From Rhizophagus irregularis (lineage: Eukaryota; Glomeromycota; Glomeromycetes; Glomerales; Glomeraceae), in assembly GCF_026210795.1 (NCBI RefSeq), contig NC_089429.1, positions 7,163,001 to 7,227,000 of the forward strand: a DNA stretch of 64,000 nucleotides. The letters run 5' to 3'. Below, piece after piece: positions 1-64,000 of this stretch. The position numbers and the translations under genes were made by a program. Below the pieces are notes generated by a model that did not search any database, was not told the DNA's origin, and saw only the letters and a program-made list of their open reading frames with translations. The stretch's first letter is position 1. Each line of letters begins with the position of its first letter.

Positions 1-185
1 TGTGGGACCATTTGGATCATCAGGTACGAAAAAGGAAGCCTTTGCCTAAATCTAAACAGGAGTTAATTAGTAAGTAGTGGAGGAATGGAGAAAAATAAGC
101 ATAGAAACATTACACCACCTAATTTTAAGCTTACCTATCGATTTGGCGAGTAATAAAGGCTAAAGGTGGACATACTAAATATTAA
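1..185 (+). pseudogene. Tc1/mariner transposase, C-terminal remnant
   Basis: This is the last part of a DDE transposase of the Tc1/mariner superfamily, cut by the left edge of the window. Reading starts in phase at the first base with WDHLDHQVRKRK and continues to a TAG near base 90. The frame then changes, and the end reads IKAKGGHTKY followed by TAA at 183-185. A terminal AKGG-x-TKY is typical of Tc1 transposases. The same stretch, with PKSKQELI, occurs on the minus strand at 61.6-61.9 kb, so two copies of one family lie at opposite ends of the window. The internal stop and frame change mean this copy is dead. The two catalytic Asp residues would lie outside the window. Confidence 0.75.
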
Positions 186-1307
186 TTTTATTGGTCCAAA
201 TTTTTTATATAATAAACTTCATATTCGATATTTTATTTTAAGAAAAAAAAAATATTTAATTATTAAGTGAAAAAATTTTTTTATATATATATAAAATTTT
301 GAATTTTACGCATAAATTCTACAAATAGTAAAAAAATCTGGTAATTTATAGTAGGGGTGTGTATACAATAATGGACTAAAAAATGTAGATCATTACGTGA
401 CTATAAAACGAGCAAAAGCAGATGAAAAATTTATGATTTCTCACAAACTACCATATGAATTTTGTTAAATACACATTTAAAAAGAGTATATACATGCACT
501 TCATTTTATTTATTAAAACATTTAATCATTTGCTATTAGTTTTTTTGAGTGTATTTGGACTTTTAAAAGCAAATATGACTAATAATAAAAAAATAAAATG
601 GTATTAATAAAAAATTTTATTTGAATAAGTAATGCACAATGATTTTTTGATATAAAATATTTTTTTTTTATTATACTATTAGCTTGTAAAGTTTTATAAG
701 TTTCAAGTTGATTTGAAGATATGTTTTCTAGGTGATTCGCAACTTACCATAGGAGATTCGCAACTTAATGACAACTTTATAGTGTAATATTTTGTCATAA
801 ACCTTATTTGTACTATACTTTGCTAAAGTTTATTTGAAAGACAGAAACTCTAGCTTTCTAAAGAGTACTTTTAAACAGTTTTACATAGAATATTGAGGGA
901 GTTTTCTTTATAGCAAAGTAAAAAAAAAATGATTTTTTTTTTTAGCCATATGATCAGCTATATCAATCCCTCTATCCTTAATAAAATATAAATTTTTTTG
1001 CAATTAACTGAGTTTTTATTTGATTTTAACATTACATAATATTAATAAATAATTGTTATAGATTTTACTATATAAAACCCATATATTTCATATATTTATA
1101 TAAAGAAATGAACCTTACTTTTAAATAAATTAATAAATCATTTTTTTAAAAAAAATAATTTTAAAAAGGGAAAATATATATCTCATTTCCCTTCCTTCCC
1201 ATATATATGATGTTAAGATTTCACATTTTAATATTTTATAATAAAAAAAAAACTTTTAATATACAAACTTTTTAAAATGTCTATTATATGTATTTTTCCT
1301 CTACTTT
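186..1307. other. AT-rich DNA without recognisable gene
   Basis: Long A/T runs and scattered stops in all frames. The left part may contain the 3' terminal sequence of the Tc1 element, but I could not define its inverted repeat. No coding or RNA signal is visible. Confidence 0.5.
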
Positions 1308-1322
1308 GCAAGTTCACTTAAA

Positions 1323-1511
1323 TTTATTTATTTATTTATTTTATTACTAAAAGAGTGGTAGTACCAAAACTATTACAAATAAAAGTGTGGAAGCATTTAC
1401 ATGCCTGACTACTAGTATACATGTATAGAATTCAGAACTTCATCCCTTACAGGACCTCACTCTTCGATCAGACTATTTGAAAAACTAGGACTATGCTAAC
1501 AATTGGAATGG
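1323..1511 (-). mobile_element. SINE-like retroposon with 15-bp target duplication
   Basis: The 15-bp sequence GCAAGTTCACTTAAA occurs at 1308-1322 and again at 1512-1526. Between the copies lie 189 bp that, read on the minus strand, begin with a non-AT-biased head and end in an (AAAT)n tail next to the left repeat. This layout (long perfect direct repeat, oligo-A-type tail on one side only) is that of a LINE-mobilised retroposon. The head contains TTAGCATAGTCC, close to a tRNA A box, and further on GATCGAAG, close to a B box, so a tRNA-derived SINE is plausible. No reading frame is present. The flanking repeat is seen directly; the SINE class is an inference. Confidence 0.6.
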
Positions 1512-1546
1512 GCAAGTTCACTTAAAGCATCAAAGAACTTTTTTTC

Positions 1547-1556
1547 GGGGGGGGGG
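1547..1556 (+). repeat. G10 homopolymer
   Basis: Ten consecutive G residues between T runs, unusual in such AT-rich DNA and just outside the SINE-like insertion. It has no function that I can see. Confidence 0.6.
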
Positions 1557-1740
1557 TTTTTTCATTAAATCACGTGACGTATTTAATTCTAGCCAGAATT
1601 AAATGATCAGCGTACAAAATATCCTTTTTTGGAATAAAGGCGAGATTTAAACATTACAAACATTACACATGGCGAGATCTAAATTTTCCCTTTTAAAAAA
1701 TCAATAATAGAAAAAAGAAAATTTAAAAGTTAACCCGAGA

Positions 1741-4700
1741 CATGGAACAGACTGAGAGCGGATATTGCTAATGCAAAAGAAAGTAACGATAGTAAGACTA
1801 TTCAAGACAATATAGAATTTACATGGAATTATATTACCGAGACACTAGTGGACACAGCGCGCGCTACTTTCCCACACAAGAAAAAAGATCGAAAGTAACT
1901 AACAACAAATTATTTCAACCCGAAAATACACGCGAAACTTAGCAAGGTGGTTGATTCTCATGCTGAATGAGGCGGCCAACCCACGCCAAGATAATAATAA
2001 TGCACATGACTTAAGTCAGGAGCTCAGCGATTGGTTTCCATAGCCACAAAATATAATACAGACTATCCGGACGTGGACGAAACCTATCTAAACCCAAATC
2101 TTGTACCATTAACAACCACTTGGGTAGATCAGGTAAAAGCGGTACTTAAGGCCCGTCAAAAGCATGAACGAGCTAAAATGCTAGCCAAGCAACGTACCGA
2201 AATATCAGAAGCAATAGAAAAGAGGATCCAACAAATTGAGAGCGATCAATCCAAATGGATCAATAATTCGTTGAAAAATCAATTCCTATTGATCGACTGC
2301 TAAAAGTGCACCCCTCGAGTTGTTAATATCACCAGACGACATATCGGAACAAGCAATAGCCTCTATTCACATCAGTTCAGAAAAAGGAGGGTCAGTTTCT
2401 CATCAATCCATGATATGCCACCTTTTTGGCAAAAGATATATGAACCAGTGACTCAGAATGAACAGGTTTTTGATGAAGTACTCACAGAAATTGATGATGA
2501 GGAATGGGATACGATCTTGAAAAGTGTAAACGAAAAATCAGCAGCAGGAGTCATAGGAGTTATTATATTATGATTAAAAAATTACCTCCAAGATTACAGA
2601 ATTTAATTAGATGCGCCCTAAATCTTATACTGACAATGGGTAATCTACCTAACAATACAATTGGAAATTCTCGACCATTATTCCGATTCCAAAACCAGAA
2701 AAATTCAGCTATAACATGGCAAACGTTAGACCTATCGCGCTTTTGGACAATTTTAGAAAGTTATTAACCAAAACAATAAGTATTCGTTTAGGAAAATATT
2801 GTGACAGCAAAATTATTGTGGACTCCCCGGAGACTCCACAACCACCCCAATACAGATAATTAATACTTTAATTGAAGATGCAAAAACCAACAACAAACAA
2901 TTATGGATTATGTTTCAAGATATATCCAATGCCTTTGACTCCATCAGCATGAAAGGACTGAATTTAGCGCTACAACGCGCCAACGCCTGAACCTCCCAGA
3001 TCGTTTGATCACCTTAATTATTAGGCTCTTTACTAACCGAAAAGCCCAGATACTTACAGCCTTTGGAACTACACCTTCTTTCACAGCAGGGGATGGGATA
3101 GATCAAGGCGATAGTCTATCCCCTTTAATAGGCGAATCTACTATGATCCTCTGCTCAAAGCGATCACAACGAGAGATACAACAAAACAGAAACCATATTG
3201 GTTATGAAATCAGCTGTGTATGCCCACCGATCCTGCCAACCCGAATACGTGGGTTAAATACAATAATTCAGTGGCAGTAGCAGCTTATATGGATGACACA
3301 GCGTTCATTGAAACCTCCAAAGAACGTATGCAAGTAATTCTGAACATAGCGAACTCATTTTATAGCACAATGGATATATTTATCAATATCAAAAAATGTG
3401 ACTTGTCATTTTTCAACTCACCATTATCCATAACGGAGAATAAAGTTTACTTGGGGATTCATAAAATGATATCATCAGGATCACAGGCGGGGAAGTTCGT
3501 TATCTAGGGGTCTTCTTGACAGCAAAAGGGCCAGATTATTAAACAAACAAAGGATTGTATAAATCCGAGATATCTTCTTACAAACAGTAGGGAAGAAATT
3601 GCTATCGATTGCTCATGTAGTTTATTTAACTAATAAAGTCCTTTACCTCAGATAGCATATCTCAGTCAGACACTGATAGTCAAAAGGAATGGAAAAACCC
3701 ATATTATCATTCGTTAAGCATACGATAGGAATAGTAAAGTCCAGTTCTAACTCAATCTTATTTCATGAAGGAAATATTGGGTTTGGCAGTACATATTACA
3801 AATTTTATTAAAATCCTGAATTCATCAAACACCGCCACAGATACAACCCTGATTAGGCTCAGACAAGGTTAAATTCAAGCGCGATGCACGACTGATATTT
3901 TTTCAGCAATTTTAAAATATAGGGACGTTTTCAAAGCCATTGACCTTGGTCTAAACTTAATACAAATCGTGTGAAAGACTCGTTCAGGATAGAAGGTCAA
4001 TAGAACCATACTCGATGAATGGATTAACTATTTCACCCGTCATCGTTATTAAAGATGAATAAACCGGCGGATAAATACCCCCTATTCTTTGCCCACCAAC
4101 TTGTAACGCATGATGGACGACATATGATAACATGGGCTCAATCAAGACTCCTCTCCAGACTGTCAGCCAAAGGGAAAAAAGCAATCTGGTTCAAGCACCT
4201 AGAATGGTTGTTCTCGCAAAACGACAGCTCGAGATTACTTAAGGACGGTTTAAGGTATAATCCCCCAGCCTTCTTTAATGATCATTAATGATCATCTACC
4301 GATCCCATCCAAAGACAGGCGAAACAAAGAATGGATTGTATTCAAAAGAAGAAAAGAATACCAAGTAGCCAAAATTACTATGAAATCACACAAGAAGGAT
4401 ATGTTATCCGTAGAAATCTGGAACATAGCTAGTTTTGATCCACATTTGGGTAATTTATACCAACTTGAAAAGCCAGCTCGCAGTTTAACACTTGACATTC
4501 CTAGAAAATCGGCAAGAACACTTAATGTGACGCACAAAGATGGCAACTTTGCGACAAATACCCCGCTAAACTTAATTACAACAAATTGCCTTTGTGTGAT
4601 ATCAACCAACAATCAATACGCAGATGGAAGCCCAGTCTCATTGCACCAATGACGATTCGTCTCCGACATCAATCAGTGAATCAATAGAGTACAGTGAATC

Positions 4701-6267
4701 GGATATCGCCTCCACGCCGGCTATAGTAATTGACCAAGATCGGTTAATAGATATAAGGTTCGGCTCTTCGGATTTAGCTAAGACTTTAATGGACGCCAAA
4801 AAACGTTTGTTAACACTAAGTCAACTAAAATTTTATACCGATGGTAGTCTTAAAAAACGCTCCCATGGTAGTATCATAGACAGCAATGCTAGATCGAACA
4901 TCAAATGGGACCCAAATACTAATGAGGTAGCGCAAGGCGCAGCATTTTATTGAAATTACAACAGAACAACATGTTGTGTCGCGCATTGACAATTGGCCAT
5001 CTTCGACCAGGGCGGAAATATATACAATTTTACTGGCGTTACTTACTTGTTCAAATGGATCGAAAGTGCTCATATATACAGACAACGCGGCAGCGATACA
5101 AGCAATTAATGGAATATTAGGCACCAGACCGAGAAATTTTAGTTAGAAATAATTTTTTATTATTATATAGAATTTTTAGAGTAGTTAGAAAGGGTAATTT
5201 AGATTTAGAACATAAAGTAAAAGGACACAGTGGGTATATATGGAACGAGAAAGTAGATGAATTAGCCAAACTCGCTAGTACTAGCCCTTCGACTCAATTC
5301 AACCTAGCCCACGATGATATAAACTTTTTACCAACGATCGATAATATTAAGAACATGATACAATTTTTTAATGACGCGCAATGGACTGTAATCAAGATGC
5401 CTTAATAGATCGTATAAAGATTACGACTGGGATGTCACATGGAACGCTGTGAAATAAGTCAAACATTTCAAATGCACAAGTTCTATTCGCAACAAATTCT
5501 GGGCGTTTTGGGTTAAAAAATTGCTGAACAACCTATTACCGATAGGAAAACTGCTCCAATTACGTTCCAACGCTGTACAAAAATTTCACTTGCCCAATGT
5601 GTAATATAGAAGATGAAAGGTAGCACATATTGGTTCATGTACAGGACACAGAGCAATAGAAGCCAAAGCGGCAATTTCACTCGTCCCTGCTTACCATACT
5701 ACAAAGAGACTTAAATTTTAAAGCCAAAGCGGCAATTTTCACTCGTCCCTGCTTACCATACTACAAAGAGACTTAAATTTTAAATCAACAGCAAGCGGAC
5801 AATTTTCTCAAAAGATTAATTGGAATTTCTGTGACTTCAGAGGGGTTTTCATCGATCTTTCAGGATGCAATAAAAGGAAAAATCGACGCATCCATGACGA
5901 ATAAAGCGTCAAAACTGTTTAATTTTACCAGGAATAAATGTATTACATTTTGTACCAAATTGCTAACTATCATGTTACCCAGATTTTCATAGAATGGTGG
6001 ACTTCCAGATGTCAGTTGACCGTTCAGTGGGAAAGTACAAACGGTATCTCCACCTTAATGAACAGATCGGTCAGTAACAACAAACATAACAACTCTGTCC
6101 GGCGTAAACCACGGTCAAACAGTGATGAATTTGAAACGTACGACGGCCCAATGCGTAACATTGTCGACTCTAGAGGAGGTACTCTAATCAAGCCAGCTGA
6201 ATGTTTCGCCAGGTCCCTCCGAAAGATGATGGATCAAGCAGGATTATTCGCTCAACAAAATCGTTAG
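1741..6267 (+). pseudogene. LINE ORF2: reverse transcriptase / RNase H polyprotein, decayed
   Basis: The remains of the ORF2 protein that nicks, reverse-transcribes and inserts the element. RT motif A is visible as FQDISNAFD (about 2913-2939), motif B as GIDQGDSLSPL (about 3094-3126) and the catalytic YMDD box at 3286-3297. The region at 1741-2300 is linker. At 5591-5640 a zinc-knuckle-like C-P-M-C...H-x3-H stretch (zf-RVT type) is interrupted by TAG. RNase H shows FYTDGS near 4835, YTDNAAAIQAI near 5077 and GHSGYIWNEKVDELAKLA near 5222-5275, which gives Asp residues and a His as in type I RNase H. The last open segment ends at TAG 6265-6267. At least six frame changes or stops separate the parts, so no active protein can be made. 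Confidence 0.85.
5660..5782 (+). repeat. 61-62 bp tandem duplication inside the LINE
   Basis: The block starting AAGCCAAAGCGGCAATTT at 5660 is repeated immediately at 5721. The two copies differ only by one T in a T run. The duplication lies after the RNase H region and shifts the frame. The near-identity suggests it is much younger than the element's other damage. Confidence 0.85.
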
Positions 6268-6611
6268 AAGGGTTAAATTGGGAATTTTGATCTTTATTTA
6301 GAGATTGGAACCTGTAGATTTATTTATTATTTATAGTCTTATTTTTATTTTATTTCTCAGATTAGTTATAATGTTTAATTTTAATCAATTCAAATTTTGG
6401 TATACTAGGTTTATATTTACAATTTAGTTTCAGCGGTGTGGCATGGGATATATCTGCAGGCGGGTAGGGTATAATCTATTTAGAATAGGATTTGGTTCTT
6501 GTAACTTTTCCTTTAAATAAGGAATACTGCTCCCTTTGAGTATAATAATAATAAAAAAAAAATTTTAAAGTTAATGCTATTATGAAAAATATAATTTTTC
6601 CCATAAGTATT

Positions 6612-7020
6612 ATATTATCGCCTTTTTCTTTTTAGTGTGATCTAGCTAAAATAATAATTAAAAAAGGTGAATTTTTTAAATCTGTGATTACTAAGATTTT
6701 ATTGTATTTTTAGGTAGAGAGGGTGCAAATACAAGCTGAAAATGCAATAAAATTTTAGTAATCACAAGTTTTAAAGTAAGTTTACTTACATATAAGTGAC
6801 TCCTTAAAAATTTGTGTAACATTTATGCTTTAAAAGTTACTTATAAGTAAACTTACTTTAAAACTTGTAATTACTAAAATTTTATTGCATTTTCAGCTTA
6901 TATTTGCATCTTCTCTACCTGAAAATACAATAAAATTTTAGTAATCACAGGTTTCTAAAATTCATCTTTTTTTATTATTATTTTAACTAGATCACACTAA
7001 AAAGAAAACAGCGATAATAT
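6612..7020. mobile_element. Full-length palindromic foldback element
   Basis: About 409 bp that fold on themselves from end to end. The left end reads ATATTATCGCC then TTTTTAGTGTGATCTAG, and the right end reads CTAGATCACACTAAAAA and GCGATAATAT. Inner parts such as TAATCACA and AAGTAAGTTTACTTA also pair, with the centre near 6810. There is no reading frame. It is probably a MITE or foldback transposon inserted just after the LINE. No clear target duplication was seen beyond TA-type ambiguity. Confidence 0.75.
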
Positions 7021-7757
7021 GCATAAAAATTAATATATAAGTAATTTGTTTTTACTAAATAACTTTTAATTAATAAAGAAAATTAATTTTATTTAACTAA
7101 AGTAATAAAATTATAGTCAAAAATTAGTAAATAAAAGAATAAAAAATTTGAAAGTTAATACTATGATGATTTTCTTAATAAATATTATATTTATATTAGA
7201 ACTTCAAATATTTAATATAAAACTTATAATTAATTATATTAAAATTAATATTTTTTATTATTTTAATTTTGTAATTATTTTAAAATTTAGTAATCAGATT
7301 TAAATAAACTTTTTTTAAAATATTAGTAGTAAAATCAAATTATAACTTATTTTAAATTTATCTGAAGTTTTCTTACACTTATAAAGATTAATATTTAAAT
7401 AGTTTTAATTAAAGTAATAGAATTATATTTTGAAAATAACAAAAAAAAAAAATTTAAATTAGTATAATTATAAGAATTTTAAATTATATATATAAATTAT
7501 ATTGAAATTAAAATTTTTATTATAATTAATAAGTAAAATTTATATTATAAAATTATTGCACTACTATTAATAAGTATTTGTTTTATAATTTATATAATAT
7601 ATATAAATTTTTATAAAAATTATTTTTACTACTAATAAATTTGAATTTTAATTAATATTGGTAGTTTTAAATTTTTAATAATTTTTTTTTTTTATAATTA
7701 TCCTTAAAGGAATTAATAAGCTTTATTAAAAAAATATGATAGGTATATCAATCTATA
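7021..7757. other. AT-rich spacer
   Basis: Almost pure A/T with poly-T runs. No gene, repeat unit or palindrome that I can support. Confidence 0.5.
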
Positions 7758-7759
7758 TA

Positions 7760-8645
7760 CACTTACCTGCCAAAAGTATTTGAGTAATTCTAAAAAATGA
7801 CCATTAAATCACATTATTTTGACATCCAGTAATCAGAATTTAATGATTTATAATTCATTGGATTCGTCTAATTGAGACACATCTAATCACAGCATTTTAA
7901 ATCTATAAGTTCAATAAATCAGAAGTTATCATTAAATGTCTAAAAACAGTAAAATGCAAATAACTTTTGATCCATCAATCCTAGAGACATGAAAATAATA
8001 GATATAATGTACCTTAATAAAACAAATCTAATGAATCATATTTCATCTTTCTAGATTTAATAGGGAAGAAAACTTTATAAAATTTGTATTTGCTAAATTT
8101 TTAAAAATAAAAAACGAATTACTTCATAAAGTTAAATCACATTATTTCAATAACCAGTGAATAGAATTTAATAATTTATGATTCAATGGATTCATATTAT
8201 CAAGATACATCTAATTGCAGTATTTTTATGTCTCTAAATTCAATGAATCAGATGTTATTTTTAACAGTAAAATGTAAATAATTTATTATTCATTTTTAAA
8301 AATTTGACATATACAAATTTCACAACATTTTCTTTTCTATTAAACTTAGAAAGATGAAATATGATTCATTAGATTTGTCTTATTAAGGTACATTGTATCT
8401 ATTATTTTCATGTTTCTAGGATTAATAGATCAAAAGTTATTTGAATTTTACTGTTTTTAGACATTTAACGATAACTTCTGATCTATTGAACTTACAGACT
8501 TGAAAATACTGTGGTTAGATATATCTCAATTAGACGAATTCAATGAATTATAAATCATTAAATTCTGATCACTGGACATCAAAATAAATAATGTGATTTA
8601 ATGGTCATTTTTTAGAAATGTCCAGATATTTTTGGCAGGTGGGTG
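7760..8645. mobile_element. 886-bp inverted-repeat element with TA duplication
   Basis: The ends are CACTTACCTGCC and GGCAGGTGGGTG, each bordered by TA (7758-7759 and 8646-8647). This points to a Tc1/mariner-type target. The arms extend about 350 bp inwards with few mismatches. The central section (about 8130-8285) is not unrelated loop sequence but a third, diverged copy of the arm's outer half (TTAAATCACATTATTT..., TTCAATGGATTC...), in the same direction as the left arm. No transposase is present, so it is a non-autonomous foldback element. Confidence 0.8.
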
Positions 8646-8928
8646 TAAAACTATAACCTTACTTTATAAAGTAACAATATGCAATGCAAAAATATACTTT
8701 ATGAGCAATTTTATTTTAATTTTATTTAATTATAAAAGATATTACTAAATATCATCAATGGTAGATTTATAATATAATGCTGATCAGTATTTTATTAGTA
8801 AATTTTAATTCAAACCAAAAGTGTATCTTAATACTATTATAGTAACAATCACTGCTAATAATTTTCAATTATAAATATTATATAAATATTTTATTAAATA
8901 TTTTTTAATAGTATCTTTTATTTTTTTA

Positions 8929-9633
8929 CAGTCAACTCTTAATATAACGAAGTTGGCATCCAGGCTGATTAGGCCTTCGTTATAGGAATATTCGTTAATA
9001 TGATGGGAAAATCTAGTATAACCTGGAAAATTTTTGTGTATTATGGTATATTGTCGTATAATAATTGTATCTTATAATGCAAAAATGCAAGTTACACAAA
9101 ATATCTTCATTATATTGAAAAAAATTTGTTATAAAAGAAAATTCGTTATTAAAAGGGGTATTTTTCAAGGACCCCAGATATCTCCAAAACAGGTCATAAG
9201 TCACACTTTCGGCAGATTGGCCCATTTTTCAGGGTTTAAAAAATCGTTTTTTGTAAATATCTCGGCATCCAGTGGTCCAATTTTGATGAACTTTTTTTAA
9301 AATTGTAGATCTAAATGAGGGCTACAAAATAAAAAAAAGTTCATTAAAATTGAATCACTGGATGCCGAGATATTTACAAAAAACGATTTTTTGAGTTTCA
9401 GCAAAAAGGGTGTTTTTGGCCAAAAGTCCATTATGACCTTTATATTAGATATCTGGGGTCCTATTTTTCATATACGGTTTATAAAATTTACTTCATTAAA
9501 CGGTATATAGCATTTAATTAGTAAAATTCGGTATAATGAGATTTTTTTCATATGTTAAAATCTGTACCATACTGAAGATCCGTTATATTATAAAATTCGT
9601 TATATCAAAATTCGTTATAAGAAGAGTTGACTG
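8929..9633. mobile_element. pogo-like MITE (CAGTC ends, TA duplication)
   Basis: The left end CAGTCAACTCTTAATATAAC and the right end GTTATAAGAAGAGTTGACTG are inverted copies bordered by TA at 8927-8928 and 9634-9635. CAGTC-type ends with repeated TTCGTTAT/ATAACGAA motifs are typical of pogo/Tigger-derived non-autonomous elements. It carries a nested element at 9168-9462, which accounts for about 300 of its 705 bp. A deletion derivative of the same family lies at 63,691-63,820 and shares the right-hand 130 bp. The short reading frames here are incidental. Confidence 0.8.
9168..9462. mobile_element. Nested 295-bp foldback element, AGGACCCC family, 8-bp duplication
   Basis: The element starts AGGACCCCAGATATCT and ends with the inverse AGATATCTGGGGTCCT. 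It is bordered on both sides by ATTTTTCA (9160-9167 and 9463-9470), a perfect 8-bp target duplication inside the pogo-like MITE. The arms pair through most of the length (for example AAATATCTCGGCATCCAGTG near 9256 and its inverse near 9350). Its termini match the elements at 32,797-33,236 and 35,932-41,496, so it is a non-autonomous member of that family. Confidence 0.85.
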
Positions 9634-9639
9634 TATTAT

Positions 9640-10209
9640 GATAGTGGTTATCTATACGCAACAAAATCTGAAATTTAAAATTTCATTATTTATATTATAT
9701 AACTTATTTTTAAAGTACTTTGTTAAAATATAATAATTGTTGCATAAGTGGCAAAATTTTTTTTTGCTATATTACATGGAATTCTTATGGAATTTTTGTA
9801 AAATTTATAAAAATTACATGTAAACTAGTTTAAAATTTTATGTTTTTATTATTGCTATTTATTAAAATTATCCAACTTTAACCTAAATATTAATTAAAAT
9901 TCTTATTAAATTCTATAAAATAACTTGATAGAAATTTTTACTACATATTGCTCTATCATTTTATCAGTTTAGTTTTTTTTTTCTATTTAATTTATAATTT
10001 ATAAAAATTTGAAATCACATAATATTAGTATGATTTATAGGTGATCACCACTATATATCTTTTATTAAATATAAATATTAAAATATAATTTTATTAATAA
10101 TTAGTTAATTACTTTAGTCAATAGTTATATAATTAAAATTTGCCTAGTAAAATTATTTAGTAAATTAAATTTACTGTATTTTAAAACTTGATATAATTTT
10201 AGTATTATT
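9640..10209. other. AT-rich spacer
   Basis: No gene or repeat structure recognised. Short reading frames here have no coding character. Confidence 0.45.
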
Positions 10210-11034
10210 ATAAAAAGTTAATTCTTGTTATAGTAAAGCTTGTTATAGTAAATTTTGGCTTATAGTAAACTTTTTTTATTTTCCCAATTCACTTACTAAT
10301 AAATCTTATTTGTTATAGTAAACTTACTAATAAAATCTCAATATTAGATATAGTGAACTTTTTAAGAATTTTATATAAAATGTATATTATAAATTTATAT
10401 TTGGACGCTTTGCAGTAGAAAGGGACGAAACTACTAAAAAAGTTTAAATTTCTTTTATATGCCAAAAATATTCTAAATGCTATAATTTATTCAGATTTTA
10501 TATTAACTCATTTTTGTTTTTTTTTGGTAGTTTTGTTCCTTTCTATTGCAAAGCACCCATTTGTTATAGTGAATATCATGTAAAATCATTAGGTATATTG
10601 TTTACAAATCACTTTAATACAAAAATTAGAATTAGATATATTTCACTTTATTATTACCGTAAATTTACAAGATTATATTATGAAATGCCAATAGAACTAT
10701 TATCAGATAAAGAAATTATATTGGTCTAAATATACACAGAATTGGAAATCCTTAATACTTTAAAATTAAAAATTAAATACTTTTATTAAAAGAAACTTTT
10801 TATTTTTTTTTTTTGTGTTAAGATTGTAAATCAATTTATTAAACAGACAAAAACCATTGATACAAATAATACAAACTAAAAAGAACCACTGATTCCCCTA
10901 TCTACCATAGTAAAGAAACTTTTTATTGTATTAATATAAGGTTTACTAAGAAATCTTTCATTTTTGTGAATATTTATTTGTTATATAGTGAACGAAAATG
11001 GTTGGAACTAAGGGTTCACTATAACAAGCTTTTC
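10210..11034. mobile_element. Probable pogo-like inverted-repeat element with internal hairpin
   Basis: AAGCTTGTTATAGTAAA near 10,236 and the inverse TTCACTATAACAAGCTTT near 11,015 form terminal inverted repeats. TTGTTATAGTGAA-type motifs recur several times inside. A separate strong hairpin is formed by GCTTTGCAGTAGAAAGGGAC (about 10,406) and the inverse around 10,526-10,554. A retroposed fragment (10,805-10,911) has landed inside. The exact outer boundary and duplication are not certain. No transposase is encoded. Confidence 0.5.
10805..10911 (-). mobile_element. Retroposed mRNA 3' end (processed retrocopy)
   Basis: AAAGAAACTTTTTATT occurs at 10,789-10,804 and at 10,912-10,927, a perfect 16-bp direct repeat. 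The 107 bp between the copies, read on the minus strand, contain a short open piece ending in TAG, then AATAAA, and about 20 nt later a run of A residues abutting the left repeat. Poly(A) signal plus A tail plus long target duplication is the signature of LINE-driven insertion of a 5'-truncated mRNA. The source gene was not recognised. Confidence 0.6.
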
Positions 11035-11267
11035 ATTGCTATTTAATTTTCATTAATAATTCAACTTTTAAAATTCAAGATTGTTTATTTGCAAAAAACA
11101 AATGCCTATATTCATAAAATTTTTAGTTTAAACTATAACAAATATGATATTTTAAGTATCAGTATATTTTTACAATATGAATAAAAATATGATTAATGAA
11201 CAAGTATCTTCAATATTAAGTTATAATGATATAATGATATAAAGGATGTATATAAATAAATATATAT

Positions 11268-11433
11268 TTATTTTATGTAAAAGCAGGAGAGTAAACAATA
11301 AAAAAGGTCCTATACATTCAAAAGAATAATGACACTAATTGAAACTCTTCGCCCATCCTTATCCAAGGACAAACCCTCACTTATACCCTACGAAGCCACC
11401 CATTCCTTATCCCGACTGATAAGGAACGACCTT
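11268..11433 (-). mobile_element. Possible second retroposed fragment
   Basis: A TATAAATAAATATATA-type direct repeat borders (near 11,252 and 11,433) a block of much higher GC, including CGTTCCTTATC and its inverse around 11,402-11,426. On the minus strand the block ends in an A/T-rich tail. The flanking repeat is low-complexity, so the case is weaker than for the fragment at 10,805. Confidence 0.3.
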
Positions 11434-11449
11434 ATAAATAAATATATAA

Positions 11450-12405
11450 AATATATATATATAATAAACTGTAACTCTTGTGACATACAATCATTATAAT
11501 ATGTTTTACTGTGCCGCATTTCTTTATTAGTGATTTTTGTTAATTCCGCTTTAATATCTTCATTATTATCCATCTTTTGTTTATCATGCATTGATCCTCC
11601 TTTAGATGTACCGTTATTCCAATTTTTCTGTAATTATACCAGAATCGCGAAGAGCTCAATGTTTGGGCAAAATTTGGCAAGAGCATTTAAAATTTCATTC
11701 GTATCAGTAATGTCTCTTACTCGATTCGCGGGGAGGCAGAGTACAACTTCTTTAAGGGTTTTGTTTGCACCTTAGCTGCTAATTTAACTTTTCCATTTTC
11801 AGCACGTAATTTTTCTATTTCCAATTTACTCTTTTCTAACTCGTATTGTTGAGTTAATTTTTTTTCTTCTAATTCAAACATTTTTTGACATTCATGTTCT
11901 TCTAAAGTTAATTTTTTTCCATAAAATCTATTAGCATACTATTTGATAATTAAGATTTTGATTAATATTTTCAATCAGATCCATATTCAGTTTCTTCATA
12001 TCGTTGTTTGATAAAATTTTTTTCCTTTTAGGAGTAGACATATGTGTTTCCAAATCTTGTTTACTGTATGACTTTAAAAAAGGTCTGACTTAGTGCTTTT
12101 CTTAATAAAATATTGTAATTGATATGCTGCTGTATAAATTTCAGAGCATCCACCTTTGGCCATCTTGTGATAAATATTGAAAGGTGAATGGCTCAGTAAG
12201 GATGGCATTTATCAAGAGGAATATTATTATAAGGAGTATTGATGAAATTTGCACACATTTGGTAAGACATTTTGAAGATTTTAGTAATATTTGAAAAAAT
12301 TTGATTTTGTTTGAAAATTTGACGTTTTAACTCAAGTTCTAGTTTTGTTAGACTTTTGTCTTTAAGATTTTCTTTTTCACTCATCTTACGTCGGATGTAA
12401 GTCAA
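11450..12405 (-). pseudogene. Decayed gene for a coiled-coil protein, family not recognised
   Basis: Minus-strand reading gives protein-like pieces in at least three frames. The first starts with ATG at 12,405 and includes MTYIRRKMSEKENLKD and a Lys/Glu-rich stretch. The next, around 12,165-11,930, includes MAKGGCSEIYTAAYQL. A Glu/Lys heptad-rich segment follows at about 11,910-11,790 (FELEEKKLTQQYELEKSKLE) and looks like a coiled coil. A last piece at 11,590-11,480 reads MDNNEDIKAELTKI. Stops and frame changes separate them, and no splice pattern that joins them all was found. I cannot name a function. Charged, coiled-coil-rich hypothetical proteins are common in glomeromycete genomes. Confidence 0.45.
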
Positions 12406-12409
12406 TATT

Positions 12410-13070
12410 TGAAAAGATTAAAATTTAATTATCTACAATCGACTTGAAGAATAGATTTATAAATATTTTTTTTTAAAAAAAAAAATTACGATTTTACCCT
12501 CTCTATCATACCATTTTCAGCTGAAACCCCAAGTTAATAGTTAATATTACCTGTTAAGGTTTCGCTCTGTAATACAATCATACGAGTACATAAATAATAA
12601 GGTTTGCCCCATAAAATTTTTAGACGGAATTCATACGGAATTTCTAATTTTAAATATGTTTCCCGCGTACAGCCTCGTTTTTTTATGTGGCGATGTTATC
12701 AAGATCACATCATCTTTAACAATTGATATGGGGATGGTATAAAAAAATTTTCTGGATTTTTTTAATAACAGATATGGCGTTTTTTATATGCCCTTACTTT
12801 GCTGTAAGCCCTCCCAGAAATATAATTATATTCAATTGAACATTTAATCGACCAACAAGAGAACTATTAGTGTAGATTTACTTTTAACAATGACTTAATT
12901 AGCGTAACTGACGTAATATTTTATATAAAGTATGTTATTTATTGATCAAATTTACGTTCGTTTTATTAACAACACAACTAGAAAAACGAAATTATGAACT
13001 ACTATATCAAATGTATGTAATAGTTTTTTAAAGCAATTTATTTATTAATTACTATTGAGGATTGAACAAC
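12410..13070. other. No gene recognised
   Basis: AT-rich, with a few GC-richer patches (12,600-12,700) but no open frame, repeat or palindrome that I can support. Confidence 0.4.
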
Positions 13071-13074
13071 AACG

Positions 13075-14390
13075 AAGAGTGTATGTCCCGTATAGTTGAG
13101 CGTAAGTCTTTCGCAAAGGCAGTATATTTTTAGAAAAAAGTGTTAATTATATTATGACCGTTTTTAGAATAGGACTAAGGATATGTAACATTCACAAGGA
13201 AATAGTTCACTTTAGTCTTTTAGTGTTATAAGGATAATGGTGCGAAGTTACTGGGTTAGGGTGGATACAATTATATAAAGTAATGGCCAATTTTTTACCG
13301 ATTGAATCAGAAAGCCTTTTAATCAAAAAATAATGTCATATTGCCTTCATATAAATTACCGAGAAAACCAACATTTGAACATTCGAATTTCGTAGAAGAG
13401 AATATCGTAGGAGAATAACGATAAGAAGAAGCATCATAGACCAGGCTCCGCGTATATAAAACAAGAAGACATTTTCGCGAATTTCAAAGATTATATTAAC
13501 AAAAAAAAGTCAAAAATGAAGATGAGAAATACATGAATTATTTTACTCAAATCACGCCATATTGGATTATAGACATCGAAACGCGAAACGCGTCAGTTTT
13601 CGAGAAATAATGGAAATGATGCATCAAGTCATGCAAAGTTTGATGAATATAGTGTATCAGACAAAAACAAAAGTCCCAAAAAACGTATAATTGAGAATGA
13701 TCAGGAGACTTCCGCCAAGGCCGTAGTTTTGAACAATCGTGGTGGGAATGACACCCATGTAAGATAGAATAATCACATGATTTATTATTAAGCGTAACGC
13801 AAGATTTTTGCTACACAGCCACGGGCCACCCTTAAAAAATTACGTAATAATATCCTTCACTTTTATTGAAAAAGGACAATTAAATATCATCCTTCCGGAA
13901 CCAACTACAGTCTAACCTCGATATACCGATATTTGATATACCGATATACTATTAAAAACTTGATATACCGATAAAATTTTATTTTCCCACTATATGTGAG
14001 GACATATAAATATCGGTATAACTTTGATATAACGATATTTTCTAAAAATTTTATATATGTCCCGACATATCGTTATATAAAGGTTTGACTGTAACATGTA
14101 AATATTGTAATGAAGAAATAGTAGAAAGTTCGAATCTTTAGCTTACATTTATTCTAAAGCCAATCGTATTATTCCCAATAATTAATAAACACATAACATT
14201 GTGCATTTTTGAAGACTTATAATATTACGGAAAAAAATTGGTTATAGAGGGTACCTTACTAGTAGTACCGAATCTTTCACCGAATTCCCGTTATGCTTCT
14301 CAAGCTGCGATACAAACTTCCTCTAATTGTTATGATGCGGTTACCGCTTCGACAACGGCGAGTTTAAAAATGTTAAAATTGTTAGGATGA
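13075..14390 (+). pseudogene. Decayed plus-strand gene, interrupted by a MITE
   Basis: Several neighbouring stretches read as ordinary protein in shifting plus-strand frames. One is at 13,330-13,413 (YKLPRKPTFEHSNFVEENI). Another is at 13,415-13,500 (AYIKQEDIFANFKDYI). A third is at 13,515-13,607 (YMNYFTQITPYWIIDIETRN) and a fourth at 13,600-13,767 (FDEYSVSDKNKSPKKRIIEN). After the MITE at 13,908-14,091 comes a fifth at 14,258-14,389 (SRYASQAAIQTSSNCYDAVT). Base composition is less AT-biased than the surroundings, which supports a former gene. I do not recognise the family. Frame changes, stops and the MITE show that it is dead. Confidence 0.45.
13908..14091. mobile_element. 184-bp pogo-like MITE
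   Basis: The left end CAGTCTAACCTCGATATACC and the right end, inverse CAGTCAAACCTTTATATAAC, are bordered by TA (13,906-13,907 and 14,092-14,093). The interior repeats GATATACCGATA-type motifs and can fold back along its length. It belongs to the CAGTC/TA class but is a different family from 8929-9633. Confidence 0.85.
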
Positions 14391-14394
14391 GTGT

Positions 14395-14810
14395 AAAGAT
14401 GGCTTAGAACGTAACATTTTTTTTTTTATCTTTTTTTGCATGTATTACTTTCAAATCTACTACTTCTACACAGTCAATCAATACGACTTTTTTTGTCGAA
14501 CACGAAAATTTGATTTATCTTAGCCCTTGCAGTAGATGAACTCATTTAAAATACTTAGTTTATTATTTTTTTATTGTTTATTTACCGTTTCTTTAATACC
14601 ATATAAATAAATAATAAAATAACTAAATATTACTATGACTAAATATTATGACTATCCCTACTACACATTCTTCGGCAAAGATGGCGACAGTCTGCATGGT
14701 CTTGAGGTTCTATAAACGTATGGAAAGATCTTTACTCGCTGAGAAGAGTAAAGATGGCTTAGAACATCTTCCTTGAATAACATTTTTTTTTGCATATATT
14801 ACTTTCAATA
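14395..14810. other. No gene recognised
   Basis: A phrase like AAAGATGGCTTAGAAC(A/G)T occurs at about 14,396 and 14,751, each followed by a T-run and TTTGCATRTATTACTTTCAA. This suggests an old direct repeat of about 60 bp flanking the stretch. No open frame was found. Confidence 0.35.
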
Positions 14811-14811
14811 C

Positions 14812-15168
14812 TTAATATACTCTATTTTTTTTTTCTAAAATATTATTGAAATAAGAATTCCGAGTACCACAATGGATCTCGAATTCAAGAGTATGTAAAT
14901 TTGCTTCATTATCAATAATCAGTTTAAATAATAACATTTGAATTAATCTTTGGAAATTTTCAATCTCACTTAAATAACTTTTTTCAGGTTTTAAAGTTTT
15001 AACAGCATTTTCAGACCACTTGTAAACAGGAGAAAGAATCTTCCACGTATTCTTATTCCCCCTCTTCTTAAAGATAAAGCTTATTCGTTTTTTACAAGCC
15101 CTCATAAATTTTTTTCGCTTTCTTACTTTGTGAAAAAAAAATGCCATTTTGAAATTTTTTATTTTCAC
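14812..15168 (-). pseudogene. Remnant of an F-box/LRR-like glomeromycete protein (tentative)
   Basis: A 118-codon open frame on the minus strand. Its second half, with LIQMLLFKLIIDNEANLHTL and YFNNILE, resembles the repeated LRR-like segments of the large F-box-type hypothetical protein families of Rhizophagus; this is remembered similarity, not a search. The first third is Lys/Arg/Phe-rich, low in complexity and probably not native. No F-box is seen. The ORF begins and ends abruptly in AT-rich DNA, so I read it as a fragment rather than a gene. Confidence 0.35.
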
Positions 15169-15520
15169 AAAATAAGAAAGCGAAACAGTAATGCCGTTTT
15201 CACTTTGTTCCTTAGAAGTTCGTGGCCCTATTTAATTTATATATTAATAAAATTAATGTTGCAAAAAAAAGATTAATAATAAATAATGAAATTTAAGAAC
15301 ATTTACCAATTGGTATTTTCTCCCGCATCACGTTTTCATTCCAAAAAAACTCTGACATGATCAATTTTCCAAAAAATTTTTTATAGGACTCCAAGAAGTA
15401 AAATGTTTATTTTATAGAAGAAGATATTGGAAGATACTTTATTTGGTTTTTTGAAATTATTTTTTTTTTGATTGCGAGAGGAGTTTGAAGAGAAAAGATA
15501 GCAAAAAATCACATTATTTA

Positions 15521-15682
15521 TGTTGTGCCCCAAATCTCAATATGCCCCAAATTGACGATAATCATCGATGATTACTATATGTGAAAAGTAATGCTAGAAA
15601 AATTCTTAAGGCATTATGAAGGTAGGCCGATAATTTAGGCCGATCGTTGATTTGGGGCACATCGTCAACTTGGGGCATAACA
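15521..15682. mobile_element. 162-bp MITE with TGTTRTGCCCC ends
   Basis: The left end TGTTGTGCCCCAAAT and right end GGGGCATAACA are inverted, with about 40 bp of good pairing. Each arm contains two copies of a TGCCCCAA module joined by a TTGACGAT-like piece. TTTA occurs directly outside both ends (15,517-15,520 and 15,683-15,686), a candidate 4-bp duplication. Confidence 0.7.
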
Positions 15683-15689
15683 TTTATAC

Positions 15690-16754
15690 CCTAAATTTCT
15701 TTATCATACATGTAAATATGTGATTTACGCAATATGTATTAAAGAAGCTAAACCATTTTTGTATTTATTAACATAAATTTTGCATAATAAAGTAAATCGA
15801 ATAAAAAATTATTCGTGTTATAAAAAAAAAAATATCAGTTGACTTTTGAAAACAAATTATTAAAACGTTGCAATTAATTTAATGACTTATCGGAAGTTTG
15901 CGCCGAATGATTTCGAAAGAAAATTCTCTCTGAATTGTTTTTATTTACATGTTTTATGATCAAAATAAATATATTTGGATAATCAATTGATTAATTCATG
16001 TTCTTATTCTATATTTGAAATCATTTTTTTTTAGATTTTCGTAAGATAATCAATATTTGATTTATTTAATTAAAACTGAAAAGTTATAAAAAAAATGTTA
16101 AAAGTTAATTAATGAATTGATACACCAAATAAACTGAACATGATGTGCGAAACGATACTTTTATCTGATATATCTGATATCGTGTTTTTTTTAAATGTAT
16201 CTATGCATGTAGATCTATTGTATTTGTATGATACCATGATCGGAATGATATTTTAATGCATCAATATAAGAGAAATTACACATTATTTTTAAAAAAGTAA
16301 TAATTTATCTAAATTTGTTCATTTGTATTCATTCATTTGATAAGAAATTACTTTACTTTGGGCCAAATTTTTTTTTTTAAAAAAAAATAAAAATAAAAAT
16401 AAATAATAAAATAAAAAATTCATATGAATTATTTTTTGTGTGGTAAAATTATGCGATACATTTCCTGTAATGTTTCACATACGTTTGCATCAATTTAATT
16501 GATTTTTAAAAAATATATAATATTTATTTTTTTGATTCATCTTTTTCTTTTTACGGAATTTTATTATCGTAATGAATTGCATATGATATCAACTGAACCT
16601 ATTGTTCTCTCACTTGCATATCTGCGTAATTGTTTATAGACGCCTAGTACAAACTCATGGAATCTCCTTGTTATATCCTCATTATAAATCAAAGAATTTG
16701 GATTTTTTTGGTCTGCATTATTTATGATCTTGGCCGGAATTATAAAGGTTATTA
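15690..16754. other. AT-rich spacer before the MULE
   Basis: No gene, tandem repeat or strong palindrome recognised. The composition is very AT-rich. Confidence 0.45.
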
Positions 16755-16763
16755 CAATAAAAA

Positions 16764-16950
16764 GGGTTTACCACGAAATCCCGACAAGCACAATCCCGAT
16801 ATAATAAAATCCTGAGGCACATATTCCCGACTAAGACAATATACTGAACGATCAAAATCCCGAAAGTATCATATCCCGAATGGTCTAAAATCCAGTATTT
16901 AAATTTCCTGAAAGTTCAAGTTACTGATGAGTCAAAATCCCGACACAATA
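16764..16950 (+). repeat. MULE left terminal inverted repeat
   Basis: Pairs with 24,384-24,570 at roughly 80% identity by eye. It contains repeated AATCCCGA motifs every 15-30 bp, which may be transposase binding sites. The inner end is marked by AGTCAAAATCCCGACACAAT. Confidence 0.88.
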
Positions 16951-17394
16951 TTATATTTTAAGTATCTGTTTGATTTTTGTTTACTAGGAAGATCATTTCC
17001 TACTGATTATATAATTTGCGGCAATTAATACAATCATACATATGCACTTTGATTTCAAATTTAAATTAATAAATTTAATGAATAAAATTCATAAAAATTG
17101 CAATTTTGATTTATGACTTACATGTTACAGTATATTTATTTGCATAAGCTAATCTAGCATAAATTAATCTAGCAATACAGACTATCACAGGTCGAACAGA
17201 TGTCATTGTCGCAAAATTTGCCTGGAATTTTTCTGGCAAATTGAGAATTATCCCGGTAAATTGAGGTAAATTGTGTTACAATTTTGGGATAATGGAGGAC
17301 TTACAATTTGGCAAATTTTGTCAAAATGGCGGAATTCCTACAGAATTCCTAATTCAAATGTTGAGAAATTTTTCAGTAAATTATCATTAAATTG

Positions 17395-17870
17395 TGGGAA
17401 ATTTTAGGCAAATTTTTAGTAATGTTATGCAAACGAAGTGTAAATTGTGGTGAATTTAGTTAAATTTTTAGTAATTTTATGCAAACTTAATGTAAATTGT
17501 GGTGAATTTTAGGCAAATTTTTAGTAATTTTATGCAAACGAAGTGCAAATTGTGGTGAATTTAGTTAAATTTTTAGTAATGTTATGTAAACGAAGTGCAA
17601 ATTGTGGTGAATTTAGTTAAATTTTTAGTAATTATATGTAAACGTAATGTAAATTGTGGTGAATTTAGTTAAATTTTTAGTAATGCTATGCAAACGAAGT
17701 GCAAATTGTGGTGAATTTAGTTAAATTTTTAGTAATGTTATGTAAACATAATGTAAATTGTGGTGAATTTAGTTAAATTTTTAGTAATGCTATGCAAACG
17801 AAGTGCAAATTGTGGTAAATTTAGTTAAATTTTTAGTAATGTTATGCAAACGTAATGCAAATAGTGGTAA
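17395..17870 (-). repeat. 52-bp tandem array (about 9 copies)
   Basis: The unit runs GTGGTGAATTTAGTTAAATT, then TTTAGTAATGTTATG and a CAAACGAAGTGCAAATT-like end. GTGGTGAATTT starts at 17,447, 17,499, 17,552, 17,604, 17,656, 17,708 and 17,760. Degenerate relatives continue on both sides, from about 17,215 to 18,220. A long minus-strand frame runs through the array only because the unit lacks stops in one frame. Confidence 0.85.
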
Positions 17871-18440
17871 ATTGTAGTGTATTTTTAGTAATATTATGTA
17901 AATTGTTGAAAATTTAGGTGAATTTTTCAGCAATGTTGTGCAAACGTAATACAAATTGTGGAAAATTGTGGTGAATTTTGCATTTTTTTGGTAAATGTTA
18001 GCTAGATTTTTGAATAATTTAGTGAAATTTAGGATAATTTCGGACAATTGAGTGAAAATGTTTTACCGATTTTGGACAATTGAGTGTAAACGATATAAAT
18101 GCAACATTTTCGAAGATAATTTAGTGAAATTTTGCAATAATTTCAGATAATTGAGTGAAATTTTTGGACAATTGAGCGAAATTTAGTAATAATTTTAAAC
18201 AATTTAGTGTAAACGCCATGACAATTTAAAACACTGATTTATAATCTATTATAATTTTATTTATTAATAAATGCACAATTATTATTATTTAACGATAATC
18301 TATATTTATCAGATATCCGATAATCTATGGATAATCCGCACCAGTGCCAAAATAGAAAACCTAAAAAAGAAAAAAAATGAAACATTAATATACATTTCGT
18401 AAAAAAAAATAAATTAAAGAAACATTTCGAAGTTATATAC

Positions 18441-18970
18441 CTTCGAAATGTTGAATTCCATACGTCCAATAAGCCGCCTGAACCTAAAAAAGAAAAAAAA
18501 ACGAAACATTAATTTATGTTTCATGAAAAAAATTAAATTAAAGAAACATTTCGAAGTTATATACCTTCGAAATGTTGAATTCCATACGTCCAATAAGCCG
18601 CTGAACCTAAAAAAGAAAAAAAACGAAACATTAATTTATGTTTCATGAAAAAAATTAAATTAAAGAAACATTTCGAAGTTATATACCTTCGAAATGTTGA
18701 ATTCCATACGTCCAATAAGCCGCTGAACCTAAAAAAGAAAAAAAATGAAACATTAATTTATGTTTCGTGAAAAAAATTAAATTAAAGAAATATTTCGAAG
18801 TTACATACCTTTGAAATGTTGAATTCCATACGTCCAATGAGCTGCTGAACCTAAAAAAGAAAAAAAAACGAAACATTAATAACCGTTTCGTTGAAAAAAA
18901 TAAAAATAAAAAATATTTTGAAGTATACCTTCGAAATATTGAATTCTGGTCTGTCCAATGGCCGCCGAAC
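18441..18970 (-). repeat. 120-bp repeats, each one 42-nt exon plus one hairpin intron
   Basis: Five units. The exon blocks at 18929, 18809, 18687 and 18565 are exactly 42 nt and share one open phase that encodes a 14-residue repeat, such as VQRLIGRMEFNISK, VQQLIGRMEFNISK or VRRPLDRPEFNISK. The fifth (18441-18483) has one extra G. That shifts the frame into a last exon whose open frame then ends at 18,257. The block upstream (19042-19242) is 201 nt, keeps phase and also ends in NISK, but holds two in-frame TGA codons, so a full-length protein is not shown. In each unit the exon end ATTTCGAAG pairs with intron CTTCGAAAT around the GTATATAA loop. Confidence 0.75.
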
Positions 18971-19304
18971 CTAAAAAAAAAAAAATGAAGCGTTAATAAA
19001 CACTTCGTTGAAAAATAAAATAAAAAAATTTCGAAGTATACCTTCGAAATATTCCCTTTCGTTTTCCCTTTCCCTTTCGTTCTCACCCTTCCCTTTCGTC
19101 TTCTCTTTCGTTTTCTCTTTTCCTTTACATTTTTCACCTTTCCCTTTCATTTTTCACATTCCCCTTTCGTTTTTCACCTTTCCCTTTCGTTCTCATCTTT
19201 CTCTTTCCTTTCGTTCTCACCTTTCCCTTTCATTCCTTTAACCTATAAAAAAACAAAAAATAAACGAAACTTAAATAATGTTTCGTTATATAATAAAAGA
19301 ACAC

Positions 19305-20703
19305 CCCACCAAATGCCCGGAGTTTCCTTTGTCTCCTCCAATTACTTGGATGGGTTCTTCAATTCATTCACCTTTGCCAAGCACTTTCTTTTTGAACTTC
19401 TTAACCATTTTAGTTCCAATTTGGCAGAAGTGGATGTTAAGGTGATCTATAAAAAAAATTGAAACGTTAGTTAACGTTTCGTTAAGAAATAAAGAAAAAA
19501 ATATAAACAAAAACAAATTTTCCTTTATTACCTTCCACCCAAAGTCTGGTTCGTGAATTCGTTCCGGCGTTCCTACAAAAAGTAAAGGAAAGAAACGTTT
19601 AATATCGTTTCTTTAAAAAAAAACAATAAATTAAGTTTCGCAACGATTCGTTGCAAAACTCACTGGGTCGTTTCATCCAAACGTCCAGAACCTACAAAAA
19701 GAAGGAAAGAAACGTTAGTTAACGTTTCTTTTAATAAAAAAAAAATAAAAAATTAAGTATCGCAATGTAACATTGCGAAACTTACCAGTTCGTTTTTATC
19801 ATTCTAACGTCCGGAACCTACAAAAAGTAAAAAAGAAACGTTAATATAAACGTTTCTTATAATAAAAAAAATAAAAATTAAGTTTCGCAATGTAATATTG
19901 CGAAACTTACCATCATCCTAACGTCCGGAACCTACAAAAAGTAAAATAAAGAAACGTTAGTTAACGTTTCTTAAAAAGAAATAAATAAAAATAAAGTTTC
20001 GCAACACAATGTTGCGAAACTTACCGGTTCATTTCGAACTCATCATCCAAACGTCCGGCGTTCCTACAAAAAGAAAAAGGAAACTTAGAAACGTTTCCTT
20101 ACAAAAAAAAGAAAAAAATTTTTTTCTTAAAAGTTTCGAAGCGTACAACAACACGCTTCGAAACTTACCGATTCGCCTTCTAAAGTCGAATATCGAAAAA
20201 TCTCTACAAAAAAAAAATAGGAAACGTTAGAAACGTTTCCTTACAAAAAATTAAAAAAAAATAATTTTTTTTAAAAAGTTTCGAAGCGAAACGCTTTGAA
20301 ACTTACCCTTTCAGTTCCTTGCTTCCCGAAGTCGAATACCGAAAGACCTACACAAAAAAAGAAAGAAAGGAAACGTTAGAAAAGTTTCCTAAAGAAATTA
20401 AAAATTTTCAAAAAGTTTCGAACATATGCTTCGAAACTTACCATTTCGAATCCCAAAGAAGCATGCCGAAGGACCTACACAAAAAAAAAATAAGAAACGT
20501 TAGATACGTTTCCTAAAGAAATTAAAAAAAAAACACTGTTTTGAAGTGAACTCGCTTCGAAACTTACCCTTAATTTCCTAAATTTCCGAAATCGAATATC
20601 GAGATCTAAAAAAAAAGAGAGTATAGGAAGCGTTAGAAACGTTTCCTAAAAGAAATTAAAAAAAATATATTAAAAGTTTCGAAGCGAACGCTTCGAAACT
20701 TAC
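19305..20703 (-). repeat. ~125-135 bp repeats of microexon plus double-hairpin intron
   Basis: About ten units. Introns start GTAAGTTTCG, form a stem with the inverse CGAAAC 10-20 nt later, and near the 3' end form a second stem GAAACGTT...AACGTTTC before a T-run and TTTGTAG or TGTGTAG. The first stem differs between units (arms GAAGCG, GCAACA or GCAATA) but pairing is kept. The exon blocks are related in two groups. One is around TTCCGGACGTTWGGATGATG (19664-20063) and the other around TCTTTCGRTATTCGACTTCG (20169-20605). Block lengths 38, 33, 41, 35, 39, 21, 32, 28 and 41 do not keep one frame throughout. Confidence 0.75.
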
Positions 20704-20960
20704 CATTTCGTTGGAATTTTCCGGGAAGGGAAAGGGGAAGGGGAGAGAAAGAGAGGGGAAAAGGGCGAAGGGAAGGGAAATGAAACGAAAAGGGAGGAAG
20801 AGAACGAAAGGGAAAGGGAAAATGGAGGGAGAAAAGGGGGAAATGAAACGAAAAGGGAGGAGGAGAAAGGGAAAGGGAAAATGGAACGAAAGGGAGGGGG
20901 AGAACGAAAGGGAAAGGGAAAGGGAATGAAAGGGAAAGGGAAAGGGAAGAAAGAAAGAGG
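20704..20960 (-). other. Strand-asymmetric polypurine/polypyrimidine tract
   Basis: Almost pure purine on the plus strand (GGGAAAGGG and AACGAAAGGG modules). It is the first block of the microexon array on the minus strand, where it is open in every frame because pyrimidine codons contain no stops. A second tract of opposite asymmetry (pyrimidine on plus) is the block 19042-19242. Confidence 0.7.
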
Positions 20961-20971
20961 ACGTGAGAAAA

Positions 20972-21092
20972 AAAAATTAAGCTTTTGCTAAAAAAAGCTT
21001 AATTTTTTTTTTCGTTATACCGCAGCTGAAGCTGCGGTAATTATTAAGTAATATCACGTGACGCACGTGATATATAATTTTATATAAATAGG
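20972..21092. promoter_or_regulatory. Palindrome cluster with E-box-like sites and TATA-like box
   Basis: There are three perfect or near-perfect palindromes in a row: AAATTAAGCTTTTG with its inverse (about 20,975-21,008), ACCGCAGCTGAAGCTGCGGT (about 21,019-21,038), and a 23-bp one made of ATATCACGTG, ACG and CACGTGATAT (about 21,050-21,072) with two CACGTG cores. TTATATAAATAGGGG follows at about 21,081-21,095 and is TATA-like on either strand. It lies just upstream of the minus-strand microexon unit, so it could be that unit's promoter. This is inferred from position and motifs only. Confidence 0.4.
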
Positions 21093-21180
21093 GGCTTTCC
21101 CCCGCCCCAGAATTTTTTTTTTTATTTTAATAATTTTAAATAGATGTATATATATATATTATATATATATATATATATAT

Positions 21181-21330
21181 CTATTAACTAATACTTTACG
21201 AAAAGCCCCTCCTCTGTAAACAGGTAGAGGTCATAAAGTACCTATAGGGGAGAGCCATTGCTGCTCCCTCCGCCTGTTTATAGTGACAAAAAGAGGGAGT
21301 CTTCAGTAGTAAGGTTTAGTATTAAATTAC
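21181..21330. other. GC-richer block with nested inverted repeats
   Basis: It contains CCCCTCCTCT with AGAGG and AGGGG downstream, CTGTAAACAGG matched by CCTGTTTATAG, and CTCCCTC matched by GAGGGAG. The arms are interleaved, as in a folded RNA or an old terminal repeat. On the minus strand a 19-codon frame MALPYRYFMTSTCLQRRGFS is open. Neither reading is strong. The block stands out from the AT-rich arrays on both sides. Confidence 0.35.
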
Positions 21331-21474
21331 ATCACAACACATCGTGTTATATTAACAATGTGTTTAATGTTAAATAATGCGTTTAAAATATAAATATTAT
21401 AAATTTAATAATGTACGTAATTAAATAAATAAAAATTATCATCAATTTTTAATGTAATTAAGTGTAATGCTACG

Positions 21475-21960
21475 TTATCCAATGTAATTGTAGTATTTTT
21501 TTGTGTTTTTTAGTGCAATTCCGCGTTTTTTAGTGCAATTCCGCATTTTCTAGCATAATGTTACATTTTCCAGTATAACGCGAAATTTTTTAAAAAAAAA
21601 ATGATAATTGTGGTACTTTTTAGTGTAATGCTACATTGTCTAGTGCAATTGTGGTATTTTTTAGTGCAATTCTGAATTTTCTAGCATAATGTTACATTTT
21701 CCAGCATAACACGAAATTTTCTAAAAAATATGATAATTGTGGTACTTTTTAGTGTAATGCTACATTGTCTAGTGTAATTGTGGTATTTTTTAGTGCAATG
21801 CCGCATAATCTAGTATAGTGCTACATTTTTTAGTATAATTTAATGTAATGTGGAATTTTCCAAAAAATGAGATAATTGTGATGCTTTTTAGTGTAATTTG
21901 GTGAAATGCTACATTTTCCAGTGTAATGCTATATTACTGAGCATTTTCAAAAAAAAATGT
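21475..21960. repeat. ~130-bp tandem array (3-4 copies)
   Basis: The unit contains GATAATTGTGGTACTTTTTA, GTGTAATGCTACATTGTC, GTGCAATTCCGCATTTTC and CAGTATAACGCGAAATTTT. Copies of the first phrase start near 21,603, 21,731 and 21,871. No coding potential. Confidence 0.75.
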
Positions 21961-22580
21961 AAAATCTTAACATTCTGACGAAAATGAAACATTTTGACCA
22001 AAAAAACGTAAAATTTGCTGAAAATATGCAACATTTGACAGAAAATATAGAATTTTCATTAAAAAATACACCATTTGCAAGAAAATCGGAATATTTGACA
22101 AAATTTGAATTTAATTGACAATGTTATAACAATTTTATGAAATGTTGTTACAATGATATCACATTGAAGATAAAATGTGGCATTTTCATAAAAATGCACC
22201 ATTTGCAAGAAAATTGGAACATTTGACAAAAAAAAAGCAAAATTTGATTTTAATTGACAATGTTATAACAATTTTATTAAATGTTATTACATTTGAGGTA
22301 AAATGTGAAATTTTCATAAAAATGCACCATTTGCAAGAAAATTGGAACATTTAACAAAAAAAAAGCAAAATTTGATTTTAATGACAATGTTATAACAATG
22401 TTACGAAATGTTACAAAAATGTTACATTTGAGATATAATGTAGCATTTTCCCAAAATTTCATAAGATTTGCTAAATCGGACAATGTTGTAACAATGCTAT
22501 TCCAAAAAATTGCTCAGCGTAATGCAGCATTTTCCACAATTTCCCACCATTTTCCAGGAAAATGGGGAATTTGCATTTTT
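21960..22580. repeat. ~125-130 bp tandem array (3 clear copies plus degenerate ends)
   Basis: ACCATTTGCAAGAAAAT begins near 22,069, 22,195 and 22,326. Each is followed by GGAACATTTGACAAA- and TTGACAATGTTATAACAAT-like phrases. Short frames inside (for example 22,277-22,583) are products of the repeat. Confidence 0.75.
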
Positions 22581-22690
22581 TGAATTTTGGACAATGGCGC
22601 CCCTTCGACCTGTGTATTACTACTCATATTACATATAACTATGTAAAATTCCATTCACTAATATAAATTCTAAAATAATTCATCTTAAAA

Positions 22691-24132
22691 TTAAAAAGAA
22701 AGATTGTGGGCAATACCACGAAGAAATTCCATAAGTGAACGGTTACTTCGCTCATTAATAATTGACATAATCCTATTTTCTCTTTCAATCCAAACTTTTT
22801 TCTGCTTCTTTCTTTGTTCTCCACGTATAATACATTCAATTTGAAGCTCAACCTGCTGCTGTTCTCTTTGAATCTCATTAATAATAGTGAAAAGTCCTAC
22901 ATGGATTCACCAACCAGAACTTCCCATCTACGATGCCATGCCTCAACTACATTTTGGGTTCTTGGAATCCCCAATTGGATAGAGTCATATACCGACCACA
23001 ATTGTGGTGGAAAAGGAAGTGCAGAACGAACCACATGGCCATTTCGCATTTCTCGGCGAATTCTCTCAAGAACATAATTGTCTTCAAACCATTGCACCAA
23101 ATCATTGGCCTCTTGAGGCATTTGTGGTTTTAAAATATTAAAAGCTGCGGGTATTTCTTGAGAGGGTAAAAAGGCTAAAGCAAATAAATGTCGTACCATA
23201 ATGCTAAAATGCTCATCATTTCCATATTGAATCGCTAATCCACATCTTTGTATTTGCCGCCACCCATTTTGACAAAGATGAAAAAAACATCCTTTATTAT
23301 TGGTATCAGGAAATTTACTACGTGATACATTAATTGCTGCCAACTCAAAATCAGTAATGATACTTTGTGGCTTTAATTCAATATCATTATCTTCGGCAAA
23401 CTCAATTAAATTTTCAAATAACCACCTGTATAGCACCTCAGATTTACGAGTCATAAGTGCATACACCAGTGGAAGAATCCTAGAATTGTCTTCAGCACCA
23501 ACAGGTGCGTGTATTGTGTACATTTGATGGAATATGGTAGGAACAGTCTTAAATGTTCCGTTCATAATCCAAAATAATGCATTAGCTAAGTGCTGGATAT
23601 TTTCTCTTGTAGTAAATAGAAGGATTCGTTCTTGACCAACCATATAATCTTTAACTAGGAAAATATTTCCATGCAATGTATGACAAAGTGATTCTGGTAT
23701 GTTTATTTCAGTAATATTTTGTGGCTGAGGTGGCATTTCTGATTTTCTAACACGGCTAATTGTTCTACGAAGAGCATTAGGTGATGGGATGTAAGGATGA
23801 ATTTCTTCTGGAATACTAATAATATTATCTTGAATTATTTTTGCGGGTTTATCTCTTGTTTCAGAAGCTTGACGCTTGATCTGAGCAGTAAGTTTTGCGA
23901 CTCCAGCATCACTTGCTTGAGGTGCGTGATTATGATCAGTACAACTTCGAAGATAATGCAAGTTATTACATAAGGTTGTTACAGCACGGCCTTTACACCC
24001 TTCTGATTTTCTTTTTGCACAACACCAGTAAAATATTGCCTCACGGTTCCGTTCCTTTACCATCAAATAACCTCGAACATTGATTTTATTATTTCCCTTA
24101 TTTGAAGGTACAATATCACAAACCTCATCCAT
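22691..24132 (-). pseudogene. MULE transposase with FLYWCH zinc finger, one frameshift
   Basis: The DDE transposase that would mobilise the surrounding element. The ATG at 24,132 opens 411 codons. A FLYWCH-type finger lies at about residues 20-70 (IFYWCCAK, GCKGRA, CTDHNHAP). The MULE catalytic core follows: MNGTFKTVP at about 190-198, IITDFE at 258-263, GCFFHLCQNGW at 281-291 and a candidate acidic residue in QWFEDNY near 350. In the family the first motif is normally DGTF; here residue 191 is Asn (codon 23,560-23,562), so the first catalytic Asp is missing. A single-base deletion around 22,903-22,908 causes the TAG at 22,897. The other frame continues at once (HVGLFTIINEIQREQQQ) to a TAA at 22,691-22,693, giving a natural length of about 480 residues. 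It lies on the same strand as the microexon unit. Confidence 0.9.
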
Positions 24133-24383
24133 TATTACAAGAAGTTATATGGTTAAATTATAATGAAGAAAATTAAGGTTTATGAAAAGTGTTTTACAAT
24201 GAGGAAAGTTTTTGTCTAAAACAAAGGAGACTTTATGATCAGGATTAAAAGTTAATTCTGATCAGATTAATAGTGAGATCACGCAGTAGTAATTGACATA
24301 ATAACTCCTTGCAATTGTGCAATCACTACGATATTATTACATAAATGGTTACATGAAAAAATTTTTTTTTCTTAAGGAGTTAT

Positions 24384-24570
24384 TATTGTGTCGGGATTTT
24401 GACTCATCAGTAACTTGAACTTTCGGGAATTTTGAATTCCAGATTTTGGACTATTCGGGATATAATACTTTCAGTATTTTAATCATTCAGGATATTATCT
24501 TAGTCGGGAATAGGAGTGTCAAGATTTTATTACATCGGGATTATGGTTGTCGGGATTTCAGGAGGATCCC
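24384..24570 (-). repeat. MULE right terminal inverted repeat
   Basis: The inverse of 16,764-16,950, with the same series of TCGGGATT motifs. Just inside it, AATAACTCCTT (24,301) and AAGGAGTTATT (24,374) form a further short inverted pair. Confidence 0.88.
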
Positions 24571-24579
24571 CAATAAAAA

Positions 24580-25690
24580 ATAATTGATATTCTATTGTCA
24601 CATGATAAAAAAAAATTGCAACAATCAACATATGAAATTTAGAATAATTCGTCCAAAAAGGAATAAATCACGGGAAAAAACGTTTCACAATAAATCAAAT
24701 AAAATATTTTTTCAATATATTATTTACAGTAAGTTGATAACAACAAAAATGATTGTACACTTGTATCACAATTCACGGAACGAGAGGTTTTATAATATTG
24801 AAATGATTATAAGTCACAAATGAATGAATAGAACTAATGAAAATGCAAATTTTGTATTTCTGTTAATAGATAACTTTATTAGATTTTATCACCAAGTTCT
24901 TGGAAATTTTAAAAAAAGAAAACAAGTTGAAATTATTAATTCCATCATAATATGCAATTAAAAGCAAGAGCTGTATCGAACTCTCTTTCGATTATTTTAA
25001 TGAATTTTATATAATAATATTTTTGATAAATCTTCGTTTATGGTCATTCAATTGGAGTGTAGGCCAAAATCTTCATAATTCTACCCAAATATGAACGAAA
25101 TCGAAGAAAGGAAAGGTTTTATCCTTTAATATAAATGGAAGGAACGTTTAATGAATAATAAGAATTTCGTGACAATAACGAAATTTTTTAATAAAAGTTT
25201 GTAAATTTGAATTTTGTTTACAAATAATGAAAGTTTGGATTCAATGTAGAAAAGGAAATTTTATAGCCTAGTTATGAAAACGAATTTATTGTATGAATTT
25301 TCGTATTTGATTTTTTTGAACAATTTTCTCTAGAAAGATTTATGTCGGATCATAAAACGCGTAATTGTCGAATCAAAATATAGGGAGATCATCGTGAGAA
25401 AAAAAATGTATTACGTAAAATGGTTTTGAAAAAAAATTCTTTTATAAATGCTTGATGATTTTTTGTAAGATTAACTTCAGATTAAAAATTCTGGACCGAT
25501 TTTCTTAATTGAAATGTGCCATTCTTTTTTTTTTTTAAAAAAAAACAGTAATAGAAGCTATACATGTTGAATATGACGAACTGGCATTATGTGATACAGA
25601 AAGTCACCCTCTTTTAAATTATTTTAAACATGCATGTTTTCTTAAATGTTAGGGAAGCCTACATCGGTTATATAATTTAATTAACAATGT
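24580..25690. other. AT-rich spacer
   Basis: No supported gene. A short open piece at 25,555-25,657 (EAIHVEYDELALCDTESHPL) reads like protein on the plus strand and could be an upstream exon of the fragment at 25,741, but no splice pair was confirmed. Confidence 0.35.
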
Positions 25691-25740
25691 CCAGTATGTT
25701 ATTAATATAAACTTATTATATTAGTCAACCAATTTTTCAG

Positions 25741-25937
25741 AGGATTACAGCATCGAATCTGAGAGAATCGGTATCGAACGAGATATTGAGGAACTGGTAA
25801 ACCTGTTGGAACATGTCGAAACAGGAAGAAAGAACTGCGCCGCGGCAAGGAGAGACAAGAATGCCTTGCAGTATCACCAAGACCGTTATCAAGCCTATAC
25901 AATTGCCGTCAGTTACTACAAGAACCGGTTATCTTGA
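25741..25937 (+). CDS. Probable terminal exon of an unrecognised gene
   Basis: A 197-bp block with balanced base composition follows a textbook acceptor (TTTTTCAG at 25,733-25,740). It is open from its third base to TGA at 25,935-25,937, giving 64 residues. It is highly charged and helical in look (IERDIEELVNLLEHVETG, then RRDKNALQYHQDRYQAYTIA). The contrast with the AT-rich surroundings and the clean acceptor support a real exon. I do not recognise the family, and no certain upstream exon is visible. The minus-strand frame over the same bases is its shadow. Confidence 0.45.
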
Positions 25938-25939
25938 AG

Positions 25940-27200
25940 TCAATATCTAAGCACGCAGTCACACAGGAGGATATGGATCGCCTGCCTCTGCGATCAAATA
26001 ACCTTTGATTTTTTTTTTCAAATTTTCAAATTTTCGTAGAATTTTAATATTTTATTTCAAGGCAAATTTTTTATGAAAAATCCCAGTATTAATCATTTAT
26101 AATTATTATTTATGTAAACGCATTATCATTTTACCATTTTTATCATTAAGCGAATTATATTACAATATTAATATAGATATATACAGTATATAATAACCGA
26201 ACTAATTATAGAATACATCTGTCTTTGATTCATTATTTCCATATCATTAGTTGTGATATCTAATTTAAGATAATAAATTCCATGAAATATTTTACAAATA
26301 AAATTGGGATACTATGAAAATACACTTTAAGAGATTTTATCAGATAAGAAAACTTTATTTTTCAGAATAGGATGGGGATATGAATGTTAATGGCCGAGAA
26401 GCAACGAAGTCCAAATTTGAACGATAATGATTAATGAGTAACACTGCATATTATGAACAATATTAATTTCAAACTATATACTAAAAATTTACTAATTTTC
26501 AACGCGAAAACTGGTTATATTGATTAATTTAAGTTAAACTCTTTCATTAATCAAAGTTTTTATCGGAGTATCGGAAATCAAATTTTTTCCTAAGAAATTC
26601 CGTAATGAAATTTAAATAAGGATAATAATTATTGAAATTACTGACAAATCGTTTTTTGCGAAAATGTTGATCAGTGGTATCATCCCATCTGACTTATTTA
26701 CTTGTGAAAGATTCGTGGAATAAATAATTTATTTCGTACAAATGTCAATGTAACGATAGTAACGTGTCATATTCTAAATTAGTCAATTTATTGTGACCGA
26801 ACTAGGAATAATCCTAATAATTAGATTAAATTTATAAGTTTCATGTTACTTGAAATGATATTTTCATTAAAACAGATTATATTACGATTAATGTATATAA
26901 TACTGTAAAATATTGGAAAAAAATTTAAAATATTTACAAAACTTATTAAATTGTAAATACGTGTTTTCAATTAAAAAACCAATCATTATTAATACTGAAT
27001 CAAACTTTATTGATAATTTTTAAAGAATTTTAGAAACAGTAATCAATAATAACACTATTTTTAAAGAATTCTAGATTTATTTTAAGACAAATATTTAAAT
27101 TTACATGATTAGATACAAATATTTAAATTGAAGTGATGGACCAAAAAAATTTAAGATTATCCCCCAATCTTAAATTCACCCCCGTGTATTTCTCCATAAT
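25940..27200. other. AT-rich spacer
   Basis: No gene or repeat recognised. Only short, stop-rich frames. Confidence 0.45.
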
Positions 27201-27201
27201 C

Positions 27202-27350
27202 AAGTCACGGGCCGTTTACTTATAACGCGCATATTGAACGGCCCGTGACTTTACTTATAACGCGCGTCTCCCCGCGTCTTCTCCCCACCGCTTTTTCTTG
27301 GGGATAATATTTTAAATATGACACGGCACGCTATATGTCGCGTGCCGTGC
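27202..27350. other. GC-rich hairpin cluster
   Basis: AAGTCACGGGCCGTT (27,202-27,216) and AACGGCCCGTGACTT (27,237-27,251) make a perfect 15-bp stem with a 20-nt loop. The loop phrase ACTTATAACGCGC recurs immediately after the stem. CGGCACGC and GCGTGCCG form a second stem near 27,324-27,347, and ATCCAC...GTGGAT a third near 27,358-27,375. No gene is associated. It could be a MITE relic or a structured regulatory stretch. Confidence 0.55.
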
Positions 27351-27539
27351 CCTAATTATCCACGAATTTAGTGGATGTCGTTTCATGTTGCCTTCTTGAG
27401 GACGTTTTTTGTCAGTGATTAAAGAAGGAGGTTTATAAAATGTAATGATTTTAATGATTTTGTTAATCATTGGTTTTAGTGATTTAATAATTTGATGATT
27501 TTTAATATTTTTAATATTTATTTTTGTCAATTTTATAGA

Positions 27540-27925
27540 AATCCATAAAGAAATTTTTTCATGGTTTATATATCTAAATTTACTTATAATTTCATGTTGT
27601 TACCAATTTAATTAATTAATATAATTACATTACCCCTTTAAATAAACCAGCGAGGGGTCATTTAGGTTTCGAATTTAAAGATTATCTTTCATTACAGGGA
27701 CTATAAAGGAAATTATCAATCAAAATAGTAACGTAATAAATTTAATCATTTAAGTTACATATTTCAATATAAAATTATTATAACTGATAATCGCTAATAA
27801 AATAAAGAATTCCTTTAGTTCATCACAATCGGAATTACCGCGTTATTTTAAAAAATTATTCCAAATATAGATCACAAGAAGAATGAAGTATATATTAATT
27901 AACCGAATTCAGCAGCAATTCATCT
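27540..27925. other. AT-rich spacer
   Basis: Nothing recognised. Confidence 0.4.
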
Positions 27926-27926
27926 A

Positions 27927-28122
27927 AATGGATTCGTGTACTTCGAAATTTATATGGTGAAACATTTATTATATTCAATAACGAAATGGACCAGTTATAG
28001 TATGAATAGTATGAATAAGCATTCAATGGATTCGTGTACTTTGAAATTCATATGGTGAAACATTTATTATATTCAATAACGAAATGGACCAGTTATAATA
28101 TGAATAGTATGAATAAGCATTC
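27927..28122. repeat. 98-bp tandem duplication
   Basis: The block beginning AATGGATTCGTGTACTT at 27,927 repeats at 28,025 with only a few substitutions. Each copy ends GAATAAGCATTCAA. Confidence 0.85.
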
Positions 28123-28209
28123 AAGATTCATATTTCTAGGCCAAAAATATCATCATTAACTAAACAAAATAATATAAGTCATTCAAATATAGATAAATCA
28201 ATAGGTAAA

Positions 28210-28465
28210 TAAGTAAGTTGTAAGCTTATATCATATGTTTATCTCACAAAAATCGGAAAGTCTATTATTTCTGACAATTCCGATAATCCCAAAAATAGGT
28301 TACAGGATCGGGAATTTATTAAACAAGAAGAATTTCAAATTTCTGGACCAGTCGTATTTCCTACAGTACAGTATGGATATGCATAATCTTTTATTATTCA
28401 TACAAAATTACAATCAGGAATTTTTCGGGACTGATCCGATATACGAGATAGATTATCTAGAATAA
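28210..28465 (+). pseudogene. Coding-like fragment, unrecognised
   Basis: Two overlapping plus-strand frames each look partly protein-like. One (28,210-28,387) includes NRLQDREFIKQEEFQISGPV and ends at TAA. The other ends QNYNQEFFGTDPIYEIDYLE at 28,465. One may continue the other across a frameshift. No start context, domain or splice sites are clear. Confidence 0.25.
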
Positions 28466-28469
28466 AATT

Positions 28470-31070
28470 TTAGACGAAAATACTTTCTTTATTTCGTTAA
28501 AAACTAGATTCAATTTTAAAATACAACCCATAAAAATAAATTTTGTGAACAAAAAGGAGAAATTAAATTAACCGAATGCCATCAATATTGTCCAATCATC
28601 AATCCATTTGAATGGAAGATCATATTGTATTTGTACTATCACAAAGTTTAAACTTTATTAAACAAGGTATTTCTTTCAAGTGCAACTTTCATTGGTATGA
28701 GTCTTTTATTGTTTCGGTTTAAAAATTTCAAACTTTTTTAATCAATGAAACTAAAAAGCGTCATAAAATTAGTGTTACAAATATCAATAAAATTTGTCAT
28801 CTCATCAGGATTTAACTTATACGAAAATACGAAAACCCTCGTAAATACAAAGAAAATTTAAACCAATAGAATTTTATGATAAATCAGGAGTAATTCAATC
28901 GATGGGGTGTCTTAATATTACTAATAAATAATGATTTTTTTTGATTTTTTATATCTATATTAACATAAATTTTCTTAAGTTATACAGTATAATATAAAAA
29001 CTTTATATATTTTTGTTCTTTAGAACATATTTTACTTATTTAAATACCATTTTTTTCAATACAATACTTATATAAAAAATTTATGTTGAGCTAACTTTTA
29101 TAGTTCAACCTCCAGATGCAACTTATTGGTAAAAGGTAAGTATTACTTTTAAATATACAAATATATGTAATTTTTATGAGGAATCAGTTTACTTAATGAA
29201 TAAAAAGCAAGTTTCTTAATAAATTTTATGATAAAATTTTGGCAAAAACAAAATTTATATAAATAATTTCTAATTTTTTTGCATAAATACAATTTTAATT
29301 GCAAATTACATGTTAAAATAAAATAATATTTTAAATATTTACAATATTTATCAAATTTTATAATTTGACTAATTTTAAAAAATTGTTAATAGTAAAAGTA
29401 TTTCAATAATTATTTAATTTTAACAAAATTTAAAATACAATCATTTTAAATGATTATAAAACAGTATGTAAAATTTGAGAATACCATATTTTATTGAAAA
29501 GAAGTACCCTATTCTTGCAAGAATTTTGGATGAGAAGTTTGGGAAGGGGTGTTTATTTTCAAGACTTTTTTTAAAAATATGATTATCTATTAATCAAGGG
29601 GTTTTATCACTTCAGAAATTTTTTTTACTGATTTGGGAATTTCACTATGTGAATTAAAGGTATTATTTCACATTTGTGATTTTATAACTTTTGTGTGACC
29701 TTATAACTTTTATGAAACTTTTATATAACCTTAGTTTTCAAGCGATATTATTTTGATATTATTTTGATATTGATTCAATATCAATTTAATATCGATGCAA
29801 TATCAAAATAAAATATTATTATTTCAATATGTAATTGTTATCGGTCATGTTGTAGATGATAACTGATAATAAAGTTATTGGATATGTATGACGTAAAGCA
29901 ACTGAGACCTTTTTCGCGTATCTTATTTATTATTTTATAATAATGTGATCAAAATTTTGTATATTACTAATTATAAAGTGACCAAAATTTGTGTATCACT
30001 ATTATAAAGTGATCAATAACATACGTGAAAAATGTCCAGTGCTTACATAGAACATATACAATAACATATTGATATTAAATTAATATTGAAATGATATCAA
30101 AATGATAATAAAAATGACATCAAAACAATGTATTTAAGTTTAAAATTACACTTGCAGCTCCCATTAGTTGCTTCACTTTTACTTTTACTTTTTGATTCAG
30201 TGGATAATTTAAAATATTCTTCAGGTAGTTTTTCTATTAGTTAATATTTAATAGATTTAAAACTTGATTAGATTCAATTATTAGTACTTTATTTAGCCTA
30301 CAAATAACTTGATTGTTAGTTTCTACTAATCGATTTGCTAAAGCTTTTTATTATTTAACTGATTCTGCCTAATATAAATGTATTGAGCTTTTTTCCTTTT
30401 ATTTATTCTATAACTGATAATCCATTTGTATAACTCTACTTTTACTTCAAGATAAAATGCTTCTCAGCCAGAATTTACACTTATATTTGTTGCTTTTATT
30501 TTATCTTTCCAGTTTAAACTTGCTTTGATCTATCTTTTAACCATACTAACATCAAGTTCAAAGTACCTAAAGCTTCATTTCTACAACATTTTTTAGTATA
30601 AACAATTAAAGATGTTAGCTTTAATTATTTTTCACTAGTCAAAATAAGAAATTTTGGACATGTGATTTTTGGCTAGGTTTCAGAATAAATTTCAGCCAAA
30701 ATTCGTCTGAATTCAATTTTGGCTTAATTTCGACTCACATGATTTCTGAAGTTCTTTTCTGAAGTTCTTCTGAAGTTCTTTTGAAATTCTGATTTTCCGA
30801 AGTTTCGATCATTATATAAAACTCAGTTTTCAAAATTTATTATGAACAAATGGCACTTATGTATAACTCAAAAAAAGAATTTATGTAAAATCCAATAAAA
30901 AGCAACAACTCATCAAATTTCGATTAATAAAAATGAAAATTTATTATTATTATTTTTAACGAATGTTAAATTTTCTATTAACAAAATTTACGGCCAAATA
31001 TTCTCTCGCATTTTTCTTATCCGAAATTTTATATTTTATTGGCACAAATCTACTGAGAATATTATGCACT
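28470..31070. other. Long AT-rich interval with short repeats
   Basis: No gene was found. GATATTATTTTGATATTGAT-type phrases cluster at 29,745-29,815 and inverse-like ones at 30,060-30,130. AAGTGACCAAAATTTGTGTAT-type phrases repeat near 29,945-30,010. TTCTGAAGTTCTT occurs three times near 30,747-30,783. Confidence 0.4.
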
Positions 31071-31074
31071 GAAA

Positions 31075-34000
31075 TTATACAATTTCGACTTTCAGGATAA
31101 AATTTAGTACCCTAAAGTTTGACATTGCAAATTTCATCGTCTTCAATACTAAAATAATAACGAGAATTCGCTGGTTAATACCATCGAATGAATGCCAAAT
31201 TATGTTCCAATTCTCCATCTGGTAAGTCAACCTTATGGGAAAAAAAGAATTGAACTTGTCTGGGATAACAATCAATGCTACCGTCTTGTGTTATAAATTT
31301 GGCTAAAACATACGAGTTTTTTATATAACGAGCTGACATATTTGACCCAAATGTCTCTGAACTGATTCTGCATCTACCGAACTGTTTCATTTTGACAGAA
31401 ATGATCCTTGAATTCTTGTGACCTTCTCCGAATGGCTTTTGAAACTCAAGTGTTTTATAAGTCGCCAAATAGTATTCAACCAGTAAATCAGGTATTAAAT
31501 TTGACATCACTACATTTTCAGAGGCAGGACACAACATTTCACCTGGAAACGACTCACTTCCAGTGACTATTGATTGTTGAATATTCCGCAAATTCAACCA
31601 AAATCATTCCATTTCGTCGGCTGAAAACTCATCAGCCTCTGCTAAGGACTCAACAAACACTCGGTTGTAAAAAAGTTCTAATCCCTTTACATTTTCTCCA
31701 GAATTTATAATACTATTAATGTGGATATCAGCCATTATTTATCGCATAATTTCTGGTTCTATTTTCCTTTGACTGTTCGGTAAGGCGCCTAAAATTTAAA
31801 ATTACGATTATGCATAAATTAAGAATAAGAATATTAAACCTAAATAAATAGTTATAGTTTACCTAATATACTGTTCATGCGTTTGAAGGAGAAATACCAG
31901 AATGTGTATAAAGGTCTAAAATCATACATACATTCACTCAAATAAAGTGAAAGATGAAGATTAGGAGTAATTTTATCTCGTCCATAATGTTCTTCAATCA
32001 ACTTCACAATTTTAATCAATCTCTCATACGATTCTCTCACAGCATCAAATTCTAAAATTTGACTTATGAAAACTGTACAAATTCTCACAAAATGATGGAG
32101 AATTTTCTGATCATGTACCGAAAGGTGACTCTATAGCGATACCATAATGTAAATTGTGAAAAAGATTCACCATTAATCTGCTGTAAAATTTGAAAATTCT
32201 TCTCTGCAATAGATTTTACCAGGGATTTGTCTCAAATCGGATGGAATCTAAAACTCATCCATTTTTTTTTGAATTTTTATAAATGATTATTGGTTCAAAA
32301 TTCCTTTATCAACCCAAATTCTTTTCACTATCCATCTCGCGATGCTTAGAAATAAGCAGTGTATTGGATCAATAACAATGAACCTTACAGGGTTAAAGTA
32401 TGCCAACTGCAATAATTCTGACCATCTAACTCCAGTATCTATCCTTCGTAAAACATTTTCGTGAAGCATTTGAGCTACAACGTTGCCATTCATGTGCATT
32501 TTCACAAAACTCGGCCAAATCTCAAGTAATAAACCATTCGTCTATATTATCCATCCTGGCGAAATTATTTTGTCAATTCTCATAATTTGCTCATTTTTTG
32601 CACTGGTGATATGATGCAAGCGCTGAAATATGCCTGCATATCTTCCTTGCCACAGGAACATTGCACAAAACTAGTACTAAAGCCGCATAAATATTTTCGT
32701 TTTGGCACTCAAATGTTCGATTTAGAGTTATTCCACTTCATAGTAATTCTAAATCATTGACAATTGGTACTAAGTAATAATTGATTTAGCGTAAGCAGGA
32801 CCCCAGACAATTATAATTAAGGTCATATCCCCTATGTTAAGAATTTTTAAAAATTTATTATTGCCATTTTGAATTTATTTTAAAAGATATAAATGTAAAA
32901 TTTTAATAAAATAGTTGCCTTCCTACTATTTATAACTTTGTAATTTTAAAAGTAATATTTAATAATGTAGTTTTTTATTTTTTTGAATATTTCTATATAT
33001 ACCGATTGTGAAAAAGTGTATATTTTTTTGCCAAATTTTGCTTTGTTACACAACTTTATCTCTAATTTTAATCAGTAAATTTGCATAATTTTGATATCAA
33101 AAGATTCTTTTCTTTAAAAGAACCATTTTTTTCTATATTATCTTATAATATTAACTTAATAAAATTATAAGATAAATAATGTATAAAGTTTAAAACATAG
33201 TCGGTTGTGACCTCAACTATAATTATCTGGGGTCCTGCGTAAGCTCACTTCATTAGGATCTGGTAATATTCTGAGAATTAATAAATTTTCTTTTTTAAAT
33301 CAAATGTCCCAAGGCAAGTTGCAAATAGCGATATATATCACACCGGTGCTGTGAATTGTCCCTTCATAGGGTTAGAACCAATCCACATTCAGCATTAAAC
33401 CAAGGTATGATCTGCAACTTCAGGCTGGAAAAAATTAGGCAAATCATGATAAGAAGTATCCTTAAATGTTTCCACACTTGACCATCGTGAATGTCAGTCA
33501 ATATATTTTCAGAATGTGATCAATCGAATCAATGTCTAAGTGACCTTTCAAATCCTGATCAAAGATATAGGGTTGCTAATTGTTGACGAATTGTAAAAAA
33601 TGGATAAATCATCTCAATTCGATTTGACACTTTATTTAATAATCTTATTTGATGAGATAAAGGAGTTTAGCACTTCTGGCGTCTCGATAAATTTGGAAAT
33701 TCGATATGCTGACATTTTATAATGGCAAGCATTTCATCTTGACGAAGTTCCTCTACTTCTTGTTTGTTGTATAATTTAATACTTCATGCATGCTGCAAAG
33801 CTATGAAATCGATCTTCTATGTTGAGAATATTTCTCGCTTTGTATAAAGTAATGGGAAAATTTTCAAATGCGATATCGCCAATTTCCTTCAATAACAGCT
33901 TTATGAATTTTATTAGTGATTCAGTTGCTATTTCTGAAATGTTAAATCTCATTCGAAATTTTATAATCTATATTAAAATCCATAAAAACTTATTATTATC

Positions 34001-34644
34001 GTTAGTTGGAGTTGGAGTGATATCTGGGTCTTGATATGGTTCGAAAGAAGGGCATGAATAATCTTTAAAAGTTTCAGAATTGTTATTTTTCAATTCATCA
34101 TCTCCATTCAATTTGTTATCTTCATTAGTGTTTTCGCTTTAATCTTCAGCTGTATTTTCTCTCAGTGATAAATCTTGTTTGATGTTGCCAATGTTACCAA
34201 TGGAAACTTTAGTCAAAATATACCTTAATCTACGTCTTCGAGGCAATCGGTCAACTCTTTGCTCATTTAAAATAGTCAATTGAGATGATTTATCATTAAT
34301 ATTTTCAATATTTTTCAAAACTTCAGATAGTTCGTTATCCTGAATTTCAGTATTTTCGATAATTACTTCTGAAACATCTAACAAAAATTGGCTTGATAAT
34401 TCATGTCGATTCTTTGTGCGAGGAGCAACTAACATTCCTTCGCAATCATTACAGAAACAGGGTACTTTACGAATTCTTGGCTGAACGATTGATTGAGTAG
34501 TAACTCAAGGGAATCTGGTAGTAATAAGATTTTTATCAAGTACACTAGATATCGTTCTTTTTCGTTCCATTTTGTCAAAAATTTCAGATAATTTTGATAA
34601 TTATGGAATTGTATCAAAATTTGTTTCAATTCGATAGTTATCAT
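31075..34644 (-). pseudogene. Decayed CACTA (Tnp2-type) transposase
   Basis: Fragments of one protein appear in order on the minus strand. The N-terminus near 34,560-34,139 has VPCFCNDCEG and RTKNRHELSSQ, a Cys/His metal-binding start. The Tnp2 core appears around 33,420-33,300 as LGLMLNVDWF, HSTGVIYIAICNLPWDI; the Asp in NVDWF is a catalytic candidate. VIDPIHCLFLSIARWIVKRI lies at about 32,390-32,330. A DUF4218-like part at 32,088-31,852 includes ITPNLHLSLYLSECMYDF and FSFKRMNSILG. The C-terminus at 31,597-31,175 ends DLPDGELEHNLAFIRWY. Stops, frameshifts and a nested 440-bp element (32,797-33,236) separate the pieces. CACTA-type element ends were not located. The 60-bp array at 34,670-34,900 may be a subterminal repeat. 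Confidence 0.8.
32797..33236. mobile_element. 440-bp AGGACCCC-family MITE nested in the CACTA gene
   Basis: It begins AGGACCCCAGACAATTATAA and ends with the inverse of AGGACCCCAGATAATTATAG. GCGTAAGC borders both sides (32,789-32,796 and 33,237-33,244), a perfect 8-bp target duplication. The interior is AT-rich without coding capacity. It sits between two conserved parts of the Tnp2 pseudogene, so it inserted after that element. Confidence 0.88.
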
Positions 34645-34669
34645 ATAATTGTTGCTAGTAAAGTTTCGA

Positions 34670-34900
34670 CTAATGAATTTTCAACTTAAGTGATCAACTT
34701 AAAAGTGATTTATCGAATTCTTATTAAACTTTACGAATTTTTCATCAACTTTAAATGATGTATTGAATTCTCATCAAACTTTACGAATTTTCTATCAACT
34801 TTAAGTGATATATTGAATTCTCATCAAATTTAAGTGATTTAGCGAATTTTACATCAATTAAAATTGATTTATCAAATTTCCATCAACTTAACGTAAAGTA
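34670..34900. repeat. 60-bp tandem repeats (about 4 copies)
   Basis: The unit contains AAACTTTACGAATTTT, CATCAACTTTAAGTGAT and ATTGAATTCTCATC. Copies begin near 34,726 and 34,786, with degenerate ones before and after. The position just upstream of the Tnp2 reading frame fits a subterminal repeat of that element. Confidence 0.7.
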
Positions 34901-35138
34901 ACTTATTGAATTATTAATAAAAAATTTGATAAATTACTTATCAAATTTAAGAATTTAATAGTATAAATTAAGCTTTTGATCAAATTTTTAACTATAAATA
35001 AACTATAAAAAAACTCGATTCTTCAAAGTTTCGCCCTAGAACTTACCTTTTTTTTTCTTAAAATTTCAAAATACTTTCGTGTAAAATTTTATTATATATT
35101 TTTACAAATTTAATAAATTTAATAAGAGTAAATAAATT

Positions 35139-35893
35139 TTGGCTATTTTAACAATTAATAAAAGTTCTATTTTTTTCAAATATGTCAAAGAACACATCAA
35201 AGAATATATATTAATAAAAAAGGGAGAGAAAGAAGGAACTAAAAGAAACAAAAGAGATGTTTTTTATCTCGTCCTTCCTAATTTTGATGAGAAAAAAAAC
35301 TGCTTTATGAACCTCCAACACGTCATCAGAAACTTTACGATTACCTTTCAACACGAAATCATCTTTTTCATCATCGGGTACTTTAAGATTCCCTTCAACA
35401 CGAAATCATCTTCATCACCAAGTACTTCCCGAATTTCTCTCTCCAATACAAAATCATCTTCATCACCGAGTGCTTCACAAACCTCTCTTTTCAATATGAA
35501 ATTATCTTCATTACTGAGTGCTTTACAAACCTCCTCCAACACGAAATCATCATTAAATATTATTAAATCAAAGCTTGCAGGCTTACAAGTAAAAATTCCA
35601 AAAATCTAATTACTGAAATCAATGATTCTAGACGAAAGTTAAGTTGAAGCAACTGAAACTTTGCAATCATCAAAAAAAATTTGAGTAATTTTGGTAAATT
35701 TTGATTATCGATTCTTAATTATTTATTGATGAATATTTTTACGATATATAGATATATATTTGAAAACCTTCAATTTTTAGATCTGAAGGTAGAAAATGGG
35801 AAATTAAGAGCTGATAATATGGAATTGCAATGTAAGATAAACAAACTTAATAAAGAACTTGAAGAGTCGAAAGAACTAAATGAAATGCTATAA
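35139..35893 (+). CDS. Possible repeat/coiled-coil protein gene, two exons (tentative)
   Basis: The plus-strand frame to 35,609 carries a 48-bp tandem repeat (about 35,395-35,560) coding a 16-residue Ser/Thr-rich unit such as NTKSSSSPSTSRISLS; the minus-strand frame of the same repeat is acidic. A separate stretch at 35,781-35,893 follows TTTTTAG and reads LKVENGKLRADNMELQCKIN then NKELEESKELNEML and a stop, a clear coiled-coil pattern. A donor GTAAAAA at 35,589 could join the two, but the phase then meets a stop, so the model is not closed. No convincing ATG begins the first frame. It may be an exon pair of a damaged gene. The right end touches the transposon starting at 35,932. Confidence 0.3.
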
Positions 35894-36362
35894 AAATAAA
35901 TGAGAAATTCAGAAAAGAGAATGATACACTTAGGACTCCGGATAATTATAATAAAGGTCATATACATAAAAAGTATATTTTTTTGTATTTTTAATGAAAA
36001 GGTTATATGCAAAAGCGGGTATTTTAAGTAAAAGTTATATGCAAAAATAGAGTACCCCTGAATTAGGTCACAGTAAAAAAAGTATACAATTTTATGTAAA
36101 ATTTTAAGGTCACATGTAATTTTTCTAATAAAAGTGTATATTTTGGGGAATAAAACATGCAGTGTTATATCAAATTTAATATAAATAGCACATTTTGCTT
36201 GAGATAATTTTACTATAACGTAATTCAAAAAATTCATTTTTTTACCACAATGTAACATAATTATCGTATTTAAATTTATTAAATTTTTTTGCTTTTCATG
36301 TCAGATAAATTTACCAGAAATTTAACATGATTTACCGTTAATTACTTTTAAAATGTTAAGAC

Positions 36363-37442
36363 ATGCGTTTTCGTGTTTTAATTTTTGTCTTTGACATTGT
36401 TATATATCAATACAAAATGAAATATCTCGAGAAACTTTTAAACATTAATAGATTTCTTTCTACAATTCCACCTCCTAATATTCATTCTGTTCAAGCTTAC
36501 GTTTCAAATATTAATATATCTGATATCTTTTCTATTACTTTTGATACTCCTTATGAGACTCTTCCTCCGTTAACCAGAATTGATAATACTGCTGAAAAGA
36601 TTCTTCATTTGCAATATTCCCACTTAACTTCTGCAGCTGTCTTTTCTAATGGGAATTGCTTATTAAATTCGATATCTTTAATCTTTAATGCAAACCAAAC
36701 TTTAGCGTTACAATTTAGACTAGCTATGATTGTAGAATTAATGAAATTTTCAGATTTTTATCTTGGTCAAAAAATTTTTGAAGAAGATTATTATTTTTCC
36801 AATGCGGCTTTGGATTCAGCTAAAAATTCAGATATGCCAACTACATATAATAAAGAAAGAGAATATATTGGAGAAATTGCTTATATGTCTAAACCATATC
36901 GATTTTGCTCAATTGTTGGATTATATGGCTTAGCATCAGTAATTCAGAGACTGATAATGTCAATATATCCTCCAACTACTTCGCAACTAATTAGTTCTTT
37001 ATATAGTAAATTAATTGAACCACGAATTAAAACTTATGATGAACCTATTATGATAATGTGGACGGCATCAAGTGGAAAGTGGAATGTTAATGACTTTTTA
37101 CCACAAACAGATCATTTTGTTCCAGTTTTCAAGAGAGATTCACCACTTCCATTTAATCTGAATATTGATATTGAAATGCAGAATGATACGCAATCTGATG
37201 AAAATAATAAAAACATAAATATTCTTGAATCAGAAAAACATTTGAGCGATAATTCTGATATGGAAGAATTTAACTCAAATGTTGATGATAACGATAGCAA
37301 CTTATCATCATCATCATATAATACTGACAACGAAAAGAATACTAAAAAGAATCAAAAACAAAATAGTCAAAAACAAATAATGAAACTTGATCATATTAAG
37401 GTATTTGAAATTCAGAACATTATTTTTTTTGTAATAAATTGA
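36363..37442 (+). CDS. OTU-like cysteine protease domain protein of the transposon
   Basis: A 359-codon open frame with ATG at 36,363 (a second ATG at 36,417). An OTU-type protease core is suggested by SNGNCLLNSISLIF at about residues 95-108 (family motif D-G-N-C-L-F, with the Cys nucleophile) and by the region ending LPQTDHFVPVF near residue 254, where the His of DHFVPV fits the catalytic histidine. Family Asp at the first motif is Ser here. The C-terminal quarter is acidic and Ser/Asn-rich (DDNDSNLSSSSYN). A GTATTTG donor at 37,401 and a CTAG acceptor near 37,472 might splice it onto the transposase frame, which would make one large protein. OTU enzymes remove ubiquitin-like proteins; here the role in transposition is unknown. 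Confidence 0.65.
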   Translation: MRFRVLIFVFDIVIYQYKMKYLEKLLNINRFLSTIPPPNIHSVQAYVSNINISDIFSITFDTPYETLPPLTRIDNTAEKILHLQYSHLTSAAVFSNGNCLLNSISLIFNANQTLALQFRLAMIVELMKFSDFYLGQKIFEEDYYFSNAALDSAKNSDMPTTYNKEREYIGEIAYMSKPYRFCSIVGLYGLASVIQRLIMSIYPPTTSQLISSLYSKLIEPRIKTYDEPIMIMWTASSGKWNVNDFLPQTDHFVPVFKRDSPLPFNLNIDIEMQNDTQSDENNKNINILESEKHLSDNSDMEEFNSNVDDNDSNLSSSSYNTDNEKNTKKNQKQNSQKQIMKLDHIKVFEIQNIIFFVIN

Positions 37443-37479
37443 TTATTACTTATAATTTTTTTTATTAACTAGGAAAAAA

Positions 37480-40400
37480 GATTATGAAATCATCCAAAAG
37501 TTAGCAAAATTATTGTTCGCAATGAAGTTCTGTGTAAATGTGAAAAGACAATCAGATTGCATCGAGCTTACAACCTAAAAAATTTAGAAAAACACAATAA
37601 GACTAGCGGCTGTTTACTAACAAAAAGGATACATCCACTTACAAATTATTTTACAAATTCTACAAAATTAAAACAAATTTCATGTATTGGATTAAGAGAC
37701 GAGGAGCATTTAAAATATTTACAAAGAATTGGTAAAATTATTCATTATGGAGGAACACCACGTATTGAGGTACTGGCAAAAGAATTATTTCCAAAAAAGT
37801 TCAATAAAAGTTTTAGTTGGAAAAGATTGACAAATGATGAAAAAATTAAGTTGGAAAATGAATTAGTTGCAACGGCAAAATGGCGTAATGATTTTAATTC
37901 AAATTGTATTCGAAGTGTAAAATGTAAAATTACAGCGACAAATAGAGAAAAAATTTGCAGAAAATGTATGAAGTTAAATAGTAGCAAAATTTTAAGGGTA
38001 ATTATTGCAATTATAAATAATAAATTATTAAATTTAACGTTTACTAATCACATATAAATTATTAGAATGCAGTTGAACGGCCAATCCCAAAATTAGAAAA
38101 TCAGAAATTTACATCAAAATATATAATCAAAAAAAATCCGATCTTCAAATATTTAAATGATTCTAATCTTAATGAACTTTATTACTCGGTAGATTCAAAG
38201 CAGGATTCATTTTGGCCAATATTAGCAGAAAAAGGACGTCAAGGGGTATTCAAAAATAAAAAAGTTTTTGAAGGACTTTGTAAAGTTATGCTAGAAATAG
38301 CTGATCGTGAACAAAAAAAAAGGGAAACCAAAATTTGCGATATACAGAAAATTTTGTAAATTTTACAACAATTTTGGCATCATTGAGAACAAGAGGATAT
38401 GAAGTATTTAAACAAAATTTAGCTGGACGTACACTTCATAATATTAGGTAATGTTTATTTTTACAAGTATAATATAAATTAATTTAAATTATTGTCTAAT
38501 TTTATTTTATTATAAGATTACACCATGCACAATCAGATGAAATAATCGTTAACACAGAACTTTGTTATAAAAACATGGTGCGATTTAAAAGATTTGCTGA
38601 TTCATTAAATTACAATGGTCCAGTACTCCAGTTGCTACCATGATAGATAATACTAAGCTAAAAGAACATCTTAGTTATTCAGCAACGTTAGGCTGTGTGA
38701 TTGGATCGACTTTATCAAATTCAGAAACAAAAATATCGAATTATGAGGAAGTTATTGCAATTATTGATAAGATAAAAAGTGAAAAGGCAATAGCAAAATA
38801 AGTTCGAGTTTATTTACTTCAAGTATCTATTTTAATGATTAATATTTAATTAATTGTAATTAAAACTTATTAATTTCTATTTTTTATTTTTTTATTTAGA
38901 TTCCGTTACCCAAAATTCCACCAATAGTTATTGGTTTAATTCCAAATATTGGCAAAGAAAAAGCTGCTGATATTCTTATATATCATCAAAAAGTTCTAGA
39001 TTATGCAGCACAATTAAAAATTAATATTGTCTTTTTTGGATCGGATTGAATGGAGTAGCAAATGAATTTAATTCGCAATCAATGTTAATTAATATACCAA
39101 CTACAGAAAAAATTATTTTTGAAGATAAGCTATATAATATCAAGTTTACATGTCCAGTTTTTCCTAATATTGGCCCAATAATTCGCATACAAGATTCAAA
39201 ACACAGAAAAAAAAGTGGTAGAAATGCATTATTTTCTGGTGCTTGATTACTTACATTAGGAACTGGAACAGCAAGATACGAACAAATATTAAAGCTTAGT
39301 AAAATGTCTGATAGTGTGCTATATAAGCGTGATGTAGAAAATGCAGATCGTCAAGATGACAGTGCTGCATACCAGATTTTTTGTTCTGCATTCTTGGAAT
39401 AAGCATATAATCAAGATAAGTCCCAAAATCATAGTAAAGATAGTTTGTTTGTTTATCTTTTTATAATTGGTAAATATTTATTATTTATTTAATTATTATT
39501 GTCTATAATTTTAATCAAAGTTTACTTTTTTAGGTGAATTAATTGATGCATATCAAAGTTATACAATTTCACATAAAGAAAGATTGCGAATGGTTATGTT
39601 AGCATATTTTTTTCTTTATATGTGAAAAAATCATATTGAATATATTCAAAAATGTCATCCAAATATTATAGACATAAAAAAAAATTTTCTTGCACCTCAA
39701 ACTTTTAAAATATTTATCAATTTGGCTAAATCATTAGTAAGCATTTATTGATCATATTTGTTATTTAAATATTCAATATACTAATATAAATTATTTGTCT
39801 TACTAGATTTTACTAATATTGGCATATCGAAATTATTATCCATCGATTCCATTATGTATATGGATTTACGGAACTGAGCCATGTGAACATTTTTTTGGGT
39901 TAAGCCGGCAATTGCGTAATGATTTCACTTTTGGAGATTTGGTACAAAATATTCCAAAAATTATGCATATGTTTCGAACTTATACTAATGCATCATTAGC
40001 AAAGATGAATGCTGAAAAAACTTCAGCTGAAGGTAAAATAAATCAGTTTTTTTTATATTTAATTATGCTTTATTATTAATTTATATGTTTATATTAGGTT
40101 ATATAATGAATTATTATGAAGATACTATTGCCGATAATATTCATAATTTAACAACATATCCTACAGATGACGAAATACATTTAATTATTCATGAAGCTCA
40201 TGAACAAGCAATTGCATTTGCCAAAGTTCTTGAATTTGTTGGGTATAAAAACCTTTTTTGCAGTGAAACTTTTATTATGCATATATCAGCTTGTGAGAGT
40301 GATTTATTAGACATTAATTTAAATCAAAATAATGATAAATTAAATGAGATTGATGAAATTAACAAAGCCGATTGTGAGTCAAGTGAAATTAGTAAAGCTG

Positions 40401-41298
40401 CAGAATTAGTTAACATATGTAATAATTTCAACTTGGAAAAAATAAATGATCTAGAACAGAAGAGTCAAATAGAAATTAATTTTATATATAATCAATCAGA
40501 CAAACGAATTATTCAAGAGAATGATGAAATATTCCAAACGGGTGTTTTATTATCAGGAGAATTGGATATTTCATATTTAATATCATAACGTTGTAAACAT
40601 GAAGCTTATTCTAGTCAAAGAATGGAACGAATTTACTTGATGCGTGATTCAACTTTAAATATTAATAAGATTAATAACGTAGTTGCTTTAGTTCAAAATG
40701 ATGGTGCAAACTCTGGAACTTTAAGAGTGAAAAGATGGCAGAATAGAAAACGATTAGAAATGTTGGAAAGATATCAAAATGCTCCAGGTAAATTATTATT
40801 ATTGTTTGCAAATTTGTAAAATTTGAACAATAATTAATTTCTTTTATAATTTATTTAGTTCTGCCAAATATTAGCGTTGCAATTGTTACTTTAGAAAATC
40901 CTGCAAAATATGGTGGTTATGCATTTGCACTTTTGGGATCAAAAATTTATCTTGTTCAGTTTTTGGCTATGTATCAAAAATTATCAAATTATCATTCATA
41001 TATTAATAGTACTATCTGTATTGATTCACTTTCTTATATTTCAGTATGTGTTTATACAGAACAGATTCCAAATATTTTTGGATGTTTTCCAGCAGATGAA
41101 CCAAAATATGTTTTGTTTTCGCATATTCCTAGTCATTTGATCATATATTATTTAGGAAATTGCGAAAATTTTACTGAAAATATGGGATTTTTAATCGTAG
41201 GAAAAAAAGAAATGACAATCTATAATTTTTTTAATTCGGTTATAGATAAATTACAGTTGATTATTTCTACAAAGTCAATTGATGATAATGCTGTATAA
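37480..41298 (+). pseudogene. Transposase-like protein, multi-exon, several stops
   Basis: The protein starts around a Cys/His cluster CKCEKTIRLHRAYNLKNLEK (37,530-37,590), probably a zinc finger, followed by CIGLRDEEHLKYLQ and IEVLAKELFPKKF. Later parts read LRTRGYEVFKQNLAGRTLH (about 38,390), RFKRFADSLNYNGPV (38,580), GLNGVANEFNSQSM (39,040), RDVENADRQDDSAAYQIF (39,330), YGTEPCEHFFGLSRQLRNDF (39,860) and NYYEDTIADNIHNLTTYPTD (40,110). Plausible introns lie at about 38,450-38,520, 38,800-38,900, 39,470-39,535, 39,740-39,808, 40,035-40,100 and 40,787-40,860. Stops at 38,358, 38,643, 39,048 and others, and lost bases, disable it. The acidic positions around NEFNSQ, ENADRQDD and TEPCEH are candidates for a catalytic triad, but this is a guess. 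The superfamily is not recognised. Confidence 0.6.
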
Positions 41299-41499
41299 TT
41301 TTAACGTAAAATAAAAATTGACTTTTTTAGTAAAATAATTATATCGATGTCATATGATAAAAAAGGATATTTATAGTATAAAATAAGGTCATATGATAAA
41401 AATGTATATCAAAATGGCAAAATTTATGTATATTTCATTAAATTTTTAATTAGTACTGCGGATGTGACCTCTATTATAATTATCCGGGTGATGCCTTTG

Positions 41500-42100
41500 T
41501 GATGAATAAAATGAGTGATCACGTGAAATTCACTTTCACGTGGAAAAGATCTATCTACATACATGATTTTGTAACTGAACTTCGATAAAAGTTGAGTTAG
41601 CCTGTTGTTTATACTTTCAAATTTTTTACTTTTTTTAACAATAAATAAAAGTGGTGAATAATATTTATTATTTGAATTTCCTTTCACACTTGTTTTCCGT
41701 AAATCTCCTTTAAATGAGGGTATGTATATTTTTAAAATTATAAATATAAAGTCTAATAAATAAAAAAAGGATTTAAACCGCATTTGCTTTTTTTAATACA
41801 TAAATTTAGTGCATAATTTTGCATTGTTCAATCTAAATTGGTTGTTTAGCGGCTGCATTACTTACTGTATCACCCTCTCATTTATAAAAAGTTGTTCAAT
41901 AACGCCAAGAAAGCAACTTAATCTTTAAAATCTGAAGTTTTAAGAAAATGATGTAAGTTATAAACAAACCCAAGCCTCCGAAGCTAAAGCCTCTGCTTCA
42001 AAATCCACTACTACACCAATCAATCAACACGGTTTAATCGAAAATAAAACACCAAAGTTGAAGACAAACCTAACAACCAGGAAATAACGCGATCGCTTTA
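41500..42100. other. No gene recognised
   Basis: It contains CACGTGAAATTCACTTTCACGTG (about 41,521-41,541), a small palindrome close to the transposon end. The rest is AT-rich. Confidence 0.4.
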
Positions 42101-42129
42101 ATACAACTAAACCTAATTTAAGTAAAGAT

Positions 42130-43155
42130 GATAGTTCTATATCAATAGAGAAACATATTCCCAAACTATTTGTTCACATGCCAACCACCGATAGTTAGTA
42201 TGATTGTGGATGAGCCACTAAAATATTATTAGTGTAGATGAGAATAGAATTGATGAATCACCAAATATTATTAATATCTAATTTGCTCGGTCTTTTACCA
42301 ATCCTGAACCAACAATAATTAGAAGAACTTAACAGAGCCGACCAAGAACTTACAAACTCTTAGCTATTTGTGTATAGTAAAGGAATTAATTTGACTAATA
42401 TAATTTCCAAGCTGGCTATAACAAACCCTAAAACTAAAGATTCCCTGTCAACTGAGAGAAATTCAAAGTCACATATAACTAAAATTTCCGCTGGTAGAAG
42501 CGAAGATTATGAAAGCTATATTCGTACTCTTTGAACAACGTATCATTAGTTACGACACATATAAATAGGCGAGATTACACAAAAACCAAAAAAACGCAAT
42601 CTTTTTTTAATATAGATAGGATAAAGGGTAAGTTACCGATCGTAGTGGATGTAACTCTGTTTGTGGATTATTTTAATAATAACTTTATTTAAGTTAATGT
42701 TAACATATTCTTTCTTGATTATATAGATATCGAAATTCTTTGTAACCTCAAGTCTTAATTATTATAGAAACTTGGCGAGATATTGTAAGGACAGCGCATA
42801 TACTTGATCAACTTGAAAGCAAACGTCCGATTTAGGAGAAAGACAATTTAAGAATCCAATTAAAATTTGAAGAATTAATTAACAAGACCCGTAAAGTACT
42901 CAATGATTTGGGCAATGGCCGAACCATTGGTAGGAATTGATTTTTGCTATTTTTTTTTTTTTTGTTTTATGCTAATTTTTCAGCATTGGATCGTTATTTT
43001 CAGACCTATTTATTGGAAGTTTGATATGCCGAGTGTGGTGGCAAATTGTCCATCAAAAGGCATATAAGAGATGTAAGGAACACGCTTTCACGATCTCCTA
43101 TGAGCTACATTATCAATAATTCATTGGCAGATATCCAGGATAATTTTCATTAACA
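42130..43155 (+). pseudogene. Decayed gene, part 1 (unrecognised)
   Basis: Plus-strand stretches resembling protein include 42,430-42,533 (ERNSKSHITKISAGRSEDYE) and 42,770-42,925 (ETWRDIVRTAHILDQLESKR, a stop, then LKFEELINKTRKVLND). The second ends at a donor GTAGGAATTG near 42,931 and resumes after TTTTCAG near 42,984 as LDRYFQTYLLEV, then after a stop CGGKLSIKRHIRDVRNTLSR to TAA at 43,155. The intact intron with broken exons shows a gene that was once spliced. Function unknown. Confidence 0.4.
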
Positions 43156-43159
43156 AAGG

Positions 43160-44185
43160 ATATATTTTTAATTACAATAAATCGCCTAACTCGATTAATT
43201 TATCCCAAAGTCATAGGAAAGAATTGGGTCATTAAAAGGATTAGGATTGGGACTAGGATTTGGGTTGGGATTAAATTAGAATTATTAGAATTAGCTATAA
43301 TTATTCATCCTGACTATTTGGGAACTTAACATGCGTACTAACGGAAACAACAGTACATTATTACTTCTCTTTCATTAGTAATTGTTATCCCATTTAATAA
43401 AGTTCGCAACCTAAGCATATGCATGATCATATAAAAAATTTATATACAGTATATTGTTATTCATATAAATTATAATGGTACCAACTTAGGAAGCTAATCT
43501 ATTTTTGTATATAAGTCTACCTTTTTAAAAAAAAAGAAATCTTCAAACTTTGAAGAGAAATAATAAATTAATAAAGTCAAATTTTTAGTAAATCCAATAT
43601 TATATAAAAGTGTTATCGCCATCGATCAAAAATTAATATGATAAAATTGAGAGAATATGCGATCAGTCTTATGAATAATACTATGAACATTCTCTGAAAA
43701 AATTCCGTATTTTCGAACATCAATATGAAGTGGAAAGGGCCATCATCCGTTGTGGCTTTGACCGCTAGGGAAATTGACAAAGCCGCCTAAGATGTTATTT
43801 TCTATTATCTAAGAATCGTATTTAATAAATATAATGAATTATCTTATCAGTTATTTTCTGCAGTTGTGTCAATCCAAGGTATAGCAAAACATCATCATCA
43901 TCAATAAATACTGAAAATATTCATTGCCTTAAGCGCTCAGCTAACAGTTAATTACTAAGTAAAATTTTTATCCATTTCAGTAAGTGGTGTTTGCTATTTT
44001 GCTGTAAGAAGAAATGAAAGGATTTAAATTTAAATTCAGAAATTCAACTTTAGCTCATAGTTCAAATAAAGATCTAAAAATCTAGTGATCGGAGGCTTAG
44101 AAATTTTGTTTGATCACAATAATTGTCACACCATGGAATCGCGTACAGTTCTTTTATTTCGAACTTTGTCGTATTAATTTGTTAA
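43160..44185. other. No clear gene
   Basis: AT-rich, with only short protein-like scraps such as MKWKGPSSVVALTAREIDKA near 43,730-43,790. GGCTTTG...CAAAGCC at 43,755-43,785 forms a small hairpin. Confidence 0.35.
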
Positions 44186-44189
44186 TAAC

Positions 44190-45120
44190 AATGTCTTAAT
44201 TTATTAAACATTCATACCACTTGCCTCTAATTTTCGATCGCCAACCAATCTTTTGAGCTTGTATGAAGACGACATTGAGCGAATGCGTTTGCCTCGTCTT
44301 GGGGTAAAATTGGCAAAGATTATTCACCTGAATATTTAGTGAATTAACACAACAATAATGTTTCTTTGATTCCCAATTTTACGCTTGATCTCCACCGAGA
44401 AATATTATTGGATCTTTTAATGGTACGCGTTAATTACTTTTCAATTCAATTTCTATTGAATGCACTCTTGACCGTGCTTAACAATATTTTTAAGACAATA
44501 GGATATCGTCTTTGAATCCTAAAAACTTATGCTGCTTGAAATTCGTGAAAGATCTATAGATCCGCTTTTATCAATATATATTTTTTTGTGGCGGGAGTGA
44601 AGAATCCTGCGAATCTGAGAACTCTCCTCTCCCTTTGGATCTGGTGCCAATCTTTCAGATAAATTAAAAGATCCTAGCATTTGAGTTCTTAATCTTTCAC
44701 GCGAATAAAATATATTCAAATACTTAAGAGGATTTGAAGTTTATCAACAGAATCAAGATAGCGAGGCATTACTTCTGCAAACCATGGAAATCAGATCCGT
44801 TTTTAGAAATGACCAATACTTTTTCTACAAGCATGATCCAAATGAATTTCTGGGAATGCCCCATGGGTCTTAATTCACATGTCCTGGCAAATAATGATCC
44901 TCGACAAGAAATACTAGATCCATAGCTTCCTAATGGATCTCGATTCTAGTTCAGTATAAGGAGATTCTCAACGCAGGGATGTCTTTTCAGTACATCCTTT
45001 CTGCAACTCAACTAAAGTCTTTTCGCTTTCCTTTTCGAAAATATCTACCGAATTACTTACGGGATCAGATTGTGTGTCAGGATATTATTTCCCAGAATAT
45101 GTTATGATTGGTATAGTTTG
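44190..45120 (+). pseudogene. Decayed gene, part 2 (membrane-protein-family-like)
   Basis: Plus-strand pieces include YEDDIERMRLPRLGVKLAKI (44,263-44,335), MLLEIRERSIDPLLSIYIFL (44,530-44,600) and an open frame at 44,734-44,925 with FCKPWKSDPFLEMTNTFSTS and MNFWECPMGLNSH. The text continues past the stop as NGSRF and later ITYGIRLCVRILFPRI in another frame. From memory, WKSDPFLEMTNTFST-like text belongs to a large glomeromycete family of proteins with membrane segments; this was not checked. Many frame changes show decay. Confidence 0.4.
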
Positions 45121-45928
45121 ATGGAAATCAATTTACTATTTGTTATTTAATCGTGATCTGTGAATAAGCTCATATAGAGAAAAATTTTCAACACTATTGC
45201 TATATATCGTTCTACGATTATGAGAGATTCATGATATGGTGGATGGTCATCCTGTTAGACAGAAACGTATGAAAAATACGGTCTATGAAGGAAATGGAAC
45301 TCAAATTAGGTGAATGAACACGTAGAACCATGAGTAAATAAAGGTGCTGATCAAGAAAATGAAATAAAATAAATAAATCATATTAAATATAATTTCGCAT
45401 TCAGTTTGAAATTCAATTAGCTTATCCGATACATACAATAGTGAGATGTCCTCTAACATCAGTCATTCATCGGTTATCACCAGACCTGTATTGGAATACT
45501 TTGGTCTTAAATAGTACGCAAATTAATTAAATTTAACTTTAGGTAAAAATAGATGCCGCTCTTACTTCTTATACCCAGGGAATAAATCAACTCACTAGTC
45601 AATATACTTTCCACTAGCTTGATTGTGATGTACCACTGATAACAATATCATGTTGCTTTACAGGCGATTCAAAACGCTAAGTCATTTTGGCTAGCATTAA
45701 CACTATGGAGCTACCTCCATTATTTTTTTCAACACACCTCGTTAAATAAATAGTAGGCTTTACAATTGGATTCGTGATAACGTATGTTGAAATTCAAAAA
45801 AAAACCAACAAGTTAATATGATAAATACTTAATAGAAATTCTAATTCAGTACAAAATGCATACTTTTAGAAAGGTCGGTTAAGGAGTTTTTTAAATATTG
45901 GTTTTATATTTCTTCCATTCCAATCAAC

Positions 45929-46690
45929 ATGAAAAAACATTTTAGCTTTTTTCTTTTTAAAAATAAAAAAATTAACGCGTTTCCCCATGTGGATAAAATT
46001 TCAAATATTGGGATGATCGATGATCACTGCGCCGGCAATCGAAATATTGCAAAAGGAGAAGTGGTGGAACGTAGTAGTGGTGAATTTCGTATACCTTAGT
46101 AGGTGTTAATAAACCTGTTTCTCTTTTAGAAATGACACGTAAATTCTCTAGTATTGAAGATTTGGATCTTTAATTACTGAAGATCCTTTTGTTTCGTCAT
46201 ATTTTAAAATATACAGAAAACCAAAACCTCCATCTAGGATCTTTCGGGTCAGAGTTCTTTCATTATAATATGTTTCAGATGAATAATTCTATTTTCGGAG
46301 TAAAGGAACAGACCAAAAATAAAATAGAATTTTTATTCAAACCTTTACTAAGATTAAATGATCAGAGTAAGCTTTTAATTTCTTTTCTTTCTTTTAATAC
46401 ACATATAGATATACACATATAGATATATAATAATTTTTTTTTATCTGTAGATGCTGAATTTAATTGTCTTGTAATTGAGTCAGCAAAGCCAGCTGATCCT
46501 TCAATCAAAGATATTATGACCAAATTAACCATTCCAGTAAAGTTATCTACTGTGAATGTTTCAATATTTCAACTAAATGATGATAAATATAAACCAAATT
46601 TATTACGACAAACATTTTCAGGAGAATGTGTTAACAAATTAATTCTGGCTCTTAAACCATTATCAGATAGCATTAACTGATTTGCCCAAA
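45929..46690 (+). pseudogene. Decayed gene, part 3, with one intact intron
   Basis: The ATG at 45,929 opens 56 codons (NAFPHVDKISNIGMIDDHCA, ERSSGEFRIP) to TAG. Without a gap another frame goes on: LVGVNKPVSLLEMTRKFSSI to TAA near 46,170, then the same frame from 46,189 (HLGSFGSEFFHYNMFQMNNS) to a GTAAGC donor at 46,367. The intron ends CTGTAG at 46,450, and splicing keeps phase into NAEFNCLVIESAKPADPSIK, running to TGA near 46,680 and continuing beyond as LSQLNWGPFAPRSFGIFP. Only two or three lesions break about 250 residues, so this part decayed less than its neighbours. The family is not recognised. Confidence 0.5.
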
Positions 46691-47549
46691 ATTGTTATAG
46701 TAATTTTTATGAAAAGTTAAGTCAATTGAATTGGGGTCCATTTGCACCAAGATCATTTGGAATTTTTCCAATGATTTCTATAAATTATAATATTATTAGC
46801 AAGATTCTAAACTATGTACTATTGGAAGTGATAACTACACAGTACATATTCCAATTTTTGACAACATTTCAATTTAGTTACAGGATTACTTCGATTAAAT
46901 GAAGAAGGAAGTTTGAAATTTCTTCAAATGAATCATTCAGTATTTTCAAAAATATGATTCAAGAATTTTCTAAAATAATTCCAGTAACTGAATAGAGGTT
47001 ATCAACAAATGGTAAATGGCAATATGACCTACTTCTCTGAAAAAAGTATTATTATCATTTAACATGATTGAAGCTAAAGATTATACAATCAAATCAAATT
47101 TCCAAATAATATTTAATAATAATCTAAATACTTTAATCAAAAAAAGGGTTTACTGCACTTTCATTCAATGAATATACGTCTTTAATTGATGAAAGTGCAC
47201 CTTTTTACAATAATCCGTAAGTGTATTCATTAAATATTTTTAACTTTTTTTTTTGTAAATGATTAAATTTTACTTCTATTACTTTACAGGAGATTAAAGA
47301 ATTTTATCTATTGATTATAATACTTATAGTAGCTTTAGTAGTATTGATAATATTATAGTATATTTTGGCATATTTAAAAAATCTTGAAAATAAAACTTTG
47401 CAATATTTGAAATCTTACAAGATTTTGCTGTGAATCTAGCATTCATATTATTAAAAGTTAAAAATACATCACATTTGATAATTGTAAGAAATTTCATTTA
47501 ATATTATTTTATTTAATTGATTACTAATTTTCTTATTTATTATTATTTA

Positions 47550-47900
47550 GTATGATATTCTTTGTTTTACCTATTGTAATCAATATTTTATTAGCCATAA
47601 ATATTTTTGTATTTGAAATGGCAATGAATCCATCATTCTTTAAATGGATTTCTGATATGCATATTACTTTTAGCCATTAATATACAAGTATTAAATACTT
47701 TATTATTAGATTTATTTGGCCTTAAAATATGTTTAGCTCTTTTGACTTAAAGATCAAAAAAAATAATGCTTTGAGTAATATCATAAACATTTTTATTGAA
47801 GATATATCTCAAATCATTATCCAAGAATTATATTACAAGTTATATTACAATAGTGTTATAACATATGATCTTATTTCATCTCTTACACTTGATTAATTAT
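47550..47900 (+). pseudogene. Multi-pass membrane protein fragment
   Basis: Plus-strand reading gives MIFFVLPIVINILLAINIFV then MAMNPSFFKWISDM, which look like a transmembrane helix and loop. A frame change follows, and then INIFIEDISQIIIQELYY with SVITYDLISSLTLD. FxEDIxQxxIQ followed by S-V-x-T-Y-D is, to my memory, a signature of an expanded membrane-protein family in Rhizophagus. This fits the preceding fragments as the C-terminal part of one ancient locus running from about 42 to 48 kb. Confidence 0.45.
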
Positions 47901-47949
47901 AGTAAATATTAATTTTAAGATCATATCATACGTTATTATTAAGATGGAA

Positions 47950-48440
47950 TCATTGACACAATAAAATTAGAGAATATAATAAATTAAAATTTATAAAGTT
48001 AAATATTGAGAATTAAAGCAGAGAAAAAAGATCTTGCCAAAAATTTTAATTTATAAACAATCTAATTAGATGAAAAAAATATATAGTAATTTTTAAATAC
48101 TATTAATTTAATAAAATACTAATATTAAGATTTTTAAAAAAGTAGTAGATAAAATTAAAATCCATAAAATTAAATATATATTAAGAATTAAAGCAAAGAA
48201 AAAAGATCTTGCTGAAAATTTTGATTTATAAAAAATTTAATTAAATAAAAAAAATATATAGTAAATAGATTGTAAAATATTTTAACTTTTAAATACTATT
48301 AATTTAATAAAAATACCAATATTATTAAGACTTTAAAATTAAAGCAAAGAAAAAAATCTTGTGATTTATAAAAAATCTAGTAAATAAATTGTGAAATATT
48401 TTTAATTTTTTAAATACTATTAATTTAATAAAATATTTTA
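47950..48440. repeat. ~150-180 bp degenerate tandem repeats (3 copies)
   Basis: AATTAAAGCARAGAAAAAAGATCTT occurs near 48,013, 48,189 and, shortened, 48,335. Each is followed by AAATATATAGTAA and CTATTAATTTAATAAAAT phrases. No coding capacity. Confidence 0.65.
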
Positions 48441-48899
48441 AACCGCCATTTACACTATAAATTTTTCTGACTTTCAATTTTTTAAAATTAATAATATATA
48501 TTAATAAGTAATAAGATTTACACTATATGTAAAATGAAGATCATTGCCATACTTTAACAAGTAATATCTCACTATCTAAAGGTCCGTTGCACTCCATTTT
48601 TTTTTTTGCAAATTCCCCTTAATTAGGAGAATTTAATTTTGGGTATTATTTTACTATAAAATTTTTTGATTTAATGTAGTTTAAGAAAAACTGTTATAAT
48701 AAAAACTGTAAAATCTATATGTTTTATAGTAATTTTTAATTATATTCATTAAATAAATTAATCAATTTATTACTAAAAAGTATTGACTTTTTTTAATTTT
48801 AATTAATAATTTAAGCTATTTAATAATTAATTTTACATTTTTTTATTATAAAAGCATAATATAATTTTGTGAAAATTTTGATTTTTTTAAAAATTTTAA

Positions 48900-49112
48900 A
48901 AAGTGGCAAAAAGAATGCACCAAGTTGTTTTGATTTAATGTTATGTAATTAAAAAACTAATTAGTAAATTAATATTAAATTTTATGTTTTTTAGTAGGCC
49001 AAACCATATATTATTTAAGTTTTAAATTTTATTTTAATTGAATTTAAATTGATTTAATAAGAACAATTAATAATTTTAAAAAAGTTTGGTGCATTTTTTT
49101 TGATGTCCACTG
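48900..49112. mobile_element. ~213-bp Tc1/mariner-like MITE (degenerate)
   Basis: The right end, read inwards on the minus strand, is CAGTGGACATCAAAAAAAAT then GCACCAAAC, bordered by TA at 49,113-49,114. The left end is AAGTGGCAAAAAGAATGCAC with CAAGTTG. A related TTGCACTCC-like phrase occurs at about 48,588. The ends agree over about 25 bp with gaps. Confidence 0.5.
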
Positions 49113-51640
49113 TATATTTATTTAATAGAAAGCAATTTTCTTTGTTAAACCTCAGAATTATATGAACCTCCTGATTGATAGATTCAACTGGAATAATGTT
49201 ATATTCTTCAGTATAGAATAATTGGGAGTAACCATAGACTATAGGCTCTATTGGATGAATGTCAAACTAACGAACAAGAGCAAGTTCATATGGCTCTTTA
49301 TATGATCCTCAAAAGAATTTTAAAAATAGCAATATCTTGAAAAGAAATAATTTGTAAAGAACTACGAAGTAAAATCGTATTTACAAATTTTTAAAGTTCA
49401 CTTACTTTTCTGTACTAAGCACCTTCGTCTTGTTCTTGATCCTCTGCATGAGTTACTGTGTCATTGCTAAACCATTCTTTTCCTTAGAATTCACCCGTTG
49501 ATTTTAGAATTTCTTCACTTTCTAGATGAACTGAATCATAAATTTTGATAAAAAAATCATTTTCTGAATCTTGCGAGGATGTGTCTAAAAAAGTATCTAA
49601 CGCTGTAATTATTTGTGCCAATCCTTCAATATAATTTGGATGTGGCAGATTTTCAGATTTTTTTAAAGATTTTATTTTTTCATTAATGGAGTCTAGATTT
49701 AATTCCCAAAGAATTTTTCCAAACCCTTCAGTTTTACGACGAATGAATTTCATGCTGCTAGTAGTTGGAGTTAATTCTTTACGCTTTACTTGCAAAAATA
49801 TTAATAGTTTAGTATTTATGATTGGAGAAAAGTTAAAAAAATCTTATAAAACTTTTACTAATAGCGTTCACCAGTTGTTGTATCATGTGTTTTCTATTTG
49901 TTGCTCAATATGGAATTTTAATATATAATTTATGGAGCGTTTCATAAATTTCTGTTGATAGGCCATTCAGTACACCATATTTGACAATGGCAGGTACTGA
50001 AATAATTAAATTAAATTAAAATTTGTATAAATTAATAGCCATCTTCAAATTATATTACCTGCACGATAACGCCAACTATGAAATTTTTAGGCAAACTTGC
50101 AATCTACTGTAGTAAATAATGGAGAGAATATCCTTCAGTTTTAAACTCGATGCACCAATCAATAATTGCTTCTTATTTTAATTAGTAATTAGATCATCTA
50201 TTAACTTTTAAAGAAAGTTAATTTTTTTAATTTTTTCTTTTTACTTCAAAGATATTCAGTTCATTTTCGGTATATGATTCTTGTCTGCTCATAGTATACA
50301 TTTTATTAAACTTTGTGTAAAGTTCACAAAGTTCTTTACAAGTTATTTCATTTTCTTCGCTGAAAATTTCATCTAAAGCAAAAATCGCTATCTTCATAAT
50401 ATGACAATAGTCTGATGCTGTCATTACTTTTAGTTGACCTACTTTACTTAACAATTTAAGGTCTGAAAAATGTAGAATTTATCAAAGATGTTCATCGAAA
50501 ATCTTCTGTAATTCCAACCCTTTGACCTTTTTTAAGATTTCTTGCGTAAACTCCAGTTGATATTTAAAAAGTCCAAGGTTGATATGATGCATACGGTTGG
50601 GAACGCATGCTTCGTAAATATTCAGATTTCTGTAAAAAATTTTATATATGTAAAAAAATTTTTACAATGTCATCATTACTTATAAAATTTAGTAATATTT
50701 ACAGAAATTCCCAGAAGGCATTTTTGACGTAATGTATATAATACTCCTTTCCTGTCCAGTGCTAACCATTTCCTTTATATTTTCATGAGTTCTGGAAAGT
50801 ATATCTTCTTGTGTAAGTTTTATATTGTTTAAGTTATTTTGCAGAACCATACAAGTATGGCATGGTATTTTACATCACGCTCCTTTATATGTAGTGGTCA
50901 CATTATCTGCTTCAAGCATATCCGCAAAAAAAAAGAAATTCGTGCAGCAAATGTTTTCGCTTGTCCATTAATCCCAAAACATAACGTATCAGATTTCTCC
51001 AGTAAAGATCAAAGCATGATATTAAAGCATTTGTGAAATATTTCACGCTGCAAACTTCAAAAGACTTCAGTAGTTTTAATGCCTAAATCTTGAACTTTAG
51101 GCAAAAAACCTAAAAGTATTTTAGATTCTGGTAGGTTTCAAACCCAATTTGGAACATTTTCAAGCGTTAAAAATACTGGATGGCCTGATGTCTTGCCCAG
51201 TCCATCGAAAGTAGTCCCATCTGAATATAAGATGATAAACAATAAGTGATTTAATGGTGAAAGAATCTTCTCCGTTTTCAGCCACCAGTCGCCTTTATAT
51301 GGCTCACCAAATACTTTTGTTTCGCTTCCATCATCCTAAGAATATAAACAACCAAAAATCTGAGTGATGATCTTCAGTTTCTTTTAGTTATTCATAATTA
51401 TTAAATTTATCTTTTTTTTCTTTAGAATTTCCTTATAGACAAAATTATTAGCTACTTCTGGTCGTTGCAGAAGAGCTTGAATAGCGCAAAATATAGGATG
51501 ATAATAGAGTGTAATGTCAATACCGCTGTAGGTTGAAACAACTTTTTTTTTGAAGTCTAATGAAGGTGAAGTTATTTGATTAAGATAGTCTTTGCCATTT
51601 TTGGTTGATTTCGGTAATGGAGATTCTTTCAGATTGTTAT

Positions 51641-52030
51641 CCCTATAAAAAATATATATACGGTTAGTATACTGTATTTTCGTATTTTGCGAACAGTATA
51701 TTTATAGTATTATTACCGTATAATTACAGTATTTTCACATACTGTATATATTCGGTATTCTGCACACTGTATCATATATACGATTTGCATACAGTATATT
51801 TTTCCAGTTTCACCCGTATGTTTTATACTTGTAAACAGTAGAAAAACCGTATGTTTTATACCAATAAACAGTATATTGTTTTATATTTTATATTGCGAAC
51901 AGTATACTTTTCCAGGATAAACCGTATATTTTATACTGATAAACAGTACTTTTTTCCAGTTTAAACTGCATATTTTGTACTGATAAATAGTATATATTAT
52001 TCAATTAAATCGTATATTTTATATTTGCAA
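51641..52030 (+). repeat. Left terminal/subterminal repeat array of the 5.7-kb element
   Basis: More than ten short units of the type GTATATTTTATACTGATAAA and AACAGTATA, alternating in phase, with TTTTCCAGTTTAAAC-like joints. The inverse array is at 57,015-57,338. Confidence 0.8.
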
Positions 52031-52289
52031 ACAGAATTTAAAATGCATTTATAATCAATAAAATTTTTATTAAATAATATTAAATATACAAATATTTTTT
52101 TATAATAATATAAATAAAAAACTAGTATAAAATAATATACTATTTGTAAAAAAAATAATATTAGCAAAATATAAACAAAAAAAAAAGAAATTTAATTAGT
52201 AATATTATCATTATTTTAAATATAAAAAAGGAATAATAAAAGGTTAGTAAAAAAAAAGAAATTTAATTAGTAATATGGATAAATCTAAT

Positions 52290-52602
52290 TGTAACAGCCT
52301 GTTACGCGTCTTATTTGTAACAACCCCCAATTTTATCCAATTAAAATTTAAGATCAGGCGTAATGTAAACAAAAACAAAAGATCAGTCGTGTAACTAAGA
52401 CAAAAGAATTTTTTAAAAAATTTCAAGAAACTGCTTATAACTTAAAATTTTGTCTATGAAACTGTCTTAAATACATTAAGTAAAAGTTTTCCAAATTAAA
52501 TTTTGCATATAAAATTTTTATTTGTGAAACACACATTAAATTTATTATTAAAAAAAAATAAAAAAAGGATGTTACAAATAAGATATGTAACAGGCTGTTA
52601 CA
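52290..52602. mobile_element. 313-bp MITE with TGTAACAGCCTGTTAC ends
   Basis: TGTAACAGCCTGTTAC is at the left, with its inverse GTAACAGGCTGTTACA at the right. The pairing continues through TCTTATTTGTAACA. AAT occurs directly outside both ends (52,287-52,289 and 52,603-52,605). A related ~55-bp phrase (GTAATATTATCATTATTTTA...) stands on both sides of the MITE (about 52,199 and 52,618), so it landed between two copies of a local repeat. Confidence 0.8.
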
Positions 52603-52609
52603 AATACAT

Positions 52610-53270
52610 TTTTTCTAGTAATATTATCATTATTTTAAATATAAAAAAGAAATAATAAAAAGTTAGTAATATTATTAATATATTAGTTAGATATAAAAAA
52701 GTAATAAAACGATAGTAGTAATGTTAGTAATATATTAAAAAAATTAAATAAAATACATAAAAGTAAAAAAAAAAATATAATTAATATATGTTAACATATA
52801 ATATTAATATAAAAATAAAAACATAAAACGGTGTACATATAGTTGTTTAATTAATATTGTTAAAATTCACCATTACAATTCCAGAGATATTAGTGAAAGT
52901 AATTGTTAATTGATATACGTGCATATCACTTTTTGTATAATTAGTAGTTTGGTACAAATATATATATTATATATTATCAAAATAAGTTTTTTATTTAATT
53001 TTTATTATTATATGTTAAAATAATTTTGGTATTCATTTTTATTGTCTTTTTTTTTCTAAAAAAAAAGAAGAGAAAAGAATATTTTTGAAAAAATAAACAA
53101 AAAATAAACAATAACGTGTTATTAATGCATGTGATCGGCGATCAGCTGAATTTTAATTGGTTAAATATAGAAATGCGAAAATTAAAAAGCAGAAGTATTT
53201 TTTTTAAAATTTAAATCATACAGATTGTTTTTAAAGTTTAATTAGTAATTTAAAAGTTCTTTTTTTTAAT
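52610..53270. other. AT-rich interior of the 5.7-kb element
   Basis: Nothing recognised apart from short A/T runs. CGATCAGCTG-like GC at 53,136-53,147 is isolated. Confidence 0.4.
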
Positions 53271-53279
53271 AAGAAAATT

Positions 53280-53530
53280 TGTAAAAATTTTTCTTAATAC
53301 TGCTTAATTTTTAAATTAAAGCCTTAATACTAAATTAGCTAAATTAGAATTAAGAAAATTTTGTGAGAATTTTCTTTGATACTGCTTAATTTTTAAATTA
53401 AAGCTTTAATATTAAATTAGTTAAATTAGAATTAAGCAGTATTAAGAAAAATTCGCAAGAATTTTCCTTGATACTGCTTAATTTTTAAATTAAAGCCTTA
53501 ATACTACTAAATTAGTTAAATTAGAATTAA
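53280..53530. repeat. ~90-bp repeats (3 copies), also at 54,633-54,880
   Basis: The unit contains AGTATTAAGAAAAATTCGC, AAGAATTTTCCTTGATACTG, CTTAATTTTTAAATTAAAGC and TTAGTTAAATTAGAATTAAG. Most of the unit is self-complementary (AGTATTAAGRAAAAT with ATTTTCCTTGATACT). A second block of three copies at 54,633-54,880 has the same orientation. Confidence 0.75.
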
Positions 53531-55083
53531 CATATGGGCTGATTTATGGAATTAAGTTTTTATATTCAAAAAACTAACTTTATTAAGAAAATGCTAATAC
53601 AATTTACATGAAAATGATAGATTCACACCGCTGATATAAATAAAATTGATTTGATTATATTATTTTTTGATTTTTTTAATAATATCATTAAAATTAAAAA
53701 ATTTAAATATAATTGTCATGACAAAATATTGAATAACTTAACGTGTATGTGTGCTAGACGAATGAATTTATATTCATTAGAAAGAGGTAATCAAGAGCTA
53801 TCCATAAACCAAATATCACATGAATTGGATCACAAGTTGCTGAATAATTACGTTCAATATATTTATTTTTAACCTTTGACTTTGATCGTTAATATCTTCA
53901 CATCTAGTAATTCGATTTGAATAATCTTTTTTCGTTCAGGTAGAGTAGATTCTGGGCTTTCATATGAATATAAATATATGTGTTTAGAATACATGTACGC
54001 TGAGATATTAACGATTTTGTTAATTGAATAAAACTCTGACACAAAAATTTTTAAAATTATAATTCTTACCAAAAGATGATCTTTACAGGTATTATTGGGC
54101 TCTTTTTACTTTACTTAACAAGTTTTTATTTGCCATTTCTGTTTTAAATTGAATAAATTAATAAAATCAATTTTAAAAAGTAATTAACAAGTAGAATAAA
54201 ATTAGTATAGTAAAAAACAAAAAAAAACATCTCAAAAACTCTAAATCATAACTCACATTTTTATTTTGTATATATTTTTACTAAAAAAAAGAAGGAAATA
54301 AGGTTAAAAATAAATGAAAAAAGATTTTTCTTATTAATAAAAATTATTAATATTTGTTTTCTTACTTACTGATTAAAAAAACCTGCTATATATGCCTATA
54401 AACTTTTCTAAGTCACCTACCAAAAATCTGATTGAAAAGTGATTGAAAAGTGATTGAAAAAGAAAGTAGTTGCCATTGTTATTTTTGAATAAACGTTAAA
54501 AAATTTTTTTTTATTTTTTGATAGATTTAGATCATCTGATTATGTAACACATACAATTTAAGCTTGTGAAACATAATTCTTGTTAAAATGTGCAAATCTT
54601 TATGTTTGGCTAATTTCACGAATTGGCAGATATAAGCAGTATTAAGAAAAATTCGCAAGAATTTTCCTTGATACTGCTTAATTTTTAAATTAAAACCTTA
54701 ATACTAAATTAGTTAAATTAGAATTAAGCAGTATTAAGAAAAATTCGCAAGAATTTTCCTTGATACTGCTTAATTTTTAAATTAAAACCTTAATACTAAA
54801 TTAGTTAAATTAGAATTAAGTAGTATTAAGAAAAATTCATGAGAATTTTCCTTAATACTGCTTAATTTTTAAATTATAATTTATAAAAATGATTTATAAT
54901 TGAGTTTTGAATTTAGTATTATCAATCGGACTTTGAACTTAAAAATTAAACAGTATTAACAAAAATTCTTGTGAATTTTTTAATAATTGTGATTTTACAT
55001 CAGTGAGTTTTTGGGTAGTACATATTAGCAGATACTAGTATTGTTTGATGCTTTAAAGTGTAGAAAAACTTACTCTATCACAC

Positions 55084-57012
55084 GTCAAATAAATAAAAAT
55101 TGGCTGATTTTAGCTATATTTGTCCGATTTGTGACTTTTTACAGCCGTATTACCAATTCTTAACCACATTTTTCAGTTTTTTCACTATACAAAAAAATTG
55201 TATATACATTATGAAATATATATTTTTATAAAAAATTATATTGTAATATTGAATTAAAATTTAAAAAATATTTTATTAAGCAATATTAAATAAAAAACTA
55301 ATCTTAAATAATTAAATTTTAAACAAAATACATTAAGAATATAAATTTACTTGTAATTTAATGTAATACGCACAATTATAAAAAATTAATAACTCCACAA
55401 ATATTAACTGCGCCTTCATTAAAATAAATATTCAAGTAGATTCTAAGCTGCTGAACAATTTTTAATTAATAAAAGAAGTCGATTTACTTTGGCTAAAGTG
55501 CTTAAAATACGCTCTGAAGTAACAAAATGGAAAAAATAAAATTCGTAAATGAGTACCGTTGTGAAAATCGTGAATAACTCATCAAGTATTAACTGTACCT
55601 TCGTAGAAATTAATATCCAAGTAGATTTTGACCTGCTAAACAACTTTCAATTAATAAAAGAAGTCGATTTACTTTGACTAAAGTGCTCAAAATACGCTCT
55701 GAAGTGACAAAACGGAAAAAAATAAAATTCGTAAATGAGTACTGTTGTGAAAATCGTGAATAACTCATCAAGTATTAACTGTACCTTCGTAAAAATTAAT
55801 ATCCAAGTAGATTTTGACATGCTAAACAACTTTCAATTAATAAAAGAAGTCGATTTACTTTGACTAAAGTGCTCAAAATACGCTCTGAAGTGACAAAACG
55901 GAAAAAAATAAAATTCGTAAATGAGTACTGTTGTGAAAATCGTGAATAACTCATCACGTATTAACTGTACCTTCGTGAAAATTAATATTCAAGTAGATTT
56001 TGACATGCTAAACAACTTCAATTAATAAAAGAAGTCGATTTACTTTGACTAAAGTGCTCAAAATACGCTCTGAAGTGACAAAACGGAAAAAAATAAAATT
56101 CGTAAATGAGTACCATTGTGAAAATCGTGAATAACTCATCAAGTATTAACTGTACCTTCTTGAAAATTAATATTCAAGTAGATTTTGACATGCTAAACAA
56201 CTTTCAATTAATATAAGAAGTTGGGTTACTTTGGATAAAGTGCTCAAAATACGCTCTGAAGTGACAAAATAAAAAAAATAAAAGTCATGAATGAGTACTG
56301 TTGTGAAAATTGTAAATAACTCATCAAGTATTAACTGTACCTTCGTGAAAATTAATATCCAAGTAGATTTTAACCTGCCGAACAACTTACAATTAATATA
56401 AGAAGTTGATTTACTTTGGCTAAAGATCTCAAAATACGCTCTGAAGGTAAAAAAATTTGTAACTTAATACTACTGTATAATATTAAAAATGTAAATAATT
56501 CCAAAAATATTAACTGTACTTTTATGATCTTAACAGTTTTAAACTTACTAAACTACTTTTAATTAAAAGAATAAGATTTACTTCAGCCAAAATGCTCAAA
56601 CCATACTTTGAAATATATGTAAAAAAAATATAATATTTGTTTATATTTTAAATTATGAGTTATTTAATTTAAATGTATTTATATTTAAGAAAAAAAATAT
56701 TTTAATTCTATTTTATAAAGTATTTAAAAAGTATTTTAGTAAAGTTTTTAAGGCAAAAAAATAATTATAACTGAAATAAAAAAAAAAATCTAAGTTAATA
56801 AATAAATATTAAACCGTAATACATAATCACATATATTAAAATCGAAAAATCCTATTACAAATAACCAAAAATCGGCAATTTCATGTTAAAAATCAGAAAT
56901 ATTATATTAAAATCAGAAATATTTATTAAAATCGGAAATATTATATTAAAATTGCCAAAAAATCAGACAGCCATATTAAAAAGGGCAAAAATCTGATTTT
57001 TATTTATTTGAC
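55084..57012. mobile_element. Possible nested foldback inside the 5.7-kb element
   Basis: GTCAAATAAATAAAAATTGG at 55,084 and the inverse ATTTTTATTTATTTGAC ending at 57,012 form an inverted pair. TGGCTGATTTT/AATCAGACAGCC-like phrases continue inwards. They enclose the 204-bp array. No duplication was established. Confidence 0.4.
55440..56450. repeat. ~204-bp satellite array (about 5 copies)
   Basis: The unit contains AAGAAGTCGATTTACTTTGR, CTAAAGTGCTCAAAATACGC, TCTGAAGTGACAAAACGG, AATTCGTAAATGAGTACTGT, TGTGAAAATCGTGAATAACT and CATCAAGTATTAACTGTACC. Copies begin near 55,460, 55,660, 55,845, 56,030, 56,215 and 56,400. The similar minus-strand frames of 60-72 codons are by-products of the repeat. 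Confidence 0.85.
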
Positions 57013-57969
57013 CTGTATATATCTGTAGAAAATACGTTATAAACGTATGAATTTTAATATACTGTAGAATAATACGTATACCGTACTATCCTTTATTTAC
57101 AATATTTTTGTGAACCGTATACAAAATACTGATATACAGTAGAAATGATATACGTTATAGACGTATGAATTTAATATACCGTATCACACAGTATGTTTAC
57201 CATATACTTTATTGTATTTTTTACTAAGCACATTTTGCGAACAGTATACATTATACTGATATGCCGTATGTAAAAATGCAAACTGTATCAAAAATACGTA
57301 TATACAGTATAAAAACCGTATACATATTTTTTATAGGGTATATTTATTAAAGAATTTAATTATTTGATCTCCAATTTTGTTAGATATATTACCCTTTACA
57401 ATTAATCTCATGAAATCTCTGTATGCATTATTTGGCCACTTTGCTACGCGTTCTGGTAGATTTTTTCCTTCAATAGCATCTAAAGCATCATCTAACGATG
57501 CTTCTTAAAGATCTTCAGAATCTAGATCAATATTGTCGAGATTTACTGGTATTTCTGTTCCCAACTCTTCAAAATTTTCTTCAAAATTTTCTTCAGCTCT
57601 CTCTTCTATATTTTCTGATTTTAATTTTTTTCGCAGATTATAACGTGGTTCAGATTCTAAATTATCTGCATTTTGAGTTGGAATTTTGTTGATTATTATA
57701 TCCTCCATCTCACTAATATTATCATCTTGGTATGTGGATTTTTTATGCGAAGTAAATGTATCTGGCATTGTAATGGGTGTGTTCCATTATGTTCTGGCAT
57801 AACCGCTATTCTTGATGGTTGTTACGAGAATCTTTGAACATGTTCACTTAGTTCACTTGGTCAAAAAGTTGTTATTCTTCCATAGTGTTTGGTATTAGCG
57901 TGCTGTCTCAAACCGCTGGGAGTTGAAAAATATCTCTTGCAAATTTGACATTTATATCTGACCATTTTT

Positions 57970-58226
57970 CTTTAGAAATCAATGCGAGTTTAGAAATTAA
58001 CACAGGAAAATTTTTTCGATTAGTTTCACGCGAAAAATATTTATGAAGATTTACTTTTAGTATATTTTTTTTTTACTGATTATCAAGTGAATATAAATTT
58101 TACTGATAATTGATTATTTTTGTTTACTGAAAGATAATTAATTTATTTACTGATTAGTAATTAATTTTTTTCATTTACTGATATTTTTAATTCAGGAGTA
58201 ACTGATTTTTTTACCAATTCATTAAC
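57970..58226. other. Upstream region of the Plavaka gene
   Basis: AT-rich, with repeated TTTACTGAT phrases. No gene. Confidence 0.35.
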
Positions 58227-58548
58227 AATTAATTTATTTAATTTACTGATCCTTAAATATATTTTAATTCAGGAGTAACTGATTTTTTAAAAAAATTCTG
58301 GCAAAACTTTTAACTTTACACAATTTTTCAATTATTTATAATATAAGAATTTTTTTATTTTTTTTCGGTTGGCTGAATCGTCACAATAATTAATTTATTT
58401 AATTTACTGATCCTTAAATATATTTTAATTCAGGAGTAACTGATTTTTTTAAAAAATTCTGGTAAAACTTTTAACCTTACCTAATTTTTCAATTATTTAT
58501 AATGTAAGAATTTTTTCATTTTTTTTCGGTTGGCTGAATCGTCGCATA
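58227..58548. repeat. 161-bp tandem duplication
   Basis: The block AATTAATTTATTTAATTTAC ... TCGGTTGGCTGAATCGTC at 58,227-58,387 is repeated at 58,388-58,548 with few differences. It lies just upstream of the four-exon gene. Confidence 0.8.
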
Positions 58549-58668
58549 TTTTTACATTTATATGAATCTTAACATTTTTTTTTCAATTTTTCGAATTAAT
58601 TGTTGTTTGAATTTTTCTCCGCAATATTTTTCCTATACAAATTTTACGAATTTAGAATTTAAGTGATT

Positions 58669-60097
58669 ATGGCGTCTAAAAAGTTAAAAAATGCAAAAAA
58701 CTCAAAAAAAAGAAAGCAAGCACTTGACATTCTTGAAGGACAAAGAAGAAAACAAGCACTTGACGTTCCTGAAGGACAGAATGAAAGCCAACAAAATATA
58801 TTTGCACAAATGTTATCAGGTAGTTAGTCGTCAAGATACTGATATTTTGCAATTTAACATTATAATTAACTTTTGCTAAACACCAACAGTAGAATCTTCA
58901 GAAATTCCTAAAGATCCGTGCACAGATCGTGAAAAATCACCTACTAGTCCTTTCATACTTGTTACTCCATTTGATGTAGATCGTGGAAGATCTTTAGTTA
59001 AATCTGTTTCTTTTATTCTAGCAAATTGTGAGAAATCCTCAACAAATCGCGAGAATTCTTTAGTCAGGACTGCACATACTGAAACTTCTATTTTAACTAC
59101 ATTTACGTCATCTGTAACTCCTATAAGTTATGAAAAAACTTTGAGGATGCCAACTCCCATACTTAAATCAATGCAAATTGACCTTGATAAAGAAATTGAT
59201 TATTATAACGATAATGATGACGATGATGACGATGATGATGATAACGAAGAACATAATGATAACCGTGATAAAAGTGATAACCATGATAAAAGTGATAACT
59301 GTGAGCCTTTACCAAAATCACATATTGTAGAGGATGAATGTTACTTAATGGTGAAAGAGTTTAATTACACCATGAATGCATTAGATGGAAAGGTAAACGC
59401 CATCTACAAACTGTGTCGATATATTAGAGATCAGCAACAAAAAAGTATTCAAGATACGCAAAATGTTGCAAAAAGTGATGTATTAAGCGATGATTTCTGG
59501 AATGTAAGTTAATTAAAAATTATCAACTTGATTTTAATCTAAAGATACTTATAATAACCAAATATCTTCACAGCGCGTTTATAAAAATGTAGCTAAAGAA
59601 CTTATTCTAACAACTTTATATCCTTCGGATATAGAGTACTGAAAGGCTTTAGAAACATATTTATCTAAACATGCAGATCATTATATTAAAAATATTGGGC
59701 AAAATGCGTGGATTTCTTTATTTTCAGATAAGTTGTTGGCAGAGGTATGTGAAATATTAATAATCGTTAAAAAAAGGTATTTTTTTATATTTATTTAACT
59801 TTTTTTTAGATAAAAACTAAATGCAGAAGCAGGAGAAATGATTTTGCCACAAGTATCAGGAGTGCCATGTTTTCTGTCTTTGGAGAACAGCGATTGGAAT
59901 GCATAAATAACAATTCTTCTTCTATGAAGATCGCTGAATGGAAACAAAATCAAAAAACGCATAATGCATTTTATGAACTTTTCAAAAATCACAATATTTT
60001 AACGAAAATTGGCCATTCGATTTTCAAACAGTATAGGATAAAGAATTTCCTTTTACGCATTGTGCGTATATTCTATCAATATGTGACATCTTGTTAA
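58669..60097 (+). CDS. Four-exon gene for an acidic, Lys-rich-tailed protein of unknown function; one in-frame TGA
   Basis: The exons are 58669-58819, 58890-59503, 59574-59744 and 59810-60097. Every junction has GT...AG ends and keeps phase, giving 407 codons plus TAA. The ATG lies in MASKKLKNAKNSKKRKQALD. Residues 1-25 are strongly basic (possible nuclear signal). A near-exact repeat KQALDILEGQ/KQALDVPEGQ follows. Exon 2 is Ser/Thr-rich and contains nine Asp in a row near 59,214-59,240, then NHDKSDN repeats. The C-terminal half is folded-looking (KELILTTLYPSDIEY, SLFSDKLLAEIKTKC, AMFSVFGEQRLE, KTHNAFYELFKN). TGA at 59,640-59,642 follows EY; a single G-to-A change from Trp would explain it. 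No known domain recognised. The duplicated 161-bp block upstream may be its promoter region. Confidence 0.6.
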
Positions 60098-60439
60098 ATC
60101 CCAATAGCTATAGTATTAAGTGTAATGACAAGTCTGTTACGAAAAGAGTCAAATTTTTTTTAGTAAATAATTTTCACAAATTTTCGCAGTTTTTTTAATC
60201 TTTTAATATTTTACAGATATTAATCTATAATTAATTAACAGCAAGCGTTTAGAAATAAAACGCAAATAACTCCTTGTATAATTAGAGCTCTGAAAATGAT
60301 CCGCATAAACTCGCATTTTTGACTTGCATAATTGTAAAATTTTGTTTAATTATATTCTAACTTAATAAAAAGTACTTTAAAATTAAGGTTTTTGACTTGT
60401 AACTCGACTCAACTCGACTCATTAGGAGCTCTACGTATA

Positions 60440-60529
60440 ATGAAGGAATTGGCTGAACGAGAAGTGAAAGAAGTTAGTCAAAGAACTGATCAATACGAGT
60501 CAGCAGTCGCAGAAGAGAGCAGCGAATCG
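60440..60529 (+). CDS. Possible first exon of another gene
   Basis: ATG followed by 29 open codons (MKELAEREVKEVSQRTDQYE, SAVAEESSES) ending exactly at a donor GTAAAAAA (60,530). Composition is less AT-rich than the flanks and the sequence is hydrophilic and helical. No acceptor and second exon could be joined before the MITE at 60,576. It might also be a late exon of the preceding gene. Confidence 0.3.
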
Positions 60530-60575
60530 GTAAAAAATAAAAATTATGATGATTAATTGTATTGAATTTTTCTAA

Positions 60576-60703
60576 CTATTACCGGGGTGATGATCACCGG
60601 TGACTGAAATTATTACAATCGACCAGCATTAAAAAAATATAGTGCTGGTAAAAATTGATAATTCTGGCCAACGGTGATGATCACCCCCCGGTGATTTGAA
60701 ATA
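60576..60703. mobile_element. ~128-bp MITE with GGGGTGATGATCACC ends
   Basis: GGGGTGATGATCACCGG near 60,584 and its inverse GGTGATGATCACCCC near 60,674-60,688. The pairing goes on through AATTATTACAATCGACCAGC and its counterpart AATTATCAATTTTTACCAGC. The outer bases CTATT...AATAG also match. GC-rich ends in AT-rich DNA. Confidence 0.75.
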
Positions 60704-60713
60704 GTAAAAACCA

Positions 60714-60850
60714 ATTGTATTTCTTTGAAATATAATTTTTTATATAATTTTTTTATATTTTTTAATCGTATTTCTTTGAAATACTAATTTTTTTTTATCA
60801 TTCGTAATTTTATATTTTTTAATTGTATTTCTTTGAAATACTTTAATTTT
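60714..60850. repeat. Three ~50-57 bp direct repeats
   Basis: GTATTTCTTTGAAATA recurs at about 60,717, 60,768 and 60,825, each followed by a T/A-rich tail. A shorter relative (TTGTATTGAATTTTT) lies left of the MITE. Confidence 0.65.
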
Positions 60851-60854
60851 TATA

Positions 60855-61610
60855 ATTCGTATTTTTGCGTGAAATTTTACGTTGCTTTTTTTGGTAGAAA
60901 TAAAGAATTGATTATGATTAATTAATATAAATGGACTATAAATTATCATATATTAATTGTATTTTATATTTTGATTTATTTCAAAGGTTTTTTATTTAAA
61001 AATCCACGCAGAACTTTGCTATTTATAAAATCTGCGCAGTTTTTTATTAGAATTTTCCTCTAATGTTTTGCACCAGGGTATAAGATCTGTGTAAATATAA
61101 TTTCTAAAAATCTACGCAGATCTGCTTCCCAAAAAATTTCCCGATGAGGTCAATACAAATAGCAATCTAATATTATTTTTTATTAACAATAAGTTTTTTT
61201 ATTATAGCAAATATTTTATTAAAAAGCAAAATATGTAATTATAAAGGATAAAAAGTAAATAATTAAAGGTTATATAGTATACTTAAAACTGAACTAAAGT
61301 GTATATTTAGGAAGAAAATATATTATAAGTAATGCATTTATAGAGAATTAATTGTATAAATTTAACTATCTTTAAAAATAAAAAAAGTATTTTACTTCAG
61401 AAAAAAAAGTTTAAAATTATATACAAGCTTACATTAAATTACCAGATTTTTGAAATTTTATATAAAATTTAAATTTATATATGGTATGAAAAAAAATTTT
61501 TTTGTACTTATTAATTGACAAAAAATTTTTTCTCAAAGAAAATACAATGTATGAAATTTATTATTAGAAAAATTCAACTTGATATAATTAATATTTAGTA
61601 TGTCCTCCTT
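60855..61610. other. AT-rich spacer
   Basis: ATCCACGCAGA / ATCTACGCAGA and ATCTGCGCAG phrases recur at 61,002-61,125. No gene. Confidence 0.4.
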
Positions 61611-61613
61611 TAA

Positions 61614-61912
61614 TCTTACCTTACCTGTTTTAACGCGCATTTGAGAAACTTAAAAATCAAGCGACGTACTGCTTTCGAAGTTAATCTTCCTTCATTTCTC
61701 TTGTACTACATTTATTAATTCCTGTTTAGATTTAGGTAGAAGCTTCCTTTTACGTACTTGGTAGTCCAAATGGTTTCACAAATTCTCGATCAGGTTAAGA
61801 TCTGGACTTTGTGTCACCCAATCTAAAACTGGAATGTTATGACTTGACATCCACCAGACGTTGTAAAAAGATGTATGACATGATGTTCCATCTTGCTGAA
61901 AAATAGAACTAG
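61614..61912 (-). pseudogene. Tc1/mariner transposase, C-terminal half
   Basis: Minus-strand reading starts FQQDGTSCHTS (second catalytic Asp region, Q-Q-D-G), then VWWMSSHNIPVLDWV and TQSPDLNLIEN, the classical W-x-x-Q-S-P-D-L-N-x-I-E-N block with the third acidic residue. A stop TGA stands where Trp follows in intact proteins (EN-L-W). The reading goes on as HLDYQVRKRKLLPKSKQELI, the same text as at window bases 1-95. The upstream (N-terminal) half is cut off by the MITE beginning at 61,921. This copy is dead. Confidence 0.85.
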
Positions 61913-61920
61913 GATAATTA

Positions 61921-62147
61921 AGGATTCCGCTTACTTATAATAAAGGTCACTGTAGAAAATTGGCCTTTTACTAATAGTTTTTATTTTACTTTTTTCTTAA
62001 ATTCTATTGGTTAATTAGCTAAAAGGGAAAAAAAATTATAACAATATAACATAAAATTTCCTTTTATAGTAGGATCTGCAAAGAATTTTATATATGATTT
62101 TTACCTTAGGCTTGAGAGTGACCTATCTTATAAGTAAGCAGGGTCCT
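61921..62147. mobile_element. 227-bp AGGAYCCN-family MITE
   Basis: The left end AGGATTCCGCTTACTTATAA and the right end, inverse AGGACCCTGCTTACTTATAA, then AGGTCACT on both sides. These match the termini of the 8-bp-TSD family at 9168, 32,797 and 35,932. No target duplication can be recognised at this copy. It interrupts the Tc1 remnant. Confidence 0.75.
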
Positions 62148-62174
62148 GCATAAGGTTGCTTGCCGAAACCCAAG

Positions 62175-62386
62175 GGTTTAGACAAGATGGCGTTTTGCCA
62201 AAAAGCGAAATTCTGCCGAAACTATATTAAAGTTATATTAAAAAACTGGCGAAACTTTGAAGAAAGGCGAAACTGCCGAAACTTATTATAAATGCCGAAA
62301 CTGCCGAAACTCTGCCGAAACTATAATAAATCTATAGTAAAATTTTGACGAAACTAATCGTAGGATTTTGAAGAGGTTTAGACAAG
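62175..62386. repeat. Cluster of TGCCGAAACT repeats between 12-bp direct repeats
   Basis: GGTTTAGACAAG occurs at 62,175-62,186 and 62,375-62,386. Between the copies, GCCGAAACT or GCGAAACT occurs about nine times at irregular spacing, separated by short A/T phrases such as ATTAAAGTTATATTAAA. One more TGCCGAAAC lies just left of the first direct repeat. It could be an insertion with a 12-bp duplication, or a larger repeat. Confidence 0.6.
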
Positions 62387-62389
62387 CAA

Positions 62390-62715
62390 CGCTAGTCTGC
62401 GATGTGCGTTGTGGGTATCGTTTTACATTTTATAGTGACTATCATTTTATATGCCATTTTACTATGGGTAAAACATAACTAATCATAAATGAACATGTAA
62501 ACAAAAAATAATCAGTATATATATATATATTTACTGTGTAATCAGGTAAAATTATTTGCCAAATAGATGTATATTGCAGGAATTATTAAAGATTTTTAAC
62601 ATATAATTTTTATTATAATTATTTTTTTTATGCACTATATATTAAAATCTATATTAAAAAATCTATGTTAATCTAATTATCCAAAAAATATCAAATAAAA
62701 AAAACATTAGATGCT
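62390..62715. other. AT-rich spacer
   Basis: Contains a TATATATA run near 62,517. No gene. Confidence 0.4.
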
Positions 62716-62719
62716 CATT

Positions 62720-63690
62720 ACAGTTGAACCTAAAGTCCAAAAACTACAAGAAAAAAAGAAGAGAAATGTTAGAAAACATTTCAAATTTAAAAAAATTTTG
62801 TAATTATGGAATATATATACCATATCCAATATTCTAGACCAAAATTCTGAAGCCTATGGTATCAAAAGTCTATACTCAACAATAAAAATGTAACATTTAA
62901 AAAACTTCCAACTCCTTAAAAAAAATACAATTTAGAAAAAATAAACTGGTAACTTTATTTTTTGAGGTAAGCTTTATCAAATTACCAGTCAGATTTTTAA
63001 AAAAATTAAAAGAAGAAAAGTTATAAGCATTTGAAATTGCATGATTTTCATATAATTGGCCCAAATTTGAAACAAAATATGTTAGCCAGATAAGCCAGAA
63101 CTTATGATAAATTGGGCCGACTCCATGCATTGTGATAATGCCAGCCTGAATTATTATAATATGAATCAAATGTAATTTTTTTTAAAAAAAAATTTTTATC
63201 AATTTATGATGTTTATGAAATGGTAATCTACTTTTTCTTATGTTTTATCTTGTTTGTAACATCATAATAAATTTTCAAAGACCGCATTTTATTAGTACAA
63301 GAAATTCCGGTTTTTTATTGGCTGAATTTCGGATCACATGATATAGAATCAGCCCAGAAAATTGAAACAAAATCACGTGATTGTCGAGTATAGACTTCCG
63401 GCACCATACAAAAAAAAATGAAAGAAAGCGTTAGAAACCACTTCTTTGAAACATCCATTGCAAAACTTACCATTCTGATGTTTCCAGTGTCCAAATACAA
63501 AACCTACAAAAAAAAAAATTATATAAAAATGTCAGTTATAAATAAGATCACAAAAAAATAAGTTTTGTAACGAACACAAAACTAACCCTTTCACTTTCCC
63601 TAATCAACTAAAAGACGAAACCCTACAAAAATAATATATAGTAATTTGAGGTTTCAAACCATCTGTTGCGAAACTTACCATTTCAGCGTA
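62720..63690 (-). other. Second microexon / hairpin-intron locus, decayed
   Basis: On the minus strand, short blocks lie between GTAAG/GTTAG starts and T-run-AG ends, as in the MULE cargo. The block ending AATG at about 63,680 is followed by GTAAGTTTCGCAACAGATGG, whose GTTTC pairs with GAAAC. Next come a 36-nt block (about 63,592-63,627), a 33-nt block open as VLYLDTGNIRM (about 63,474-63,506) and GTAAGTTTTGCAATGG with a later TTTCTAACGCTTTC. The last block, VPEVYTRQSRDFVSIFWADS, ends in TAA followed by AATAAAAAA near 63,310. The acceptor before it reads TATG instead of TAG. A further acceptor-like TTGTAG with TTTTTGGACTTTAGG is at about 62,740-62,755. The pogo-like fragment at 63,691 cuts the upstream side. 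Confidence 0.5.
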
Positions 63691-63820
63691 CAGTATACAG
63701 CATTTAATTAGTAAAATTCGGTATAGTAAGATTTTTTTTGTCAAAAATCCGTACCACAGTGAAAATCCGTTGTACTAAACAATTCGTTATATCGAAATTC
63801 GTTATAACGCGAGCCGACTG
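63691..63820. mobile_element. 130-bp deletion derivative of the pogo-like MITE
   Basis: It matches the right-hand 130 bp of 8929-9633 (AGCATTTAATTAGTAAAATT, then AATTCGTTATATCGAAATTC) and ends GACTG. TA borders both sides (63,689-63,690 and 63,821-63,822). The left end begins CAGTATACAG, so the left arm was lost but a terminal CAGT was kept or regained. Confidence 0.75.
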
Positions 63821-63893
63821 TATATCATGTTAATAATTATTCTTTTTTTTTATGAAATACTTCTAACAACATAATAAGGAGGGGTTAATAAAA

Positions 63894-64000
63894 AGAAACC
63901 CTGTTGAAAAAAGTATTAACATGTAGGTTATTAGAAGCAGACGAACTACCTAATTCAATGTACAATAGATGCATTGATCAACGCGCGACTACACTATCTC
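63894..64000 (+). pseudogene. Partial coding-like sequence at the right edge
   Basis: Plus-strand reading is open from about 63,894 to the window end: KVLTCRLLEADELPNSMYNR then CIDQRATTLS. The text looks like ordinary protein and composition rises in GC. Whether it is an exon or a relic cannot be judged from 35 codons. The family is not recognised. Confidence 0.3.

Follow-up and report, generated by a model that had tools for sequence, protein, structure and literature searches.

A minus-strand array of short exons and GT...AG introns in the genome of Rhizophagus irregularis is carried by a non-autonomous transposon of the CACTA type, 5,429 bp long (positions 17186-22614 of the 64,000-nucleotide stretch analysed, hereafter the window). 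The array is repeated across the genome and is already spliced in existing gene models. An earlier note on this DNA missed these points; its interval, 18257..20960, covers the transcript-like part, but the genetic unit is the whole transposon. With moderate confidence, we read the array as a spliced, mostly non-coding unit, borne by a transposon, that keeps its competence for splicing rather than any protein. The DNA itself establishes the transposon ends with their duplications, the existence of a relative that encodes a transposase, the retention of splice dinucleotides, covariation and the lack of a frame; transcription and splicing of the array are predicted.

The array and its transposon

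The features are listed below in window coordinates, with their basis in brackets. P numbers denote protein models and L numbers denote other loci.

17183..17185, no strand: target-site duplication ATA, 3' side of the element (end comparison)
17186..22614, minus strand: non-autonomous CACTA-type DNA transposon, 5,429 bp, terminal inverted repeats CACAGGTCGAA...TTCGACCTGTG (homology to other copies stops here)
22615..22617, no strand: target-site duplication ATA, 5' side of the element (end comparison)
17389..17902, no strand: subterminal 52-bp repeats, 3' side (tandem repeats; like the repeats at the L041 3' end)
21526..22410, no strand: subterminal repeats of about 128-129 bp, 5' side, in two arrays, 21526-21829 and 22051-22410 (tandem repeats)
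20721..20963, minus strand: CT-rich leader or exon 1, a pyrimidine tract complementary to the GA-rich exon (sequence; duplex energy)
20606..20703, minus strand: intron 1, type I, with a hairpin from donor +3 and a branch-point hairpin (profile, folding)
20475..20567, minus strand: intron 2, type I (profile, folding)
20348..20441, minus strand: intron 3, type I (profile; fold z -1.9; junction peptide in P0002, P0012)
20204..20306, minus strand: intron 4, type I (profile, folding; junction peptide in P0003)
20064..20168, minus strand: intron 5, type I (profile, folding; junction of the L023 counterpart in P0003)
19932..20024, minus strand: intron 6, type I (profile, folding)
19818..19910, minus strand: intron 7, type I (profile, folding; junction peptide in P0002, P0012)
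19692..19785, minus strand: intron 8, type I (profile, folding)
19573..19663, minus strand: intron 9, type I, GTGAGT (profile, folding; L021/L023 counterpart junction in P0004, P0007, P0010-P0012)
19447..19531, minus strand: intron 10 (profile, folding; junction peptide in 10 protein models)
19243..19371, minus strand: gene-model intron GTGAAT...TATAG, 129 nt (junction peptide in 11 protein models)
19042..19242, minus strand: GA-rich 201-nt exon, spliced out in part or whole by several gene models (sequence, gene models)
18971..19041, minus strand: intron 11, type II, in which the exon tail pairs with the intron start and the donor lies in the loop (profile, folding; junction in P0001, P0002, P0005, P0007)
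18851..18928, minus strand: intron 12, type II (profile, folding, protein-model junctions)
18729..18808, minus strand: intron 13, type II (profile, folding, protein-model junctions)
18607..18686, minus strand: intron 14, type II (profile, folding, protein-model junctions)
18484..18564, minus strand: intron 15, type II (profile, folding)
18361..18440, minus strand: intron 16, type II (profile, folding, protein-model junctions)
18256..18360, minus strand: terminal exon, with stop TAA at 18257-18259 overlapping AATAAA (sequence; same C-terminus in P0001, P0002, P0004)

On the minus strand, 16-17 GT...AG introns of 71-105 nt separate exons mostly of 21-43 nt, which as called measure 38, 33, 41, 35, 39, 21, 32, 28, 41, 101, 201, 42, 42, 42, 42 and 43 nt. 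Sixteen introns were called by motif and 17 by a profile with GT and AG masked (two hits dropped); the one found by profile only overlaps 19243-19371, which gene models splice as a single intron. The splice units repeat at 114-142 bp, with tandem periods of 122 (5.2 copies, 91% matches), 114 (3.8 copies) and 142 bp (2.4 copies). These repeats hold exon and intron together, as the earlier note had proposed for the repeat unit. Direct reading, the tandem repeats and the called introns confirm its exon-like blocks with GT...AG spacers, and its account of the 42-nt exons, of the 201-nt block, which is GA-rich, and of the stop overlapping AATAAA likewise holds. Pairing of the CT-rich leader with the GA-rich exon gives a duplex of -185.5 kcal/mol; 50 shuffled versions of the GA-rich exon give -142.3 ± 6.3 kcal/mol. 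Palindromes are also prominent upstream of the array, at about 20960-21300.

Terminal inverted repeats starting CAC were read at both ends of the window copy and 14 further copies. By our own reading of these ends, 13 of the 15 copies have an exact 3-bp target-site duplication, and the flanks of L029 and L036 mismatch at 3 bp. Family ends numbered 76 five-prime and 82 three-prime, with none in reversed controls. The window copy contains no transposase and is thus non-autonomous. An 8.2-kb relative with the same ends (L041; 89-90%), the one transposase-coding relative read and coding as judged from its sequence, has an 808-aa ORF matching PF02992 (tnp2/Transposase_21; E=1.4e-9). Judged by its terminal inverted repeats, 3-bp target-site duplication, Transposase_21 relative and subterminal repeats, the window element is a member of CACTA/CMC (En/Spm-type).

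Unit number differs among copies, in line with the suggestion that the array grows by whole splice units. The 42/43-nt exons as called number 5, 5, 4, 6, 4, 3, 4, 3, 4 and 1 in the window and then L021-L029, where unsplit blocks in L022, L025, L027 and L029 may conceal units. The unit bearing the 32-nt exon is missing from L024 and L028.

Exact matches to the donor-hairpin pattern number 534 genome-wide, summed over both strands with some palindromic sites counted twice, and the pattern's reversed control has none. Among 100 matches listed, 25 occur singly and lie outside paired elements, and at least 2 of these are the reverse strand of palindromic sites in arrays of a second family. Six loci from the list of hairpin-2 matches (L057-L062) are mostly further arrays. 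Similar arrays were found in this second dispersed element family and elsewhere, and the second family contains exons homologous to those of the window array. Its ends are CACTGGTC...GACCAGTG (L052/L053); target-site duplications do not match in either copy read, and we therefore base the label CACTA-like on its ends only. A literature search, mainly of open-access papers, showed no description of the array among the titles and opening lines of abstracts listed.

Splice sites and intron hairpins

The introns had been described as structured, and 15 of the 16 in the window, taken with 14 exon nt, exceed their dinucleotide-shuffled versions in folding stability, with z below -2 (mean -4.7). Of 10 GTRAGT sites on the element minus strand, 8 start a stem of at least 9 bp. 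The corresponding figures are 1 of 46 elsewhere in the window, counting both strands, and 0 of 9 for 11 transposase loci; these counts do not support the idea that introns of this genome are generally like this. A CTAAC-like branch motif is present in the introns. In 269 sequence-unique hairpin-2 units from 25 loci, the first AG lies 13-24 nt downstream of hairpin 2 in 266 and is preceded by T in 264. A stem search blind to GT placed GT at offsets -2, -1, +2, +3, +12 and +13 in 46, 47, 58, 42, 62 and 37 of 229 cases, and the control TG in 3, 24, 12, 5, 21 and 8. Several GT offsets from the stem start make a less sharp signal, as two intron types would.

In 26 non-redundant introns preselected for a stem of at least 7 bp, 92.4% of cells are paired. 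Double-sided changes number 36, compared with 14.7 ± 3.2 after shuffling and 1-11 in slid controls. One of five covariation measures is weaker: further pair types number 24 vs 20.9, and 14 of 500 shuffles attained the observed value. Such covariation could be mimicked if templates switch between the arms of a hairpin. A known structured-RNA family was rejected, as Rfam gave 8 matches over the element at E up to 1, none above the gathering score of its family. Small-nucleolar-RNA host genes have little-conserved exons and conserved, structured introns; the array is like them in its drifting exons and structured introns, but has no Rfam match above a gathering score.

The splice dinucleotides are retained between diverged copies. 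In eight cross-subfamily copy pairs at about 10% divergence, donor GT changed in 0/43 (controls 69/277) and acceptor AG in 5/47 (controls 52/151), with 58 of 108 units unaligned and set aside, three copies used in two pairs, and best matches that may be paralogous units. In ten young copies, donor GT changed in 2/268 cells vs 46/1,548. Acceptor AG protection is not clear there (5/268 vs 4/354 intron and 47/1,111 exon controls), and changes at donor +3 to +6 were as frequent as in the intron interior (14/536 vs 243/10,663). Overall, exons are more diverged than introns (3.7% vs 2.3%); this contrast is not uniform, and the GA-rich exon is less changed than introns (0.0112 vs 0.0137). Because the splice dinucleotides are retained and the hairpins covary, simple decay of a gene is disfavoured.

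Reading frames and gene models

SP7-like effectors of R. irregularis carry a signal peptide and coding repeats, as excerpts of one report describe them (PMC11333574). The array resembles their genes in organism, repeat units and dispersed paralogues, but its models appear by eye to have no signal peptide and its frame is not conserved. In-frame imperfect hydrophilic repeats of the SP7 type were not found: exon lengths modulo 3 are distributed 28/20/20 among 68 exons, and units measure 41, 42 and 43 nt, with 41- and 43-nt exons in other subfamilies where the window has 42. Codon-position counts gave no clear coding signature, and a context-matched permutation was used in their place. In the gene-model frame, new stops arise at the neutral rate (8 vs 7.7 expected), and synonymous changes are in slight excess (31 vs 23.9 expected; P=0.043 without correction for the 15 frame tests). 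Open spliced stretches reach 127-155 aa in ten subfamily-A copies, many crossing the stop-poor CT-rich leader, and 158 aa in L030 and L031; the longest are 76-96 aa in L033-L036, L039 and L040.

Among 18 matching R. irregularis protein models, 12 span array junctions. Because only exons from the window and L021-L029 entered the junction check, P0013-P0018, apparently derived from other subfamilies, could hardly have matched. Models from several strains have a common frame in the 3' half, with identical C-termini in P0001, P0002 and P0004, and different models skip different exons. The models are predictions biased toward frame-keeping, and shared frames are weak evidence because predictors choose frame-keeping paths. 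No signal peptide was spotted by eye in 14 matching gene models. An effector reading is unsupported by the frame results and, by eye, by the N-termini of the models.

With no frame kept across units or subfamilies and no avoidance of stops, an expandable repeat-protein gene is likewise disfavoured. The earlier note had offered such a gene, a decaying one and a spliced noncoding RNA; the last, as a predicted transcript, fits best. The GT...AG introns, exon-plus-intron unit and intron structure proposed in the note are supported, but the repeat-protein gene and simple decay are disfavoured.

Proposed mechanism, alternatives and related systems

We propose that the transcription unit consists of tandem splice units, each with a short exon and a self-folding spliceosomal intron. 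In each intron, a first hairpin would sit at the 5' splice site or span it and another would surround the branch point, with U-rich linkers separating them and TAG closing the intron. Units would duplicate or be deleted as whole exon-intron blocks, and the lack of a reading frame in the exons would make such gain and loss tolerable. What selection would maintain is splicing competence, comprising the donor, the acceptor and the two hairpins; protein would not be its target. Each intron is probably defined locally by its hairpins, which would join donor to branch point and limit mis-pairing between near-identical neighbour units. We conjecture that intron density benefits the element, for instance if its RNA resembles an ordinary spliced transcript to RNA-based transposon silencing. 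A broader idea, which we hold only tentatively and rather doubt, is a class of mobile elements with splicing itself as the selected cargo. Self-defining hairpin introns, meaningless exons and unit-by-unit growth would be common to several transposon families, whose RNA would pass as well-spliced host transcript (or occupy the spliceosome) and so avoid RNA-based silencing.

The array could alternatively be a captured, decaying repeat-protein gene of the Pack-CACTA type, in which a host gene with tandem coding exons is now unconstrained and splice sites are left since decay is recent. The open spliced stretches of 127-155 and 158 aa, the near-identical 42-nt exons, the homologous exons in the second element family and the precedent of a soybean CACTA element with spliced gene fragments (excerpts of PMC1947982) would suit such an origin. 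We nevertheless regard it as unlikely: the splice dinucleotides are protected at about 10% divergence, the hairpins covary, and exons diverge more than introns overall, the opposite of a recently coding gene. No host parent was recognised among the matches, with 40 of 150 candidates scored, and a parent could be missed. Distinctly less probable is a genuine fast-evolving transposon protein, such as an accessory factor, whose frame is restored by exon choice in alternative splicing. The agreement of models in the 3'-half frame, three with an identical C-terminus, their differing exon skipping and the excess of synonymous changes argue for it; stops at the neutral rate, the 41-/43-nt exons, the short longest stretches in six copies (76-96 aa) and the predictors' preference for frame-keeping paths argue against it.

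An introner-like process, in which the intron is the mobile unit and arrays are places of pile-up, seems slightly more improbable still. It would account for the 534 donor-hairpin matches and the 25 single ones among 100 listed (each with the palindrome counts given above), and fungal introner-like elements are described as structured (excerpts of PMC8469720). Exons repeat along with introns inside blocks, however, and the unit is therefore exon plus intron. We give very little weight to a hairpin satellite inside the transposon with incidental GT/AG borders. Upstream palindromes (about 20960-21300) and the different placement of type I and type II hairpins relative to the donor would fit a satellite, but protection between diverged copies falls specifically on GT and AG, the first AG keeps its 13-24 nt spacing in 266/269 units, a CTAAC-like motif is present, and gene models use the junctions.

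If the transposon-borne, spliced unit that we favour is correct, the retention of splice sites and hairpins alongside drifting exons would make the element a natural test case for intron protection from silencing. In excerpts of the sources, introns protect mobile DNA from silencing by HUSH in human cells (PMC8770142), and stalled spliceosomes trigger siRNA in Cryptococcus (PMC6643885, citing Dumesic 2013). The arrays also provide a set of introns from across the genome that have covarying structure and increase in number through tandem duplication. In practice, the deposited proteins of R. irregularis include models of such arrays, which may swell lists of effectors and orphan genes.

Related systems are compared here as excerpts of the papers present them. 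Tgm-Express1 of soybean is a 5.7-kb CACTA element carrying five unrelated host gene fragments (PMC1947982). The window element is similar in type and size, and its cargo is presumably also treated by the spliceosome as exons and introns; unlike Tgm-Express1, it has tandem splice units with hairpin introns, many copies and no recognised host parent. Amoebophrya introners have inverted repeats and predicted hairpins joining exon borders (PMC7789003). The array introns also have inverted repeats predicted to form hairpins, but they are canonical GT-AG and tandem, whereas those introners were defined among non-canonical introns dispersed in genes. Fungal introner-like elements (PMC4457414) and the symmetrical sister introns of Hypoxylaceae (PMC8469720) integrate at new host-exon positions. 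As in those cases, related short structured introns have become numerous within a single fungal genome; in the array, exon and intron multiply jointly inside a DNA transposon, with two local hairpins in place of one terminal inverted repeat.

Array layout and carrier element

The earlier note had described a tandem array of microexons, and our reading of the sequence bore this account out: short exons, GT...AG introns and a stop codon over AATAAA all lie where it had placed them. Sixteen introns were called in this array by motif and 17 by a profile with GT and AG masked. The called introns are 71-105 nt long, with a single ambiguous stretch (19243-19371). Tandem Repeats Finder gave units of 122, 114 and 142 bp. 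Array copies vary by gain or loss of entire units, in line with the proposed growth by whole splice units.

Features in and next to the element
17186-22614: element filed as CACTA-type, 5,429 bp, non-autonomous
18256-20963, minus strand: array, running from a CT-rich leader through short exons and GT...AG introns to a terminal exon whose stop codon overlaps AATAAA
20960-21300: several strong palindromes, e.g. CCGCAGCTTCAGCTGCGG, with the 5' subterminal repeats on one side and the CT-rich leader on the other; searched against Rfam, they gave only matches below the gathering score, to bacterial sRNAs and a miRNA
22897-24132, minus strand: 411-aa ORF with FLYWCH and MULE transposase domains, ~280 bp beyond the element's 5' end and outside it

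Homology of the element to other copies breaks off sharply near 22614 and 17186, at the termini CACAGGTCGAA and TTCGACCTGTG, respectively, with ATA flanking each side. An exact 3-bp duplication was found in 13 of the 15 copies with both ends available, the window copy counted; L029 and L036, the other two, have no exact duplication. We searched 146.7 Mb of genome in 32 contigs. With a 363-bp array fragment as query, 40 of 150 candidates were scored and 108 matches obtained; of the 39 loci counted among these, 20 copies (L021-L040) were read. Genome matches to the two ends with at most 2 mismatches number 76 and 82, versus 0 for reversed controls. Pairing the ends gave 61 candidate elements below 16 kb, mainly of 4-6.5 and 8-9 kb, a few of them nested or double-counted.

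L041, a transposase-coding relative of 8.16 kb, aligns with the window element at 89-90% along 443 bp at its 5' end and ~800 bp at its 3' end. Its 808-aa ORF matches PF02992 Transposase_21 (E=1.4e-9). No array was found in L041 by BLAST above 60 bits or by the intron profile. Short ORFs at L041:4884-5591 (plus strand), opposite and divergent to the transposase, are possibly a second gene. The exact hairpin-2 motif, from the branch-point hairpin, is present in at least 29 of the 41 elements below 6.6 kb, counting perfect matches only and with motif hits listed as far as contig C25, and L023 and L032 carry arrays without a perfect match. Therefore, non-autonomous members of this CACTA-type family commonly carry the array as cargo.

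Intron structure and splice-site retention

Type I introns start with GTAAGT and form a stem from donor +3 (AAGTTTCG...CGAAACTT). In type II introns the exon tail ATTTCGAAG pairs with intron CTTCGAAAT, and the donor sits in the loop. In both types a further hairpin (hairpin 2) surrounds the branch point, which is CTAAC-like in type I, and a U-rich tract then leads to TAG. The first AG after hairpin 2 is preceded by T in 264 of 269 unique units and lies 13-24 nt away in 266 of 269. Folding of the window introns gave a mean z of -4.7. GTRAGT sites in the rest of the window and in 11 transposase loci do not generally show such structure. Covariation was assessed on 26 non-redundant type I introns, drawn from 160 that had been filtered for, among other features, a stem of 7 bp or longer. 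In this set 92.4% of cells are paired, double-sided changes number 36 (14.7 ± 3.2 shuffled, 1-11 in slid controls) and further pair types 24 (20.9 expected from shuffles, 14 of 500 reaching 24), with the stem filter biasing toward pairing and less toward covariation.

In ten young copies the donor GT changed in 2/268 cells, versus 29/886 intron and 17/662 exon control GTs. The acceptor AG changed in 5/268 cells (controls 4/354 in introns, 47/1,111 in exons), and donor +3 to +6 in 14/536 (intron interior 243/10,663). Of these, the donor GT alone stands out in young copies. In eight copy pairs of ~90% identity, GT changed in 0/43 versus 69/277 controls (Fisher 1.6e-5) and AG in 5/47 versus 52/151 (Fisher 0.0015); L030, L032 and L056 were each used in two pairs, the dinucleotides were masked before alignment, and 50 units were aligned while 58 unaligned units were dropped. 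These comparisons suggest that splice sites are kept across array copies.

Reading frames and gene models

Reading frames are not kept in the array. Exon lengths modulo 3 are distributed 28/20/20 (68 exons, 7 loci), and units that measure 42 nt in the window are 41 and 43 nt long in copies from other subfamilies. In the gene-model frame, 58 of 97 changes are missense, 31 are synonymous and 8 create stops; context-matched permutation predicts 23.9 synonymous (P=0.043, uncorrected over 15 tests of frame) and 7.7 stops. The unhindered stops weigh against coding, with the small synonymous excess as a caveat. Exon differences in young copies (292/7,900 cells) exceed those in introns (243/10,663), although not uniformly: divergence from the majority base is 0.0112 in the GA-rich exon, below the introns (0.0137), and reaches 0.0198 in the 42-nt exons and 0.0253 in exons 2-9. 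When units are compared whose introns share 70-80% identity (54.9% for shuffled sequence), their exons share 55.5% on average (46.4% for shuffled sequence).

The spliced translation of L023 matched 14 deposited proteins and that of L052, from a second element family, matched 4, all 18 named Rhizophagus irregularis. Exon junctions were assembled for the window and L021-L029, and 12 of the 18 proteins contain nine-residue peptides that cross them. Such matches cover 9 of the 17 called window introns, some solely as repeats of identical units. The protein models vary in exon choice and in handling of the GA-rich exon. Because they are predictions, they show the array junctions as recognisable rather than proven. 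The R. irregularis proteome lists thus contain models derived from transposon-borne arrays (P0001-P0018).

Possible mechanism, known systems and other arrays

The array is probably transcribed from the pyrimidine-rich leader to AATAAA, each intron probably acting as a stand-alone splicing module in which the two hairpins bring donor and branch point closer together. With so many near-identical introns side by side, the hairpins may also reduce mis-pairing. Units could be gained or lost whole because exons need no frame. The CT-rich leader (20721-20963) is complementary to the GA-rich exon (19042-19242), both in one putative transcript, with a duplex energy of -185.5 kcal/mol versus -142.3 ± 6.3 for 50 shuffles. 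Their pairing would loop out the introns between. A candidate gain for the element is escape from surveillance that takes RNA for foreign when it lacks introns or splices poorly. Related systems are HUSH in human cells (PMC8770142) and, in Cryptococcus, RNAi linked to spliceosome stalling (PMC6643885). A stronger claim is that the selected cargo may be splicing itself.

The soybean element Tgm-Express1 shows that the cargo of a CACTA element can undergo splicing (PMC1947982). Introner-like elements and symmetrical introns of fungi also have structure and multiply, but do so at new positions in host exons (PMC4457414, PMC8469720). Among the titles and abstract openings covered by our literature searches, none described a transposon carrying splice units in tandem. 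We therefore file the carrier as a CACTA-type element and regard its array as a new variant.

A second dispersed repeat (~20 places, 85-100% identity), represented by L052 and L053, has a similar array and ends CACTGGTC...GACCAGTG; target-site duplications do not match in either copy. The 3' block of the array is recognisably homologous across the two families (72% over ~390 bp). Further microexon arrays or array parts, with largely different exons, lie at L055-L061 in other sequence contexts, none assigned to a transposon family. Among 100 listed donor-hairpin matches, 25 are single and outside paired elements (e.g. C1:3241733, on the window's contig, C2:4775023 and C3:235311); at least two of these are reverse strands of array sites, and the remainder may include introns of ordinary genes. 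Elsewhere in the window, Tandem Repeats Finder reported a 185-bp tandem repeat at 55388-56446 (5.7 copies, 93% matches).
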